Of a stretch of DNA of 64,000 bases, positions 1 through 64,000 are shown one piece after another. The stretch is taken from positions 372,001 to 436,000 of the forward strand of contig JBAIAA010000603.1 of NCBI GenBank assembly GCA_037893245.1, given 5' to 3'. Numbering within the stretch: the first letter of the stretch is position 1; each line of letters starts with the position of its first letter. Below the pieces are notes generated by a model. The model did no database searches, was not told where the DNA came from, and was given only the letters and a program-made list of their open reading frames with translations. Made by a program: the position numbers and the translations under genes. The stretch is from Crossaster papposus (Eukaryota; Echinodermata; Asteroidea; Velatida; Solasteridae).

Positions 1-210
1 GCAGCCGCAGCGCTCGCGCCGACGTTGAGCACTCGCCGCAGCTGCCCCGCGGCCTGCACGGCATCGCCATGCTCATGTTGGAGCGGAAGTAGTCTTGCCT
101 GCGTATTTGCGTCGAGCACTCGCTTTGCACCGCCCTCATCCGCCTAGTCTCATTACATCCCTCACATGTGGACAGCTCCGAGGCCTCCGTTCCACCCCCT
201 TCTCCCGTCT

Positions 211-458
211 CTTAGTCATGGAGTGTGTGAGCTCTTCTCCGCTCCATCCCTAGCTAGTCACGTAGTCGTGGAGTGCGTGAGCTCTACTCCGCTCCATCCC
301 TAGCTAGTCACGTAGTCATGGAGTGCGTGAGCTCTTCTCCGCTCCATCCCTAGCTAGTCACGTAGTCATGGAGTGCGTGAGCTCTACTCCGCTCCATCCC
401 TAGCTAGTCACGTAGTCATGGAGTGCGTGAGCTCTTCTCCGCTCCATCCCTAGCTAGT
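211..458. repeat. 50-bp tandem repeat, five units
   Basis: Five copies with period 50, each containing GGAGTGCGTGAGCTC and CCGCTCCATCCCTAGCTAGT. Units alternate TTCT and TACT at one site (1, 3, 5 against 2, 4), which suggests a 100-bp higher-order unit. No gene is seen here or in the neighbouring 1-210. Confidence 0.92.
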
Positions 459-827
459 CTCTCATCCACGGACGCGTCGAGGCCTCCAACGCTCCACCCT
501 TTCTGCGGCACCGCTGTTAGGGTTGCGTCAAAGTTCGAGTGCTCCGCAAAATCTCGCATGGCGAACGCTTCACGCTGGACGACACCTGCACATTATTGCT
601 CCTTTGTGCCGCGCACCGCGCAACACGAATACACAAAAAACTCCACATCTGGGCAATCGGCCGGGGGAAGGCGCTCGCTCGACTATAAACAAAACCCCCG
701 GACGCCAGATGTGGAGTTAGTCGAGCGATTGGGTGAGGGACTGCATGCACCCGATGATCCCGAGCCAAAAGCGCGCATGCAAACTTCTTACTGTTCAAAC
801 ACAAGCTACTAAATAAAAGGAAGTGGA
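459..827. other. no gene recognised
   Basis: GC-rich at the start. ORFs up to 129 codons overlap on both strands, without a recognisable domain, start context or splice pattern. I see nothing that supports a gene. Confidence 0.5.
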
Positions 828-1956
828 CAAGTCAAAGGTAAAATGCTCTGAGAGCATAATAAAAGGGCCAACGGGTTTCCAGTTAAAGTAAAATGCTGTG
901 CGAGCATTCCAGCTAAAGTAAAATGCTGTCTCAGCACTGCACTCGCGTCAAAAAGGAAGTGGACAAGAGAATGCCAACGGGTTTTACCTCTTACCCCCCC
1001 CCCCCCCCCCCCCCCCCCCCAACAAGCGCAGACCGAGCGAAAGGTCAGCAGGTGTGGGCCACTAGTTCGGTGTGGGCGGGTCGAAACCGTTGCCCTCCCA
1101 CCGAGCAGTAGATGTTAACTGGTTAGCACCGTACCGTAATCACTGCATTTATTTGCATACACTAATGCTGGTGGGTCATCGTAAGATAGCCATTACGGCT
1201 TGGATGGAGTTCAATTTTGGTTTTGCGTTGCTATAAAGAGTACTATCACCAATGTTTGATATACGCTGCTTCAATACTCAACAACTTTTGCACGGAAACA
1301 TGTGAGCGCCAACAGCAGCATACTTACTACTTGATACACAGCGCGCACAGAGCGGGTAAGAAGTGAACTTCACCGTGGGCCCACAGCGCGCGTCGAGATT
1401 ATCCGTTAATAAGCCCATTATAAGCTTATTTATAAGCTCGTGCTCATCCGCCCTATCGCGCGAGCACGAGTTATTGTTTACGCGCCGTCCATTTCGTGCC
1501 AGTTATTCAGCTACGTGACCACCGACCGCGTTACATAGCCGGTGATCGCCTTCCCACTCTCTTACGTTGCGGCCTTCTCTCTCTCGCAGAGAGTGCAGCG
1601 CTTTCCCCTCCAATGCGTGTGTCTCTCTCTCATTGGCTCATTGAGTCGGTGCTTTAGACTACCCGATTGTGAGTCCATGCTGCTATGGGAGGAGGGGGCG
1701 AGGTGGGAGGGCAACGGTTTCGACCCGCCCACACCGAACTAGTGGCCCACACCTGCTGACCTTTCGCTCGGTCTGCGCTTGTTGGGGGGGTAAGAGGTAA
1801 AACCCGTTGGCATTCTCTTGTCCACTTCCTTTTTGACGCGAGTGCAGTGCTGAGACAGCATTTTACTTTAGCTGGAATGCTCGCACAGCATTTTACTTTA
1901 ACTGGAAACCCGTTGGCCCTTTTATTATGCTCTCAGAGCATTTTACCTTTGACTTG
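828..1956. mobile_element. long-inverted-repeat element (1.13 kb)
   Basis: Arms at about 828-1102 and 1703-1956 are inverted copies (ends CAAGTCAAAGGTAAAATGCT and complement). The arms contain repeated AAAATGCTGTNCGAGCA-like hairpins. The left arm carries 27 C in a row where the right has 7 G, which accounts for the length difference. The inner 600 bp codes nothing recognised. The target duplication is unclear. Confidence 0.75.
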
Positions 1957-2730
1957 TTTGTAATGATTCATGTTGGGACAAATGATCTACAGTTGGGTTT
2001 CCAAAGAAGTGTTGAAAATAGTTTTAAATGTTTAATTTAAAAGATTTAAATGTACTGGTGGATATGGCAGCACGTGCTTTGTACATGTAGATTTAAATGT
2101 TTTTGTATTTTAGTGTTTTAAATAATATACATGACTTTGTGTCAGTGTTGTGCAAACACAGTGCAGCTGAAACAGATCGAAACCGAGTCTGGTCGAGTCG
2201 GGTCAGTTTGTCAAATCATGTAGGACTTAATGCCAAAAACTATGCCAACCAAGTTTTGAGCTACAATGTAAATTTGACACAAACAGCATATTACTTTATG
2301 AATGCACGGCGGATTGTATTATTTCTATACAGTGATATAATGTATGTGCATTAACATTTATATTAGCAAAATTTAAGTCTTATTTAAAATCATTTGTTTT
2401 TGCAATGTTAGAAGCGGGTATACATTGTAATTTAATATTTACAATAATTTAATGCCAAAGAAACTATGCGAAAAACATCAAGCAAAGATAAAACAAACTT
2501 TAGTTACTTTTATAATAAATCTCAATGGTTTGCACATTGAACATTAATGCCAAAGATGATGGTAATTATCATCTTCACTATGTTGTCATTATTTTAATTT
2601 AAATGTTGGCCATATTTTTGTTGATGTTTTGCCTAATTGCTAAACATTTATTATCTTATTACCAACCCTAATTGTTGTCATTTCTTCAATCTGTATTTAT
2701 GTACATGTTATGGAGTTCTATATCTGCCAC
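1957..2730. other. AT-rich stretch, nothing recognised
   Basis: Between two inverted-repeat elements. There are only short ORFs, with no repeat or domain seen. Confidence 0.5.
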
Positions 2731-3113
2731 CTCGCGTCGCGGATCTCCCGTCGCGGATCTCCCGTCGCGGATCTCCCGTCGCGGATCTCGCGTCGCGGAT
2801 CTCGCGTCGCGGATCTCGCGTCGCGGATCTCGCGTCGCGGATCTCGCGTCGCGGATCTCGCGTCGCGGATCTCGCGTCGCGGATCTCGCGTCGCGGATCT
2901 CGCGTCGCGGATCTCGCGTCGCGGATCTCGCGTCGCGGATCTCGCGTCGCGGATCTCGCGTCGCGGATCTCGCGTCGCGGATCTCGCGTCGCGGATCTCG
3001 CGTCGCGGATCTCGCGTCGCGGATCTCGCGTCGCGGATCTCGCGTCGCGGATCTCGCGTCGCGGATCTCGCGTCGCGGATCTCGCGTCGCGGATCTCGCG
3101 TCGCGGATCTCGC
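2731..3113. repeat. 14-bp minisatellite, about 27 units
   Basis: Near-perfect tandem units CTCGCGTCGCGGAT. Units 2-4 carry CTCCCG instead of CTCGCG; the rest are virtually identical, so the array expanded recently. Because 14 is not a multiple of 3 and the unit lacks stops, several frames on both strands are open; these are not genes. Confidence 0.97.
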
Positions 3114-4153
3114 AATTTATTTGCTGGGTGTTGCGCATGCGCAATGACAATGTGCAATTAGTATGGTGTTCTGAAGATTGACATATCGCCGTCGACGTCG
3201 CATGTATGGGCTCATGGGGCGCCGTTTAATATGTAAAGAGTCTACGTACGTACGTACCTACATACGGTACGGACAGACTGTTTTCCTTGCTGATTTTCAT
3301 TCTTGCAAGGCTGTACTTTACGCAAGTTTACTGGCTTATATTTGAAACAATATTTGATCCTGTAATGTCACTGTTAATTGTTCATCATTGGCAAAGGTTG
3401 AGTTAGCATTTATTGAAGCTATAGCGTTTTCTATGGGGGATCTGGGATAGTCCGACTAGGTCTGGAGGGTCCTATTTTCACCCACACCCTCTTGCTGCTC
3501 ACCATACGACATAGGCACTTCAACAAACCCCGAGTAATCTGCATCTTCCTTCAAAATCATACTATCATTAACATCATCAGCTACATCATCTCCATTGACA
3601 TGAATCATGTTGTCATCATACTGCACACTGCACCTGACAAATTTCTCAAGAAGGCCGAGGTTTTTACTACCTTGTGCAAGTGATTCTATTCTATACTGAT
3701 CTGATCGACAAGGAAGTTGATACGGAAAGACTACCGAATGGCTAAACAGCAAAGCCCCAAGAACGCAATTTGACGAGATGAAAATTTGAAGGAATCGGTT
3801 TGTCTATTGGTTGAAAATCGTGGTCCACACTAAATACATGTTAACATGCAGCAAAGACAATTTATTATCGACTTGGACTTTTGAAATATATTTATCATAA
3901 TGAAAGAACACATTTATAAGATATAAACACTCAAAAATCTATGTATGTATGTACGTACGTACGTACGTAGACTCTTCACATGTTTAAACAGCGCCCCATG
4001 AGCCCATACATGCGACATCGACGGCGATATGTCTTTGTTAGAACACCATACTAATTACACATTGTCATTACACCCAGCAATTAAATTGCGAGATCCGCGA
4101 CCCGCGATGCGAGATCCGCGAAGCGAGATCCGCGAGATCGGGGAGATCCGCGA
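2731..4153. mobile_element. foldback-like element ending in 14-bp tandem arrays
   Basis: The left end is an array of the 14-mer CTCGCGTCGCGGAT (2731-3113). The right end has about five degenerate inverse units (4087-4153). Next inward, 3114-3263 and about 3950-4086 are inverted copies of each other: TGCTGGGTG, the long shared GCATGTATGGGCTCATGGGG, and the ACGTACGTACGT run. The middle (3264-3949) codes nothing recognised. Terminal repeats built of short tandem units recall Drosophila FB elements; that comparison is inference. Confidence 0.6.
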
Positions 4154-4899
4154 CCAACTCGTACGCGTGCCAAATACTTTGTTGTTATCTTAAAAATACT
4201 AATCAAATGAAAAACATTAGTCTAGAAATATATATTATTAAAAGAAGTTATGTCAAACGATGATTACGAAATTAAAACCAAGATGTATAATAAACAATAG
4301 TATTGATCACCGCGGACATACGTCACAGATCAGCGCGCCGATGAAAACAATACGCGCTGACACTGCACTGTAGCATACAAGACTGCGCGCGCGACCATCG
4401 TTTTTACCGGCGCGGTGTACGTATTATGACGCGTTTTTATGACAGTTCCCGGATGTCCGCCCCGATCTATATCTATACACAAATTTTACACGAATGTATT
4501 TGTACAAAGAAAAGTCTTGAGCAATAGGCTAATATTCTTAAAAACCGAAAGAGATGAGACTGAACAGACTGAATCTCATGCAACTTGTATATTGTTACAT
4601 TTAATGGAAATAAAATTGTTGACAAAAATGTATACAAGGCTAAAGGTTAATAATGCCAAAAAGGTTAATAATAATGCCCAACATCGTACAGATTAGCCTT
4701 GGATGATCAGAGTATCTGCCTTTTTAAAATTGATTAACGCCACCTTTACCCTGAACCACAATTTTGAACCGCATACGAGTTGAACCGCGTACGAGTTGGA
4801 CCGCGTACGAGTTGGCTGGCGTACGAGTTGTCCCGCGTACGAATTCATCAATCTGCGTACGAGTTGTCCCGCGTACGAGTTGGTTCGCGTACGAGTTGA
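4154..4899. mobile_element. possible foldback-like element with 16-bp repeats
   Basis: One inverse copy of GCGTACGAGTTGG at 4154-4167 faces eight direct copies at about 4771-4899, roughly 16 bp apart (GCGTACGAGTTGTCCC type). It directly abuts the 14-bp-array element. The middle is AT-rich and non-coding. Only the terminal motifs support the element call. Confidence 0.4.
4771..4899. repeat. 16-bp tandem repeat, eight units
   Basis: Core GCGTACGAGTTG followed by four variable bases; one unit is interrupted (ACGAATTCATCAATCT). Confidence 0.88.
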
Positions 4900-5845
4900 C
4901 CTGTTTGTAAATGATTTATTTATCAATGTTATTGTTATCAATAAATTCAGTGATTTATACAACGTCCGCAAAGCCCGGTACACAGGCACGATCTACACGA
5001 ATTTTGTTTGGGGCGATTCTCACGGTCGGAGGCTGTTCCACCTATTGCACACGCCGTTGGGCAAAGGGGTCGCCCTCCATTCAATTTGTACAGGGAATTA
5101 CGTGTTTTCTATGTTTTTGTACAGCAATACAAAAAATGCATACTTTTTTTCCCGGTGTATCGTGGGAGATTTTGTTACTTTATAAAACAATGAAATTTGA
5201 AAATATTTCGGAGTAGTGTTTAATAGATATTAGACAATAACTAATTATTTAGATTTTTTTCACATAGACCACCACACTATTTATTGCTACTCATTCCCCT
5301 TTGAGTCCAGAGGGGGTGATAACTAACAGCCACCACTGACCAATCAGAGACAAGAAACAGGGCCGGTGACGTCATGCCGACCGCGAGAATGTCATTTTCT
5401 GCCATTTTCGTTCGAAAACAGCACGATAAAACGCAAGGGGTTCAAAGGCAGATTTTTTTAAAAATTCAGTATATTACTGCTACATCCTTTTTTAACGTAT
5501 CCATGGAAAAAAATGAGTGGGTTCGAAGCACGATTTTTCACAATTTGTCGCGGAGCCTCGACCTCATGCATTAGCCTCTGTCATGACCTTTCTAAAAGGT
5601 CAACGCGAGGAAAATTGTCAAAATGGCGGCGCTTACCAACAGCAACACGTGTGTCGTCGATGTCAGAACTTTATGGCTTACGACGGAGCTCTAAAGGCTG
5701 TGGTTATTTCGAGAGGATAAACCGTAGGCATAAGGTTAAATGTCATCCAAAACCGTAAAATTACGAAAGAAAAAGAAACAGCGACTGAAAAAATGTTTGT
5801 GAAAGCGTGCTGCGCTATATACGTACGTGCGTAGCTAGCGGATGT
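4900..5845. other. no gene recognised
   Basis: ORFs of up to 129 codons overlap the tandem array upstream and show no domain. The motif ATTAGCCTCTGTCATGA near 5570 recurs inverted near 6839, so part of this may be an old repeat. Confidence 0.4.
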
Positions 5846-5945
5846 CAGACAAGTCGACCGTTGAGACAACTCGACTCGGGACAAGTCGACCGTTGAGACA
5901 ACTCGCCCGTTGAGACAACTCGCCCGTTGAGACAACTCGACCTTT
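5846..5945. repeat. 17-bp tandem repeat, about four units
   Basis: Copies of CCGTTGAGACAACTCG(C) in a row. The core CGAGTTGTC (reverse strand) is shared with the 16-bp array at 4771-4899. Confidence 0.85.
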
Positions 5946-6953
5946 GGGAGAGCTATAGCTGTACTTCGACGTTTACATTGTTTATAAACAGTAAATGTTG
6001 GGCCGACTTTCCTCATGCAATGTTGCCATACTTCTTTGTTGACAAACTGCAAATTCATTGTACCTTTACCATGTTAATGTTATTAATGCTTGCTATTTAC
6101 CCTCTGTTAACAATTTAGGTGTAAGCTTAGTCCGAAAAAAAACCCAAAACGGTGGCGTCCAGAAATTGTGCACACAACCGAGTGCTCCCTAATTGGTCGT
6201 GGCGCAATTAAATAATTCTTGAAAAATTCAAGTTTAATATTTACGAACTTCTTTTAATGTCAGGTTTCAGTCAATAAAAGGGTAAAATATTACTAAATTT
6301 CACAGGCGTCTGTACATTTAATGTGACAGTATTTAAAACTGGTTTTTAAATTAACATTGCAGGATCAGGAATGTTGAGGTTTAACGTCCATATAGTAATT
6401 ATGTGAACCAAGTGCTTGTGTGTAAAGCCCCAAATTTATATTTGATGTCAACAAATAATTAAAAATACAAAAATAATATTGCTTGTACATGTATCAAGTT
6501 GTATGAATTGGCCCCAGAATTTGTTTACTGTATGGCATTCAAATATGGCTTTCAAATAAAGCTTCAGTTCAGTGCCACTGAATTTTTTGTTTTGTTTAAA
6601 TGTTAATTGGGCCTAACCGGTTTTCTAAGGAGCATAAATACACGGCGGGTCTTTTCAAGTGCAGGAAAGAAAATCTAGTTTTATGATTGGCCATTTTTTA
6701 TTAAGTATTTCCCCGCAATTCACTAACTATCTGTTGTCTTTCCTCCATGGTATAGCTACTTACGTTAGTCTTACGCGAGAGCTCGGAAGCCATATTGACA
6801 AATTTCCGCAAAACGCCCTCTTCGGTTGATTTTCGTCATTTCATGACAGAGGCTAATGAAGACGAAGTCTCATAAACTGAAGCCGGAGCCAGCCAAAGCC
6901 GAAGCCTAGAGGTTTGGAAAAGGGGCCCATGGACACCCGTTTCGGACACGGCA
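5946..6953. other. no gene recognised
   Basis: AT-rich sequence without recognised coding potential. AATAAA motifs near 6555 are not linked to any gene I can see. Confidence 0.45.
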
Positions 6954-6957
6954 TAAT

Positions 6958-7146
6958 GGGTGCACTATCCTATAATTGAAGGGAGAATTTCTCCGCCAGC
7001 TCATCAGCATAAAATTGAAAAGAAATGGAAAGATAAGACCAAGACAATAATCTGATTGTTGTTTGAAAAACCCCAGTGATGTCGGTGTGCATGAAACTTG
7101 GTCCAGAACATTGTTAATTTTAAACTGTTTTCAGCCCAGTGCACCC
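6958..7146 (-). mobile_element. 4-bp-duplication family, copy C (internally deleted)
   Basis: 189 bp with ends GGGTGCAC and GTGCACCC, flanked by TAAT on both sides (6954-6957, 7147-7150). The interior matches the middle of copies A and B in inverse orientation. It ends about 140 bp before the DCXR ATG, so it forms part of the upstream region of that gene. Confidence 0.8.
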
Positions 7147-7221
7147 TAATGTGTTCTCCATTTATATAGCGCCCTCTAGTGTCAAACCCGCATTCTGTCT
7201 ACGTCATGTACAACAAGCCGG

Positions 7222-7227
7222 TATATA
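7222..7227 (+). promoter_or_regulatory. candidate TATA box of DCXR
   Basis: TATATA lies 62 bases before the DCXR ATG, in a short single-copy stretch between a transposon copy ending at 7146 and exon 1. A second TATATA-like run is near 7164. The transcription start is not known, so this is only a positional candidate. Confidence 0.3.
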
Positions 7228-7288
7228 GTGCGAATCGCGAATCACCCCAAAACGAGAGCTTTTAAGTTTTCGAGCTGAAATTTCAAGC

Positions 7289-7340
7289 ATGGATATAAAG
7301 TTTGATGGAAAAAGGGCGTTGGTTACAGGAGCAGGAAAAG
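7289..7340 (+). CDS. DCXR: DCXR exon 1 (start codon, Rossmann loop)
   Basis: This 52-nt coding part encodes [17 protein letters not shown] plus the first base of Gly18. The ATG at 7289 has C at -3 and G at +4. A stop lies not far upstream in frame, and this start puts the cofactor loop at the family's usual distance from the N-terminus. The donor is GTAGAA at 7341; phase 1. Confidence 0.92.
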
Positions 7341-10300
7341 GTAGAACTTATTCAACGCTAGGCCTAAAATTAGTAGGCTGGGTAGTACGACAAGTTGACG
7401 GGCATGACTAGACCGAGTTTACTGGCCTCTAGTTTATAGTTATCTAGACCCAATAATTGGGGCGTTTTTACTCCTTTTTCGAATTTTGGATTTTGTCTGT
7501 CGTTCTACGCCCCAACCGTTGTAAAGCATTGTGCCAATTAAAAAAGAAGTTGTGACCACAAAAGTTGCCAAAAACATGCCAAATACTTGACAATGTATTA
7601 GACCCAATAATTGGGGCGTTTTCACTCCTTTTTCGAATTTTGGATTTTGTCTGTCGTTCTACGCCCCAACGGTTGTAAAGCATGGTGCTAATTAAAAAAG
7701 AAGTTGTGACCACAAAAGTTGACAAAAACATGCCAAATACTTGACAATGTATATTGGAAAGCGCACACTGGCTTCTATACATGTTAAAGAAAAACTGTTA
7801 TGGCTTTATTGGTACTCACGGTTATTTGGGGTTGCAAATCCGAGCAATTTTGACCAGCTTTTCAAAACAATGATGCCTATAACGTCGCGGTCTATATAAA
7901 CTACATAGACGTCCCGACAGCACCCGACTCACGTAAAGAGCACACTATGCGAAGACGGGGGACACGACAATGGCTTTTCGAGCGACCACCAACGACTGTT
8001 TTATTTATGGTGCAAGAGCGCAGGCTTGCATCGCTGCACTGTATAGCGCGCATGCGTGTGCGCGCGTAGCGGTACTTGTACAAAATAATGCAAATTCGTA
8101 TTGAACCGGGCCTGGCTGGCACACGATCAGGGGCCAATTTCACGGAGCTGCTAAGCACAACAATTTGCTTAGCACAAAAACATCTTGCTCATTAAAAACA
8201 ATTTATCAGCCAAAATTCTACGTGTTTTTTATGCTAAGCAAAAAACCAGCCGATTATCAATCAAAAACAATAAAGATTACGTGAAAATTTGGTCTGTAAC
8301 CTTGTTTTTACCAAGGACACATTTTCATGCTAAGCAAATTTTTGTGCTTAGCAGCTCCGTGAAATTGGCCCCTGATCGTGTGCCAGCCATCAGCCCGGTT
8401 CAATACGAATTTGCATTATTTTGTACAAGTACCGCTACGCGCGCACACGCATGCGCGCTATACAGTGCAGCGATGCAAGCCTGCGCTCTTGCACCATAAA
8501 ACAGTCGTTGGTGGTCGCTCGAAAAGCCATTGTCGTGTCCCCCGTCTTCGCATAGTGTGCTCTTTACGTGAGTCGGGTGCTGTCGGGACGTCTATGTAGT
8601 TTATATAGACCGCGACGTTATAGGCATCATTGTTTTGAAAAGCTGGTCAAAATTGCTCGGATTTGCAACCCCAAATAACCGTGAGTACCAATAAAGCCAT
8701 AATAGTTCTTCTTTAACATGTATAGAAGCCAGTGTGCGCTTTCCAATATACATTGTCAAGTATTTGGCATGTTTTTGGCAACTTTTGTGGTCACAACTTC
8801 TTTTTTAATTGGCACAATGCTTTACAACGGTTGGGGCGTAGAACGACAGACAAAATCCAAAATTCGAAAAAGGAGTGAAAACGCCCCAATTATTGGGTCT
8901 ACTAGTTATCGCTTTTTTAACATTTGGACATCATCTGGCGCTACTAAGGCCGAGGAAGTTAACGTGCATCATTCCAAATCTCTTAAATGTGATTCAAAAA
9001 GTCGCCCAAATCCACACAAAATACAACAAAATACCTTAAAATCACCTAAACAGCCTTCCATGTGTGTCCAAGTACGTCGAGGTGGTCTTCGGGGGTACTC
9101 ACGATCAATTCTTTGCTTGCAAATCCAGGAAATTCGACCCAGTATTCGAGCGACTACTGCACAGTTGCTGTTCACAACCAGGGGAGAATATGGACGTGCG
9201 CGCGCATCATATCGTGGATGTCAGTGACGTAACAGGTCAAAGTGTATCGACCGGTGGTAAACAACAAGCGCGCGGCGCAGCGACTGTTTTATGTCATGGC
9301 ACAAGCTGTACGGTGGCTGCGTGCTGTCATACCCCTCGCGATTGCAAGCATTGTGCGCTATCCCCGCCCGAGAGCGATTGGTGTCTCCTCATGAGATGGG
9401 TGTCTAGGGCATGACCACCATGCTAAGCCCAGGGGTGCACCAGCCTAATTCAAGTCCCATTGAAAACAGTGTAAAATCAACAATGTTTAGGACCAAGTTT
9501 CCTGCACACCAACATCACTGGGGTTTCTCAAACAACAATCAGATTATTGTCTTGGTCTTTATCTTTCCATTTCTTTTCAATTTTTAGTAGGTTAGCGGAT
9601 TACATTTTTTAATATTCACACCAAAAGAAACTCACCTTCCGAAAAGTGATACTTCCGAACGTCTTCCCGAGCCTGCAAGCAGCCATTTTACAAATGGCAT
9701 CCCTCCACATTCTAGGGCAATTACATGTAGGACCCATTTTTCAACCGTAATTTTGTCAAGTCTGCCCTCGGATTGAAGCTCAAAAACCAGGGAGTTGATC
9801 CTATGCTATATTTACACAATCCCACCATTTCTTTCACCAAACGGCATCCGTTTTCAAAAGAAATTGTGGGGGCACATTTCATGCAGATGAGCTCGCGTAG
9901 AAATTCTCCTTTCAATTAGGGTGGTGCACCCCCAGGGGGCCAAATTTGCTAAGCACAACAATTTGCTTAGCATGACAATTTGTCCTTGGCAAAAACAAGG
10001 TTACACAGACCAAATTTTCACCTGATCTTTATTGTTCTGGATTGATAATCGGCTGTTTTTTTGCTTAGCATGAAAAACACGTATAATTTTTGCTAATAAA
10101 GTGTTTACCTGTTTTTAATGAGCAAGACTTTTTTGTGCTAAGCAGATTTTTTTGCTTAGCAGCTCTATGAAATTGGCCCCTGGTTGGACTCCTCCGTTGT
10201 GTACAATGCGACGGAGTCCAGGGTATCAATTTCTCCTGCCATAGCGAACATTTTTACAACAAATTTTTTTTCATATTTTTACCTGATGAAGGAAGCCGAA

Positions 10301-11976
10301 ATCTCGCTTACCGGTACCGGTATGTCTTCCTTGTGTCTGAAATTACAGATCGTCATGGGTTACAAATAGAGAATGTGTCTTTGGGCTACTTATTTACAGA
10401 AAATAAATTTCAAGTCTACGCTTTTCGACGTGAACATTGGGTATGAACTTTCTACGTGCGTGCGCGCGTACCCGGCAGCCGTGCCAGCCTACGACTGATA
10501 AGCCAGCCTCGCGCGTGCACGCGCACGCACGTAGGAAGTTCGTACACTGTACATGATGTTCAGGTCGAAAAGTATGGATTTCCAATTTATTTTCTGTAAA
10601 TAAGTACCCAAATACACATTCGCTTTTTGTAACCCATGACGATCTGTAATTCCAGACACAAGAAAGATGTTTCAGCTTCTTTCATCAGGTAAAAATACGA
10701 AACAAATGTGTTGTAAAATTGTTCGCTATGGCAGGATAAATTGATACCCTGGACGTCAGTCGTAATGCAATGAAGAACGTTGTCCAACCTGGGCTACACC
10801 AGGGGCCTGTTTCACTAAACAGTACTTAGTGGAACGGGACTTAGGACCTCCGCGATGCGTCTTACACTAAGACGGGTCTTACTGACGTCGTGTTCTTGCT
10901 TCAGTTCCACTAAACCGTTCTTTAATAAGTCGCGTCTTTACTAAGTCGCATCTTTACTACGACGCGTTTTTAACAAAAAAAACGTCTCGATTTCGAGTCT
11001 ACGAAGCTGAATTTCGTGACCTTCGACCTGCCAGAAAAAAAGTTTTGCCGCGTCAATTTTCGTCTGCCAGCGAAACAACGAAAGTCATCTGAATTGTCGC
11101 ATTTTAACAGAATTTTGACTACTGTAGGAGAAAATGGGAAAGGTATGGTATTAACCTTTTTCTTAAGACAACATAGAAGTAAAATATTGAAAGTGACATG
11201 ATTTAATTTAGTTAAAATTTGTGATTTGTATGCCGATCGAAGAACCGACTGTTTACAAATACCTGTACAAATGTTGCACAGTGACATGCATTGCATGCCA
11301 GACGGTGTATAATTATAAACATGTGTAGATTAAATGCGACACTCGTCACTTTGACTCCTACAATTATTTTAGGCTCTAACTATAAGCATGGATTTGTAAC
11401 TGTAAATGTGACAATTAAAGCCTAACTTAATAAGACAGTATTAGACTAGAAAGAAGACCTAGGCTTAGTCACTATAATAATCACGGTAAGCCAAGGCAAG
11501 GGCAAGGGTCATGCGGCTCCTGAGCCGAGGCTGACTGATACTGGTCAACAGTTTAGTCAGCATAGCCCTAGGCCAGGCCCTACAGGGCCATTGTTATTGA
11601 AATGAGGGCTTTAGACTTGGTACATACATTAGGAGGCATGCAGCTACTCTAGCTTGGTTCTAGACTTTTAATTTGTGTAAAGTTCCATTTATTTTACATT
11701 TTGATTTTTTTCTGAGCTGAGCCTCGTATCCGAGGCGAGGGGGGGTTACCATTATATTAGTATATTTTATTGAAGTTTTATTCCAGTACACCCCTTCACA
11801 ATTACAGAGTGCGCATGCTCTGACATTGGCCGCCATTGTTTACGAGTGAAAGAGCCTAATAAAGTTTGTTTACTCGCAATTCAAAATGGTTGCCATATAA
11901 AATGTGAAAGGATGTATTAGAATTTACCTTTTTAAATAAGCTTCAGAGTGAAATACCCCCCAAAAATATTGTTAAT

Positions 11977-12026
<50 letters not shown>

Positions 12027-15000
12027 TAGCTATATCATCATGATGTTGGGCAATTCAGAAAATTAAAGCTTTTGTGTGCACTTGATTTAATCTTAATGAT
12101 TAGTAGTCATAGATCAATACCTTTGCATTTTTCTCTAATTTTAGGAAAAGCCTAGGAAAAGAAGCAAGGACTACCAACGGATGGAAATTGAAGCGTTGCT
12201 GCAGTTCGTAGCTTCTAGAAAATATGAGCTGTTTGGCACCGGAGGAAAGGGGAGCAGCAAAGAAGAAAAGGTGAAAGAAAGGTATGGTAGCCTGTTAAAA
12301 AAATTATGGAAAACATGACACTTAGCTCCTTCTTAAAATGTACCCCCCCCCCCCCCCCCCCCACCCCTTATTCCGTCAATATCTAAGGCTACATTAATAT
12401 TTTGGTATTTAAAAAAAAAAGTACAGTTATCCAACTGAAACTTATTTTGCATACCAGTGCAAGCCTGCAAGGGGTCTACATCATGGGTAAAAATCATAAC
12501 ACTAGTGACAGCATGACACAGCCCTACTTATCCTGCAAACCTTTTATCGAGTGACAAACATTTGCAAATAAATGCAAAACGCAACACGCCGGGTGTGCTT
12601 AACAACCCATGTAGACCCCTAATGCATCCAATCCAGATTTTAAAAAGCATTTACTGAAAAAGAAGGCCTAAATTCAAAATCTATCTACTTCCACATTATT
12701 TCTTTGCATATAGAACTTGGAAAAGAGCAGCACGTGCTCTCAGAGCAGCTGGTGGCCAAGAAAGAGATTGGCAGACAATCAGGAAGAAATGGCGGGACAT
12801 GGCTTCAAAAGCCAAAGCACATGCAGCTCCAAGGACAGGTGAGTGTGATTCTAAATAGGGGAGATTATGGTGAGTTGGGAACAGTTTTTAGAGAATTGTC
12901 TAGGCAGCACACCACTAAATAATGTGCTATTTAGTGTTTTGCGGCCTTTGAATAAAACGCTGACAAATTGATCGGACAGACCGTTTGTGCAGTTGGACTG
13001 GTGAATTTCATCAGAATTAAAAACGATCGTATGTGCAAGGATTGTTTAAAAAGGTGGGTTTTCTTTCAGTCCTAGACATTGCACAGAGTATCAAATCAAG
13101 TATCATTGAAAGAATTATAAGCTTAGTTAGGCTACAATTCCTGAACTTATTGTTTTGGAAAGGCAAATGTTAGCAGATTTAGAGCTCTTTTTAAAGGCAA
13201 AACTTTGAAATAGCGGGTCTCCGGAGCAGAACAATAGCCTGAAAAATGGTATTGAGGGCGGCGCATACCCGTACTGCTTCCCAATGTGAGTTCAACCCCC
13301 CCCCCCCCCCCCCCCCCTCCGGAGCCAGTCCTAATTCTAAAACATCTAAACAGAGGAAATATTAAAAGCCCAATAGTCCAAAAATACTTTTGCCTAATTC
13401 TTATTGGTACAATTTCTTCACTTTCCAGGTGGTGGGCCACCCCCAAAGACAAATGACGTTCACGACAGAGTCTTGGCCATTTTAGCCAAGGAAGTCGTCG
13501 ACGGAATTTTGCCAGAAGATGATGCGCCAAATTCACAGGTATTCCTCAAGGAGATTCATAAACATTGAGATATGTGGGGTATGCATGTTTTTGTATCAAA
13601 TTAAAGAGCCCATCATAATCTTTTATTTGATGGGTCTTACGGTGATATTGAAAATTGTTAAATAGCTATGAAGAATCTTGAAAATTGGGTTTAAAATGAA
13701 AAAGGGTGACAATTTGTGTTTTCAACGGGGTCCTGATTGCTTTGACTAAGTTTGTTTTTCAGAACTATACTTTATGAATTTCTATCGTTGTTTTTTTTGC
13801 GAACAGGATTCAGAGGCTACAGATGTCAGTGTGTCCCAAGATGAGAACAGTCATCAAGTCTCTCAAGCCCAGCCTCAATTTGTAGCGCCACCTTCTCAGG
13901 CACATTCTACTCAGCCTCGGTCTCTGTCGTGTTCTGGTACTAGTAGTAGTAGAAATAGTAGTAGTGGTACAACCAGGCCATCTAATACATCAGAAACACA
14001 GAGACCTGCACAGATCAGGCAATTAGAAATACAGGAGGAGTTGCTGAGAATTCAACAGGCTAAATTAAAGGTTAAACAACAACAGGTACAGATAAGCCAA
14101 TCCATTTTACAAGAATTAAAAAATCTCAATAATACCTTCCTAGCAAATCAGCCCACAGTCATGGATCTGCTCATTTCAACTCAACAATAATAATTTTTAT
14201 TCATTAATTAACCCTCTTATGGTTTTACCTTTCAAAACCTTTCAAAATCTGCTTAATGGGCAAAATGGCTATCAATAAGTATATGAACCTTTCAAAACGC
14301 TCCAGAATTTTTTGCTACTGCACTACTACACCTTTCAAAACCTTTTTTTTTTAACACCAGTTTGTTCAGAGAGTTGTTTTACCTTTCAAAACCTTTCATA
14401 GGTTCCTTTTGTCAGACAGCTTTCTCACCTTTCAAAACCCTTCAGTCCAGAAAACTTGAAAGGTTTTGAAAGGTCTGACAGCTCTATGGTAACTGCACTG
14501 TATATAGGAGGGTTAACAACATTAACAGTATTTTAACGTTGCTTCGGGCCTTTTGAAGGCCAAATATGAGCGCCTGATGCTAAATTCATTTCAAGCTTAC
14601 TTGAGTTGAAGAGTTCCCCAGTCTGTGACAACACGGAAAGACTATAGTTACTTACAGAAAACCTTTGATATTCAATGGTTAGACAGATGAGAGCATTTTA
14701 TTATATCCACTTGTTATGTTAAGTTAAAATTTGTGATGTATCATACAACTCCTATATGTTTTGGCTGCTTGCTGCGATCACCAAGTCTGCATTACGCAAG
14801 GTAGAGAATTGTTTTGTCCGAGAAATACACATTTAAATAATAGTAACACTAACACACACTTTCAAAAATTATGGTCCTGTATTAACCCTAACACTCCCAA
14901 ATCCTATAAAATCAATATGATTTTGCACACACCCTAGGGAGTTAGGGTTAAGGTAGAATTTTAACCTGAAAAAGTTAAATACATGACAAGTGAGGGAATG

Positions 15001-18000
15001 CTTTGATTATATCGCACTAAATTGGAACCAACATAAACATTTAGAAAAATTCCCGGACAATTTGGTCTCGAGCCGCTATGGCTGCTGCACCAGGTTGACC
15101 TTGGTAGTCATCTGCTTGATCTGGACGAGGCTAAACAAAGTAATCTTGTGGCTCTCCCATCTCTTTGGCCAGGTTGAATAGAACTGTGCAGGCGACAATA
15201 GTGCGGCATGCATTCTTTGGTTTGACACGAAGCCCAACAGCTAGACACGGAAACTTGGCCTTTATTTGCCCGTTGACCTGCTCTATAAAGACTCGTGTTT
15301 TTGGATGAGCTCTGACAAAATAAAAAGAACGACATTCATTCAAAATGTTAAATGTTGCTTTAAAATCTTAGATAGCGCCTAAAAGGTGGTTTTTATAATT
15401 ACATGTATAGCTATCTAAAGTAGATTATTTATAATTGGTGTCAATGTTGTTCACATAGCAGGTGGTCAGGATATTTATTTCTACAATAATTAGCTTATAC
15501 AAATTGGTTTAAATTTTAAATTTCAGCACAAAAGAGAAGGTCCCGACCATATTATTTGTTTCATGCTGAACATTGATGTAGCTCATACCGGTACCAGTGG
15601 CCAATATTATAAAACTTTAAAATCACTTTTAAAATCAAAATCAACTTTAATCCAATTCAAGTTAGAATGTTTAAGGTGATTTAAGAACTTCAAATTGATA
15701 TTAGATTTTTAGTTGTTTGGTAACTAATAAATTGTATCACTCTTAATTTCCAGAACCAGCTGAAACCCCAAAGCTTGAATGGAGTTGAAGTTGATTTTAA
15801 AGTTTTATGAAATTGGCCACTGGTAATACCTGTAAAAGGTGGTGCCGACGTTGCTTTCTACTACAGTAGATAGTTTGCTATATTTTGTTTCAACATTAAT
15901 ATCTGCACTCTATAGCATAGCAGGTGATTCGACAATCGCCATTGCTATCTTCAGTAGACAGTTTGAAATACTACCAAGAGTACTGCTTGTTTGGGTTGAG
16001 TTTGCAATTTGATTGTATACTTGCCTGTTATAGGCATATTCTGCAGGTGTCCTTGGGTTTAAAATTGGTGTTATGAGCCAAGGCTTGAGTGGGTATCCAC
16101 CATCACCAACGAGGATGCCTTCCTTTCTGCCAGCCTCAAACTCTGCAGCGATGTTGCTGTGTTTGAGGATCCGACTATCGTGGGTTGATCCTGGCCATCT
16201 GGCAACCACATTGGTTATCTTGTATTTTGTGTTGCACATTAGTTGCACATTTATCGATTTTCGCCGCTTTCTATTTACATACACATATGCGTCGTCTCCG
16301 TATCTGTGGATTGGTTGAACAAATTCAGAAGTTGCAGTCAGTTGTTAGAAAATTATGTTAATATGCTACAAATGTTAATATTATAATTTTTCTGTAAAAT
16401 GTTGGCAATAAATCAGCAAAAAGGACATTTGATTCTGTTATTCATTTGAAAATGTCCATTGCAGTAGTATAACTGTAATCTTGGCTATAAATACTTCATG
16501 CCCTACAGCACGTTTCACAAGATGCACAAAGTTGCACAAGTTGCGTAAACAAGTTTGCGTTGAAAGTTGCACAAGTTGCATACAAAAGTTTAACATATTG
16601 CGTAAAAAAAGTTGCGTAAAGAGGTTTAACAAGTTGGGTAATGATTTCAAATAAAATAAGCTTACTTTGCACCCCTCAACAAAACATGAGTGCAATCCAC
16701 GGCACTCACAACTTGGGGCATACCGCTTACAGCATAGAAGTCAGCTTGAGTGGCCGCAACTTCAGCTGGGGTTGTTGGAAATGAAATGATGTCATCTTTC
16801 ATCCGCACAAGAAGACTGTTCACCCGGCGGACAATCCTGCTTGCGCTAGCCTTGCTGATGCCGTGATGGTCACCATGGTTGTTGTGAACGGTGCCACTGG
16901 CGTAGAATTTCAGCGCCGTAAATACTTGCATCCGCCCATCGATGGCATGACTTCTGGATGTTTGCCGATCCAATTGCGGAGCCAAGATGTCTAAAATTTG
17001 CATTACACCTCTTCTCGTAAACCTATACCGCTCGTACATTTCATCTTCATTGTATTTATCCAGAGGATTTTGCCTGTCGCGAAAAACTCGCTCTCGACGA
17101 AGTCCTCTGGCCACCCGATCGCCCAGCAATATTTGCAGATCGGCCATCATCGAGTAACACACTGATTTACTTTAGTAAACAACAACTTTTAAATTTGGCG
17201 CGAAATCGATCACATGATAATTTACACTAAGAACAGTTCCTACGTCCCGTCTCGACGAGACGTAGGCTAAGACCTGTATGCAACTTAGTGAGATGGGTAC
17301 TAAGTGCCGTATGCGTCTTAGTGGTCTTTGTGAAACTCCCGCTAAGATGCATCTTACACTAAGTCCTATAACCGGACTTAAGGATGCTTAAGACGCATCT
17401 TAGTGCTTAGTGAAACAGGCCCCCGGACGGATCATGGGCCATATGTGATCGGCTCTACAAAAAGGTGTCTTAAGTCGCGCGATGCACTATCATAGTATCA
17501 TGTAGTGGCCCGCTCAACGTTGAGAGGGTAAAAATTTCATGCAAATGTAATTTGTATTTGTTGTCATTAATGAAATCTTTAATACCTACAGTTTAAGGGT
17601 TTCATTAAAAGAAATGTTGATTTTGATGAATAAAGTGGCGTGCATAAACTCCTAAAGAAGATTAACATCATCAAGGCAACAGGTCCGGATCCCTTTCCAG
17701 CCCGTTTTTTTTAAAGACATGGGAGAGGAAAGATCTCCTATCTTGTTATCCATCTTTCAACAGTCGTTGAAGTCCGGTAAAATCCCTCATAACTGGAGGA
17801 TTGCAAACATGGTTTCCATAATAAAAAGAGGTGATTGCAGTGAAGCCGCAAACTACCGACCCGTATTTACTCACATCAATATAATGTAAAATACTTGAGC
17901 ATATTATTTGTATGTACATGTAGCCATGTAAAGGATCATTATTAAACTCACAACATTTTATTTTGAAAGTCAACATGGCTTTTGCCCTGGTCGCTCCAAA

Positions 18001-21000
18001 CGGTGAATCACAGCTTATCATTACAACTCATGATCTTGCTGAGGCCCTGGATGACAGAAAGCAAACAGATCCCATCATTCTTGACTTCTCCAAGGCATTT
18101 GATAGAGTACCCTACCAAAGGCTCCTCCTTATTAAAACTATATCATTACGGAGTTCATGGCTCTCTTCTAAAGGGGTTCAACAACTTCATCACCCAAAGA
18201 AGCCAGCGAGTTGTGGTGGATGGCGAAGCTTCGGAGTGGTCATATGTTCTTTCTGGAGTTCCCCAAGGTATGGTGTTATGGCCATTGTTATTTCTCACAT
18301 TCACCAATGATGTTCACCATCAGTTTATTGTTTTATGTACCGTTCTATTAAAAATTGTGGATGACTGCAGAGCTCTTCAAAAAGATCTTGATTCAGCTGC
18401 ATTCTTAGTCAGCCAAATGGCAGATGAAGTTTAACATCGACAAATGCCATGTGATGCTTTGACTACTACTTGGGTGATGATGTACGGACATCAGTTGATA
18501 AACATCCATATCTGGGACTACTGTATCTTTTAACTCCAAACTTTCCTGGAATACACATACAGTATGTGATCACTTTAAAAGCCAACCGGATGCTAGGGTT
18601 AATTAAGAGAAATCTAAGGCACTGTAACCCACGGGTTGAAAAAAAAAAGAAGCTTACATGTACATCTCTCTGGTCAGGCCACATTTAAAATATTGCTCCA
18701 CAGTTTTGAATCCCCATCATCAAACCTCGATTAACCAAGTAGAAGCCATCCAGAAGAGAGCAGAAGGGAAGCAGCCTTCAAAATTAGGAAGTACACAATT
18801 CCCCACTAGCTCATTGCCATAAACAAGGATCACGTACCTGACCCCAATGACAGATACCAGGCTAAGAAAGTACCATCAGTCTAGATACCAGCTTCTCACA
18901 ACCCATTCCTCCAAGGACATCTGTAAGTTCTCCTTCATGCCTACAGCTGTCCAGCGGTGGAATGCTTTTTCTGTACTTTTATGTCATCTCAGCTCCATCA
19001 GTGGGGGTCTTCAGGGCACTTGTCTCCCCCCCCCCCCCCCCCCCACTACTTCTAGCCCAAGGTTGGATTATTTGTTTTAACTTGCACCCTGTACATGTAT
19101 ACGGTATTTTCTGCTCAACCTTCCACCAGCTTCATACATGCACTTTAACCCCAACCCCCTAGGCCTTACTTTGGGCTTAAGAACTGGTACAACAGAATAC
19201 TACTTAGTATTTTGTAGCACTGGGTCTCTCAGTGACTGATGATTGGGTGTGTACTGACAGAGTACAGATACTGCCAACTACAAAGTACTAATAGTGGCAA
19301 TACAGGTCAGTAATACTTAACTGGCAAAAAAAATGCTGTAGTCCAGCCTTGACCCATTGCTGTGTCCCAAGTGACAATTTTCGCTGTACACATGGGCCAT
19401 GCACACTCAGCAAGCAGAGGGACCCAATGCTAAAAAGTACTACGAGTGCAATTAGGGGTGAAGTACCAAATACTAAAAATTGCTACAGGCATTGCACACA
19501 AGTCAGTGAGAGTACTGCATACTACTTTTTACTACTAGTAGTAAAAAGTAGCATTAGGTAGGGTTAGGGTTAAGCTTCCCCTCTGCGTTAATATCCAGAA
19601 GTGGACTTTTCTAAGTATCACCGTAGACGTAGTTGTGTCCTCGTTAGTCAGTGAATGATGTGGACCTGCAGGCCTTGAATTTGGTATTAGGGCAAAACCA
19701 CTTTGGCCTTGAATGAAGCAACATTATGGATGCTACCAAGGCCAGTAGTTACATGTAGGTCACCAAGGCCAAATAATATCTGAGAATCTGAAAATAATAT
19801 CTGCATCATCAAAGTAAAACATTGATGACCTTAATCATCCCGCCCCTATTGTTTTTGTTCTGATTAACTTCAAACAAGACTAAGAGCCCCAGACTTTCAG
19901 ATGCAGGAGCATATACTTGAGAATGTATAAAATTTGCCAAACCTTGAATATCGCCGAGTCAGCAGTTATTCCGGTAGTGCACAGAGAGTTCCAAATGTGA
20001 AGCAGACGGGAACTGTTAAGTTCAGTATTGATAACATGTACCGTATGTAGATATCATACAACGTACTTATAAATTATAAGTGTCATGTTGTCAATCCTGA
20101 ATGAACAATTTGTATCAAGATGAAAAGCTTTTTAACCATGCTAACCTACAAAAGTACAAGGGAATTACAGATTCCTTAACCCTAACCCCCTCACTGCTTT
20201 TTCTAGAAAGTATCCTGAATCTGCCACAGTCCACCAAGTTTGGTTTGCAAAAACTGCTGGTGTCCTGAGTCCATCAAACTCCACCAGTATGCATACTGAA
20301 GATGTCAGCAGAAGTTGATGGACTCTGGCGGATTCAGGATACCATGGTGGCATACACAAAATTGCAGTGTGTTGTGTTTCTCCATAGAGTCCTTCACAGT
20401 CCATCACCTAAATTTCTGAATCCTCAATCCATCACACTCCTCCAGTAACGCTAGGCTTAAAATCCTCAATCCATCACACTCCTCCAGTTTGTTCAATATG
20501 GAGGTATCCTGAATCCGCTAAAATCCTCCAAAACAGGAAATGGATTTTTATGGACTCGGGGTGGTTAGGGTTAAATTTTAAAAAGTTTTAGAATGTGATA
20601 TAAATATGGTAAGTAGTTTACAACTTAATACTGCATCTTCTTGGCAAACTCAATGTTGATTATGGCATTCACATCCAAAGTTTTTAAGCAAGCAAACTGA
20701 TTCTAAAATGGGGGCCATTTTTAAATTTAAGACGTTTCATCCTATAGAGATCTATATATTAGCAAGTCAATAGTATGGTTTTTGAACTCCTTAGCATAAT
20801 AAATGTGGGTATTGACAACAAAATAGAGTTTATATACGAAATTCCAATCCTGGGTTATAAAACATTGAAATTCAAGATGGCTGTCAACCAGTGAGATGAT
20901 ATTACTCAATACTCGGTATCTGTAACTCCTTGGCTTACTAAATTGAAGTACCGGTACATGTAATTGTCAGTAAAATTAACGTAAGTAAAATCAAATAAAA

Positions 21001-24000
21001 CTAGAACTACGTCTGTTCGAGGAACAGAACATAGGGCTTTTTCGCTTTCGCATTTTTTTTGAGTAAATTCTTTTTTTAAATGACCTTTTATACCATCAAA
21101 ACAATTTAAAATCATTGAAAACGAATTTAAGTTAGTTTAAACAGATTAAAATGAATTCAAACTGACTAAAACGATGACGTCACACGTTTGTGAACTTTGT
21201 TTGCAACTGTCTATCACCTAACAATACAACAAGATGTGTTATGTTAGCACGTTCCGTTGCTGAGATGTGGCTTAAAGGTCTAAAAAAGGAATCGTGATAT
21301 GACGTAACATTTGTCAACATGCCGCTAAAGGGCGCTATAACATTTTATGAAGTCACCGTTAACTTGTTTGCTACTTACAACCTAGCCAGCGCCTAACATC
21401 GTTTAAAGTAAGTTTTCATCGTTTCCCACTTTTAAATTATAAGGCGCTACCGGTTTGGACCGGAAGGAAGGGTCAGGTCTTTTTGCATGTATTACAAATT
21501 ATGAATAACATGGATTAATCTATCAATTCCTTCACAAATCTAAATCGGATCTCTTACAGTTGATTTTATAAGGATTTTCAAAGACTATAAATCTAGAAAT
21601 ATCTGGTTTGTTGTAATCCGACACTTGAATACGTCACCGTGACGTAATTAAAAAAGAGCTCGAGAGTTGTCTTAACTTTGCTATTTGAAGCAAACATCTG
21701 GATTATATCTATCGCGGTTGGTTTTTAGGCGATTTTTTAAGGTTTAAAGGATTTTTTATTGTAACTTCCGGTTTGGTGACGTCATAAATATAGTTCCTTC
21801 CCAATAATGGCCTTAGCATGAAGCTGATTATATACACCGGTTATAAAGTGGTTTCAGCAAACTTCGACACAAACATCAACAGATTATTCATTTTAACAAT
21901 TTTCCAACCTGCCGCTAGATGGCGCTATAACGTGTTCTGATGTCGCCGGTGTTTTTTTTTTTAAATACATTCTAGCCAGACACTAACATCGTTAACAGTA
22001 AGTTCATATCATTTTTCACTTTTAAATTATAAGGCACTTCCGGTTTGGACCAGAAGGAAGGGTCACGTGATTTCACGCACACGAGATAAAATGAAGATCC
22101 TGGATTATTCTATACATTGCCACAAAATTCATGTTTGCGGTTGATATTTTATTGATTTTCAAAGATTAAATCAATTACACCTTTAATTATTTTTATTTTA
22201 TGACGTCACGTGACCCCGATGAAGTCTTCATTATGGCGTCTATCGGCGAGACTGGAGTTCACTATAGGGTCTCCACCTGGGTCAAGTTTAATGGGAATAC
22301 GACTTTGTTTTCCGTTAAAAGTGCTTGGAATTGTGCAAGCAACGTTTACAAAGTCTAAGGCACTTCCGGTTTTGACCGGAAGGAAAGGTCACGTGATTTC
22401 ACGCACACGAGATAAAATGATGATCCTAGATTATTCTATCTATTGCCACAAAATTAGAGTTCAGGGTTTTTGTGGTTGATCTGTTATTGATTTTTAAAGA
22501 TTAAATCTATTGCGCCTTTAAGATAACGTCACGTGACCCTAATGACGTCTTCATCATGGCGTCTGTCGGCGAGACTGGAGTTCACTATAGGGTCTTCACC
22601 TGGGTCAAGTTTTATGGCAATACGACTTTGTTTTCCGTTAAAATTGCTTGGAATTCAGAATTGTGCAAACAACGTTTACAAAGTCTATGGGATATTGGAT
22701 TCTGCGTAGCCGAAAGCGTGTGTACGGTACCTACCTGTCGTACGCGGCGCCCTTCCCCATGGGCAATTTGATGACGTCCTCCTGTTTCACAGGTTGGCGG
22801 CTAGTGTCCTCTTGGGTGAGCGTACATGTGCTTGCACGAACGATGTCAGTGGTGATACATTCGCTCAATACATAATATACACTATCAGTGTATACGTACA
22901 TGTACTAGCATGTATATTAAGGGGTCAATGCTTTTTGCACCTAGGCCAAAACGATTACATTTCAAGGGTGCCGCAGGGTATGTTTAAGTTCGTGTTTTGC
23001 CCCAAAACACAGGGAAGTTCGAGAACTACTTTTACATTAACCTTTAGAGCAAAAATCAAGATTGTATCTGTCAGGTTAAATTTTTTAGGAATTTTCAAAG
23101 GAAAAGGAGTCTTTTCATTCTAACTTCCGGTCTGGTGACGTCATAATTTTTTCTTCCCGTCAACTTGTTCCTAGCACGAAGCTGATTAAATACACCGGTT
23201 ATAAAGTGATTTCAGCAAACTTCGCCACACACATCAACAGATTATTCATTTTAACAATTTTTCAAACTGCCGCTAGAGGGCGCTATAACATGTTATGACG
23301 TCACCAATATTTTTTTTGAAAAATACATTGTAGCCAGACACTAACATCGTTAAAAGTAAGTTCATATCATTTTTCACTTTCAAATTATGAGGCACTTCCG
23401 GTTTAGACCGGAAGGAAGGGTCACGTGATTTCACGCACACGAGATAAAATTAAGATCCTGCATTATTCTATCTATTGCCACAAAAATTAAGTTTCGGTCT
23501 TTTGCGGTTGATTTGTTATTGAATTTCAAAGATTAAATCAATTACACCTTTACAATGACGTCACGTGACCCCTGATGACCTCACCGTGACGTATGTCGGC
23601 TAGGCACGAGCTTACTATAGGGTCTTCACTTGGGTTAAGTTTTATGGAAATACGACTTTGTTCTCTGGTAAAAGTACTTGTGCAAAAAAACGTGTACAAA
23701 GTCTATGGAGTTTAGGTTACTAAAAGAAAAAAAAAGAAAAAAGAAAAAAAAAATCAGAACAAAAACAAAGGCTTTTTCGCAAAATTGCGAAAAAGCCAAA
23801 AAGCATCCTTAGCAAAAAAAATGCACAACTTTGAAATCCTACATAACAGCCTACACTATGAGCCAACAAAATTACGTGTTCGACAATCTGATTGGTGAAT
23901 GTTACCATTTTGAGGTTTTAGGTTTTCCTGAATCGCAAACTATTAATCTACAATTTCAAATTTAAACATAATCCGTTACCCAAAAGTGTTATTTGTTTCC

Positions 24001-27000
24001 AATTTTGTGAAACATTTGTGTATAGAAATAATACGCTTTTCTGAACTTCAAAGCTGTTTTTCTCATAATTAGGTTGTCAGTGTTTTATCACTAAATCCTT
24101 CCCCAAGGAAAGATAGGGTTGGAGTGTGTATAAATGTTACATCATTTTAAAGCTGATAATCTAGAGAATTTGAAAAAACCAAATCTAAAAAACAAAAATT
24201 GCCAATTTTGTCCGGGTTTCGTTGGAACAGGTCACATATCGTTTGGTTGTCTGCTGTGTAATACATTTTTCTATTTGAAAGATTTCATGACAAATAATGT
24301 TACATGAATAATGAATAATGCAAAAATGTCCCATGTGTTTTCATAATGCTCGGGTGTACAATAAGTTCTAAGGCCCAGTGAGTGGGTCTGCATTATGATT
24401 AATGTTAGGCCCTAGTGTCAAGGCTAGCCGCACAAATGGGGCTGTTAGGCTTCTAATTAGTTCTCTCTGTCTTTTGTCTAGCGACATTCACAAGGATGAC
24501 AAAAGAAAGAAAAGAGCTAGGTCTTTACATCCCCTTTTGTGGGACTATGCCTTAGACCTACCGGTACATCATGATTAATCAGGATCTACATGTAGCTAGC
24601 CTCCGTAACATAGGACTTTACTTGAATATTATTGGCCTAAATCAAATTGACAAGATCGAAAAAGGTCTGTCGAATGTTAGCCTTGTGCAAGGCGTTTGTC
24701 ATAATATTTCAAAAATCCACGCCGCACGCTGCAATTACAGTAGCAGTGCAAAATTACAGCACGAACAGCGACCTCACGTGGCCATTATGCAAATCAACTT
24801 AAGACGACCGAACGCCTTGTTCCAACCATCTATAAAATCTTATTAGTCCAGGCAAAATACATAATTTTGTTTTGTTGACCTCAAACAAATTGCAAAAAAA
24901 TGTTTTTGACCACAGTGCACTTCTATAAGGTCCCTAGAATTACATACTAAAAGTCGACAAAAATCCAAGTGGTGGAAATATGACTAATTTGCATAAATCG
25001 TTAATCCCTGCCGCGTAATATATTTATTCCCATATTTGGGTATATATTTTATTTATTTTTTTGAAAAGTTTATTTTGGTGATTCTACTCACATATCCTTG
25101 CATCAATAACATTTGCTAAATCATATAAGTGACTGAATAATTATGGGAACATAGTAAATATAAAAAATGACAACTTCGTGACCCTATAAATGTGCGCACA
25201 TTACACTGTCTCCAGATATCATTAAGTAGTCAGTATTGACGTGCTTCAAATTCACCAAGTTGCTTACTGGCACAGTTATCCTATTAAAACCTTATGGAAA
25301 ATCACATAAACAATGTTAACATTGTGATATTTAGCCCAGCAAACAAAAACTGGGAGAAAATGGTGTGTCCCTAAATTGGGCTAACAAGTATGTGAAGGGT
25401 TGCCTAAGGTGAGAGACTTGAATAAGTTCAAGGACACCTCCCAAATTAAAGATTGTTGTTGCTTACAATAATCCTATCTACGTTAAAATGTATTTTGGGG
25501 ATTTCCTTGAACTTGTTCACGTCTCCCATGTTAGGCAACCCTTTAACTACTTTTTCGCCCAATTTATGGACACACCATTTTCCTCCAGTTTTTGTTTGCT
25601 GGGCTAAATATCACAATGTTATCATTGTTCCTATGATTTTTCATAAGGTTTTAATATGATAACTGTGCCAGTAAGCAACTTGGTGAATTTGAAGCTCACC
25701 AATACCGACTACTTGATGATATCTGGAGACAGTGTAGTGTGCGCACATTTATAGGGTCACGAAGTTGTCATTTTTGATATTTACTATGTTCCCATAATTA
25801 TTCAGTCACTTATATGATTTAGCAAATGTTATTGATGTAAGGATATGTAAGTAGAATCACCAAAATAAACCTTTCAAAAAAGTAAAAATATATATATATA
25901 CCCAAATATGGGAATAAATATATTACGCGGCAGGGATTAACGATTTATGCAAATTAGTCATATTTCCACCACTTGGATTTTTGTCGACTTTTAGTATGTA
26001 ATTCTAGGGACCTTATAGAAGTGCACTGTGGTGAAAAACAATTTGTTGCAATTTGTTTGAGGTCAAAACCTATTTTTCCTGGACTATATGTTGTTTTATT
26101 TAGCACTAGATTTATATACAATCCTCTTCCATTTGTTTTATATCGGTGATCAATCCTAAGCAAAATATAAAGAAAGTGAGTAATTTGTTGCGGTTGATCG
26201 ATTATTTTATCATCGATCCGAGGCGGGTTCAGGCCGATGGTACCGGGAAACACACCCACGCATTTTCGGCTTTGCTCGCTGCTGACAGACATTTCCGGCC
26301 TTGCTCGTGGCGTGTTTATGTACATCCTCCGGCACGAACTGGTTAACACAGCGAAATGTGTGCTGCGTACTACCGGATGTACCGTACAAGAAATACATAC
26401 AATTCTACATAAGTACAATGGTTTTTATCATTTCAATACAACATTTAAGGGCCTCGTCATCAATGGTAGACTTGACCCAAGTCGGGATTCTGTGGTAACA
26501 TTTCTCATGGTCATCCACATCGTGCGCCACGCGTCACCTCCACACTCGACTCATCAGTAGCGCGCCCTCATGCGCCGCCCCCGCTCGTGTTGTCGGATCT
26601 GCTACACGTTTGTACACAACCAACGAACTCATCTACCGAAAACGGTAGAAGCCAATCAAATTGTAGAATTGTATAAATTAGCATATAATAATAAGAACTT
26701 TGACCCAGTTGCGTGACGTACGTGATGTACACAATGTACACAATTATGTACAGTGTACATGTTATACATAGCGTACGGTACATTATGTGTACATGTACAA
26801 ACGGTACATGTACATGTAGTCTAGCTATCGTGTACATTTTCCGGCCGTTAAGTTTGCACTATACCCTAACTAAATAAACGAAGTATGGACGCAGCTATTG
26901 AATTTTAAAAAGGCATCCTACTAGTATAGTGTACTAGTGTCAGTATGGTACTGCCTACCATTCCTCCATAGTCCGTTAGCGGTTTAGCTACTGTACTGGG

Positions 27001-30000
27001 GCCAATTTCACGGAGCTGCTAAGCACAAAAATTTGCTTAGCACAAAAAAGTCTTGCTCATTAAAAACAGGTTACCAGCCAAAATTCTACGTGTTTTTCAT
27101 GCTAAGCAAAAAAATAGTTGATTATCAATCAAAACCAGTAAAGATCACGTGAACATTTTGTCTGTAACCTTGTTTCTGCCAAGGACACATTTTCATGCTA
27201 AGCAAATTGTTGTGCTTAGCAGCTCCGTGAAATTGGCCCCAGATCACAAGTAAGTACCCATCCGCGCACTTACCTGCTTGACAATTTATGGGTACTTACT
27301 GCGATCACCACTGTACATGTAGTCCGTACTCCGATTGGCTGGCTGACTTATTTGGCATAATGTACATCGCGCATAATCATGTATGCACATAGTCCGGTAC
27401 AATAAAGTACATCACCGGGGGGATTTTGATTGGCCGATCCGTCAAGTCGGATTTACTTCACTGACATGATGATATGACATCACGTTGATGCCGATCGCGG
27501 AACGACAACCAGATGAGGGCGCCCTATATCTAAGGCCAACATAGCATGCACATAATTATTCAGCCGGATTGACGAAAGCAAATTGGTAGTCTTAACTCCA
27601 TGGTAAGCCCGACTTGGGTCAAGTCTAATTCAATAGTTGATTTTCAGACAATCCTGGCCAAAATGGATGGGACACATGACATGACTATCCCCCCCTCCCC
27701 CCCTCCTCCCCCCCCCTCCCCCCTCCCCCCTCCCCCCCCCCTCCCCCCCCCCCTCCCCCCCTCCCCCCCCCCTCCCCCCTCCCCCCCCCCCCCTCCCCCC
27801 CCCTCCCCCCCCCCCCCCTCCGAATCAAGTCAAGTCAAGTCGAGTCAAATTGAGTCGCAAATACCGATATTTGAATACTATACAATAACTAAACACGTTA
27901 CAGAAAGTTTCTACGAGGACTAAGTACTATGGAAATCGTGCTTTCTCAGTTGTTGCTCCCATGGTATGGAATGATCTTCCATCAAACATTCGTACAGCCC
28001 ACAGCTATGAATCTTTTAAGTCATTGGTTAAAACTCATTTGTTTCGTTCTTATTATGGTAGTCGTTGTTTACTTTAAGTTTTTATTCTTCTTGTTCAACT
28101 TTTTAACTTTAACTTTTATTGTCACTATGTACAGTGTGCTGAGATAATTGTATGTGGTGCACTTTAAACAATAATTGATTAATTGATTAGTATCATGGAG
28201 GAGGGAAAACAGACTGTCGCTGTACATGTATGTATACTATACAGTACTTAAACATAATTATACACTTAACATTAAACGTGACGTGAACATATAAACCGGC
28301 ACTGGCGTATGGAATCGTTGCAAATATTTTGGGGGACTCAAGTCGAGGCGAGTCATTTTGATGAAGGACCCAAGTCGATTCATTTGCCTGCAGTGACTCG
28401 AGTCGAGTAGAGTCATTTACCCATCGGGACTCGAGTCGAGTCGCCAAAAAGTGTGACCCGAGTCGAGTCTTTGACTCAAGTCATTACAACTAAATGTCAA
28501 CGTATCGGTACATAAGTATGTGTATTTATTTTAACAGGCATTGGGAGAGATACAGCCAAGATGCTGGCCCAATGTGGGGCTGAAGTATTTGCGCTCAGTA
28601 GAACTCGAGAAGACCTGGACAGCTTGAAGAAAGAGGTACGCATCATACATGCAGGCTATCAAGAAGTAGACGTAAAAAAAAAAGGTTTTGCTACTAAACT
28701 GTCGTGTGCCAAGGAAAGTACACCCATACATGTGTACGTTATGCACTGTTGTCAATTGTAATCCCGGCCCTAGGGGAACCGAGATTAGTGGGCACTTGGC
28801 CGGGCTGTAAAATTGGCCCAGTGTGATAGCCCCGGCCACGTCCAGACTACCGCCCGGCCGGGCTGGGCACTTTTTTTTTGTACTCAGTGTATGTATCCCC
28901 GGCTATACCCTGGCATACAGTGCAATATTTCACAAGCTCTCCGCTCAAGCTCTCCGCTCAAGCTCTCCGCTCAAGCTCTCCGCTCAAGCTCTCCGCTCAA
29001 ACTCTCCGCTCAAGCTCTCCGCTCAAGCTCTCCGCTCAAGCTCTCCGCTCAAGCTCTCCGCTCAAGCTCTCCGCGCAAGCTCTCCGCGCAAGCTCTCCGC
29101 GCAAGCTCTCCGCGCAAGCTCTCCGCGCAAGCTTCCCGCGCAAGCTTCCCGCGCAAGCTCTTCGTGCAAGCTCTCAGCGCAAGCTCTACGTGCAAGCTCT
29201 TCGCGCAAGCTCTACGTGCAAGCTCTTCGCGCAAGCTCTCCGCGCAAGCTCTCCGCTGCAACTTTCCGCTCCAGCTCTCCGCGCAACTTTCCGCTCCAGC
29301 TCTCTGCTTCGCGCAACTTTCCGCTCCAGCTCTCTGCTCCAGCTCTCTGTTCCAGCTCTCTGCTCCAGCTCTTTGCTCCAGCTGGCATTGCGTGCACGAT
29401 GTCCATGCACAGCTGTGGGAATGAGTCGCAGTACAGTCGTGTCAAAGGTTATTCATTCACATTTGGCACATTCGCGCGCTTATTCAGGGCTAGCTAGGGC
29501 ATCAATGTGTGTATGTACACCGCATGGTTAACGTTGCGCTATACAAAATCATTGACAACTCGGTCGCCGCGGCATATAGTGCGAGTGGCGTCAAAAGTAT
29601 CTCATCCTCGCAAGCTACGTATTGCTAGCCAGGGACGCACCGGGTTTTTTTTCTCGGAGTTGCACAATACATGTAGCTGTTAACAGGGTATAACCATACC
29701 TGCCGAAGCAATCATTTTTGAACAGCGAACTTTGTATCGCTTCTGATTTTAACGTTGAAAATTCTTTCGAGATAAAAAAAGAAGGAAACAAAACCAATTA
29801 TATAATTTTCCTTTGCTGATTGTACGGTACAAAATCAACATTTTATTCACAATTTAAAGTCGTACGCGGCCTCCGACCCCCCTCCCCCCTGTCGCACGCT
29901 TTGTACGACCATTAAAATGTTGAAAACTTTGGACGGCCCCTTACACCTTTAAGAGGACATCACGTGTCACGTGGTGATGTCATCATGACATCCGATTAAT

Positions 30001-33000
30001 ATGCACGAGGTCAGTGTGATTTCTGAGTATATGTACAAAGTTTCTTTGAAATTCAAGTCTGTTAAATAGCAAAAGTGAGGTTCGTAAAAGAAACGAGTTC
30101 ATAGTCTATTGGCTTTTCCGCTTATTCGAACCAGCAAAATGCTATTCAAATACATTCCAAACAGCCCTAACTTTTAACCAAATATTCACTGGTCGAGTGT
30201 CCCAGCCACCGGCCAGGGGGTCCAGGTCAGTGTTTAGGCCCCTATTGAGGTCCAACGGGAAAGCGGCTTGTAGGGATCAAGTGGGGCAAAGCTCCCTCCG
30301 ATCTGGGGATATTTGTAGCATATTTCGAAGCATTTCGGGGCACCTGGGATACGACTAAAAGCAGGTTTAATCATAAAAAAAATTCTCAAATATAATTCTA
30401 CAAGCAAACGCCTTCAGCACCACATCCCGGGGACATAATTTGGAGCATTGAAACAGGCCTCAACCTTAAGCTTCAGAAGGTCAAGGCCACTTGGCCTCAA
30501 AGGCTCCAAAAAAGAAAGGGACACCAACCAAGGCCAACTTAAAGGGCATCAAGGCCATTTTCAAACTTTTATTTGTTGATGACTTATGTATACTTTCTTT
30601 CGATTTGAAGATGGTGTTCAACTTTCCAACCCGTATTTATTTCATTGTCACTGTTCACATGCTGTTCAAAGACACTACTAATAGTTGTAAAAATACAGTA
30701 AAAATAAATAAGCCCAATTGAAGATACTTGTAATTTACCACTGGTATTGTCTTTTATTACATTTCTTAAGCCAACAGTCGTACATACCAATCAGAAATCA
30801 GAGTCGGTTTGATTATACTCATTAAACTCATCCTCCTGCTGCTGAATCTCATCAGAGTTGTACATGTAGCCCCGTTCTGAATCTGTTGACTCAGAGTCAT
30901 CATAATCGCTAGGCATCTCCTTATCTTGCTGTGTTGGCGTCCGCCGAGTTGATTGGGTCGTCGGGATATGACACAGCTACTCCACCACCTGGAAACTGCA
31001 GGCTTTGGGTCAAACTGGACAGGCTCTGGTCATTCTGCTGAGATACGCAGGAGACTTTCAGTGATGCCGAGTCCTAGACATATTCTCCAATCACCCAGAA
31101 TTCGTTTGATAGCCGAGAACTGCCTTTCCACCTGTGCAGATGCTATTGGGAATACCAACAGAATCTGGACAATGTGGAGAAAGTTTGGGAATTCGTCATG
31201 CTTTTAAGTAAGCATCTTGTGCCACAGATCAACTGGTCTAAGATGAGTGTGGTTTCGTGCAATGTTAAGCTTTATTCTCATCCATTCAACATCGATGTCT
31301 GAGGCTGACATCCCTGCTTCACCATGACTTCATCAAAATGGTTGGTCAGATTCTTAACATGTTCATTTCCATATTCACGGATTGCATTATTGTCAGAGCT
31401 TGAAGGGTAGTTAGTGGGATCGAGGATATCATGCTACCAAAACTTCATCCTCCGCAAAAGATCGCAGTCGAGAATCAACACAGCTGACTACATCATTGAT
31501 GGTACATGTAATGTAGCTTTGGCGATCTTGTTGAATCATTCCATGTGAATGTTACTACAGTGAGTTTGTGCCCTCTGAAAGTCCAGTTGTCATCTTGCGT
31601 AACTTCTTCTAGTGCCGCACTTGTTCGTCTCCCTGGGTTTGTCTTCTTCATTTGAAGTGTATCTAGTGTTGCCTCAGTGTTGGCTCTCACTTCATAGACA
31701 AGTACTTCATTAGACTAAAATCCAAGGGAAAGCTGAGCCAAGTCGTGCAAGATGTCGGCATAGAATGCAAGATACAACACAAACTTGGCTGACTTCAGTG
31801 TCTTGAGGTACCCCTTCAGTTTAGCTTGATCCGGTGCTGTTGGGTCTTTTATATTACCTGATGCCATGTTCTCAAAGAGCTGGACCAAGACTGTGTAATC
31901 TTTGTCAAGAGATTCAACCGCTTTTTTTCTGTGGATCTTCATCATCCATCGGCTCTGGAATCCTAAACAGAAATGTATATAAATTAGACTACATGTAGTT
32001 AACAAATTAGTGATTTGTAAAAAAAGAATACTTGCAACCTGGGATTCAGCTCAACAACTTTAATTTGTAAGTGAACAGAATGTCTTTACATGACGTGTAC
32101 ATCAAACAAAGTATCAATAATTATTTCCATGACAATAATTTGCAGTGACTTTTATTTCACTCAGTACTCACCCAAGTAGTTTGATTTCTTGTCTTCCATC
32201 TTTGACGATTTTGACTGAAGTCACTTCTTTTTCAGAGAATGTCTTATCTGCGCTGCCATCAAACATTAGTGAGAAGTAGAATGGTCTCTGGTTTATTCCC
32301 GTACTTTGCCAGTTATTGTCCAATTCGTCAACCATGGTACCGGTATGTCCTATCTCATCAATGAACATTTTACATGCTTTTTCATTTGCATACATTGTGT
32401 ACATGTATATGTTTCTCCAAGAGTGACACTATGTTTTTTTCTTCAATACTCACAATTGTCCTGAACATGGTGAATGGCAGTTCACGTTTTGCTACAACAT
32501 ACATGTAGGCCAGGTCAAAAAGCTTGCACATCTTTTCATTATTGTTTGCGGTCATTGTTGAAACTTGTTTTTTTATGTTTACTTCTGTTTTTATTGCGGG
32601 TTCTGTGAATACATTGGGTTCAGTGGGTTTAGCAGTTGCAACTGATTGTGCCCTAGATCAAAGAAAATAATACAAATATTTTGCAACCTAAAAACAGCAT
32701 TCAAATTTAATTGAATTATGATTATTATTATTCATGGTTTATTAAAAACATTCAATTTGGTTGCTAAAGACAAAATTACATTGAATTTACAATTTTTAAA
32801 CATGCATCAAAAACTTAAATAAAATTAAAAAACTTGAGTGGATATACACACACACAAAAAGTGAAAATTATTTGAATGAAGTTTTTACAATATTTGTTGT
32901 TGAATTATTTAGTTATTTTGCAGCACTCGCATTGCAAGTTATGACCCCCAGTAACTTACCCCATTTTCACCCCCGCCCTCCCCTTATTCATTTACTTAAA

Positions 33001-36000
33001 CTCAATTCATTTATTTACTTAAAAATCTTGAAAAAATATTCTTCGAAATAAATATGATTATGAAAATTTTAAACGAATCCCCCCAACGCCAAATAATTGG
33101 TCTATGTAAACGTAAATATGATTATGAAAATTGAAAACGAATCTCCCCAATGCCAAATATTTTTTAATTGGCCTATGTTACGTAAACGTGCATGTTTATG
33201 ACTAAAGCAATCTCACCTAAAAAACGCGTCTAAACGTTGGCACTTTGCTGCCGCTCCAGCCATATCTCCTTCGTGCATTTTTTTTTGTCTGTTGTGAGAT
33301 GGCATGATGATGGATCAATATTGAATTTATAGGTTCTGATAAAAATTTCCAAAATTTTGGCACCGTAGTCTGATTTTGAGAATATGACATTTCCACGTGC
33401 GCGGAAAAAAACGCAAGGAAAAAACATAGACTGGATCCCGCTCCCGGCCCGATTCCCTACAAATGCATAGCTCAATAGACAGAATCAGTGCAAAAATGTG
33501 TAGGGACCTGTAGCCAGTCTATACATGAGAGTAGTCTGATGCCGTGTTTTTAGTAGTAAACAACTCAACTACGTTTGATATGGTTGCCATGCCACGTTTC
33601 TCCACTGCAAGTACTCATATGGGTGCACCAGTCCCATTGAAAACAGTGTAAAATCAACAATGTTCACGACCAAGTTTCATGCACACCGACATCACTGGGG
33701 TTTCTCAAACAACAATCAGATTATTGGTTTGGTCTTTATCTTTCCATTTCTTTTCAAATTTTAGTAGGTTGGCCAATTACATTTTTTAATATTCACAACA
33801 AAAGAAACTCAAGTCCCGAAAAGTGATACTTCCCGAGCCTGCAAGCAGCCATTTTACAAATGGCATCCCTCCACGTTCTAGGGCAATTGGGACCCATTTT
33901 TCAACCGTAATTTTGTCAAGTCTGCCGTCAGATTGAAGCTCAAAAACCAGGGAGTTGATCCTATCCTTTTTCAAAAGAAATTGTGGGGGCACATTTCATG
34001 CAGATGAGCTCGCGTAGAAATTCTCCTTTCAATTAGGGTGGTGCACCCATATGGTGCATCATTTTGGGGGAATATTTTGGACGGTCGCGCTTTGCGCGGC
34101 ACCCGCTAGCTGGGTGGAATCGTAACTTATACACCTTGTTGACGTCCTAAAAACATAATGGATTGTATGACAAACAAACCAAGAACATTTCGAGCTCACG
34201 AAAATATTTTTTTCGAGCGCACGAAATCATTTCGAGCTCACGAAATATTTATACTGGTTGTTACACGTACTACACGGTTGGTAACCTGACTGTTATGTAT
34301 TAATGCTGGGCGCTCAACGCTTACCATCGAATAGTCTGTGACCCATTTTAATTGTATACAGTCCCTAGTTTTTCATACACACGACTTGTATACCTTTTTA
34401 AATCTCCTTTAGATAGGGTCTTATAGAAAAAGCAAGTACTTCAGTACTCGCGCGCAGGATGCGTGGCGCTTTAGGCAAGCATCAATGCATTATGAAAACT
34501 AGTGTGCAGGATCAGGAGGGAGCGTACGCTACATACATGTACGTACGTCGAAACAATTTGAACTTTATAATGGGACACACAACGTTAACATTATTTTTAA
34601 TAACACTCTCGAATACATAATATAATGGAATAAATGGAAAAGGGCACGACGGCCAAGTGGCCCTAAGATACGAGCGTTTTAAAATGGGCTTCACGGCAAT
34701 TCACTGGGGGCATCGTGGCAATGGCCGCTGGTGGCCGCTGTAGAGGTTGAGGCAGAAATTTCCAAAAATGTGTCTCTTAACACTTCTTTTGCAGTGACCT
34801 TCTTTTTATTGTTATTTTCAAAATGACAGCATACCAAAAGGAATAGTTTCACAGGGTGTTTTGTGCCATTAATTCATATCTTGAAAATAAGTAAGCTTTC
34901 AAACAGTGATTTGGTTGAATTGGTTACTGTTTGTGTAGGTCAAATGCTTAATTCATTTGTGTTCTTTCAGGTGCAATCCATTCATACAATCTGTGTGGAT
35001 CTGGGAGATCGTCCAGCAGCCAAAGAAGCCATAGAGAATATAGGAGCCATCGACCTTCTGGTCAACAATGCTGCCATCGCTGCCTTGCAACCATTCCTGG
35101 AAGTCTCTCATGATCAGTTTACAAGGTGAGTAAAGTCTCTGTGTACCCTTAACAGTGAAAAAAAGAGAGGACTAATTTGGGGTCGTCTAGTGCCGGATCG
35201 AGAGGGGAACCCCCCTTTCAGCCATGAATTAATGTTATACAGTTGAACGCCGCTATAACGAACATCACGAGATGTACCGTAATTCCCTGCGGACAAGGCG
35301 CTCGGCGGTTAAGGCGCAGGTCCCTAAAATCACCCCTAAAAAATTCAAACGTCAACAGATAAAGCGCACTGCCGAATAAGGCGCATGCTTGAACGCGCCC
35401 AGAAGAACACCAGGCGCCACCCGGTGTAGGTACATCGCCACAAAGGGGTCATTTTGTTGCCATAGAACGATCCCACTATTCCAAGCAAGAATTTGCTGAG
35501 TACTTGAGTTTATCTGGCACGCAAACAATGTATGAAAACTTCAAACCAGTACAGTCACAATATCGCACGAGGTTTACTTTGCCGATACATGTATCACTGC
35601 ACTGCAGTATAAACTGCATGCATACATGTACATAGCACATGCAGCGATCGCGTGCGTGCCCAGGGAGGGGTATCCCTAATTGCTCAATTGCGACACCCCC
35701 TAGTCTTTTTTCCAGTCGTTGTGAATGCTCCGCGCTGTGTAGTTCGGATGGTGAATTGCATGAAGCCGGAACGTAGACGAAAAAAACGTTTAGAAAACGG
35801 CCACATACATTGTAGTATTGTACAGGCTAGCTTTTTATCGCTGTTGTACGCGTCATGCAACGCGCGCTGCCGAGTGCTGTGGCGCTACTAGGATCAGAGC
35901 TAGAGAGAGCGGCCGCTCGTAGTCGTGCGGCAAATATTACGGGGGCGATTTTGGACCATTTCCTATTTTTAGGAAATGCATCGACACAATATCGTAAGAA

Positions 36001-39000
36001 CTGTTATTGCGATTTACGATTATAAGGTGGTATCGCCCAAGCATATTGTTGGAATGAAACTGAAAGCACGGTCGTGGGGGCGCAGGGGGGGGGGATCAAC
36101 ACATCGCGGCATTGTTGGAATGGAAACACGGTCACAATGTCCGGAGAGTTGAGCTAATTGGTTGACCGCATTATTGAGTAAGATTGTGGCGTTGAAAGAA
36201 TTCTTCACACAAAGACCGTCACTTTGAACTCGAGCGACATATACGGCGCACCGAAAGGCGCAGCGATGTTTTTGTGGTCTAGAAAGTCAGATAAGCCGCG
36301 TCTTTACCGCAGGAAATTACGGTAGTTTGACGTTCGAAAATTTAAAACAGCCAAAATAATGCAGCCTTTGATACCCAGTGGATTTCTAAAAATATGTTTA
36401 CCTATTTTCGATAACAATGATTGGTATGTTTGGACAGAAAAATCAGGAGCAAATGACGATGGATTTTGTTTAATTAATTGAATCTTTTTTACAACAATGT
36501 TCATTATGTTTTTTACACAAATCAGGAGCCAAGGATAGTGTTCGGTATAGCCGAATGTTCGGTATAGCGATGTTCGATATAGCGACGTTCCACTGTACTA
36601 CAAAAAAAATGGGGCAAAATATTGACTCAAAGTTTGAAATCTTATGATACTGTAGAAAGTTGCAAATTGGGTTTTTAAGTTGCCCAACTCATCAATGATT
36701 TTCAGGCAACCCCTTGCTGATTTTTCTCAATTTTTACCATGATCTCCAAGACATGTTTGTTCTGTTAATAGGTTCATGTAAGTTGTAGTGTACATTAGTC
36801 AGTTGTGCATTTTATCATTCGAAACAGCAAAGGTTCTGAAACTAATGGTGCTTGACAACTAATCTGACAAAGTTTTAGCTCTGTGAATGCTTTACGTGTA
36901 CATAAACGTGTAAATTTCAAGAAATATAATTCAAAGGTTTCCATTTTTAACCAACTACCAATGGAAATTTCCAAAAATTGTGTCTCTGAGAAGCATTTTT
37001 GGGGGGAGTTTTTAGAGTCATTAATATCTTTACATCAAGTAACTGTTTGAAGAATAACTTTATGGGAAGTACGGTACATGTAGCAAAACCTACATGTAAA
37101 ACAATTTCCTGAAAGGTATATATTGTTCTCAACACAAAGTATTGCATTTTGTTTTAGGGCACATCCTGTAGACTTGTCACTGTGGGACCAGCAACAACTA
37201 CATGTGGGTGTTTATAATTAATCACTCTCCTGCTTACTTTGTTTCAGCATGATGGACATTAATGTACGAGCAGTCATTGAGGTGTCTCAGGTTGGTACCT
37301 AATCTAGTTGTAAAAGATCAGTGTTTTTATGGTACCGTAGCTTATTGTCAGTTGGGAATTGAACCTAGTCATGTGTACAAGAATTAAAGGTAATATACAA
37401 TATTTGCAAACATACAGAATTGTTATAAAATACCTTGAGTACACATACTTGACTATAAGTGAATAACAGTCTTAAAGGTAACTACATAATATTCGAAAAT
37501 GGATTTATAGTAAATATTGTGGTACTGAGTACTGACCTGTTTAAACTTTGTGTTCATACATGTACATGTATTTGTAGATGCTGGGAAAAGAAATGCTGTT
37601 CTTGTAGTTTGATTCCGTGACTTTCTTCAGACTAACAGAGCAATTTATTGACATCAGGGAATTATCAGGCTTGGAACCCATTCATAACACATATTAAATG
37701 TGGACTATGATACATGAATAAGGATAAAACTGCTGCAAACTGCTTACTGGCTGGAATGACCTGAAATATACAAATCAAATAAGTTAAGAGGGACTAATGT
37801 TTTGATATTAACAAGATCTTCTTCAGAGACTAAGGCCAAATAAAACAAAAAACATGTTTAGCGTCATACCTTTTTTTTTTAAAGGAAGGAGGAGGCCCTT
37901 TTCTTTCTTTTTTTTTTTTTCAAAATGGCCGCCTGACACATTTTAATTCGAGTCATGTAGTGAACATGTCACACCCTATCTTGCAATTTAAAATTAAAAC
38001 ATGGTTCACCCACGATTAAAAATCAAAATTCATGTGGGTTGATCATGTATGCACCGTACACGACTACACGTCACACCCTAGCCCTCCTATTAGAAACAAA
38101 ATATTTCCAGAGCATGTACATGTACACACATGATTCTAAAGTCTAAAATACGATCTTCAAATTAAAAAAAAAAAAAGTTTTAATTTTTTTAATTTTTTTA
38201 ATTTCTTTTACCAAAATGTACAAATTTATCATTTTTTTCAAAAAAAGAAAGAAAAAATAGGAGGCGGCCCCCCAAAAGGAAGCGGGCGGTGACGCTAAAC
38301 ATGTTTTTATTTTTATTTGGCCTAAATGGCTGTGTACAAGAAACAAACATATATAGGGCAACATACAACATGGATGGAGGAAGAAACACAAAAGAAAAAG
38401 CACAAAGTCCAATGGAACAATCGACAAAAGGGATTGGGATGAGGGATTAAAGGGTGAGGTCAGTAAGGGTAGGATCAAAGTCAGGGTAGGATCAAAGTCA
38501 GGGTAGGAACAAAAACAGAAGGGGTAAAACCACAAGGAAGGGGGTCCAGGGTGGAGATCAAAGGGAAGAACTAACAAAGGGGTATGAATAGGAGTAATGA
38601 GGAGGGGGGGGGGGGGGTTTATAGGAAAATAGACAGGGAAACTTGGAGTGAGAACAAACAAAAACAAAATCCTGGCAAGGAATAATTTAGTACTTTTGTT
38701 TTGGATGTTTACAAATGGTGTACACTGTACTACTTTGAGCACCCTTTGAAATTACGGTACCAAGTATGCCGTCATTTTCAATGAAACGTGGGATTTTCTG
38801 CCATCGTCATGGGCCCCAGTTAGCGGTCCACAACATTAATGACGTAATCATCTGTGGCAAAATGGTGACCACCAAGTTCCTTCAACTTTGGGAAGAAATC
38901 ACAGGGTGCCAAATCCGAAGAATAGAGTGGTAATTCCAATCCACATTTCTGAATAGCAGCAATGAGCCATGGCCACTGTAGATGTACATGTAAGAGATGG

Positions 39001-42000
39001 AGCTTTTTCCTGGTGGAAGATAGAGCACCCCTCCTGTTCTTCCCATGCCAAATCTTTTTGAGTTTCTCCCGTAGCTGTTTCAGGCGATCAGCTTAGTAGG
39101 CCCTCTTAATAGTGGGAAGTCGCTATAAACTGTCTAGTGTAGCTGTTCTTCTTTATTTTTCAAGACCCTTAAGTAGCCCAACTCAGTTTCCCTTCAGCCT
39201 TGCTTTATGGTTGAAATAATCCACAAGTGACATTTGGGAAGAAAAAGATAAACGTTAACGATAGCCGGATTGGAACCACAGACTTTTCGTTCCAAAACTC
39301 GCCTCTCTACTAACTAGGCTATTGCGCGTTGGTTGAGGACAGCTGTTCTTTATAATTCTTATAATGTAGCTGAGTTGCCATTGCTCTTTCTAATGAACAT
39401 TCATACACAACCCAGCTGCTGAAAAATATTAATTGCGAACCGCTACACGAGTTATGGCCCTGTCACACCAGAACGTTTTAGGCCAATGCGTGAGTAGCGC
39501 GTTTAAAATAGTTGATACGCTGCCAAACGCTGAACTTTCACAGAAAAAGTCAAGTGGAACTGGGATGTTTTCTGAAGGTAAGAAATAAGAAGGTACACGC
39601 TTTACTGTGCGATCCCATGTGCAAGAAATTAAATGATCAGGAACAAATGAACAATTCAAAGTAATTTAATCTAGTAAATTTAAATCTCTTCTGCAGTGGT
39701 GATTATAAAAAACAAACACACCCTTTGCCACACAAAACAATGACAAAGGATAAATAACACTGTAGTATTAGTACAGGGCCGTATGTCTCCAAAATGGCTC
39801 CCGTGGGCCTTTCATGTTTATTTCCTAATTTCTACTGGAATCTAATCTATGATGACCACTGAATAAAAAAAACATTGGCGCCAATTTTTCGAGCACCTTT
39901 TTCCCCCTTTTTGTGCCTATGAACTGTGACGTCATAGAATGCACATAAAAATGCCAAAAATGAGCATTTTGGCTGTTATCTGCAATGCTATGTTACATTT
40001 TCCTGTCGCATACATACATTATTGTGTGTCAATACCTCTAGTATAACATTTATCACATATAAACTAGGAAAAAAGCATGTCTCAATCATCGTTTTGATTT
40101 CTATTCAGGTACATGTATGATGTCATACCTTTTAAAAGCCTATGAAAAATGTTCACGCTTCCGTTTACATTAAGGTATTTCCTTTGCTTTGTTACCAAAG
40201 TCTTTTTATTTGCTGGTTTTTTTTAATATATCTTCATCATATTCAAGGGGACCTATCAAACCATTATGTGCAAATTAGTTATGACGTCATAGTAATATTG
40301 TGTTCACCATGCATTTGATGCATGCAGTGACCGCTTAAGCTACATTTCAAGAACATCATCATCATCGTCACTGTCGTCACCTGCAGCATGTATGTTAACA
40401 ATTAATATGTTCTCACAAGCTTCTTCGTGTTTATTGGGAAGCAGCGTAATCATACATGTCAGTCACGGTTTTTTTAATTTTTAGAACGATTCTCGGTCAC
40501 CTGGGAAGGACATTAACGTGAAGGACGTGTAATACTGGGTTTTGTGGAATTTTCTTTCTTTTTCTGTGAGGCTATTATAATTTCAATGGAGTGCTTTTGC
40601 AAGAAGGTATAGCACAGAGAAACCGGTTTATGCAGGCATACTTCAAGGAATGATCAGTTAATTTTTTTGTCTTTTTTTTGATCAATTCTAGAGTTAGCTG
40701 CAGTGAATCAGAACTCATTCTATGTGGGAAGGGGAGGGTGTTTATGGAAGTTTGTCACAAGTCAGAACTTTTTCTCATCGTTTTCGTAATTTTTTTGGAG
40801 ATGCTGAAGCAGTTCTGCTGCGTGAAATATCATTGGATTTTAGGTGGTGGCTTGGTCTGCAGAGATAAAAATCTGTATAATTTATGATGTGCTGGTATGC
40901 CAGCAGTGTGGTTGCGTAACTATCCCGCCCAGAGCGTAATTCTTAATTTAAGTTTTTTTTCCTAGTGATATACGCTTCATGGGAGGTCAGTTCAGGCCAC
41001 ATTTTATTCTGCGAGATTGCAGTCTGTAGGAATGGGAGGGGGGGGGGGGGGTGTTTCTTGTACAAGTTTCAAAAGAACCCCTCCGTGCTTTTCGTTATTT
41101 TTTTGAGACGCGGAAAAGGTTCTGCTGACAAGTATCATATGGATTGTATTTGTGACTGTTCTGCCGAAGATAAATCTGTAATTGTACGTTAACTAGTGGG
41201 TATGCTAGAAAGTGGCTGTTTGACTGGTCTCCCCAGAGCGTGATTTTTAACTCTTTTTTTCCTTTTTTCCGTAAGACACGCATCTGGGGATCAGTTTTAG
41301 CCACATTATCTCTGCTAGATGACAGTCCGTGGTTGGAGTTCGTGGACGGGCAAATACATCAAACGTCTGCAGGCCAATTGGGTTAGACATTCCCTAAAAG
41401 CTGGAGTTTCAAACCCTGTCTCTGGTTTTGGCGACGCGATGACTGGTTTGTGTATTGCTACAGTGGTCCCTTTGTTTTTAGTTCACACAGTGATTGATTA
41501 TTACCGGTGATAATAATGCCGTCCCCTCTTTTTTTCCTTTTTTGGAAGGGGAGCAGGGCATATTTTCTGTGCTATATCATGCACTTCATCAGCCACCCTC
41601 TTATATAATTCATTTTGCTTTCCTTGTTTTTATTTGTGTGTCGGTTTATATGACGCATGACAAGGACAAGGGGGGGGGGGGGGGGTTTGACTTATTTATT
41701 TTGTTTTAGTCTTGAGATCCATTTCTTTGATCATTGTTTTGTTCTTTCAATAGTTCTAATAGAATTTGCAGATTCTCCTCATCAAGATTTTGTTCCTCTT
41801 GGTTGGATTGTGGAGATGCTTTAGTCCTAGATCGAACAAGTTCATCTTTTATGTTTTTGTGCCGTTTGTATGCCAGGATGGGTTGGGTATCAAATAGTCT
41901 ATTCAGATATTCGTTTTCGCTAATCAAGGGCCAGTGTTTGAGGATAGCCCGTTTCAGGGCTGGGTGCGCGACATGTGGGTAGTATGGTAGGACGAACACC

Positions 42001-45000
42001 AGTGGGATATTGTTTTTGTTTTTTTCACGCTTAGGGTCCGCGGGAGTCTTTCCCCTTTGAGAAAGGAGAGCTAGGTCTTTGTTTGTGTATCCGCGCTTTT
42101 GAAGTTTGTCTTTGAAGAATTCAACCCTTTCCTCAAAGTCTTTTGAATGGGTACATATACGTTTGTATCTGGTCACTTCGCCCTTGATTAATCCGCCAAA
42201 TACCGACTTAGGGTGTGCTGAATCTCGAGCTAGGTACTGAGATGTATCAGTTTTTTTGGTAGCGACTCGAGTATCCAATATCCCTTCATGTATAAATCGT
42301 TCGCCTTTGTAGATAATAAGGTCGAGAAAAGTGACTTGGCGGTGCGAGATCTCAGACGTGAACTTTAGCGTAGGGTGAATTTTATTAAGTGACTAGGTCA
42401 GCAGCCTGCTTTTCATTTCCGTTAAAGATTATGAGAACATCGTCTCTATATCTCATGTAGCTCACAATTGAGGGATTGTGAGGGAGGATTTTGTCTTGTT
42501 CGTATTTGAATAGAGTTATGTCACAAATCTCCGGACTGCATTCGCTGCCCATGGCCACGCCAATTTTTTGTCTGAAAAACTTGCCATTAAATTCAAACGT
42601 GTTTCGACGCATAATGAGTTCAAGGAGACGTCGCGCGTGGTCTGTTGTGGGCTTGGGTATTGCGTATAGTCTGTCATCGGCCATTGCAATTTTTGCAATC
42701 CATACTAAATTATAAGAAAATCAACCCAGAACGTGTTGTTGCCATGTTTGTGACGAGACTTGATACGATCATACTTTTATATGGCGTTATTACGTCACGA
42801 TTCGTTAGCATGGCACACATGTAAAGTATTATTGATCAATAAGATACTGAATACAGACAATGTCCGCAAAAATCTATGCATAGGGTCCACAAATCTAAAT
42901 TTTTTCCAGATTTTGAAAAGAAAATTTACATCGTTTAATTTATATTTACGAATTATGACGTCATACTTTATTTGCATAAGCATTTATGAAAATATGCTTC
43001 AACGGATGGTGCCATATTTGACTCCACACACTATCCCTGGCCGTAAATAATATATTAAATGTGCCAATTTTTTTAATTTGCACCAAAATTGCAAGAGAAT
43101 TGGTCTATACTGTGTATTGGTATATTGAACTATGACGTCATACCTAATTTGCATAAAAAAAATGCAAACATGCTCGAAAAAATTGGCGCCAACATTTTTT
43201 TCCTTACTCACATCATAATTAATGAATTCCCGCAAAGAATACAAAATAAACATCCAAATCCCACGGGATAACATACGGCCCTATACTATATTAGCAAATA
43301 ACTACTTCTCAAATGAAGTAGCAAAATTGGTCTGGCATGATTTATGAATCAGTATACAAAAGATCACAAATACAATTGAAAACGTTATACATTTGAGACA
43401 AGCAAAACTAATTGGTGCTCTCGAGTTGGACGAAGAGTGTAAGTGTTCTGCGACGAAACTAAAAGTCCACAGTGGAACTGGAAGGATCGGTCCCTCAATT
43501 GCGAAAAAGGTCAAGAACTTCGCGGTGTGACGTCGGCGTAAAAACTGCTCTCTCACACGCGTCGCAACCAACTGTTTGTGACCGCTGCAAAACACTCGGG
43601 ACGAAGCTGCTGAAAACTGGACAGGCGAAACAGTAAGCGTCCGCTGATGATTCAGTAGCATTGGGCTAGCTGGGCCAGAATCCGGACTGGAGCTGAGCGA
43701 GAAATACTGTCTGCACTGTACTCTAGCTGTAGACGTTGAAGTCGTCCTGGCATGTTGTCCAATTCACAACAGTACAGCTGCATGGCGCGTGGTAAACTGT
43801 ACTGTGTATTAACACGACGATACGGCACTGTTGCCACGCACGCATGTGGTGAACACAAAAGATGGCGTCGCTGGTCGAAATGCTCAAGAAAACACGGTGT
43901 TTCAAAACAGTTAGAATGTCACTTTCTTGAGGCGACTTAGTTGTCGTAATATACACAAACTGATTACTGGTTCACTACACGAAGCTTAGTAGCAAAATTG
44001 TGTGTGAACAAGTTATGATAAACTTATAAAATTAGATAACTTGGCAGAGAAAAATAACAGTGAAGTTAACTCTGATACATAGCCATAGGTGAGGCAAGAA
44101 AGTGAGCGCGAAAAACGCACACTTTTACACGAAAAAAAGACCCCAGACAAAAATATTAATTCGAACTCTGATTGGTTAAGCCATTAGACGTGAATACATA
44201 TTAATGAAACAGTGTACAAAACTAATATGGCAGGGCAACATTTCTGGGGTGATTTAGAACAAACATTTTGCTAAGATTACATATTGTATGATTAAATATC
44301 GAATTTAGTTTAAGAAAAAGGCTAATAATTGTGCCTGGTTGCTACAGAACTGTGATTTCAGCGTGTCCAGCGTGTTGATAACGGGTTCATAGCGTATGCC
44401 AGCATGTGAGTAGCTTTTGAGGAACGCATTACTGATTTAGAGATAAAATATGACGGCATATTGAGTAACGCGCTCGACGACTGAGGAACGACTGCCCAGT
44501 GCATGAGTAGCGCGTTCCAACGCACGCCAGCATACTTTAACGACCACGTGATGTTTTGTATAAATAGCCAACACGCTACTACAGTAATGAAGTGACGATG
44601 TGATGAAGAGGTACCAACAGCACCATATACAGATACCCTAACACATTGGATAATACGCTATCAATACGCTAGCACACGCTGAACGCGTTACAAGGTCGTT
44701 AGGCAGTCGTTGCGGCGCTAGAGGGTTGTTACATATACACTGACTAACGTTGACCAACGCTACAAGCGCGCTACTAACCCGTTATCAACGCGTTGGGGGC
44801 ACGCTAGGGGTACGCTAGTCCTCTAACCAGCGTGTCGCCAGCGTGTGAGTAGCGGGTTGGTAACGATCGTCTAGAGCGTAATAGATGCGTGAGTAACGAC
44901 TCTCCAGCGCGCTGCCAGCGTGTGCAGTCACACACCAGTGGCAAATGCTTGAAATGTTAGGCATGTTAAAATTTAGTTTTGCCTCAGTGTGAGTAACACG

Positions 45001-48000
45001 CTCAACGTGTTGCTAACGCTGGCCTAGCATTGGTCAGCGTTTGCCAGCGTGTTGCCGAAATTTTGACACGTTACTCGCGAGTTGGCCTAAAACGTTCTGG
45101 TGTGACAGGGCCATTAGTATTAAGTGTCTTCCTTAATAGTGTAATCCTTTTAAAACTTTGTGTCATTCAACAAGTTGAACTACACGAGAAGTCAGTGAAA
45201 TCTGAATACCATGCCAGTAGATCATCTTCTACCATAGCGTATGCTGAAACCAATGAGTTATGTGTAAACAATATTTTTATACGCACCAAACGCAACCCAA
45301 ATCAACAATTTTGTCAATTTCTAACCTATTCAACCTATGGTTGCGTGTGGGTTGCGAACTGAACTTGACCTGTTTGACCTGTTTATTCTATTCTGTATGT
45401 GTTTGAGTGCTAAATTGACCAGATGAAACTGATGTCCAATAACAGCAAGAGGTAGCTCCATGTTGTCACCTCGAAGGCCCACCAACAACTGACACTGATC
45501 TAGAAAAGGCCCACTATTTATACCATTTCTCAACACGCATGTAGTACTCAACTAGCACGCAACTCACACGCAACTAATAGATTGGATACGCAGGGCATAT
45601 GTTGGGGATACGCTGGGAATACGCACAATAGGTTGAGGGTACGCTGGGAATACGCACAATAGGTTGGGGGTATGTACACACACAACACGATCGCAACATG
45701 ATCACAACAGGTACGCAACACATACATGTACGCTACTAACACCTGGCCAGATACCTCACCTGCGTTCATAACTTATGAGTTGCGTACCTGTTACAATTGT
45801 GTTACGATCGTGTTTCGTGCGTAGCGTACCTGTTGCGTATAAATTGATTGCAGGCATTCGCAGAGAATTATTGAACATGTTCAACATTTCTGAACTTACT
45901 CTGCGTGTGTCTGCGATCACCTGCGTGCTTGTTGCGTACTTCAAACCTATAAAACCTATTAGTTGAGTATGAGTTGCATTCGGAACTTATGACCACTATT
46001 TTTTATTCGCAAACATATGCAACTGGTGATCGCTATGGTGTGAAGCCCCTTTAGGCCAATGCTTTAAAGTATTCCTTCTTTTCCCTAGCTTTTTCTTTGC
46101 TCCTACTTTTCTGCCATTATTTTTTGAAATTTCAGGTTTTTTTCCCCCCACAACTCCGAAAAATGTAATATAATTAAATATTTTTCATAACAATGTTACA
46201 TGTCATACATGGACATGTACATACATGTATGTATGTATATCACAACTCCGAAAAATGTAATACAATTAAATATTTGTCATAACAATGTTACATGTCATAC
46301 ATAGACATGTACATCTATGTATATCACACAATGATACACAATTTGTGCTCAGGGGTGTAATACAACTGTACATGTACTTCCAATCGACAATCGACAAGGA
46401 AGCTAGTCAACGTTCCACAACCAGACAAACAGCAGCCACTTCATTTAGAAAACTTCCCACTCAGAAGGACTGCTACAAGTTTTCCTTCTTCCCACGAACG
46501 ACTGCACAATGGAATTCTCTCCCAGTATCACCCACATTAGAAAACCTGAAACATCAGCTAAGTTCCAACAATTTGCTTGAACTGACCAGGGGAGCGCTTC
46601 ACTAAAAATGCTTGCTGCCTTGCTCCGCGTCAGCGCCCTGTGCTGGATATCCACCTGGTGGAGATTGCACAGTAGCCAACAGATACAAGAGCTTTATAGT
46701 TGAGGATAGAGCACAAGTATTGTCTTTTGTTTATCCTACTTTTTCACCTGGGTCTGCTTGAGGTTCTGAAATAAACATGATATGCCAAGTTGGTAAAAAG
46801 ACGCATATACTGTACTACCATGTTTTGAAGATTTATAAGAAAAGACAAATAACTTTTCCTATATACTCTAGATTGCAGCTCGTACCATGGTAGCCAGGAA
46901 ATGTGGGGGCGCCATCGTGAACCTGTCTAGTCAAGCATCCCTCGTTGCGCTGAACAACCACACAGTGTACAGTGAGTAGATTTCATTTTGTCTTGAAGTG
47001 TTTTCTTTAGGGTTGGGGTAGGATTGATGTGTATAGCTGCATTCCAACACGTATAGAATTGTTCACCTGCAGTTTCTGGGGTTTAAGCTTTGAATAACGA
47101 CTCTTCTAATTTGACTGTGGTGATTTTCTTTAGGTGCGACCAAAGCTGCCGTAGATTCAGTGACTAGAAGCATGGCCATAGAACTAGGGCCCCATCAGGT
47201 AAGTCAAAGGTCAGAGTTACAAAAGAATTGTAATAATTTGTCAGTGGAAAAGCACAAGTATTAATCTGTTTAACAATCGACCCTCTCCCTAAATTGTTGT
47301 TTCTAAAATTAACTGCAAAGAGGTTGCACTATTGTATCCACCAATATGGGCTGGGCGTCAGGCATCAGCTGAGCGTCAAGCATCAGCTGGGTGTCGGTCG
47401 GACGTCGGCTGAGCATTGGGCGTCGCCTGAGCGTCGGACGACGGCTGAGCGTCGGGCGTCGGCTGACTGTCGGGCGTCGGCTGACTGTCGGGCGTCGGCT
47501 GACTGTCGGGCGTCGGCTGACTGTCGGGCGTCGGCTGACTGTCGGGCGTCGGCTGACCGTCGGGTGTTAATTTTTGTTGGGTGTTAATTTTTGTTGGGTG
47601 TTAATTTTGTTGGGTGTTAATTGGCTGGGTGCTTGGTGTTGGATAGGTGTTGGTTGTTGTCTAGGTGTTGGTTGTTGTCTAGGTGTTGGCTGTTGCCTGG
47701 GTGTTGCCTGGGTGTTGGCTGTTGGTTGGATGTTGCCTGGGTGTTGCCTGGGTGTTGAGTGTTTGCTGGGTGTTGCCTGGGTGTTGGTTGTTGGGTTTTG
47801 GGTGTAATTGCTGGGTGTTGTTGGGTGTTGCTGGGTGTTGCTGGGTGTTGTCTGTTGTTAGGTGTTTTAAATGCAGTCGGGTGTTTTAAATGCAGTCAGG
47901 CAAAATGGCGTCGATAGTGACTACCCACAACTGCTTTTCTTGCCATCGAGGGGGTACTTGTGCATGGAACCCATAAAACTAGGTGCCAATAGCCCTATGT

Positions 48001-48904
48001 ATTTATGACGTCACCCATTGTTTACCACACAACATTGTGAATAGTTTTCAGTGGAGGTTGCTACTCAACATACACACATGCAGAATTCCAAAGTATGCAT
48101 GTTTTTTATCAAAAGACATTCAAATGTGCAGAGAACTGAAAACGATGATTACTGTGGAGCAATTTTTCCTCGAGTCAAAAATTGTAAATGAGCCTCGGAG
48201 GTAACCCCTATTCCTGTGATGCACTGTAGTAAACAGTGCATAACATTATCAATACAAAAGGCTAGGTACAACATTTCTGTGATCTCGATTCTCGTGTATA
48301 TTTCATTGCATTGATGTGCAAAATCAATGAAATTGGACTTGACTATGACGCTGACTTTCTGCTTTATCTTGTTGTCAGATCCGAGTAAACGCTGTAAACC
48401 CCACTGTTGTCAACACCGCTATGGGATTGATTGGCTGGGCTGATCCAAAGAAGGCTGACCCAATGAGAGCTCGCATCCCTCTAGGCCGCTTTGCAGGTAT
48501 GCAGTGCCACTTCCACTCCCCACCACACCAAATTGCCTTTAACAATATTGCCTTGTATTTGTACATTTGAATTTTGTACGGTTACGTTTTGTCAGTGTGT
48601 AACGCCTATAAAATGCTTGCATTTCCTTTCTTTTTGCTTTTCTACGAGTTGTGGAAAATCAGTTATTTTGGTTAAGATTTTTTTCTTTCTGTTATTTTTC
48701 TTTTCTTTTAATTTTGTTCTAGCCTAAATCTCATACACTTTCTACATATTTCTCTGTTATGTTTACTGTTATATTTTTTTTAAACCAAATACAGACCCAG
48801 CTGATGTGGTTAACGTGATTTTGTTTCTGCTGAGTGATCGGAGCGCTATGGTCAACGGAGCCATCTTGCCAATCGACGGTGGTTTTGTAATCACGGGAAT
48901 CTAG
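7289..48904 (+). CDS. DCXR: L-xylulose / dicarbonyl reductase (SDR family), eight exons
   Basis: Eight exons join in frame: 7289-7340, 28538-28635, 34971-35125, 37248-37290, 46872-46971, 47134-47198, 48379-48496 and 48795-48904 (741 nt, 246 residues plus stop). Every intron starts GT and ends AG. The product is a classical short-chain dehydrogenase close to vertebrate dicarbonyl/L-xylulose reductase, which is 244 residues. That enzyme uses NADPH to reduce L-xylulose and alpha-dicarbonyls in the uronate cycle, as a cytosolic or membrane-associated tetramer. Visible motifs are the cofactor loop TGAGKGIG (13-20), SRTRED in the segment that sets NADPH preference, LLVNNAA, and the catalytic residues N107, S136, Y149 and K153 (YSATK), which match human numbering. 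The C-terminus is GGFVITGI, without the human terminal Cys. Introns 1-4 are swollen by transposons (21.2, 6.3, 2.1 and 9.6 kb); the last three are short. Assignment to DCXR rather than another SDR rests on resemblance across the whole length. Confidence 0.93.
7445..8902. mobile_element. 1.46-kb foldback element, 8-bp target duplication (hAT-like)
   Basis: The element is an almost complete palindrome flanked by the direct repeat TAGTTATC (7437-7444 and 8903-8910). Its ends read TAGACCCAATAATTGGGGCG and the inverse. The outer 154 bp of the left arm are tandemly duplicated (7445-7598, 7599-7752), while the right arm has one copy. The arms then match to the middle, where a 243-bp MITE sits on the symmetry axis. 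An 8-bp duplication fits hAT or P-type transposition; no transposase is coded. ORFs in the arms are mirror copies of each other, not genes. Confidence 0.78.
8130..8372. mobile_element. MITE family A, copy 1 (centre of the palindrome)
   Basis: A 243-bp element with near-perfect inverted ends GGGGCCAATTTCACGGAGCT, continuing as GCTAAGCACAA. The motif TGCTAAGCA recurs inside. Its flanks are inverted copies of each other (ATCA/TGAT and beyond) because it sits on the axis of the larger foldback. Two more copies lie at 9936-10180 and 26998-27240. Confidence 0.85.
8911..9428. other. intronic, nothing recognised
   Basis: Lies between two transposons in DCXR intron 1. It has overlapping ORFs on both strands but no domain or splice pattern. 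Confidence 0.45.
9433..9931 (+). mobile_element. 4-bp-duplication family, copy A
   Basis: 499 bp with ends GGGTGCACCA and TGGTGCACCC, flanked by CCAG at 9429-9432 and 9932-9935. It is closely similar to the copy at 33621-34048. No protein is recognised. The superfamily is uncertain: 4-bp duplications occur in Ginger, Sola and Academ elements. Confidence 0.85.
9936..10180. mobile_element. MITE family A, copy 2
   Basis: About 245 bp, similar to the copies at 8130 and 26998. The left end has lost part of the inverted repeat (GGGGCCAAATTTGCTAAGCA). It abuts the 4-bp-duplication element on its left and a foldback on its right. Confidence 0.82.
10182..10789. mobile_element. 608-bp foldback element
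   Basis: Two arms of about 270 bp are inverted copies, with ends GGTTGGAC and GTCCAACC and an unpaired centre at about 10470-10517. It fills the gap between MITE A copy 2 and the Harbinger element. The left arm carries a small extra CCGGTACCGG palindrome near 10308. No clear target duplication is seen. Confidence 0.75.
11134..14190 (+). CDS. Harbinger Myb/SANT-like DNA-binding protein
   Basis: Five exons join in frame: 11134-11142, 12145-12281, 12714-12838, 13429-13538 and 13807-14190 (765 nt, 254 residues). All introns are GT-AG. The first exon codes only MGK, from an ATG with A at -3 and G at +4. Residues about 5-85 form a trihelical Myb/SANT-like domain of the NAIF1/zeste type, with [10 protein letters not shown] and [16 protein letters not shown] as the tryptophan-bearing helices. 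Residues 128-190 are Ser/Gln/Thr-rich linker, and about 195-235 form a Gln-rich coiled coil. In this transposon class the partner protein is known to bind subterminal repeats and carry the transposase into the nucleus. It faces the transposase gene tail to tail. The tiny first exon is the least certain part; the other joins are fixed by phase. Confidence 0.82.
11977..12025. repeat. (GACA)n microsatellite
   Basis: About twelve perfect tandem copies of the tetranucleotide ACAG, in intron 1 of the Harbinger Myb-like gene. Confidence 0.95.
14212..14512. mobile_element. piggyBac-like MITE with internal 13-bp repeats
   Basis: The 301-bp element is flanked by TTAA (14208-14211 and 14513-14516). Its ends are inverted: CCCTCTTATGG at the left, and CCCTCCTATAT on the other strand at the right. 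TTAA duplication with CCC termini fits piggyBac. Inside, ACCTTTCAAAACC and its truncations recur about eight times, one cluster inverted. It starts 18 bases after the stop of the Myb-like gene, so it may form that gene's 3' untranslated region. No protein is coded. Confidence 0.75.
14886..14947. mobile_element. 62-bp TTAA-flanked micro-element
   Basis: TTAA at 14882-14885 and 14948-14951 encloses inverted ends CCCTAACACTCCC and GGGAGTTAGGG. The ends resemble those of the elements at 19149 and 20180. It may be a minimal piggyBac-like deletion derivative. Confidence 0.6.
15131..17150 (-). CDS. PIF/Harbinger transposase (HARBI1-like), 314 aa
   Basis: Exons 17150-16666, 16303-16025 and 15311-15131 join to 945 nt, 314 residues plus stop; human HARBI1 has 349. 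The N-terminal half holds a helix-turn-helix-like region ([16 protein letters not shown], then [14 protein letters not shown]). The DDE nuclease follows: D152 in [10 protein letters not shown]204 in GSTHDSRIL and E265 in RVFIEQVNG, with the family motif [13 protein letters not shown] between them. Intron 1 is GT-AG. Intron 2 has a GC donor (AG|GCAAGT) and restores the family motif YNRAHPKTR; reading the neighbouring GT as donor would break the frame. I start at the ATG pair at 17150 (MMADLQ). No stop or frameshift interrupts the protein, so it may be active. A 230-bp MITE lies in intron 2. Confidence 0.88.
15594..15823. mobile_element. TA-flanked MITE inside the transposase intron
   Basis: A 230-bp palindromic element. 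Its left end is CCAGTGGCCAATATTATAAA and the right end is the near complement. It is flanked by TA on both sides (15592-15593, 15824-15825). The terminal GGCCAATTTCAT part resembles the ends of the MITE at 8130, 9936 and 26998. Confidence 0.65.
17640..19025 (+). pseudogene. degenerate LINE reverse transcriptase (CR1/Jockey-like)
   Basis: Recognisable pieces in shifting frames: a [14 protein letters not shown] segment near 17795 (RT start region); [17 protein letters not shown] near 18080, with the first catalytic Asp; [14 protein letters not shown] near 18255; [17 protein letters not shown] near 18580; and RPHLKYCST near 18680. A C-terminal [16 protein letters not shown] near 18925 ends the protein. 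The second catalytic motif (YADD type) is damaged, reading VLLKIVDDC. Several frameshifts and stops make it dead. It lies in DCXR intron 1 just outside the Harbinger element. Confidence 0.85.
19149..19569. mobile_element. TTAA-flanked element with internal TACTA repeats
   Basis: TTAA at 19145-19148 and 19570-19573. The ends are CCCCAACCCCCTAG and, on the other strand, CCCTAACCCTACC. The interior is made of degenerate ACTAAAAAGTACTAC-like repeats. It looks like a piggyBac-like MITE related to the one at 20180. Confidence 0.55.
20180..20570. mobile_element. TTAA-flanked element with internal TCCTGAATC repeats
   Basis: TTAA at 20176-20179 and 20571-20574. Ends CCCTAACCCCCTCACTGC and the inverse of CCCTAACCACCCCGAGTCC. 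Inside, a 20-28-bp motif (TCCTGAATCYGCCACAGTCC) recurs about seven times in both orientations. Confidence 0.68.
20575..21299. other. intronic, nothing recognised
   Basis: AT-rich intron 1 sequence. Only short ORFs are seen. Confidence 0.45.
21300..23715. repeat. local duplication array, non-coding
   Basis: Blocks recur in order. A hairpin block around CTTCCGGTTTGGACCGGAAG followed by CACGTGATTTCACGCACACG starts near 21445 (partial), 22033, 22360 and 23391. A block with GGAGTTCACTATAGGGTC starts near 22203, 22525 and 23557. A block with ACACCGGTTATAAAGTG occurs near 21833 and 23193. The main unit is about 1.36 kb, with a 0.33-kb inner duplication. Copies have diverged. It is rich in TGACGTCA-type and CACGTG sites. 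No protein is seen. Confidence 0.75.
23716..24840. other. intronic, nothing recognised apart from a hairpin
   Basis: Purine-rich A/G run at 23727-23755, then a near-perfect hairpin at 23769-23796 (GGCTTTTTCGCA stem). No gene is seen. Confidence 0.45.
24844..26086. mobile_element. 1.24-kb near-complete palindrome
   Basis: Two arms of about 600 bp are inverted copies, meeting near 25465. Ends TAGTCCAGG and CCTGGACTA. It is flanked by TAT on both sides (24841-24843, 26087-26089), a possible 3-bp duplication. AT-rich with no conserved ORF; a (TA)n stretch in the right arm is longer than in the left. Confidence 0.75.
26468..27627. mobile_element. possible inverted-repeat element around MITE A copy 3
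   Basis: TAGACTTGACCCAAGTCGGG near 26468 is matched by its complement ending near 27627. The arms are about 40 bp. Inside are TGTACA-rich microsatellite-like sequence (26725-26835), MITE A copy 3 and a small palindrome (27241-27310). Boundaries are uncertain. Confidence 0.45.
26998..27240. mobile_element. MITE family A, copy 3
   Basis: 243 bp with intact inverted ends, like copy 1. The flanks are CT on the left and AG on the right, so no direct duplication is seen. Confidence 0.85.
27690..27819. repeat. polypyrimidine (C)nT tract
   Basis: 130 bp almost entirely C broken by single T. The Pro-rich ORF across it is an artefact of composition. Such tracts can form triplex (H-DNA). Confidence 0.95.
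27880..28190 (+). pseudogene. LINE 3' end fragment (L2/CR1-like)
   Basis: One frame from about 27915 reads [20 protein letters not shown], then [16 protein letters not shown] and KTHLF. This is the usual C-terminus of L2/CR1-type reverse transcriptases. The copy ends in an ATTGATTAATTGATTAG tail, like the short tandem tails of this LINE group. It is 5'-truncated. Confidence 0.8.
28300..28490. repeat. GAGTCGAGTC-type short repeats
   Basis: Repeated ACTCGAGTCGAGTC and variants, just before DCXR exon 2. Related TCAAGTCAAGTCGAGTC repeats lie at 27825-27860. No gene. Confidence 0.75.
28538..28635 (+). CDS. DCXR: DCXR exon 2 (cofactor-specificity segment)
   Basis: Residues 18-50. The exon completes the GIG of the dinucleotide loop, then gives [20 protein letters not shown]. 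The basic Arg after the second beta strand is the usual mark of NADPH preference in this family. The acceptor is TTTTAACAG and the donor GTACGC; the exon ends in phase 0. Confidence 0.92.
28934..29375. repeat. 13-bp minisatellite with a sequence gradient
   Basis: About 34 units of CAAGCTCTCCGCT. From left to right the unit changes to CAAGCTCTCCGCG, then CAAGCTCTTCGCG/TACGTG, then CCAGCTCTCTGCT. ORFs of 200-224 codons across it arise because the unit lacks stops; they are not supported as genes. It lies in DCXR intron 2. Confidence 0.96.
29376..31029. other. intronic, nothing recognised
   Basis: Intron 2 sequence between the minisatellite and the hAT relic. No domain or clear repeat is seen; a hairpin built around CACGTGTCACGTG is near 29960. 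Confidence 0.4.
31030..33300 (-). pseudogene. dead hAT transposase (ZNF862-like, DUF4371 type)
   Basis: Read on the minus strand: [20 protein letters not shown] near 32270, the start of the RNase H fold with the first Asp; a [13 protein letters not shown] segment near 31955; [11 protein letters not shown] near 31290; and the hAT dimerisation domain [20 protein letters not shown] at 31205-31034, ending at a natural TGA. An intron-like donor (GGTGAGT near 32170) and acceptor (CTGTTTAG near 31962) flank two segments in the order expected for spliced exons. Frame breaks before the dimerisation domain and near 31400 show that it is inactive. It lies antisense in DCXR intron 2. Such hAT-derived genes are sometimes domesticated; the stops argue against that here. 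Confidence 0.78.
33621..34048 (+). mobile_element. 4-bp-duplication family, copy B
   Basis: 428 bp with the same ends as copy A, flanked by ATAT at 33617-33620 and 34049-34052. It differs from copy A by short deletions near positions matching 9640-9670 and 9800-9850. Confidence 0.85.
34053..34970. other. intronic, nothing recognised
   Basis: Between the 4-bp-duplication element and DCXR exon 3. Short repeats of TTTCGAGC(G/T)CACGAAA occur near 34190-34250. Confidence 0.45.
34971..35125 (+). CDS. DCXR: DCXR exon 3 (NNAA motif)
   Basis: Residues 51-101 and two bases of Ser102. It encodes CVDLGD, where Asp contacts the adenine in SDRs, and [16 protein letters not shown], the structural NNAG-type motif. 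The acceptor is TTCTTTCAG and the donor GTGAGT. Confidence 0.93.
35240..36595. mobile_element. pogo/Tc1-like non-autonomous element (outer)
   Basis: Ends CAGTTGAACGCCGCTATAAC and the inverse of CAGTGGAACGTCGCTATATC, flanked by TA on both sides (35238-35239, 36596-36597). These ends and the TA target fit the pogo/Tigger type. The right subterminal region repeats TTCGGTATAGC. A second element is inserted within it. No transposase is seen. Located in DCXR intron 3. Confidence 0.72.
35277..36322. mobile_element. nested TA-flanked element (inner)
   Basis: Ends CCGTAATTCCCTGCGG and CCGCAGGAAATTACGG, with TA on both sides (35275-35276, 36323-36324). Both subterminal regions carry AARGCGC/ATAAGCCGC repeats. 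It is inserted 37 bp inside the left end of the outer element. No protein is recognised. Confidence 0.72.
37248..37290 (+). CDS. DCXR: DCXR exon 4 (catalytic Asn)
   Basis: A 43-nt exon for residues 102-116, [15 protein letters not shown]. Asn107 is the fourth member of the SDR catalytic tetrad. The acceptor is TTGTTTCAG and the donor GTTGGT. It is too short for a simple ORF search; it is found by homology to DCXR and by exact phase agreement on both sides. Confidence 0.92.
37384..37420. repeat. partial TTAA-type element end
   Basis: TTAAAGGTAATATACAATA followed by TTTGCAAACATA resembles the terminus at 54103 and the sequence at 60569. No partner end was found. Confidence 0.35.
37834..38322. 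mobile_element. Harbinger-like MITE with TAA duplication
   Basis: 489 bp with ends GGCCAAATAAAACAAAAAAC and its near complement, both continuing into ATGTTTAGCGTCA. It is flanked by TAA (37831-37833, 38323-38325). Long T/A runs lie inside. A 199-codon minus-strand ORF starts outside and runs through it; it is low-complexity and not a gene. Confidence 0.78.
38326..38750. other. purine-rich intronic stretch
   Basis: Degenerate AGGGTAGGATCAAAGTC repeats (38456-38500) and a 14-G run. The minus-strand Pro/Leu-rich ORF here lacks any domain. Confidence 0.45.
38790..39095 (-). pseudogene. mariner transposase C-terminal relic
   Basis: Minus strand in two frames: [18 protein letters not shown], then [20 protein letters not shown] with the third catalytic Asp of DD34D mariner transposases, followed by [15 protein letters not shown]. 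There is a frameshift between the two parts and no N-terminal half. Intron 4 of DCXR. Confidence 0.82.
39107..39335 (-). mobile_element. tRNA-derived SINE, copy 1
   Basis: On the minus strand, TAGCCTAGTTAGTAGAGAGG (A-box-like) and GGTTCCAATCC (B-box-like) lie at tRNA spacing. They are followed by a body shared with 59228-59685. Mismatches in the tRNA-like part make a functional tRNA gene unlikely. Confidence 0.7.
40520..41520. repeat. dispersed repeat R1, copy 1
   Basis: About 1 kb shared with 55905-56770, starting GGACGTGTA and ending TGATTGATTATTACCGGTGA. It contains two or three internal degenerate repeats (a GAGATGCTGAAGCAGTTCTG-like block) and G runs. It lies immediately 3' of the Penelope-like frame when read on the minus strand. 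Confidence 0.75.
41706..42700 (-). pseudogene. Penelope-like element reverse transcriptase fragment
   Basis: Minus strand: [20 protein letters not shown], then SPEICDI and [12 protein letters not shown], the catalytic YxDD motif. A single frameshift at about 42385-42395 follows. The frame then continues as [20 protein letters not shown] and runs to TAA at 41706 through a region with [11 protein letters not shown] and [13 protein letters not shown]. These motifs fit Penelope-like reverse transcriptases. The 5' part (first catalytic Asp, fingers) is missing. The C-terminal GIY-YIG endonuclease is absent: the frame ends in a Gln/Glu/Asn-rich tail. Apart from the one shift it is well preserved. 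Confidence 0.85.
43282..44340. other. inside the TTA-flanked element, nothing recognised
   Basis: ORFs of 60-119 codons on both strands, without domain or splice pattern. It could be an eroded part of the element's own coding region. Confidence 0.4.
45117..46140. other. intronic palindrome-rich stretch
   Basis: Short inverted and direct repeats around GGGAATACGCACAATAGGTT (two tandem copies, 45625-45670) and TTGCGTACCTGTT. A possible inverted pair ACCATAGCG (45230) and CGCTATGGT (46030) may bound an old element. No gene. Confidence 0.4.
46148..46326. repeat. 90-bp tandem duplication
   Basis: Two adjacent copies start CACAACTCCGAAAAATGTAA, each with AACAATGTTACATGTCATAC and a GTACAT-rich end. 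Confidence 0.9.
46390..46700 (+). pseudogene. LINE 3' end fragment
   Basis: The frame at 46391-46605 reads [20 protein letters not shown] then [16 protein letters not shown], the C-terminus of CR1/Rex-like reverse transcriptases. It is followed by a short 3' part. It is 5'-truncated and in sense orientation just before DCXR exon 5. A distant relative is the LINE end near 18925. Confidence 0.8.
46872..46971 (+). CDS. DCXR: DCXR exon 5 (catalytic Ser and Tyr)
   Basis: Residues 117-149 plus one base. It encodes [20 protein letters not shown], with catalytic Ser136 in the SSQ triplet, and ends at catalytic Tyr149 just before the intron. The acceptor is ACTCTAG. The donor GTGAGT follows the first base of the next Ser codon. 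Confidence 0.93.
47134..47198 (+). CDS. DCXR: DCXR exon 6 (catalytic Lys)
   Basis: Residues 150-171, [20 protein letters not shown] then HQ. Lys153 completes the YxxxK motif split by intron 5. The acceptor is TTCTTTAG and the donor GTAAGT; phase 0 end. Confidence 0.94.
47340..47560. repeat. 18-bp minisatellite in DCXR intron 6
   Basis: Units of TGACTGTCGGGCGTCGGC, near-perfect in the right part (five or six copies) and degenerate in the left part. Confidence 0.92.
47561..47890. repeat. TGGGTGTTG-type repeat array in DCXR intron 6
   Basis: Degenerate units of TGGGTGTT with GCC, GGC or AATT between them, directly after the 18-bp array. It is strongly G/T on the + strand. ORFs rich in Val, Leu, Gly and Cys are artefacts. 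Confidence 0.9.
48379..48496 (+). CDS. DCXR: DCXR exon 7 (substrate loop)
   Basis: Residues 172-210 and one base. [16 protein letters not shown] is the region after beta-6 that in DCXR contacts cofactor and substrate. It is followed by the mobile loop and IPLGRFA, the usual entry to the last helix. The acceptor is TTGTCAG and the donor GTATGC. Confidence 0.94.
48795..48904 (+). CDS. DCXR: DCXR exon 8 (C-terminus and stop)
   Basis: Residues 211-246: [20 protein letters not shown], then [16 protein letters not shown] and TAG at 48902-48904. The family signature LLSDRS and the terminal DGGF turn are present. The acceptor is AAATACAG. Confidence 0.94.
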
Positions 48905-49080
48905 GTGGCCAATATTCTCGTGATCATGTCCAGTGTCTCTAATGAGATAAGCGGGGCACAGGAAAGATGAGATTCCACAATTCACTTGATATTTCATGAA
49001 ACGTTCAAGGGTGACTATGTGTACCATTTGTGGTTTGGATTCTATTGCTATTAATAACGGGAAATTTGAAGATTAAGTTA

Positions 49081-49086
49081 AATAAA
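49081..49086 (+). terminator. polyadenylation signal of DCXR
   Basis: A canonical AATAAA lies 177 bases after the DCXR stop codon and is the first one there. A MITE begins 10 bases further on, at 49096, so the cleavage site may lie inside it. Confidence 0.65.
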
Positions 49087-49095
49087 GTAAAGTTA

Positions 49096-49290
49096 CGCTC
49101 GGTTCAGACAGGCGTTCCACAGTAGCGCCGAACCAAATTGAAATCAAGTCGCTCCTGGGTCGCTCTAACAACTCCAGCAGTCAATCGTTCGCCGTCTGGC
49201 GCGCCTTGTCGCCCTTATTGGTTTCAGACGTCGGACTCAATTCACTCATTTGGTTCGGCGCGACTGTGGAACGCCTGTCTGAACCGAGCC
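49096..49290. mobile_element. 195-bp MITE with TTA duplication after the DCXR poly(A) signal
   Basis: Ends GCTCGGTTCAGACAGGCGTT and its complement, arms of about 45 bp. It is flanked by TTA (49093-49095, 49291-49293), the Harbinger-type target. One terminal base differs between the ends. Confidence 0.8.
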
Positions 49291-49569
49291 TTATTGGAAT
49301 GTTGGAGTATCAGAGATGTATAAGAGATGTAATAATAAGGCAATTTGGGGGACTTTGGTATACATGTACAGGTAATCATGTTTTGGAATTGTGAAGTTGA
49401 ACCTAAGATAATAAGGGAATAACTATGTACTGAACCGGTTTTAAACAATTTAAAACTGGTATGCTGGGGTCATCCGCGTCCACAAATTTAAACATCTAAA
49501 TCAAAAATTATACAATTTCAACAATTTTGTTGAACAATTTTACCACAAGTTTTGTGAAACACTCCTCTA

Positions 49570-49814
49570 GCTATGCAGTCCGGTGTAATTCCAAATATGG
49601 CATCTTATGATTTATTCAAGGTAACGTCATTCAACCAATCAGCGCGCTTAGAAATGACATGCGCATGCTGCAGATTACTCCAGTCATGCAGTGCGTGCAC
49701 AAACAACTGCACGTGACCTCCAGTAATTTTTGCTGTCGCTGATTGGTAGTGGGGTACCATGAGACAGAATCTCATGAATATGTACCATGATTGGAATTAC
49801 ACCTGACTGCTATG
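49570..49814. mobile_element. MITE with GGTGTAATTCCAA ends
   Basis: TATGCAGTCCGGTGTAATTC at the left and GGAATTACACCTGACTGCTA at the right pair over about 28 bp. The interior is non-coding; the target duplication is unclear. Confidence 0.65.
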
Positions 49815-50680
49815 TTTATGATATGTGCCTCGGCCGTGTGATTAGTATTACATGTAAACATGGTAAACAACTCTTTATAGTTTATATAATTATAGTTTAT
49901 AGTTTATAGTTTATATTGGTAGAATTATCAACGCAGTAACACTGTGCGCATGGGTGCGCGCACGCATGCATATTTCACAGAACTGAGTAAATTTTGTTTT
50001 CACAAACTGACACCCAAGTACCGAAGTGCGCATTTTCATTTTAACGAACTAAAACCCCATCTTAATTTTATGAGTTTAAAGGTTTTCAGTTAAACGTTTC
50101 TGCAACCACATAGTAAATCCGTGTCGAAGCTTTCAAAGCATTTCACTCCGAATTCATGAAAAAAAAATTATTCATAACTCAGTTTCATTAACTGACACCC
50201 TGACACCTACATGTAGGTGTGCACGCGTTTAATTTTGTAAAAAAACGGTAACGATTCCGCATGTTTTACTCACTCAAAAAGAAGCAAAAGGACTCCACAA
50301 GAGTCCAAATTTAATGCGACACCAGAAAAAAGTGTTAAAACTGGTTGGTGTTATCGGCTATTTAAAATCACCTACTTGACGAACTCTTGATCAACAGCAT
50401 TTGGTAAAGTGTGTCTCAGGTATTTCTGGTTCATAAGAACCAGCACTTTTGATTATCTCTTCTTTCAAAGATGTATTAGCAAGACATTATAATGACATTG
50501 TACAATATTGTCTTGTTTGGTTTTATTTATTTTGAATAAATGATGTGAAAGAATTTTTTTTAAACTGAATTCAATTACCTTATTAATTTTGTTCTTTTAG
50601 TTCAATTAAATTCAACACAAGAAATTATAGCAAAATTGAAAGGCGGGAATTTGCAGTATTTGCTGATGAAGTGAGTATAC
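49815..50680. other. intergenic, nothing recognised
   Basis: AT-rich. A small hairpin CACCTACATGTAGGTG is at about 50205. A tandem TATAGTTTATAGTTTA run is at 49876-49915. Confidence 0.5.
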
Positions 50681-50684
50681 TTAA

Positions 50685-51287
50685 AGGGTACTTGAAATTC
50701 AAAACTTTAATATGGCGAAATATACGTTTTAATAATGCTGAATACCTAACAACTGCAAAAACTTTATATTTGTTTATGTTAGTTCATTAATCGTGACCCT
50801 AAAATAAAAAGCAATATGCGCCGTGCCCCGCCTATAAAAGATGACGTCACGGTAAGAATAGAGCGTGGCTGTACCAGGCTAAGCCTAGCCTTAAATACAA
50901 GTATCCGCAACGTGGGATCATCGTTTGCCACAACTCTAAACGTGAAGATAGCCGTATACATACGTGTACATAGCCGTGCATATACGTATAACAATGCATT
51001 GCGGGCTATGTACATGTACATGTTTGGTGTTATGACAAACGATGATCCCACGTTGCGGATACAGTGCAGCCTTGTATTCAAGGCTAGGCTTGGCCTGGTA
51101 TATCCACGCTATATTCTTACCGTGACGTCATCTTTTGTGGGCGGGGCAAGGCGCATATCGCTTTTCATTTTAGGGTCACGATTAATGAGCAAACCTAAAC
51201 AAATAAGAAGTTTTTGCAGTTGTTAAGTATTCAGCGTTATTAAAGCATATATTTCGCCATATTAAAGTTTTTAATTTCAGTTACCCT
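50685..51287. mobile_element. TTAA-flanked 603-bp palindrome (Kolobok-like)
   Basis: TTAA at 50681-50684 and 51288-51291. Ends AGGGTACTTGAAATTCAAAA and the inverse of AGGGTAACTGAAATTAAAAA. The arms stay complementary for about 280 bp to an axis near 50986. ORFs in the two arms mirror each other. Confidence 0.78.
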
Positions 51288-51291
51288 TTAA

Positions 51292-53100
51292 AACTCTAAA
51301 ACTCGTTATCTTGCTCATATGCATGTGATTAATTTTACCAATTGGATTTTTATATCCAGACAGATGTTCTTAATTTGTTAAATACACCATTGCCCAGTTT
51401 TCATCGGTGAGTTACAAACAGAATCTTTAACCAGTTCGCACCAGGTTTATTTTCAAGTAACCGAGACCGCTAGCGGGAATACTTTTCATCGAAAAAATGT
51501 GTTTTTTATGCAGTCAAATATTCCTGTTTTGATAATGCAACTTCTACAAGATGCTAACACTTAGTTTATTAGCACCGTTATTTACAGTTTTTGCCAACAT
51601 TCTGTCGCCTAGGGCATTTTTTCTCTCTGCAGTCAGAGCGTGATATTACGTCAACCGCTACCCCCCCCCCCCCCCCCCCCCCCCCCCCCACCCCCTAACA
51701 TTTGCCGTGTATGTGTGTACGCTGCAAAAGTTTCCTTAGTTGTTGCGGTTGACATGTATTTACGCCAAAGGTTACCCGCTAGCGCTGCGGATGACGGGTA
51801 TACACGACTGACATGTATGGCATACACAGCGGTGGACGTGAATATACGTCAACGTTGACGCGGTGGACGTGTATATACGCTATATCGTGGTATCACGCTT
51901 CAGTTCCATTGTCTAGTTCATTGTCTCCATTGAATTCATACAGCCGAGGATTATCAGCTGCGTCCAGTAATTTCTTGAAATTCAAATTTCCCAACTATTG
52001 TTCCTTAGTCTCTTTTGAAATTCTTGAAAGGGTGCTTTTCAGCTGGGCTTGCAAATATATGTATATATATTACTACCTACAATTATTGTCCCCGGCCCTT
52101 TGTGTAGATCCATGGATGACGTACACACACACACAAGTGTGTAAAGGCCTTCGATCGTGGACGGGGTATTGTCCGACCGTCTTCCCTCTTTTGTTTATAC
52201 TCTAACGTTTTTTGATGATCGCCATAGGATTTGTACACGGGAAAAGATCGTGGACGTTTTGTCAATCGTGGACCCATTGTTTGACTCCCAATTCTTTTGT
52301 CCGACGACCACGATTGCCGGTCAATACAAACGCACGTCCCCGCGGAATTAAACTGCGGTGCCTGACGGATCCCTGGATAGTAAACGATTTTTCGGGCCTT
52401 GCTTGGGACGTGTTTAATCGTCATCCGTTTTGAATCTCAGAAAATTTGTGCGGATATATATAATAATAATGGGCATTTAGAACGCTTTACACAAAAGTAC
52501 CAAAGCGTGTACAAAGGTGAACCATTAATAAATTCAATAATATACGTCCTCCTGCGCGAACTGGTTAAGAAGAACCATTTTGCAAGAATATTTGACAAAG
52601 CAAAACAGTAAAGCAAAATATTGAAATACATTAACCTTACCTCCAGGGTGTGGGAAGAACCCCAATAAAGTTAGAGGATTCGGAAATGTTTAAGTTAAGT
52701 GAGGGAGGCACTACAATTCTATATTTTGTCTCAATATTTTGCTTAACAGAATGAGCATCGTTACAAATTGGGCCTTAATAGCGAGTGAAATGTATAAAAG
52801 ACTACATTTTGATTTATCGCAGTAAAAACTAAAAAAACAACTGGAGGGTCCATTAATACAAATTTACTATAAACTTCAAAGAAAATGTGTTACAACCCTA
52901 TTATTGCCTGTAGAATCCAATCTGAACAAAATGCAGACCTTGATACAGGACCTGGTTAACCCCACCCCTTTCGAAAATAGACGGGTACATACCCAGAATG
53001 GCTTTGAACTACGAAATGCATAATACCTCCTGGTGGTGATTCAGCTGAACCATCCGATCAAATTCCTAAAACACAACAACTTCCATAACTAATTAATTAC
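51292..53100. other. intergenic, no gene recognised
   Basis: Contains a 29-C run (51661-51689) followed by degenerate TGTATATACGTCAACG-type short repeats to 51890, a (CA)n run at 52121-52136 and GATCGTGGACG repeats near 52150-52270. ORFs of up to 130 codons are low-complexity or mirror each other. Confidence 0.45.
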
Positions 53101-54909
53101 TTATTTATTTTCACTCATCTGTTTCCTCTTTTTCTTTTGCCGGTCAAGCTTCTTGAGTTTTTGTGCCTTTGCCCTGAGAGATTTCATCAGCATCTGGTCC
53201 GGGATAAAGGTAGTTAATGGGCCTTCGCAAGCCGTACCTTGGTTTGTCGCTGGATTCAGGACCAAATTGACGGGTCCCTTCTTGGTCAGGTTGTCGATTG
53301 GTGGCAGCCTCCAGGGGTCCAGGGGTCGGTCGTGGGGAAGATTGAACCTTCTACCATCTGTGTCTGGCAGGTTGTCTGTCACTCCGTTATCCGTAGAAGA
53401 ACAAGATGCATTTTTTTCTTTGTGGCTACCATCTTCGCGACGCTGCTTCTTCCCGAAGTCAACAATGGAGGAAGTCTTCCTCCTGATGTGCTTATCACTC
53501 TTGACCATAAGTAACTGGATCTCTTCATCCTCGGAAGATGTAAACACCTCCTCGCCCCCGGAGCTGGTCTCTACTGTAGCAATGCGTCGACCAGCGCTCT
53601 CAACCCACTTGGCATCATCCTCATCCTCGGTGAAGTCACTGGAATAGTAATCGACCTCGTCCCGGACGCGACTACTGATAATGCTGCTAGGAGAAGGTGG
53701 TGATAATGGTTCTTCGAAAGATTGCTTTAGCATTTGTCTGGCTAACTGCCGGCGCTCTTCGTATCTCCTGAAGACCTCCCTTGCCCGTTTGGTCTCACTT
53801 GCGCCTGATGCCCGGTTAATCTTTTGCAGGATCATTTTTGACAGGTACACTTGCTGGTGTCCCTCTCTGGTCTTTGGCTTGTATCCAACGGGAGGAGTAA
53901 TGCAAATAATATCTGCCAGTTTAAAGGAGACAATCAAGTATAAATCGGTTTATGTGCATTACGAATCCTTGCTTCTGCTTCTGCTTAGATTCCGCGTAGC
54001 CACTCGAAGAGAGGGTTTTAAACACGCACAGGCGTCGAGCTGGCAGCACGAACATGTGTGGACGGGTACGATTTATGAGGTACGGTTGTTGGGTCTGATT
54101 TAAAGGTAGAATACACCATTTGCAGATATTGAAACATTTACTACCAAATTATTAGAAAATATCTTACTCATTTAAAAGTAAATAACGATTGTAGGCATCC
54201 AGCAAAATTATTGCGCTAGCTATCTGTAATTGTTTCAACAAAAAATAAATACAAATCTGATTTTTATTGATTTTTTAAATACGATCGCCGGACGGCGATC
54301 GCATAAAAAAAGAACAACATAAGAACCATTGCCTGACGCCGGTTGAAAACTAATGCCGTTTGTCTTACTTGTCTTAACATCCATGATTGTAAAACTTCGG
54401 ACAGGTCAGTTAAACGATATATACTATAAAATGCAACCCCCCCCCCAAATCTACCCAGTCATTATAATTCAAACAATTACCAATGGTGTATTCTACCTTT
54501 AACTATAGGAACCGCAATGCAATGTTACGGTTTGTGTTTCTTAAATCGACCCACGTATGTAGTCGCTATTAAAGTACTGTAGCACGATCGGCCTAACCCT
54601 TTTCCACACAAACGTCAGTTGCATCTTGCGCTGCAACCAACACTCTTGTTTTTCTTCAAAATAAAGATTAAACTAGAATGTTTAACAATGTATCTGTTTT
54701 AACGTAATAGTCGGGCAATAACGGGGGGGGGGGGGGGGGGTTCTTTGTGTTATTTCACCGTATGCATTATTTTTTATAAGTTACAAATTATGTCGACCTA
54801 AACAGTAAACAATACCTGTTTCTTGTAAATTGTCATCCCATTCATCGCTGTACTCGTCCTCGGGTTTACGCGATCGTTGTTGAACGCCACTTTTTCTTTG
54901 CATTTGCAT
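53101..54909 (-). CDS. two-exon gene, product not recognised (about 301 aa)
   Basis: Exon A is 54909-54816 (ATG to donor GTATTG) and exon B is 53912-53101 (acceptor CTGGCAG to TAA). They join in phase 1 to give 301 residues. I do not recognise a family. The N-terminus is charged (EDEYSDEWDDN). Residues about 38-110 are basic and look helical, with a PPVGYKPKTREGHQ segment and a run rich in Arg, Glu and Gln. The middle is Ser/Asp/Glu-rich (SSDFTEDEDD, TSSEDEE), and a Pro-rich DPWRLPP stretch follows. The last 25 residues are Lys/Arg-rich and resemble a nuclear localisation signal. No signal peptide or membrane segment is seen. The single-copy look, open frame and matching splice phases argue for a real gene. 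Exon A could instead begin at an acceptor near 54923, with more exons upstream. Confidence 0.6.
53913..54815 (-). other. intron of the two-exon minus-strand gene
   Basis: The donor CAG|GTATTG is at 54816/54815 and the acceptor CTGGCAG ends at 53913. The intron carries a TTAA-flanked MITE (54103-54499) and a run of 18 G. Confidence 0.55.
54103..54499. mobile_element. TTAA-flanked MITE in the minus-strand gene's intron
   Basis: Ends AGGTAGAATACACCATTTGC and the inverse of AGGTAGAATACACCATTGG, with TTAA on both sides (54099-54102, 54500-54503). Internal GATCGCCG hairpin near 54285. Kolobok-like by target and AGG terminus. Confidence 0.75.
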
Positions 54910-55120
54910 CTTGTATTTGATGATCAAACCTGGTATGGAATGGGAGATAGCGCTGTTTGGTATTATAAAATTAAAGGGTTGGAGATGGAGAGTGATACAC
55001 AACAGTTAGTAATATTTCTCACATTGTCAAACGCATGATGTTGTGAAAGGGACGACCTCCGGGTATTCCTTAAATATTAAGACGGAAGGTCAGCTAATTA
55101 TGTCGATTTATATATATTTA

Positions 55121-57357
55121 TAGTAGGAGACCAGCCTAGGTCCCGTGACCAAATTCTGGGAACAAAGGTTTGAAAGTGTTTTTGTGTTCCCTGATAAATA
55201 CCAAACAATTTTGACTTGGGCTTCCCCCTTGCAAATGCCGGGCATTTCCGGGAGGGGCCAACAAAGGTCATAGAGGGGTCAAAATTCAAATATATTCCAA
55301 TCGTGTCGATATGCATATCAAATTACTCGTCTAGTCATGAGGATTCAAAAATGTATAGTTTGCTATACCTCCGACCTTAAATGAGGGCGCTGTGGTCAAA
55401 AACGTCGAGAGGTCAACGAACTTTTGACTGGTGGTCAAATTCACCAATACAGTTAATGTTATCCGATTCTAATGATTTTAGTGCCTAATAATATGTTTTC
55501 TGACATGGCAAATTCAACTAAACAACTTTTAAAATTAAAAGTGGTTGCCATAACCTTGAGATTTCAAAATGGCTGCTAAAAGGTTAGCATAAATTAGCCC
55601 AAAACAACAATTTTTTCCCCAAACCCATGGATAAGAAGTTATTAAATGTTTGTCACCGAAACGTCACGAACAATTCAAACACTCCATTTTTAAAACAAAT
55701 AATGATTTTTAATTATTTGTATTATTTTTCTTTAAAGCACATGTTCGATATAATATTGTATTTAACAGGAATGTCAGTTTTCAGGCAATTATCGAAATTC
55801 ATCGCAAAATTAATCGCAAAACAACTGAATCGCAAACTAGCGAGAGAACACACACGCTATTCATTGCGCTAGCGATTTGCGATCCATGCGATTCAAATTA
55901 TTGAAGGACGTGTAGCGCTGGGTTATGTGGATTCTTTTTCTTAAAACTGAAGTGCTTTTGAAAAAAGTCAAGAAACCGGTTTATGCAGGCATAATTCAAG
56001 GAATGATCAGTTTATTTTGTTGTGTTTGTTTGATCAATCCTAGAGTTAGCTGCGGTGAATCAGAACTCATTCTATATGGGAAGGAGAGGGTATTTTTGGG
56101 AGTTGTCACAAGTCAGAAATATTTCTCATCGTTTTCGTTATTTTTTTGGAGATGCTAAAACAGTTCTGCTGCGTGAAGTATCATAGGATTTATGTTTGTG
56201 GCTGGTCTGCCGAGATACTTTATGATTTGCTGGTATGCCAGCAGTGTGATTGCGTCATTCTTAATTTAAATTAGTTTCTTAGTGATATACGCTTTTGGGC
56301 GGTCATTTCTGGCCCCTTTTTTTCTGCAAGATTGCAGTCAGTAGGAATGGGGGGGGGGGGGGGGGGGGTTACGTGTACAAGTTTCAAGAGAACCTCTCCA
56401 TGTTTTTCTTTGTTTTGTTTGTACGTTATCTAGTGGGTATGCCAAATTGTGGTTGTTTGACTGGCCTCTCCAGAGCGTAATTCTTAACTCTTTTCCCCCC
56501 TTTTTTGTGTAAGACACGCATCAGGGGGGGGGGGGGGGGAGGGGGGAGGGGGGGGGGTCAGTTCTAGCCACATTATCTCTGCCAGACGACAGTCAGTGGT
56601 TGGAGTCCGTGGACGGGCAAATACATCAAACGTCTGCACGCCAATTGGGTAAGACATTCCCTAAAAGCGGGAGTTTTAAACTCTGGTTTTGTCGACGCGA
56701 TGGCTGGTTTGTGTATTGCAACAGTGGTCCTTTGTTTTCAGTTCACTCAGTGATTGATTATTACCGGTGAAAGAGTAGGATGATGAACAGTGCAACAAAG
56801 CAAGAAAAGCATGATTGGACAATGTGTTCAGAAATAACTGTGTTATTGTTGGCCAAAGGTCCCGATTCAAGTCTTTCGGTAGCCCTTTTGCCAGCCATTT
56901 TGAATGTTCATGGTCAAGGTAGGCCTAAGCACTTTTACTTCTGAAAGTTGTATAGTTGAATTTTCCATGTCAGAAAACATATTATTAGGCACTAAAATCA
57001 TTAGAATCGGACAATGTTAACCGTGTTGGTGAATTTGACCACCAGTCAAAAGTGCGTTGACCTTTCGACGTTTTTGACCACAGCGCCCTCATTTAAGGTC
57101 GGAGGTATAGCAAACTGTACAATTTTGGGATCCTCATGACTAGACAAGTAATATTTGATATGCATATCGACATGATTGGAATATATTTGAATTTTGACCC
57201 CTGTATGACCTTTGTTGACCCCTCCCGGAAATGCCCGGCATTTTCAAGGGGGAAGCCCAAGTCAAAATTGTTGGGTATTCATCAGGGAACACAAAAACAC
57301 TTTCAAACCTTTGTTCCCAGAATTTGGTAACGGGACCTACAGGTTGGTCTCCTACTA
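55121..57357. mobile_element. 2.2-kb element with inverted repeats of about 470 bp
   Basis: Ends TAGTAGGAGACCAGCCTAGG and the near complement. The arms 55121-55600 and about 56885-57357 match closely along their length, with an interior of about 1.28 kb containing repeat R1 copy 2. No ORF is conserved between the arms beyond mirror copies. The target duplication is unclear. Confidence 0.75.
55905..56770. repeat. dispersed repeat R1, copy 2
   Basis: Matches 40520-41520 over most of its length (for example TTTATGCAGGCATAATTCAA and GTTAGCTGCGGTGAATCAGA), with deletions and longer G tracts (56349-56368, 56524-56557). Confidence 0.78.
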
Positions 57358-57553
57358 TTCGGTGAATCTAGTCAGAAGGCAGTTTGCAGCAGTTTAATTC
57401 ATTTTCAAATAGAAAAATTTAAAACTTCGAGAGCCTTGCGCTTCGATTGCTGATCTCTGGACTTCAAGGCTTTTTACCCCAATAAACAGTTGTTTTGTCA
57501 TGCCGAAGTGAAAAAGTTGTTCACTTTTAAATGGGGGGGGGGGGGGGGGGGGG

Positions 57554-59225
57554 AATAGCTAATGTTTGAGGGAACCATGTAATTAGCCAACAAAATAGGA
57601 ACTTGGGGCAATTTAATGTATTTTTCTCCCGATTACAATGGGGAACAGGCCCGACAGCTTTTGTTTTCGTATTTTGTAATTTTGTTTTTCCTTTTTTAGC
57701 TGTTTCGGCTTTTTGGCCGAAGCAGTTCTTTGCAAAAAAAAATTTGTTTGGGACGTTCTTAAGATGCATATAGGCTACTTTAGAACTCGCACTGAACTCG
57801 TGCATTTTGCTCAGATTACACCTTCACGTGACATGTGACGTCATATTAAAGGTGTAATCGTCATGACGTAACAGAAACTTGACCAATGATCAGCGATTAT
57901 GCATGTTACGTCACGCGATCATACGCGCAACGTCACATGCGCATGCAAATACGTAAAAGATTGTGAACAGGCCAGAAACCGTAAGTTGACTTAAATGTTA
58001 ATTTTTGTATCAACGAAAATGGTCGATTATTTTTAACATGTCCTTGTAGTACATATATCAATAGATGATAACTGACATTTGTTTTATTGAGAATTATTGA
58101 GATTTCAGGCATTGTTTGTGTTTTTGGCCAATCTATAGTTCCTCTAGCCTGATCGAGCCTGAACCCTGACGATGCTATCGTTTTGTGTGTAAAGTGAAGG
58201 GGTTTTTCATTTGGGATTTCTGAGCTGTCTGAGCCTGCGTCTATAGCCTACTTGATCCAACAAGGCCACTACTGATGAAACTGAGAGTGAACTGCCTATA
58301 TAGCCGGGCATTGATGAGTGGCTAGGAAGGGGCGTTTGGAAACCTACAATTATACGGTGAACTGTATATCTGTTCTTGTTGACGGTTGAATAAATTATTA
58401 TTGTGGATTGAGTTTACTCAGTTAACAGTTGAAGAGATTTGTTTATTTGATTTGAATAATGTGTTGTTTCATTCATTTGGCAAAGAATTTAAAAAAAAAT
58501 TGTTTGAGTTTGCTTGTATACACTAAAAACAAAAGGTTAAATGTATTTTATTTGCTTGGAATTGTGTTATTTCAATTATTTTGGGCCGCGAATGAGAAGA
58601 TTTTTTTTTATTGAAGTTTGCTTGCGTACTTAATCCGGACGTTTATTTATTGCCTTATTTTGTTTTTTGTTTCGACTTAAGAGTTCATGCATGTATTTGG
58701 TATTTCTTTTGTATGACCTGTTTTTGTGTGTGTAAATACGGCAAAATAAATACTGCTAACCATGCAAGTATTCTAGCACAAAAGTGGGCACAATGTTCGT
58801 ACAATATAGGACGATTTGCCCAAGCCAGATATTCGGGTGTATTGTTTCAGGTTCGCGGGTTTTGGTCGGTTCGGATCGTTTTTCCCAACTGAATATCTGT
58901 CGGGTTGACGGGTCGGAGAGTTCAGATCAGTTTCGGTTTTTGCTGGGTTATATTCATTTTAAATTGTATAATGTTTCGGGTCAGTTTGGCATAGTAGACA
59001 CAACCATGCTCAAGAGGGTGGGTTTCAGGTTTCAAGTCTCAAGCGGACGGATATTAAAAAAAAAAATTAAAATCAATTTGGATCCCACTATATTCTTGCA
59101 CCTGGTACTTTCCTAAAAGCATTGCTGCTATATCCTGGAAAGGGTGGGTTTCAAGTATGCCCAGTTTGTGCCTGCCTGGGCAAGCACGAGACAGCACAAA
59201 CTTGAGCATCTTAAGAAGCAACCCC
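57554..59225. other. no gene recognised
   Basis: AT-rich. CACGTGACATGTGACGTCA-type palindromic sites lie near 57825-57845. ORFs of up to 110 codons lack domains. Confidence 0.45.
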
Positions 59226-59227
59226 CA

Positions 59228-59685
59228 AACTTAGGAAGTCATTATAAACTATCAAGTGTAGCGGTTCTTGTAGTATTGTTCAAGGCACTTAGGACTAGGT
59301 AAAAGCCCCTTTACATAGAATAGCAACCTGTGTGCCTCACTCGTACCAATTTGCCAGGTCGCCGTTGGAAGTTCAAAGGAGGCAGAATTGTGGTTCAAGG
59401 GAGGAAAAAGGATCGCTGCAGAAGTTACATGAACAGGATTTCCCAGGTTTAGGCGACCATTGAGCGTCCTGGCCAGATCTTAGTCGCTCAAAGGTGTCAC
59501 AATTAAAGGTCGCAGCCCTGTGTAAAGGGGCATTACCTAACCCGGTTTTCCCTTCAGCCTTGTTTTATGTTTAAAATAATCCACAGGGGGAAAGATGAAC
59601 GTTAACGATAGCCGCATTTGAACCACAGACCTTTTGATTTATAGCCCACGTCCTCTTTACCAACTAGGCTATTGGCGAGTTCGTT
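59228..59685 (-). mobile_element. tRNA-derived SINE, copy 2, interrupted by a MITE
   Basis: Matches SINE copy 1 in the 59228-59300 and 59535-59685 parts, including the antisense tRNA-like region (CCAACTAGGCTATTGG). The middle is replaced by a 227-bp inverted-repeat element. Confidence 0.68.
59305..59531. mobile_element. MITE inside SINE copy 2
   Basis: Ends GCCCCTTTACATAG and CTGTGTAAAGGGGC; about 227 bp, non-coding. Confidence 0.65.
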
Positions 59686-59689
59686 TGTC

Positions 59690-61180
59690 TTCCCCAAACT
59701 TAGTGTGGCAACAGCTAAACAGCGCCATTAAAAAAAGCGCACGTTATATTACTCAGGACTTACCTTTAAATATTTCAGGCCTGGCCTTTAATATTTCGAG
59801 TGCCGTACTATACTGCTTTTAGAAAAACACCGTTTACGGTAAGTACGCGCACAATAATTGGTTCCCTTGGCAGTCCAAGGGATGTTTTGCGCGCGTTTCT
59901 AGTATGACGTCACAGTGTATGGCGCTGCCGCGAAGGCTAAAACATAATCTATATATAGTGCAGTTCAGAGTATAAAATAGACCAATTAATAATTTGCAGG
60001 CCCTAAATTTCTTCGCTATTGATGCATTTTGCGGGTTTGTATAAAAAAAACTGAAGCTGTGCATAAGCCACTGCCAGAATTGTACTGTACTCTAAAATTT
60101 GGATGAAATTGGGACCTAAATGTCCTCTATTTGGCAATGGAGTGGAGACAAGATGGCGACAGACCACACAGCACTATATGGATCTAACCGGTATATGGAT
60201 CTAACCAATATTATTGGTTAACCCAACAAAATGGAACAGAAAGTGAAATATGATAAATTATCTTAATGTCTCTCCGTTCAAAACACTTTAGAGAGTATTT
60301 TCCTGAATTTCGGAAGTAGGCGTATTTACCATTGGGTCTATCACGGAGCTGATGAACAAAAGAAAAGACTGCTGGTAATGGCGCTTTCAGGTTTTTGATA
60401 TCCAACGGCTTTGCGCCAGAAGACTTTTCTGATGTGTGAAAAACCATAGGCCATTTCAACTATATTTGGGGGTATGATGAATAGCAAATTCAAAAATAAT
60501 TCACGTAAGTTTGAACTTTTCCTACAGATCAAAACGTCAATGTTTAGTTGTTAAATAAAGGTACAGTTTAAAGGGAATATACAACATTTGCAAACATAAA
60601 GGAAAATGACCAAATTGTCACAAAATATTATACTGGACTGTTGTTAATGGTAGTTTAAAATCTATGAATTCCTATAAAATCATAGCTCCCGGTGTGCTGA
60701 CATTCTCAAGTGGATTTTTTGTATCAATTTCCAAAAATACTTTTTAAAATAATGCTTCTATTTTTTCAATATTTAGTTATTCCATTTTTACTGTGCACAC
60801 TTTACACACCTGTGAAGAGGTACAACTGATTCTCGGACCTTACAATTCCCCAACGTCTATAAATTCCTCCGTTTCATCTCTTAAGTGGGGTAAGGATACC
60901 TGACTACAAAAATGTTATTGGTTTTCTTGATTTTTCCAGCATCTACGCATCCCAAAATGTCGAATAAGTCAGTGTAACAATATTTGCTATGATATACTAA
61001 CCCCCTATAAAACAGCAAACGATGTACATAGTGTTTTAGTCTTTTCCAAAGACGAATGCGTTTGATCGATCGTGTTACCGTGTACGTCGCGTATTCTTTT
61101 CACGCAGTGCGCCTCTAACTGCACGATTATAGACCAGCTCCCTCGCTCACGCATACGAATTTGTAAATTGCTTCTAGCTG
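59690..61180. other. no gene recognised
   Basis: AT-rich. A TTTAAAGGGAATATACAACA sequence at 60567 resembles the end of the TTAA-flanked MITE at 54103, but I found no partner end. Confidence 0.4.
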
Positions 61181-61189
61181 TTTAACAGG

Positions 61190-61267
61190 GTTGGTTGGGG
61201 GGTTGGTTGGTTGGGGGGTTGGTTGGGGGGGGGGAGGGGTTTGGTTGGGGGGGGGGGAGGGGGAGGG
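61190..61267. repeat. GGTTGGTTGGGG tract
   Basis: Tandem G-rich units with many runs of 2-9 G on the + strand, able in principle to form G-quadruplexes. ORFs over it are Pro/Thr- or Gly/Val-rich artefacts. Confidence 0.92.
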
Positions 61268-62002
61268 GTGAAAATAACCCCTGCTTATATGCTTCAGTCC
61301 AGCTTCATCACCATTGCCAAACTGCACGAATGATGACCCAAGTGGGGCTATATGACCTTTACCAAAAAAAATTATCGTAAAAAGTCGTTCCAAAATCCAT
61401 TATTGATTCAGATTCAACCTTATATGCAGTTGCTAGTCAAGAAACAAGCAGTGATGATGGCAGATCTCCATAACTGAAGCAGTTACTCAGATTCAGTGCC
61501 AGCCTACCATCTAAGCCCCAAAGTTCGAGGCACGTCCTACCAGCCATGTACATTATCTGCCAAATGTCGCATGGGCTGTTAAAATTCAGTGAGTTTTTTT
61601 ATTTGTTCTAATTATTACCTAATTTGAATGGAAAAGTTGAGCGAATTATGCTCGAACTGGTTAGGATTGAACTGGTTGACGATATTTAAGACACGTCAGG
61701 ACCATTTCTTGTTGACACTTTTAATTATTTTCATTTAGTTAACTGAATTTATTTTCAACGCTCTTTCTAATTGAAAAGTGGAACCCGGTTTCAACTTATT
61801 GGAACTACACACTAAAACATATGGAGTATGTATATATCTCTTTTTGAGAAAATATTGACTAATTATTCTCAGACTGATGAAATAAGCAACACACCATAAA
61901 CTTGTTTGAATGGAATTATGCCACAGCTCTATTTTTATTCTGAAACACAATATTGCCAGATACCATTGCTATGGGCAAACTGGCAAACAAATGAATTAGA
62001 GT

Positions 62003-62122
62003 GGGGCACACCGGACCCCTGGGTTTACCAACCCAGCCATGAATAGGGCACACCAGACCCTGTCACAACCAGACCCTGATACCTAGGGCACACCAGACCC
62101 TGATAACGAGGGCACGCCCGAC
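62003..62122. repeat. GGGCACACCAGACCCTG repeat
   Basis: Four to five irregularly spaced copies of a 17-bp motif, the last one degenerate. Confidence 0.85.
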
Positions 62123-63376
62123 CCAGTTACATAATGGATGTGACACAATAACCATAACAAAATGGCAACACCAGGCCATACAAAATATCCAAGACGAAAA
62201 GGCATTTCAACACCGGTTAAGAAACTCTTGAATGAAAATATCAAAATTGAACTAGTAAACCATCCAGGCACCGGATGTTCCCCCGCTTAACGCAAGGAGC
62301 TACGGGAGGAATGACCCCTGGTGAACTTCCAGGGAGCCATTACAGTGCCTGTCACAACAAATTGAAATTACTGTCATATTATGTACATTGTATGATGGCA
62401 ATTAATATTAACTGGAATAGACTTATTGGCTGTTACGATAGCGCCATGAAAATCTTGTAACCTGTGTCTGTCAAATTCCCGTCCAAAAATGCCACACGCG
62501 CCATACGCGGCCCAAGCACTGACCTCTATACATGGACAGATCATCATTGTGTAACCAGCCAGACTGTTACGCTGCCTGGTACTTGTAGATTATTTTGTTT
62601 GCACTGTAAATAGCGCCACCAATTGAAATTATTATTGTATAACTGAGTCGCCTGGCGGCGCCCTATAGTCATCGATTTACATATGGCATGCTGTGCGCTA
62701 GTAGTATATAGTCGGCTGATTTTAGAATGACAATGCTCGGGCTTTATTTTGATAAATTCCTTGCATTCCACTTAGTTTTCTTGTTGGACGCGTGGTCTTA
62801 TAGAGAGTCACTCTATAGCTGAGCCAGCAACGCAGCACATGCCTTTGCTTTCCGTATGCCTTTGCCAACACACTTTGCGAACATTGGTATTACAAATATT
62901 ATGTCTTAGGACAAGTTTGACGTCTTCTTGGAGGCATGTGAGGTGTGGGGCCGCTTTGGTCGGGTACTGGATTCTGGAGTTGAGGCATTTAGTGTTGCGT
63001 CTTCAGGGTTGTTTAATAATCCTTGAATAGACCTTATGGCTGTCGTTTTGGGTGGTGGTTGTCGTTTTGGATAGTAGTTGTCGTTTTTGATAATTATCAG
63101 TCATCGTTTTTAATAGCGGTTGTTGTGTTAAAATCGATTGTCATATTTGTATAGTTGTCATACCAAATTTGGTGGAAATATTATAAATTGAATTGTCTAT
63201 TGTAATATCCAGTTTGCATATCAAATGTGTGCAACTGTTTGCAACTGTGCCAACTGTTGACAAATTATATAAAAATCAATAAAATTGTAGATATATATTT
63301 TCTTCAAGAAAACAAGTTTGCTTTCCTGTCCTAAATTTGTGCAGTAGCCCTTCCGTATCGGTTACAATTGTTTCAT
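62123..63376. other. no gene recognised
   Basis: Includes TTGTCGTTTTGG short repeats at 63030-63120 and AT-rich sequence after it. No domain is seen. Confidence 0.45.
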
Positions 63377-63378
63377 TT

Positions 63379-63598
63379 TGAAGTCGGCATGCGGAGAAGT
63401 GCAACATGGCGGACCCACGACGTCACTCTGTGAGCCAATGAAATGTCCAGGTGTTGGTACGATACGTATTACGTAATGTTTATAAATACAAAATGTACAG
63501 AGTAAATCCACTGACCTCTACACCTGAACATTTCATTGGCTCACAGCAGTGACGTCTCGGGTCCGCCATGTTGCACTTCCAGTTCGCGCCGACTTCAA
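63379..63598. mobile_element. foldback MITE
   Basis: Arms of about 75 bp: GAAGTCGGCATGCGGAGAAG into CAACATGGCGGACCC, with the complement at 63525-63598. A loop of about 70 bp separates them. A second inverted pair, CACTGACCTCTACACCTG (63510-63527) and its complement near 63634-63651, overlaps its right side. Confidence 0.68.
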
Positions 63599-63702
63599 GT
63601 GTTAGCACAGCAGAATATGGACAATGATCCGTCCAGGTGTAGAGGTCAGTGGGCCCAAGGGAAAGACAAGCACCAGGATAAAAAACTCATTAATGTAGGG
63701 AA

Positions 63703-64000
63703 CTACAGGAGGGGTGAAATGCCAACCACTAAGTTGGATACGAACAGCTCAATTCCTGCCTCCGACAAATGTACCCCATCGTACCTGAACAAGTGCATGG
63801 TTGTCCAATGAAACTGAGCGTGATGAATAACATGACCCCCCAATTTATGAGAGCGTGACTTAGCCCATTTGTTAATGGAACGTCGCTTTCTGTCCATTGA
63901 AGCCTGCGCTGTTGTACCAAAGTAAAAAACACGAGGCAAAATATCCGACCAAACAATTTGGGCTTGTGGGTAATGCAATTCGGTTTCTTCCATCAGGACG
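63703..64000 (-). CDS. partial SGNH/GDSL-hydrolase-like frame of a retroelement
   Basis: The minus-strand frame is open from the right edge to TAG at 63703. It contains QIVWSDILPRVFYF, then ARG-rich RKRRSINKWAKS and the block DGVHLSEAGIELF. The last has the DxxH pair (Asp and His) of SGNH hydrolases. Similar frames are common in retroelements of marine invertebrates, in some of which they accompany reverse transcriptase or tyrosine recombinase; that link is from memory. The N-terminal part, with the catalytic Ser, would lie beyond the window, so completeness cannot be judged. Confidence 0.55.
   Translation of the reverse strand, partial: VLMEETELHYPQAQIVWSDILPRVFYFGTTAQASMDRKRRSINKWAKSRSHKLGGHVIHHAQFHWTTMHLFRYDGVHLSEAGIELFVSNLVVGISPLL

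Follow-up and report, generated by a model that had tools for sequence, protein, structure and literature searches.

Transposons of the NuwaI group, which belongs to the PHIS superfamily, are described as having 5′-CWG-3′ target-site copies and terminal repeats (TIRs) that usually begin with GGG (Han et al. 2015, PMC4482050). In the reconstructed zebrafish element Harbinger3_DR, the ORF1 protein is reported to bind the TIRs and to be needed to bring the transposase into the nucleus (PMC2836001). For the rice PIF/Harbinger elements mPing, Ping, and Pong, cuts with 5′ overhangs at the target-site copies have been proposed by Gilbert et al. (PMC4561436). In piggyBac, the excised ends bear a 4-nt TTAA overhang once their hairpins have opened, and repair of the empty donor site is seamless (PMC7351741).

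The 64,000-nt stretch of Crossaster papposus DNA analysed here (the window, C603:372001-436000) contains a transposon with two genes, one Myb-like and the other encoding a DDE transposase, inside an intron of a host gene. Its features, in window coordinates, are as follows.

near 7289-7340, plus strand: DCXR exon 1
10800-10802, plus strand: left target-site copy, CAG
10803-17422, plus strand: whole element, Myb gene first, 6,620 bp, delimited by the exact TIR match and by comparison with the empty allele
10803-10818, plus strand: left TIR, GGGCCTGTTTCACTAA
10848-10973, no strand: left subterminal array of degenerate 16-mers, among them 3.4 tandem copies of period 16 at 10919-10973
11134-11142, plus strand: Myb exon 1
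12145-12281, plus strand: Myb exon 2
12714-12838, plus strand: Myb exon 3
13429-13538, plus strand: Myb exon 4
13807-14190, plus strand: Myb exon 5, with the stop at 14188-14190
14208-14516, no strand: nested TTAA-flanked miniature element of ~310 bp, found only in the window copy among six long copies
14886-14951, no strand: second nested insert, likewise TTAA-flanked, 66 bp if one TTAA is counted, again only in the window copy of the six
15041-15130, minus strand: rest of the 30-residue transposase tail and stop, 3′ of the early stop, still coding in 5/5 readable siblings
15131-15311, minus strand: transposase exon 3 (E265), with an early TAG at 15133-15131
16025-16303, minus strand: transposase exon 2 (D204), with a GC donor
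16666-17150, minus strand: transposase exon 1 (D152)
17275-17405, no strand: right subterminal 16-mer sites, one exact, at 17390
17407-17422, minus strand: right TIR
17423-17425, plus strand: right target-site copy, CCG (CTG in the empty allele)
near 28537, plus strand: DCXR exon 2
near 34827-35126, plus strand: DCXR exon 3

The TIR is perfect over 16 bp and has GGG at its start. The subterminal 16-mer AAGACGCATCTTAGTG has one exact occurrence in the element and three at ≤2 mismatches; at ≤4 mismatches, nine of its ten matches fall near the two ends (10848-10970 and 17340-17405), and 200 mononucleotide shuffles of the element gave a mean of 0.57 matches. The subterminal arrays are real but degenerate. 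An earlier note on this DNA, made from the letters alone, had placed the element at 10802-17423 with terminal repeats and matching subterminal arrays. The element is indeed there and the repeats stand at both ends, but each of those limits takes in one base of a target-site copy, and the 16-mers, which do cluster at both ends, are degenerate copies with a single exact one among them. The ~310-bp miniature element nested just past the Myb stop occurs in at least 23 further genomic places at 93-96% identity among the matches listed. An inverted repeat with 41-nt arms, 88% complementary, occupies 15592-15825 in transposase intron 2 and is possibly another nested miniature element. A search of window positions 9000-20000 against Rfam gave no matches.

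The five Myb exons join at GT-AG sites into 254 open residues, in which a profile search finds a Myb/SANT domain (PF13873, E 3.9e-10); against solved structures, the protein gave one weak match only (E 0.55). The three transposase exons splice to 314 residues with D152, D204, and E265 (numbered from MMADL), and PF13359 matches over the whole profile (E 1.2e-32), and two related DDE models match too; comparison of this protein with solved structures gave no matches. Both exon models agree with those of the earlier note, which had described a five-exon Myb-like protein and a three-exon transposase with the same triad, each open once spliced. The second transposase intron has a GC donor that is kept in all five long sibling copies. 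Transposase intron 1 (16304-16665) looks lineage-specific, and an intron gain inside the transposon is possible; this intron holds AAGTTGC-type repeats at 16528-16636. For 25 listed relatives (52-57% identity; start ≤12, end ≥254), the match is unbroken across residue 162, the position of intron 1, and ends at residues 254-266, near intron 2; in several relatives of ~40% identity, the match continues through both intron positions.

Across the genome, the exact 16-bp termini of the family have CNG flanks in 25/29 cases, the other four being on C325, C417 (two), and C544, and CNG-flanked termini read CAG or CTG in 26/27. Each paired copy of the family is likewise flanked by CNG, not by TWA. Empty sites read CTG (window) or CAG (paralogues of the C433 and C162 sites); the exceptions to CWG are the right copy of the window element (CCG) and single paralogues of the C343 and C181 sites (CGG). 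The 16-bp TIR lies within the 12-61 bp of NuwaI elements, and the transposase has no domain beyond the DDE domain and is accompanied by a Myb/SANT protein. The CNG flanks, the GGG start of the TIR, and the gene pair thus fit the NuwaI type of the PHIS superfamily. Of PIF/Harbinger in the narrow sense, the element has the two genes but not the TWA target, and a TWA-target Harbinger was rejected on the CNG flanks. The Harbinger of the earlier note therefore holds as a two-gene Harbinger-type element, reassigned to the CWG-target NuwaI type.

The window empty site, CTACACCTGGAC, and the Harbinger3_DR target, AAACACCWGGTCTTT (PMC3016246), have ACACCWGG in common. The insertions on C162 and C181 share 14 + 10 bp of flanks. 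They are separate copies (L009 and L010), the first in a dispersed repeat and the second at the end of an inverted repeat, and their sites have ~21 bp in common, TTTTGTGGGAGCAGGTCACAT, which suggests a site preference beyond CWG. Other copies of the C162 repeat continue through the site uninterrupted, with CAG in 4/4 paralogous sites fetched; the C433 copy sits in a satellite array, of which the 3/3 paralogous units fetched read CAG. Three repeats paralogous to the C343 site read CAG, CGG, and CTG, while the C181 site has an inverted copy of itself ~150 bp upstream (C181:304110-304181, 92%), which reads CGG. Searches for allelic empty sites with one flank each for C433 and C264, and with the transposase-side flank in contig orientation for C343, found only repeat paralogues. 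Copies of a sister family on C675, C501, and C758 (L078-L083) occupy the same point in another repeat (AAACACC-W-GATGTGG), two in one orientation and the third reversed.

The translated pieces of the host gene, once joined, match two reductases, carbonyl reductase 1cyd (3.5e-27) and L-xylulose reductase 1pr9 (E 8.2e-27); DCXR, in preference to another close reductase, is a candidate name for it in our reading, as in the earlier note. Exon 1 lies before the element and exons 2 and 3 after it, which puts the element in DCXR intron 1, as the earlier note had it; the transposase gene runs antisense to the host gene. Contig C267 carries this locus without the element as GGCTACAC-CTG-GACGGATC, both flanks being joined at one CTG. 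Both flanks of the element match C267 at 99%. The left alignment, of 1,735 bases, has 8 substitutions, and the right one, of 3,352 bases and with 41 gap bases, has 11; the substitution divergence is 0.38%. Among the matches listed, the stretch of DCXR exon 3 is near-identical only on C603 and C267, where it is colinear with the flanks; the other 38 listed matches are partial and show ≤83% identity. C267 is best read as the other haplotype, and if so, the insertion is apparently heterozygous, that is, polymorphic; in principle, C603 and C267 could represent a recent large duplication rather than alleles. Because the element is present in only one of two matching chromosome copies, it probably moved recently. 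The empty-site search that the earlier note had proposed thus turned up a polymorphic insertion, and of its suggestion that the element was active or recently so, the recent mobility of the family stands on the empty allele, but the window transposase has lost its tail (see below).

Around DCXR exon 1, the haplotypes are set apart by several insertions: ~728 bp (8339-9066) of the window haplotype are absent from C267 (L033), which in turn has ~2.9 kb extra near window position 7698. The left flank at 10178-10801 is a long inverted-repeat element, found in other places at 82-87% identity, and the transposon stands at its right edge. The right flank at 17634-18763 is a high-copy sequence, found in many places at 84-87% identity, and contains pieces that we take, from their motif, to be reverse-transcriptase-like.

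Sibling copies were sought in the whole assembly (1.02 Gb, 1,841 contigs). The whole-element search, in which 40 of 2,715 first-look candidates were scored, gave at least 89 matches. The comparison covers six long copies, those of the window, C162, C181, C433, C285, and C203. Both frames are open by the window exon model in the window copy and in three others (C162, C181, and C433), which also keep the transposase tail. The C285 copy has 11 extra bases in Myb exon 2, the C203 copy begins at the end of its contig and its Myb gene is damaged, and the shorter copies on C264, C343, and C632 are broken. Splice sites are conserved in the siblings, the GC donor included; the exon-4 donor of the C162 copy is GT on direct reading. 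Against the window copy, the five siblings show 98.3-99.2% identity in coding sequence and about 95-97% in introns. The near-identical copies for which the earlier note had advised a search were not seen among the matches listed, where the closest sibling has about 99% identity in coding sequence and 96-97% in introns; copies of that kind would have been the sign of a burst, and their absence is a point against the reading preferred below. Complete copies had been thought rare, but a transposase search scored 127 matches among 1,768 candidates, many with open frames, so complete transposase genes of this kind do not appear rare genome-wide. The C285 copy (L012) is a mosaic, C433-like in its first part and C162/C181/C203-like after a switch around the last Myb exon, which suggests gene conversion or recombination between transposon copies.

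It is at the end of the transposase that the window copy departs from its siblings. At 15133-15131 it has TAG, where 5/5 readable siblings have a glutamine codon followed by 30 further residues (exon 3 of the C264 copy was not found, and C343 and C632 were left out of this comparison). Both copies read of the sister family, ~55% identical, carry the tail and end in AREEIINNFFG. A similar C-terminal end was recognised by eye in five of six distant relatives (e.g., RRNLIANLHF, RARLIADHF, RALLIENRF, RDEIANHI), while the sixth, L091, has a different end and is probably frame-shifted; these relatives were picked because their matches run near the query end, and as L088 and L089 are near-identical, they amount to four families at most. 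Thus, the catalytic domain is whole, yet the window copy, apparently intact in the earlier note, is not fully so, because the conserved tail is missing: against the full length expected of an autonomous element, its transposase stops 30 residues short. The copy is probably crippled, if the conservation of the tail is a guide to its importance; the early TAG could also be an assembly error. For the transposase, pN/pS between the window copy and five siblings is 0.12-0.22, and 0.27 when pooled over all 15 pairs, ratios by which the gene is under purifying selection across copies. For the Myb gene, the value pooled over 10 pairs, with C203 left out, is 0.89; against C433 and C285, the window copy gives 0.21-0.22, and against C162 and C181, 1.12-1.26, all from few changes, so that the evidence for constraint on this gene across copies is weak.

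These observations bear on what the window copy is and how it came to be on one haplotype only. An open Myb frame and a constrained transposase would also be expected of a domesticated gene pair that serves the host from within the DCXR intron, an idea that is hardly credible and was rejected given the empty site in the same assembly and the dispersed siblings, to which the terminal repeats and the truncated transposase of the window copy may be added. It is also very unlikely that the empty site is an excision product, the element having once been on both haplotypes and having left C267 precisely. PIF/Harbinger elements generally do leave precisely via their target-site copies (PMC4561436), but the site on C267 reads CTG, whereas precise repair of the window copy should give CAG or CCG; an excision, if it happened, would still mean recent activity. 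As to autonomy, the window copy might be active as found, with the 30 missing residues dispensable, since the insertion is young, the catalytic triad is present, and PF13359 is matched end to end in the window protein and in the tailed C162 protein alike. This is unlikely in view of the tail kept in the five siblings and in two copies of the ~55%-identical family, and of the similar end in most of the distant relatives. The locus is best described, as judged from sequence, as a real NuwaI-type transposon that was recently inserted and is apparently heterozygous, and in which one gene is open while the other is clipped.

The two target-site copies of the window element are unequal, and so are those of several other copies. 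The pairs below are in element orientation (Myb end/transposase end).

window: CAG/CCG (empty site CTG)
C162: CAG/CAG
C181: CAG/CAG
C433: CAG/CTG
C285: CAG/CAG
C343: CTG/CAG
C691 and C106: CTG/CTG, with the same flanks, counted once
C264: CAG/CTG, rearranged, set aside
sister family, C263: CAG/CAG
sister family, C758: CAG/CAG
sister family, C675: CAG/CTG
sister family, C501: CTG/CTG
sister family, C61: CCG at one end, CCAG at the other end, set aside because of a C-run
sister family, C774: 5′ end not found

Unequal pairs thus make up 4/11 clean cases in two families (6/13 with C264 and C61 included). Chances are about even that they arose by ordinary mutation or by recombination between copies and have no bearing on mechanism. 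Seven of the clean pairs are equal, the C264 copy is rearranged, that on C433 is in a satellite array, and the mosaic of two lineages on C285 indicates that copies do recombine or convert; moreover, C675 and C501 have a repeat flank in common and may stem from duplication of a single insertion, which would weaken the C675 case. For the window itself, recombination between copies was rejected, as its flanks are contiguous in one empty site. Mutation, too, seems a poor explanation there, because both middle bases are unlike that of an allele with flanks diverging by 0.38%, for which simple multiplication gives a chance of ~1.4e-5; for the other unequal pairs, mutation is less firmly excluded. 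It also speaks against an ordinary origin that in each of the four clean unequal pairs the difference is confined to the middle base. This pattern would be accounted for, though we advance the idea tentatively and hold it to be doubtful, if CWG-target Harbinger-like transposons carried their own 3-nt CNG overhang and were ligated without gap filling, so that the middle base can be that of the donor. The transposase would make 3-nt 5′ overhangs as it cuts the target-site copies of the donor, as proposed for mPing, and the excised element could keep its CNG overhang; this would pair at C and G of a new CNG site whatever the middle base, the gap could be closed by ligation, and resolution of the middle-base mismatch would afterwards favour either the donor or the target. 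By analogy, the behaviour of mPing argues against donor carry-over and for an ordinary origin, for mPing flanked by TCA/TCA gave TTA or TAA in 45/46 insertions in the experiments described in PMC4561436. In a limited literature search for naturally unequal target-site copies in Harbinger-like elements, the nearest case was that of Gilbert 2015, with constructed unequal copies. The pattern of target-site copies was unexpected and is testable. Were the carry-over real, a transposase family unrelated to that of piggyBac would insert in a piggyBac-like way, free of DNA synthesis, and every copy would retain one base as a record of its origin. With carried-over overhangs, one could read from genome sequence alone part of the chemistry by which PIF/Harbinger superfamily elements excise and insert, and would have a marker for tracing transposition lineages.

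Whatever the source of the unequal copies, the element is very probably a NuwaI-type cut-and-paste PHIS transposon that was recently inserted in DCXR intron 1 and whose transposase has lost its tail. By analogy with zebrafish Harbinger3_DR, its Myb protein would bind the element ends, perhaps at the subterminal 16-mers, and, as reported for that system, might bring the DDE transposase to the ends and into the nucleus. The transposase would cut at CNG and insert at ACACCWGG-like sites. The window copy may have landed in the intron at around the time the two haplotypes separated or after it; the tail may have been lost since, or the copy may have arrived tail-less with help in trans from a full-length sibling. 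The family is ordinary as an element but informative: a heterozygous insertion is datable against its empty site, several full-length siblings are at hand to compare it with, and through a transposase that is naturally tail-less, the role of the conserved C-terminus can be put to the test.

Compared with the known systems, the element resembles NuwaI transposons (PMC4482050) in its CWG target copies, GGG TIR start, combination of a DDE transposase with a Myb/SANT protein, and animal host. It differs from them in its length, 6.6 kb versus an average consensus of ~4.5 kb, and in its five and three exons; target-site copies that are often unequal at the middle base, as in the window family, are absent from the description of the group in the available part of that paper. 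With Harbinger3_DR it shares the two genes and a target, AAACACCWGGTCTTT (PMC3016246), close to the window empty site; unlike Harbinger3_DR, the window copy is natural and unreconstructed, has lost its tail, and is known here through its sequence. Like mPing, Ping, and Pong, it has 3-bp target-site copies in which the middle base is free (PMC4561436), whereas the target of the rice elements is TWA and, in the same source, donor carry-over was not seen (TTA or TAA in 45/46). The comparison with piggyBac concerns mechanism only and implies no membership, since piggyBac has an unrelated transposase and a 4-bp target.
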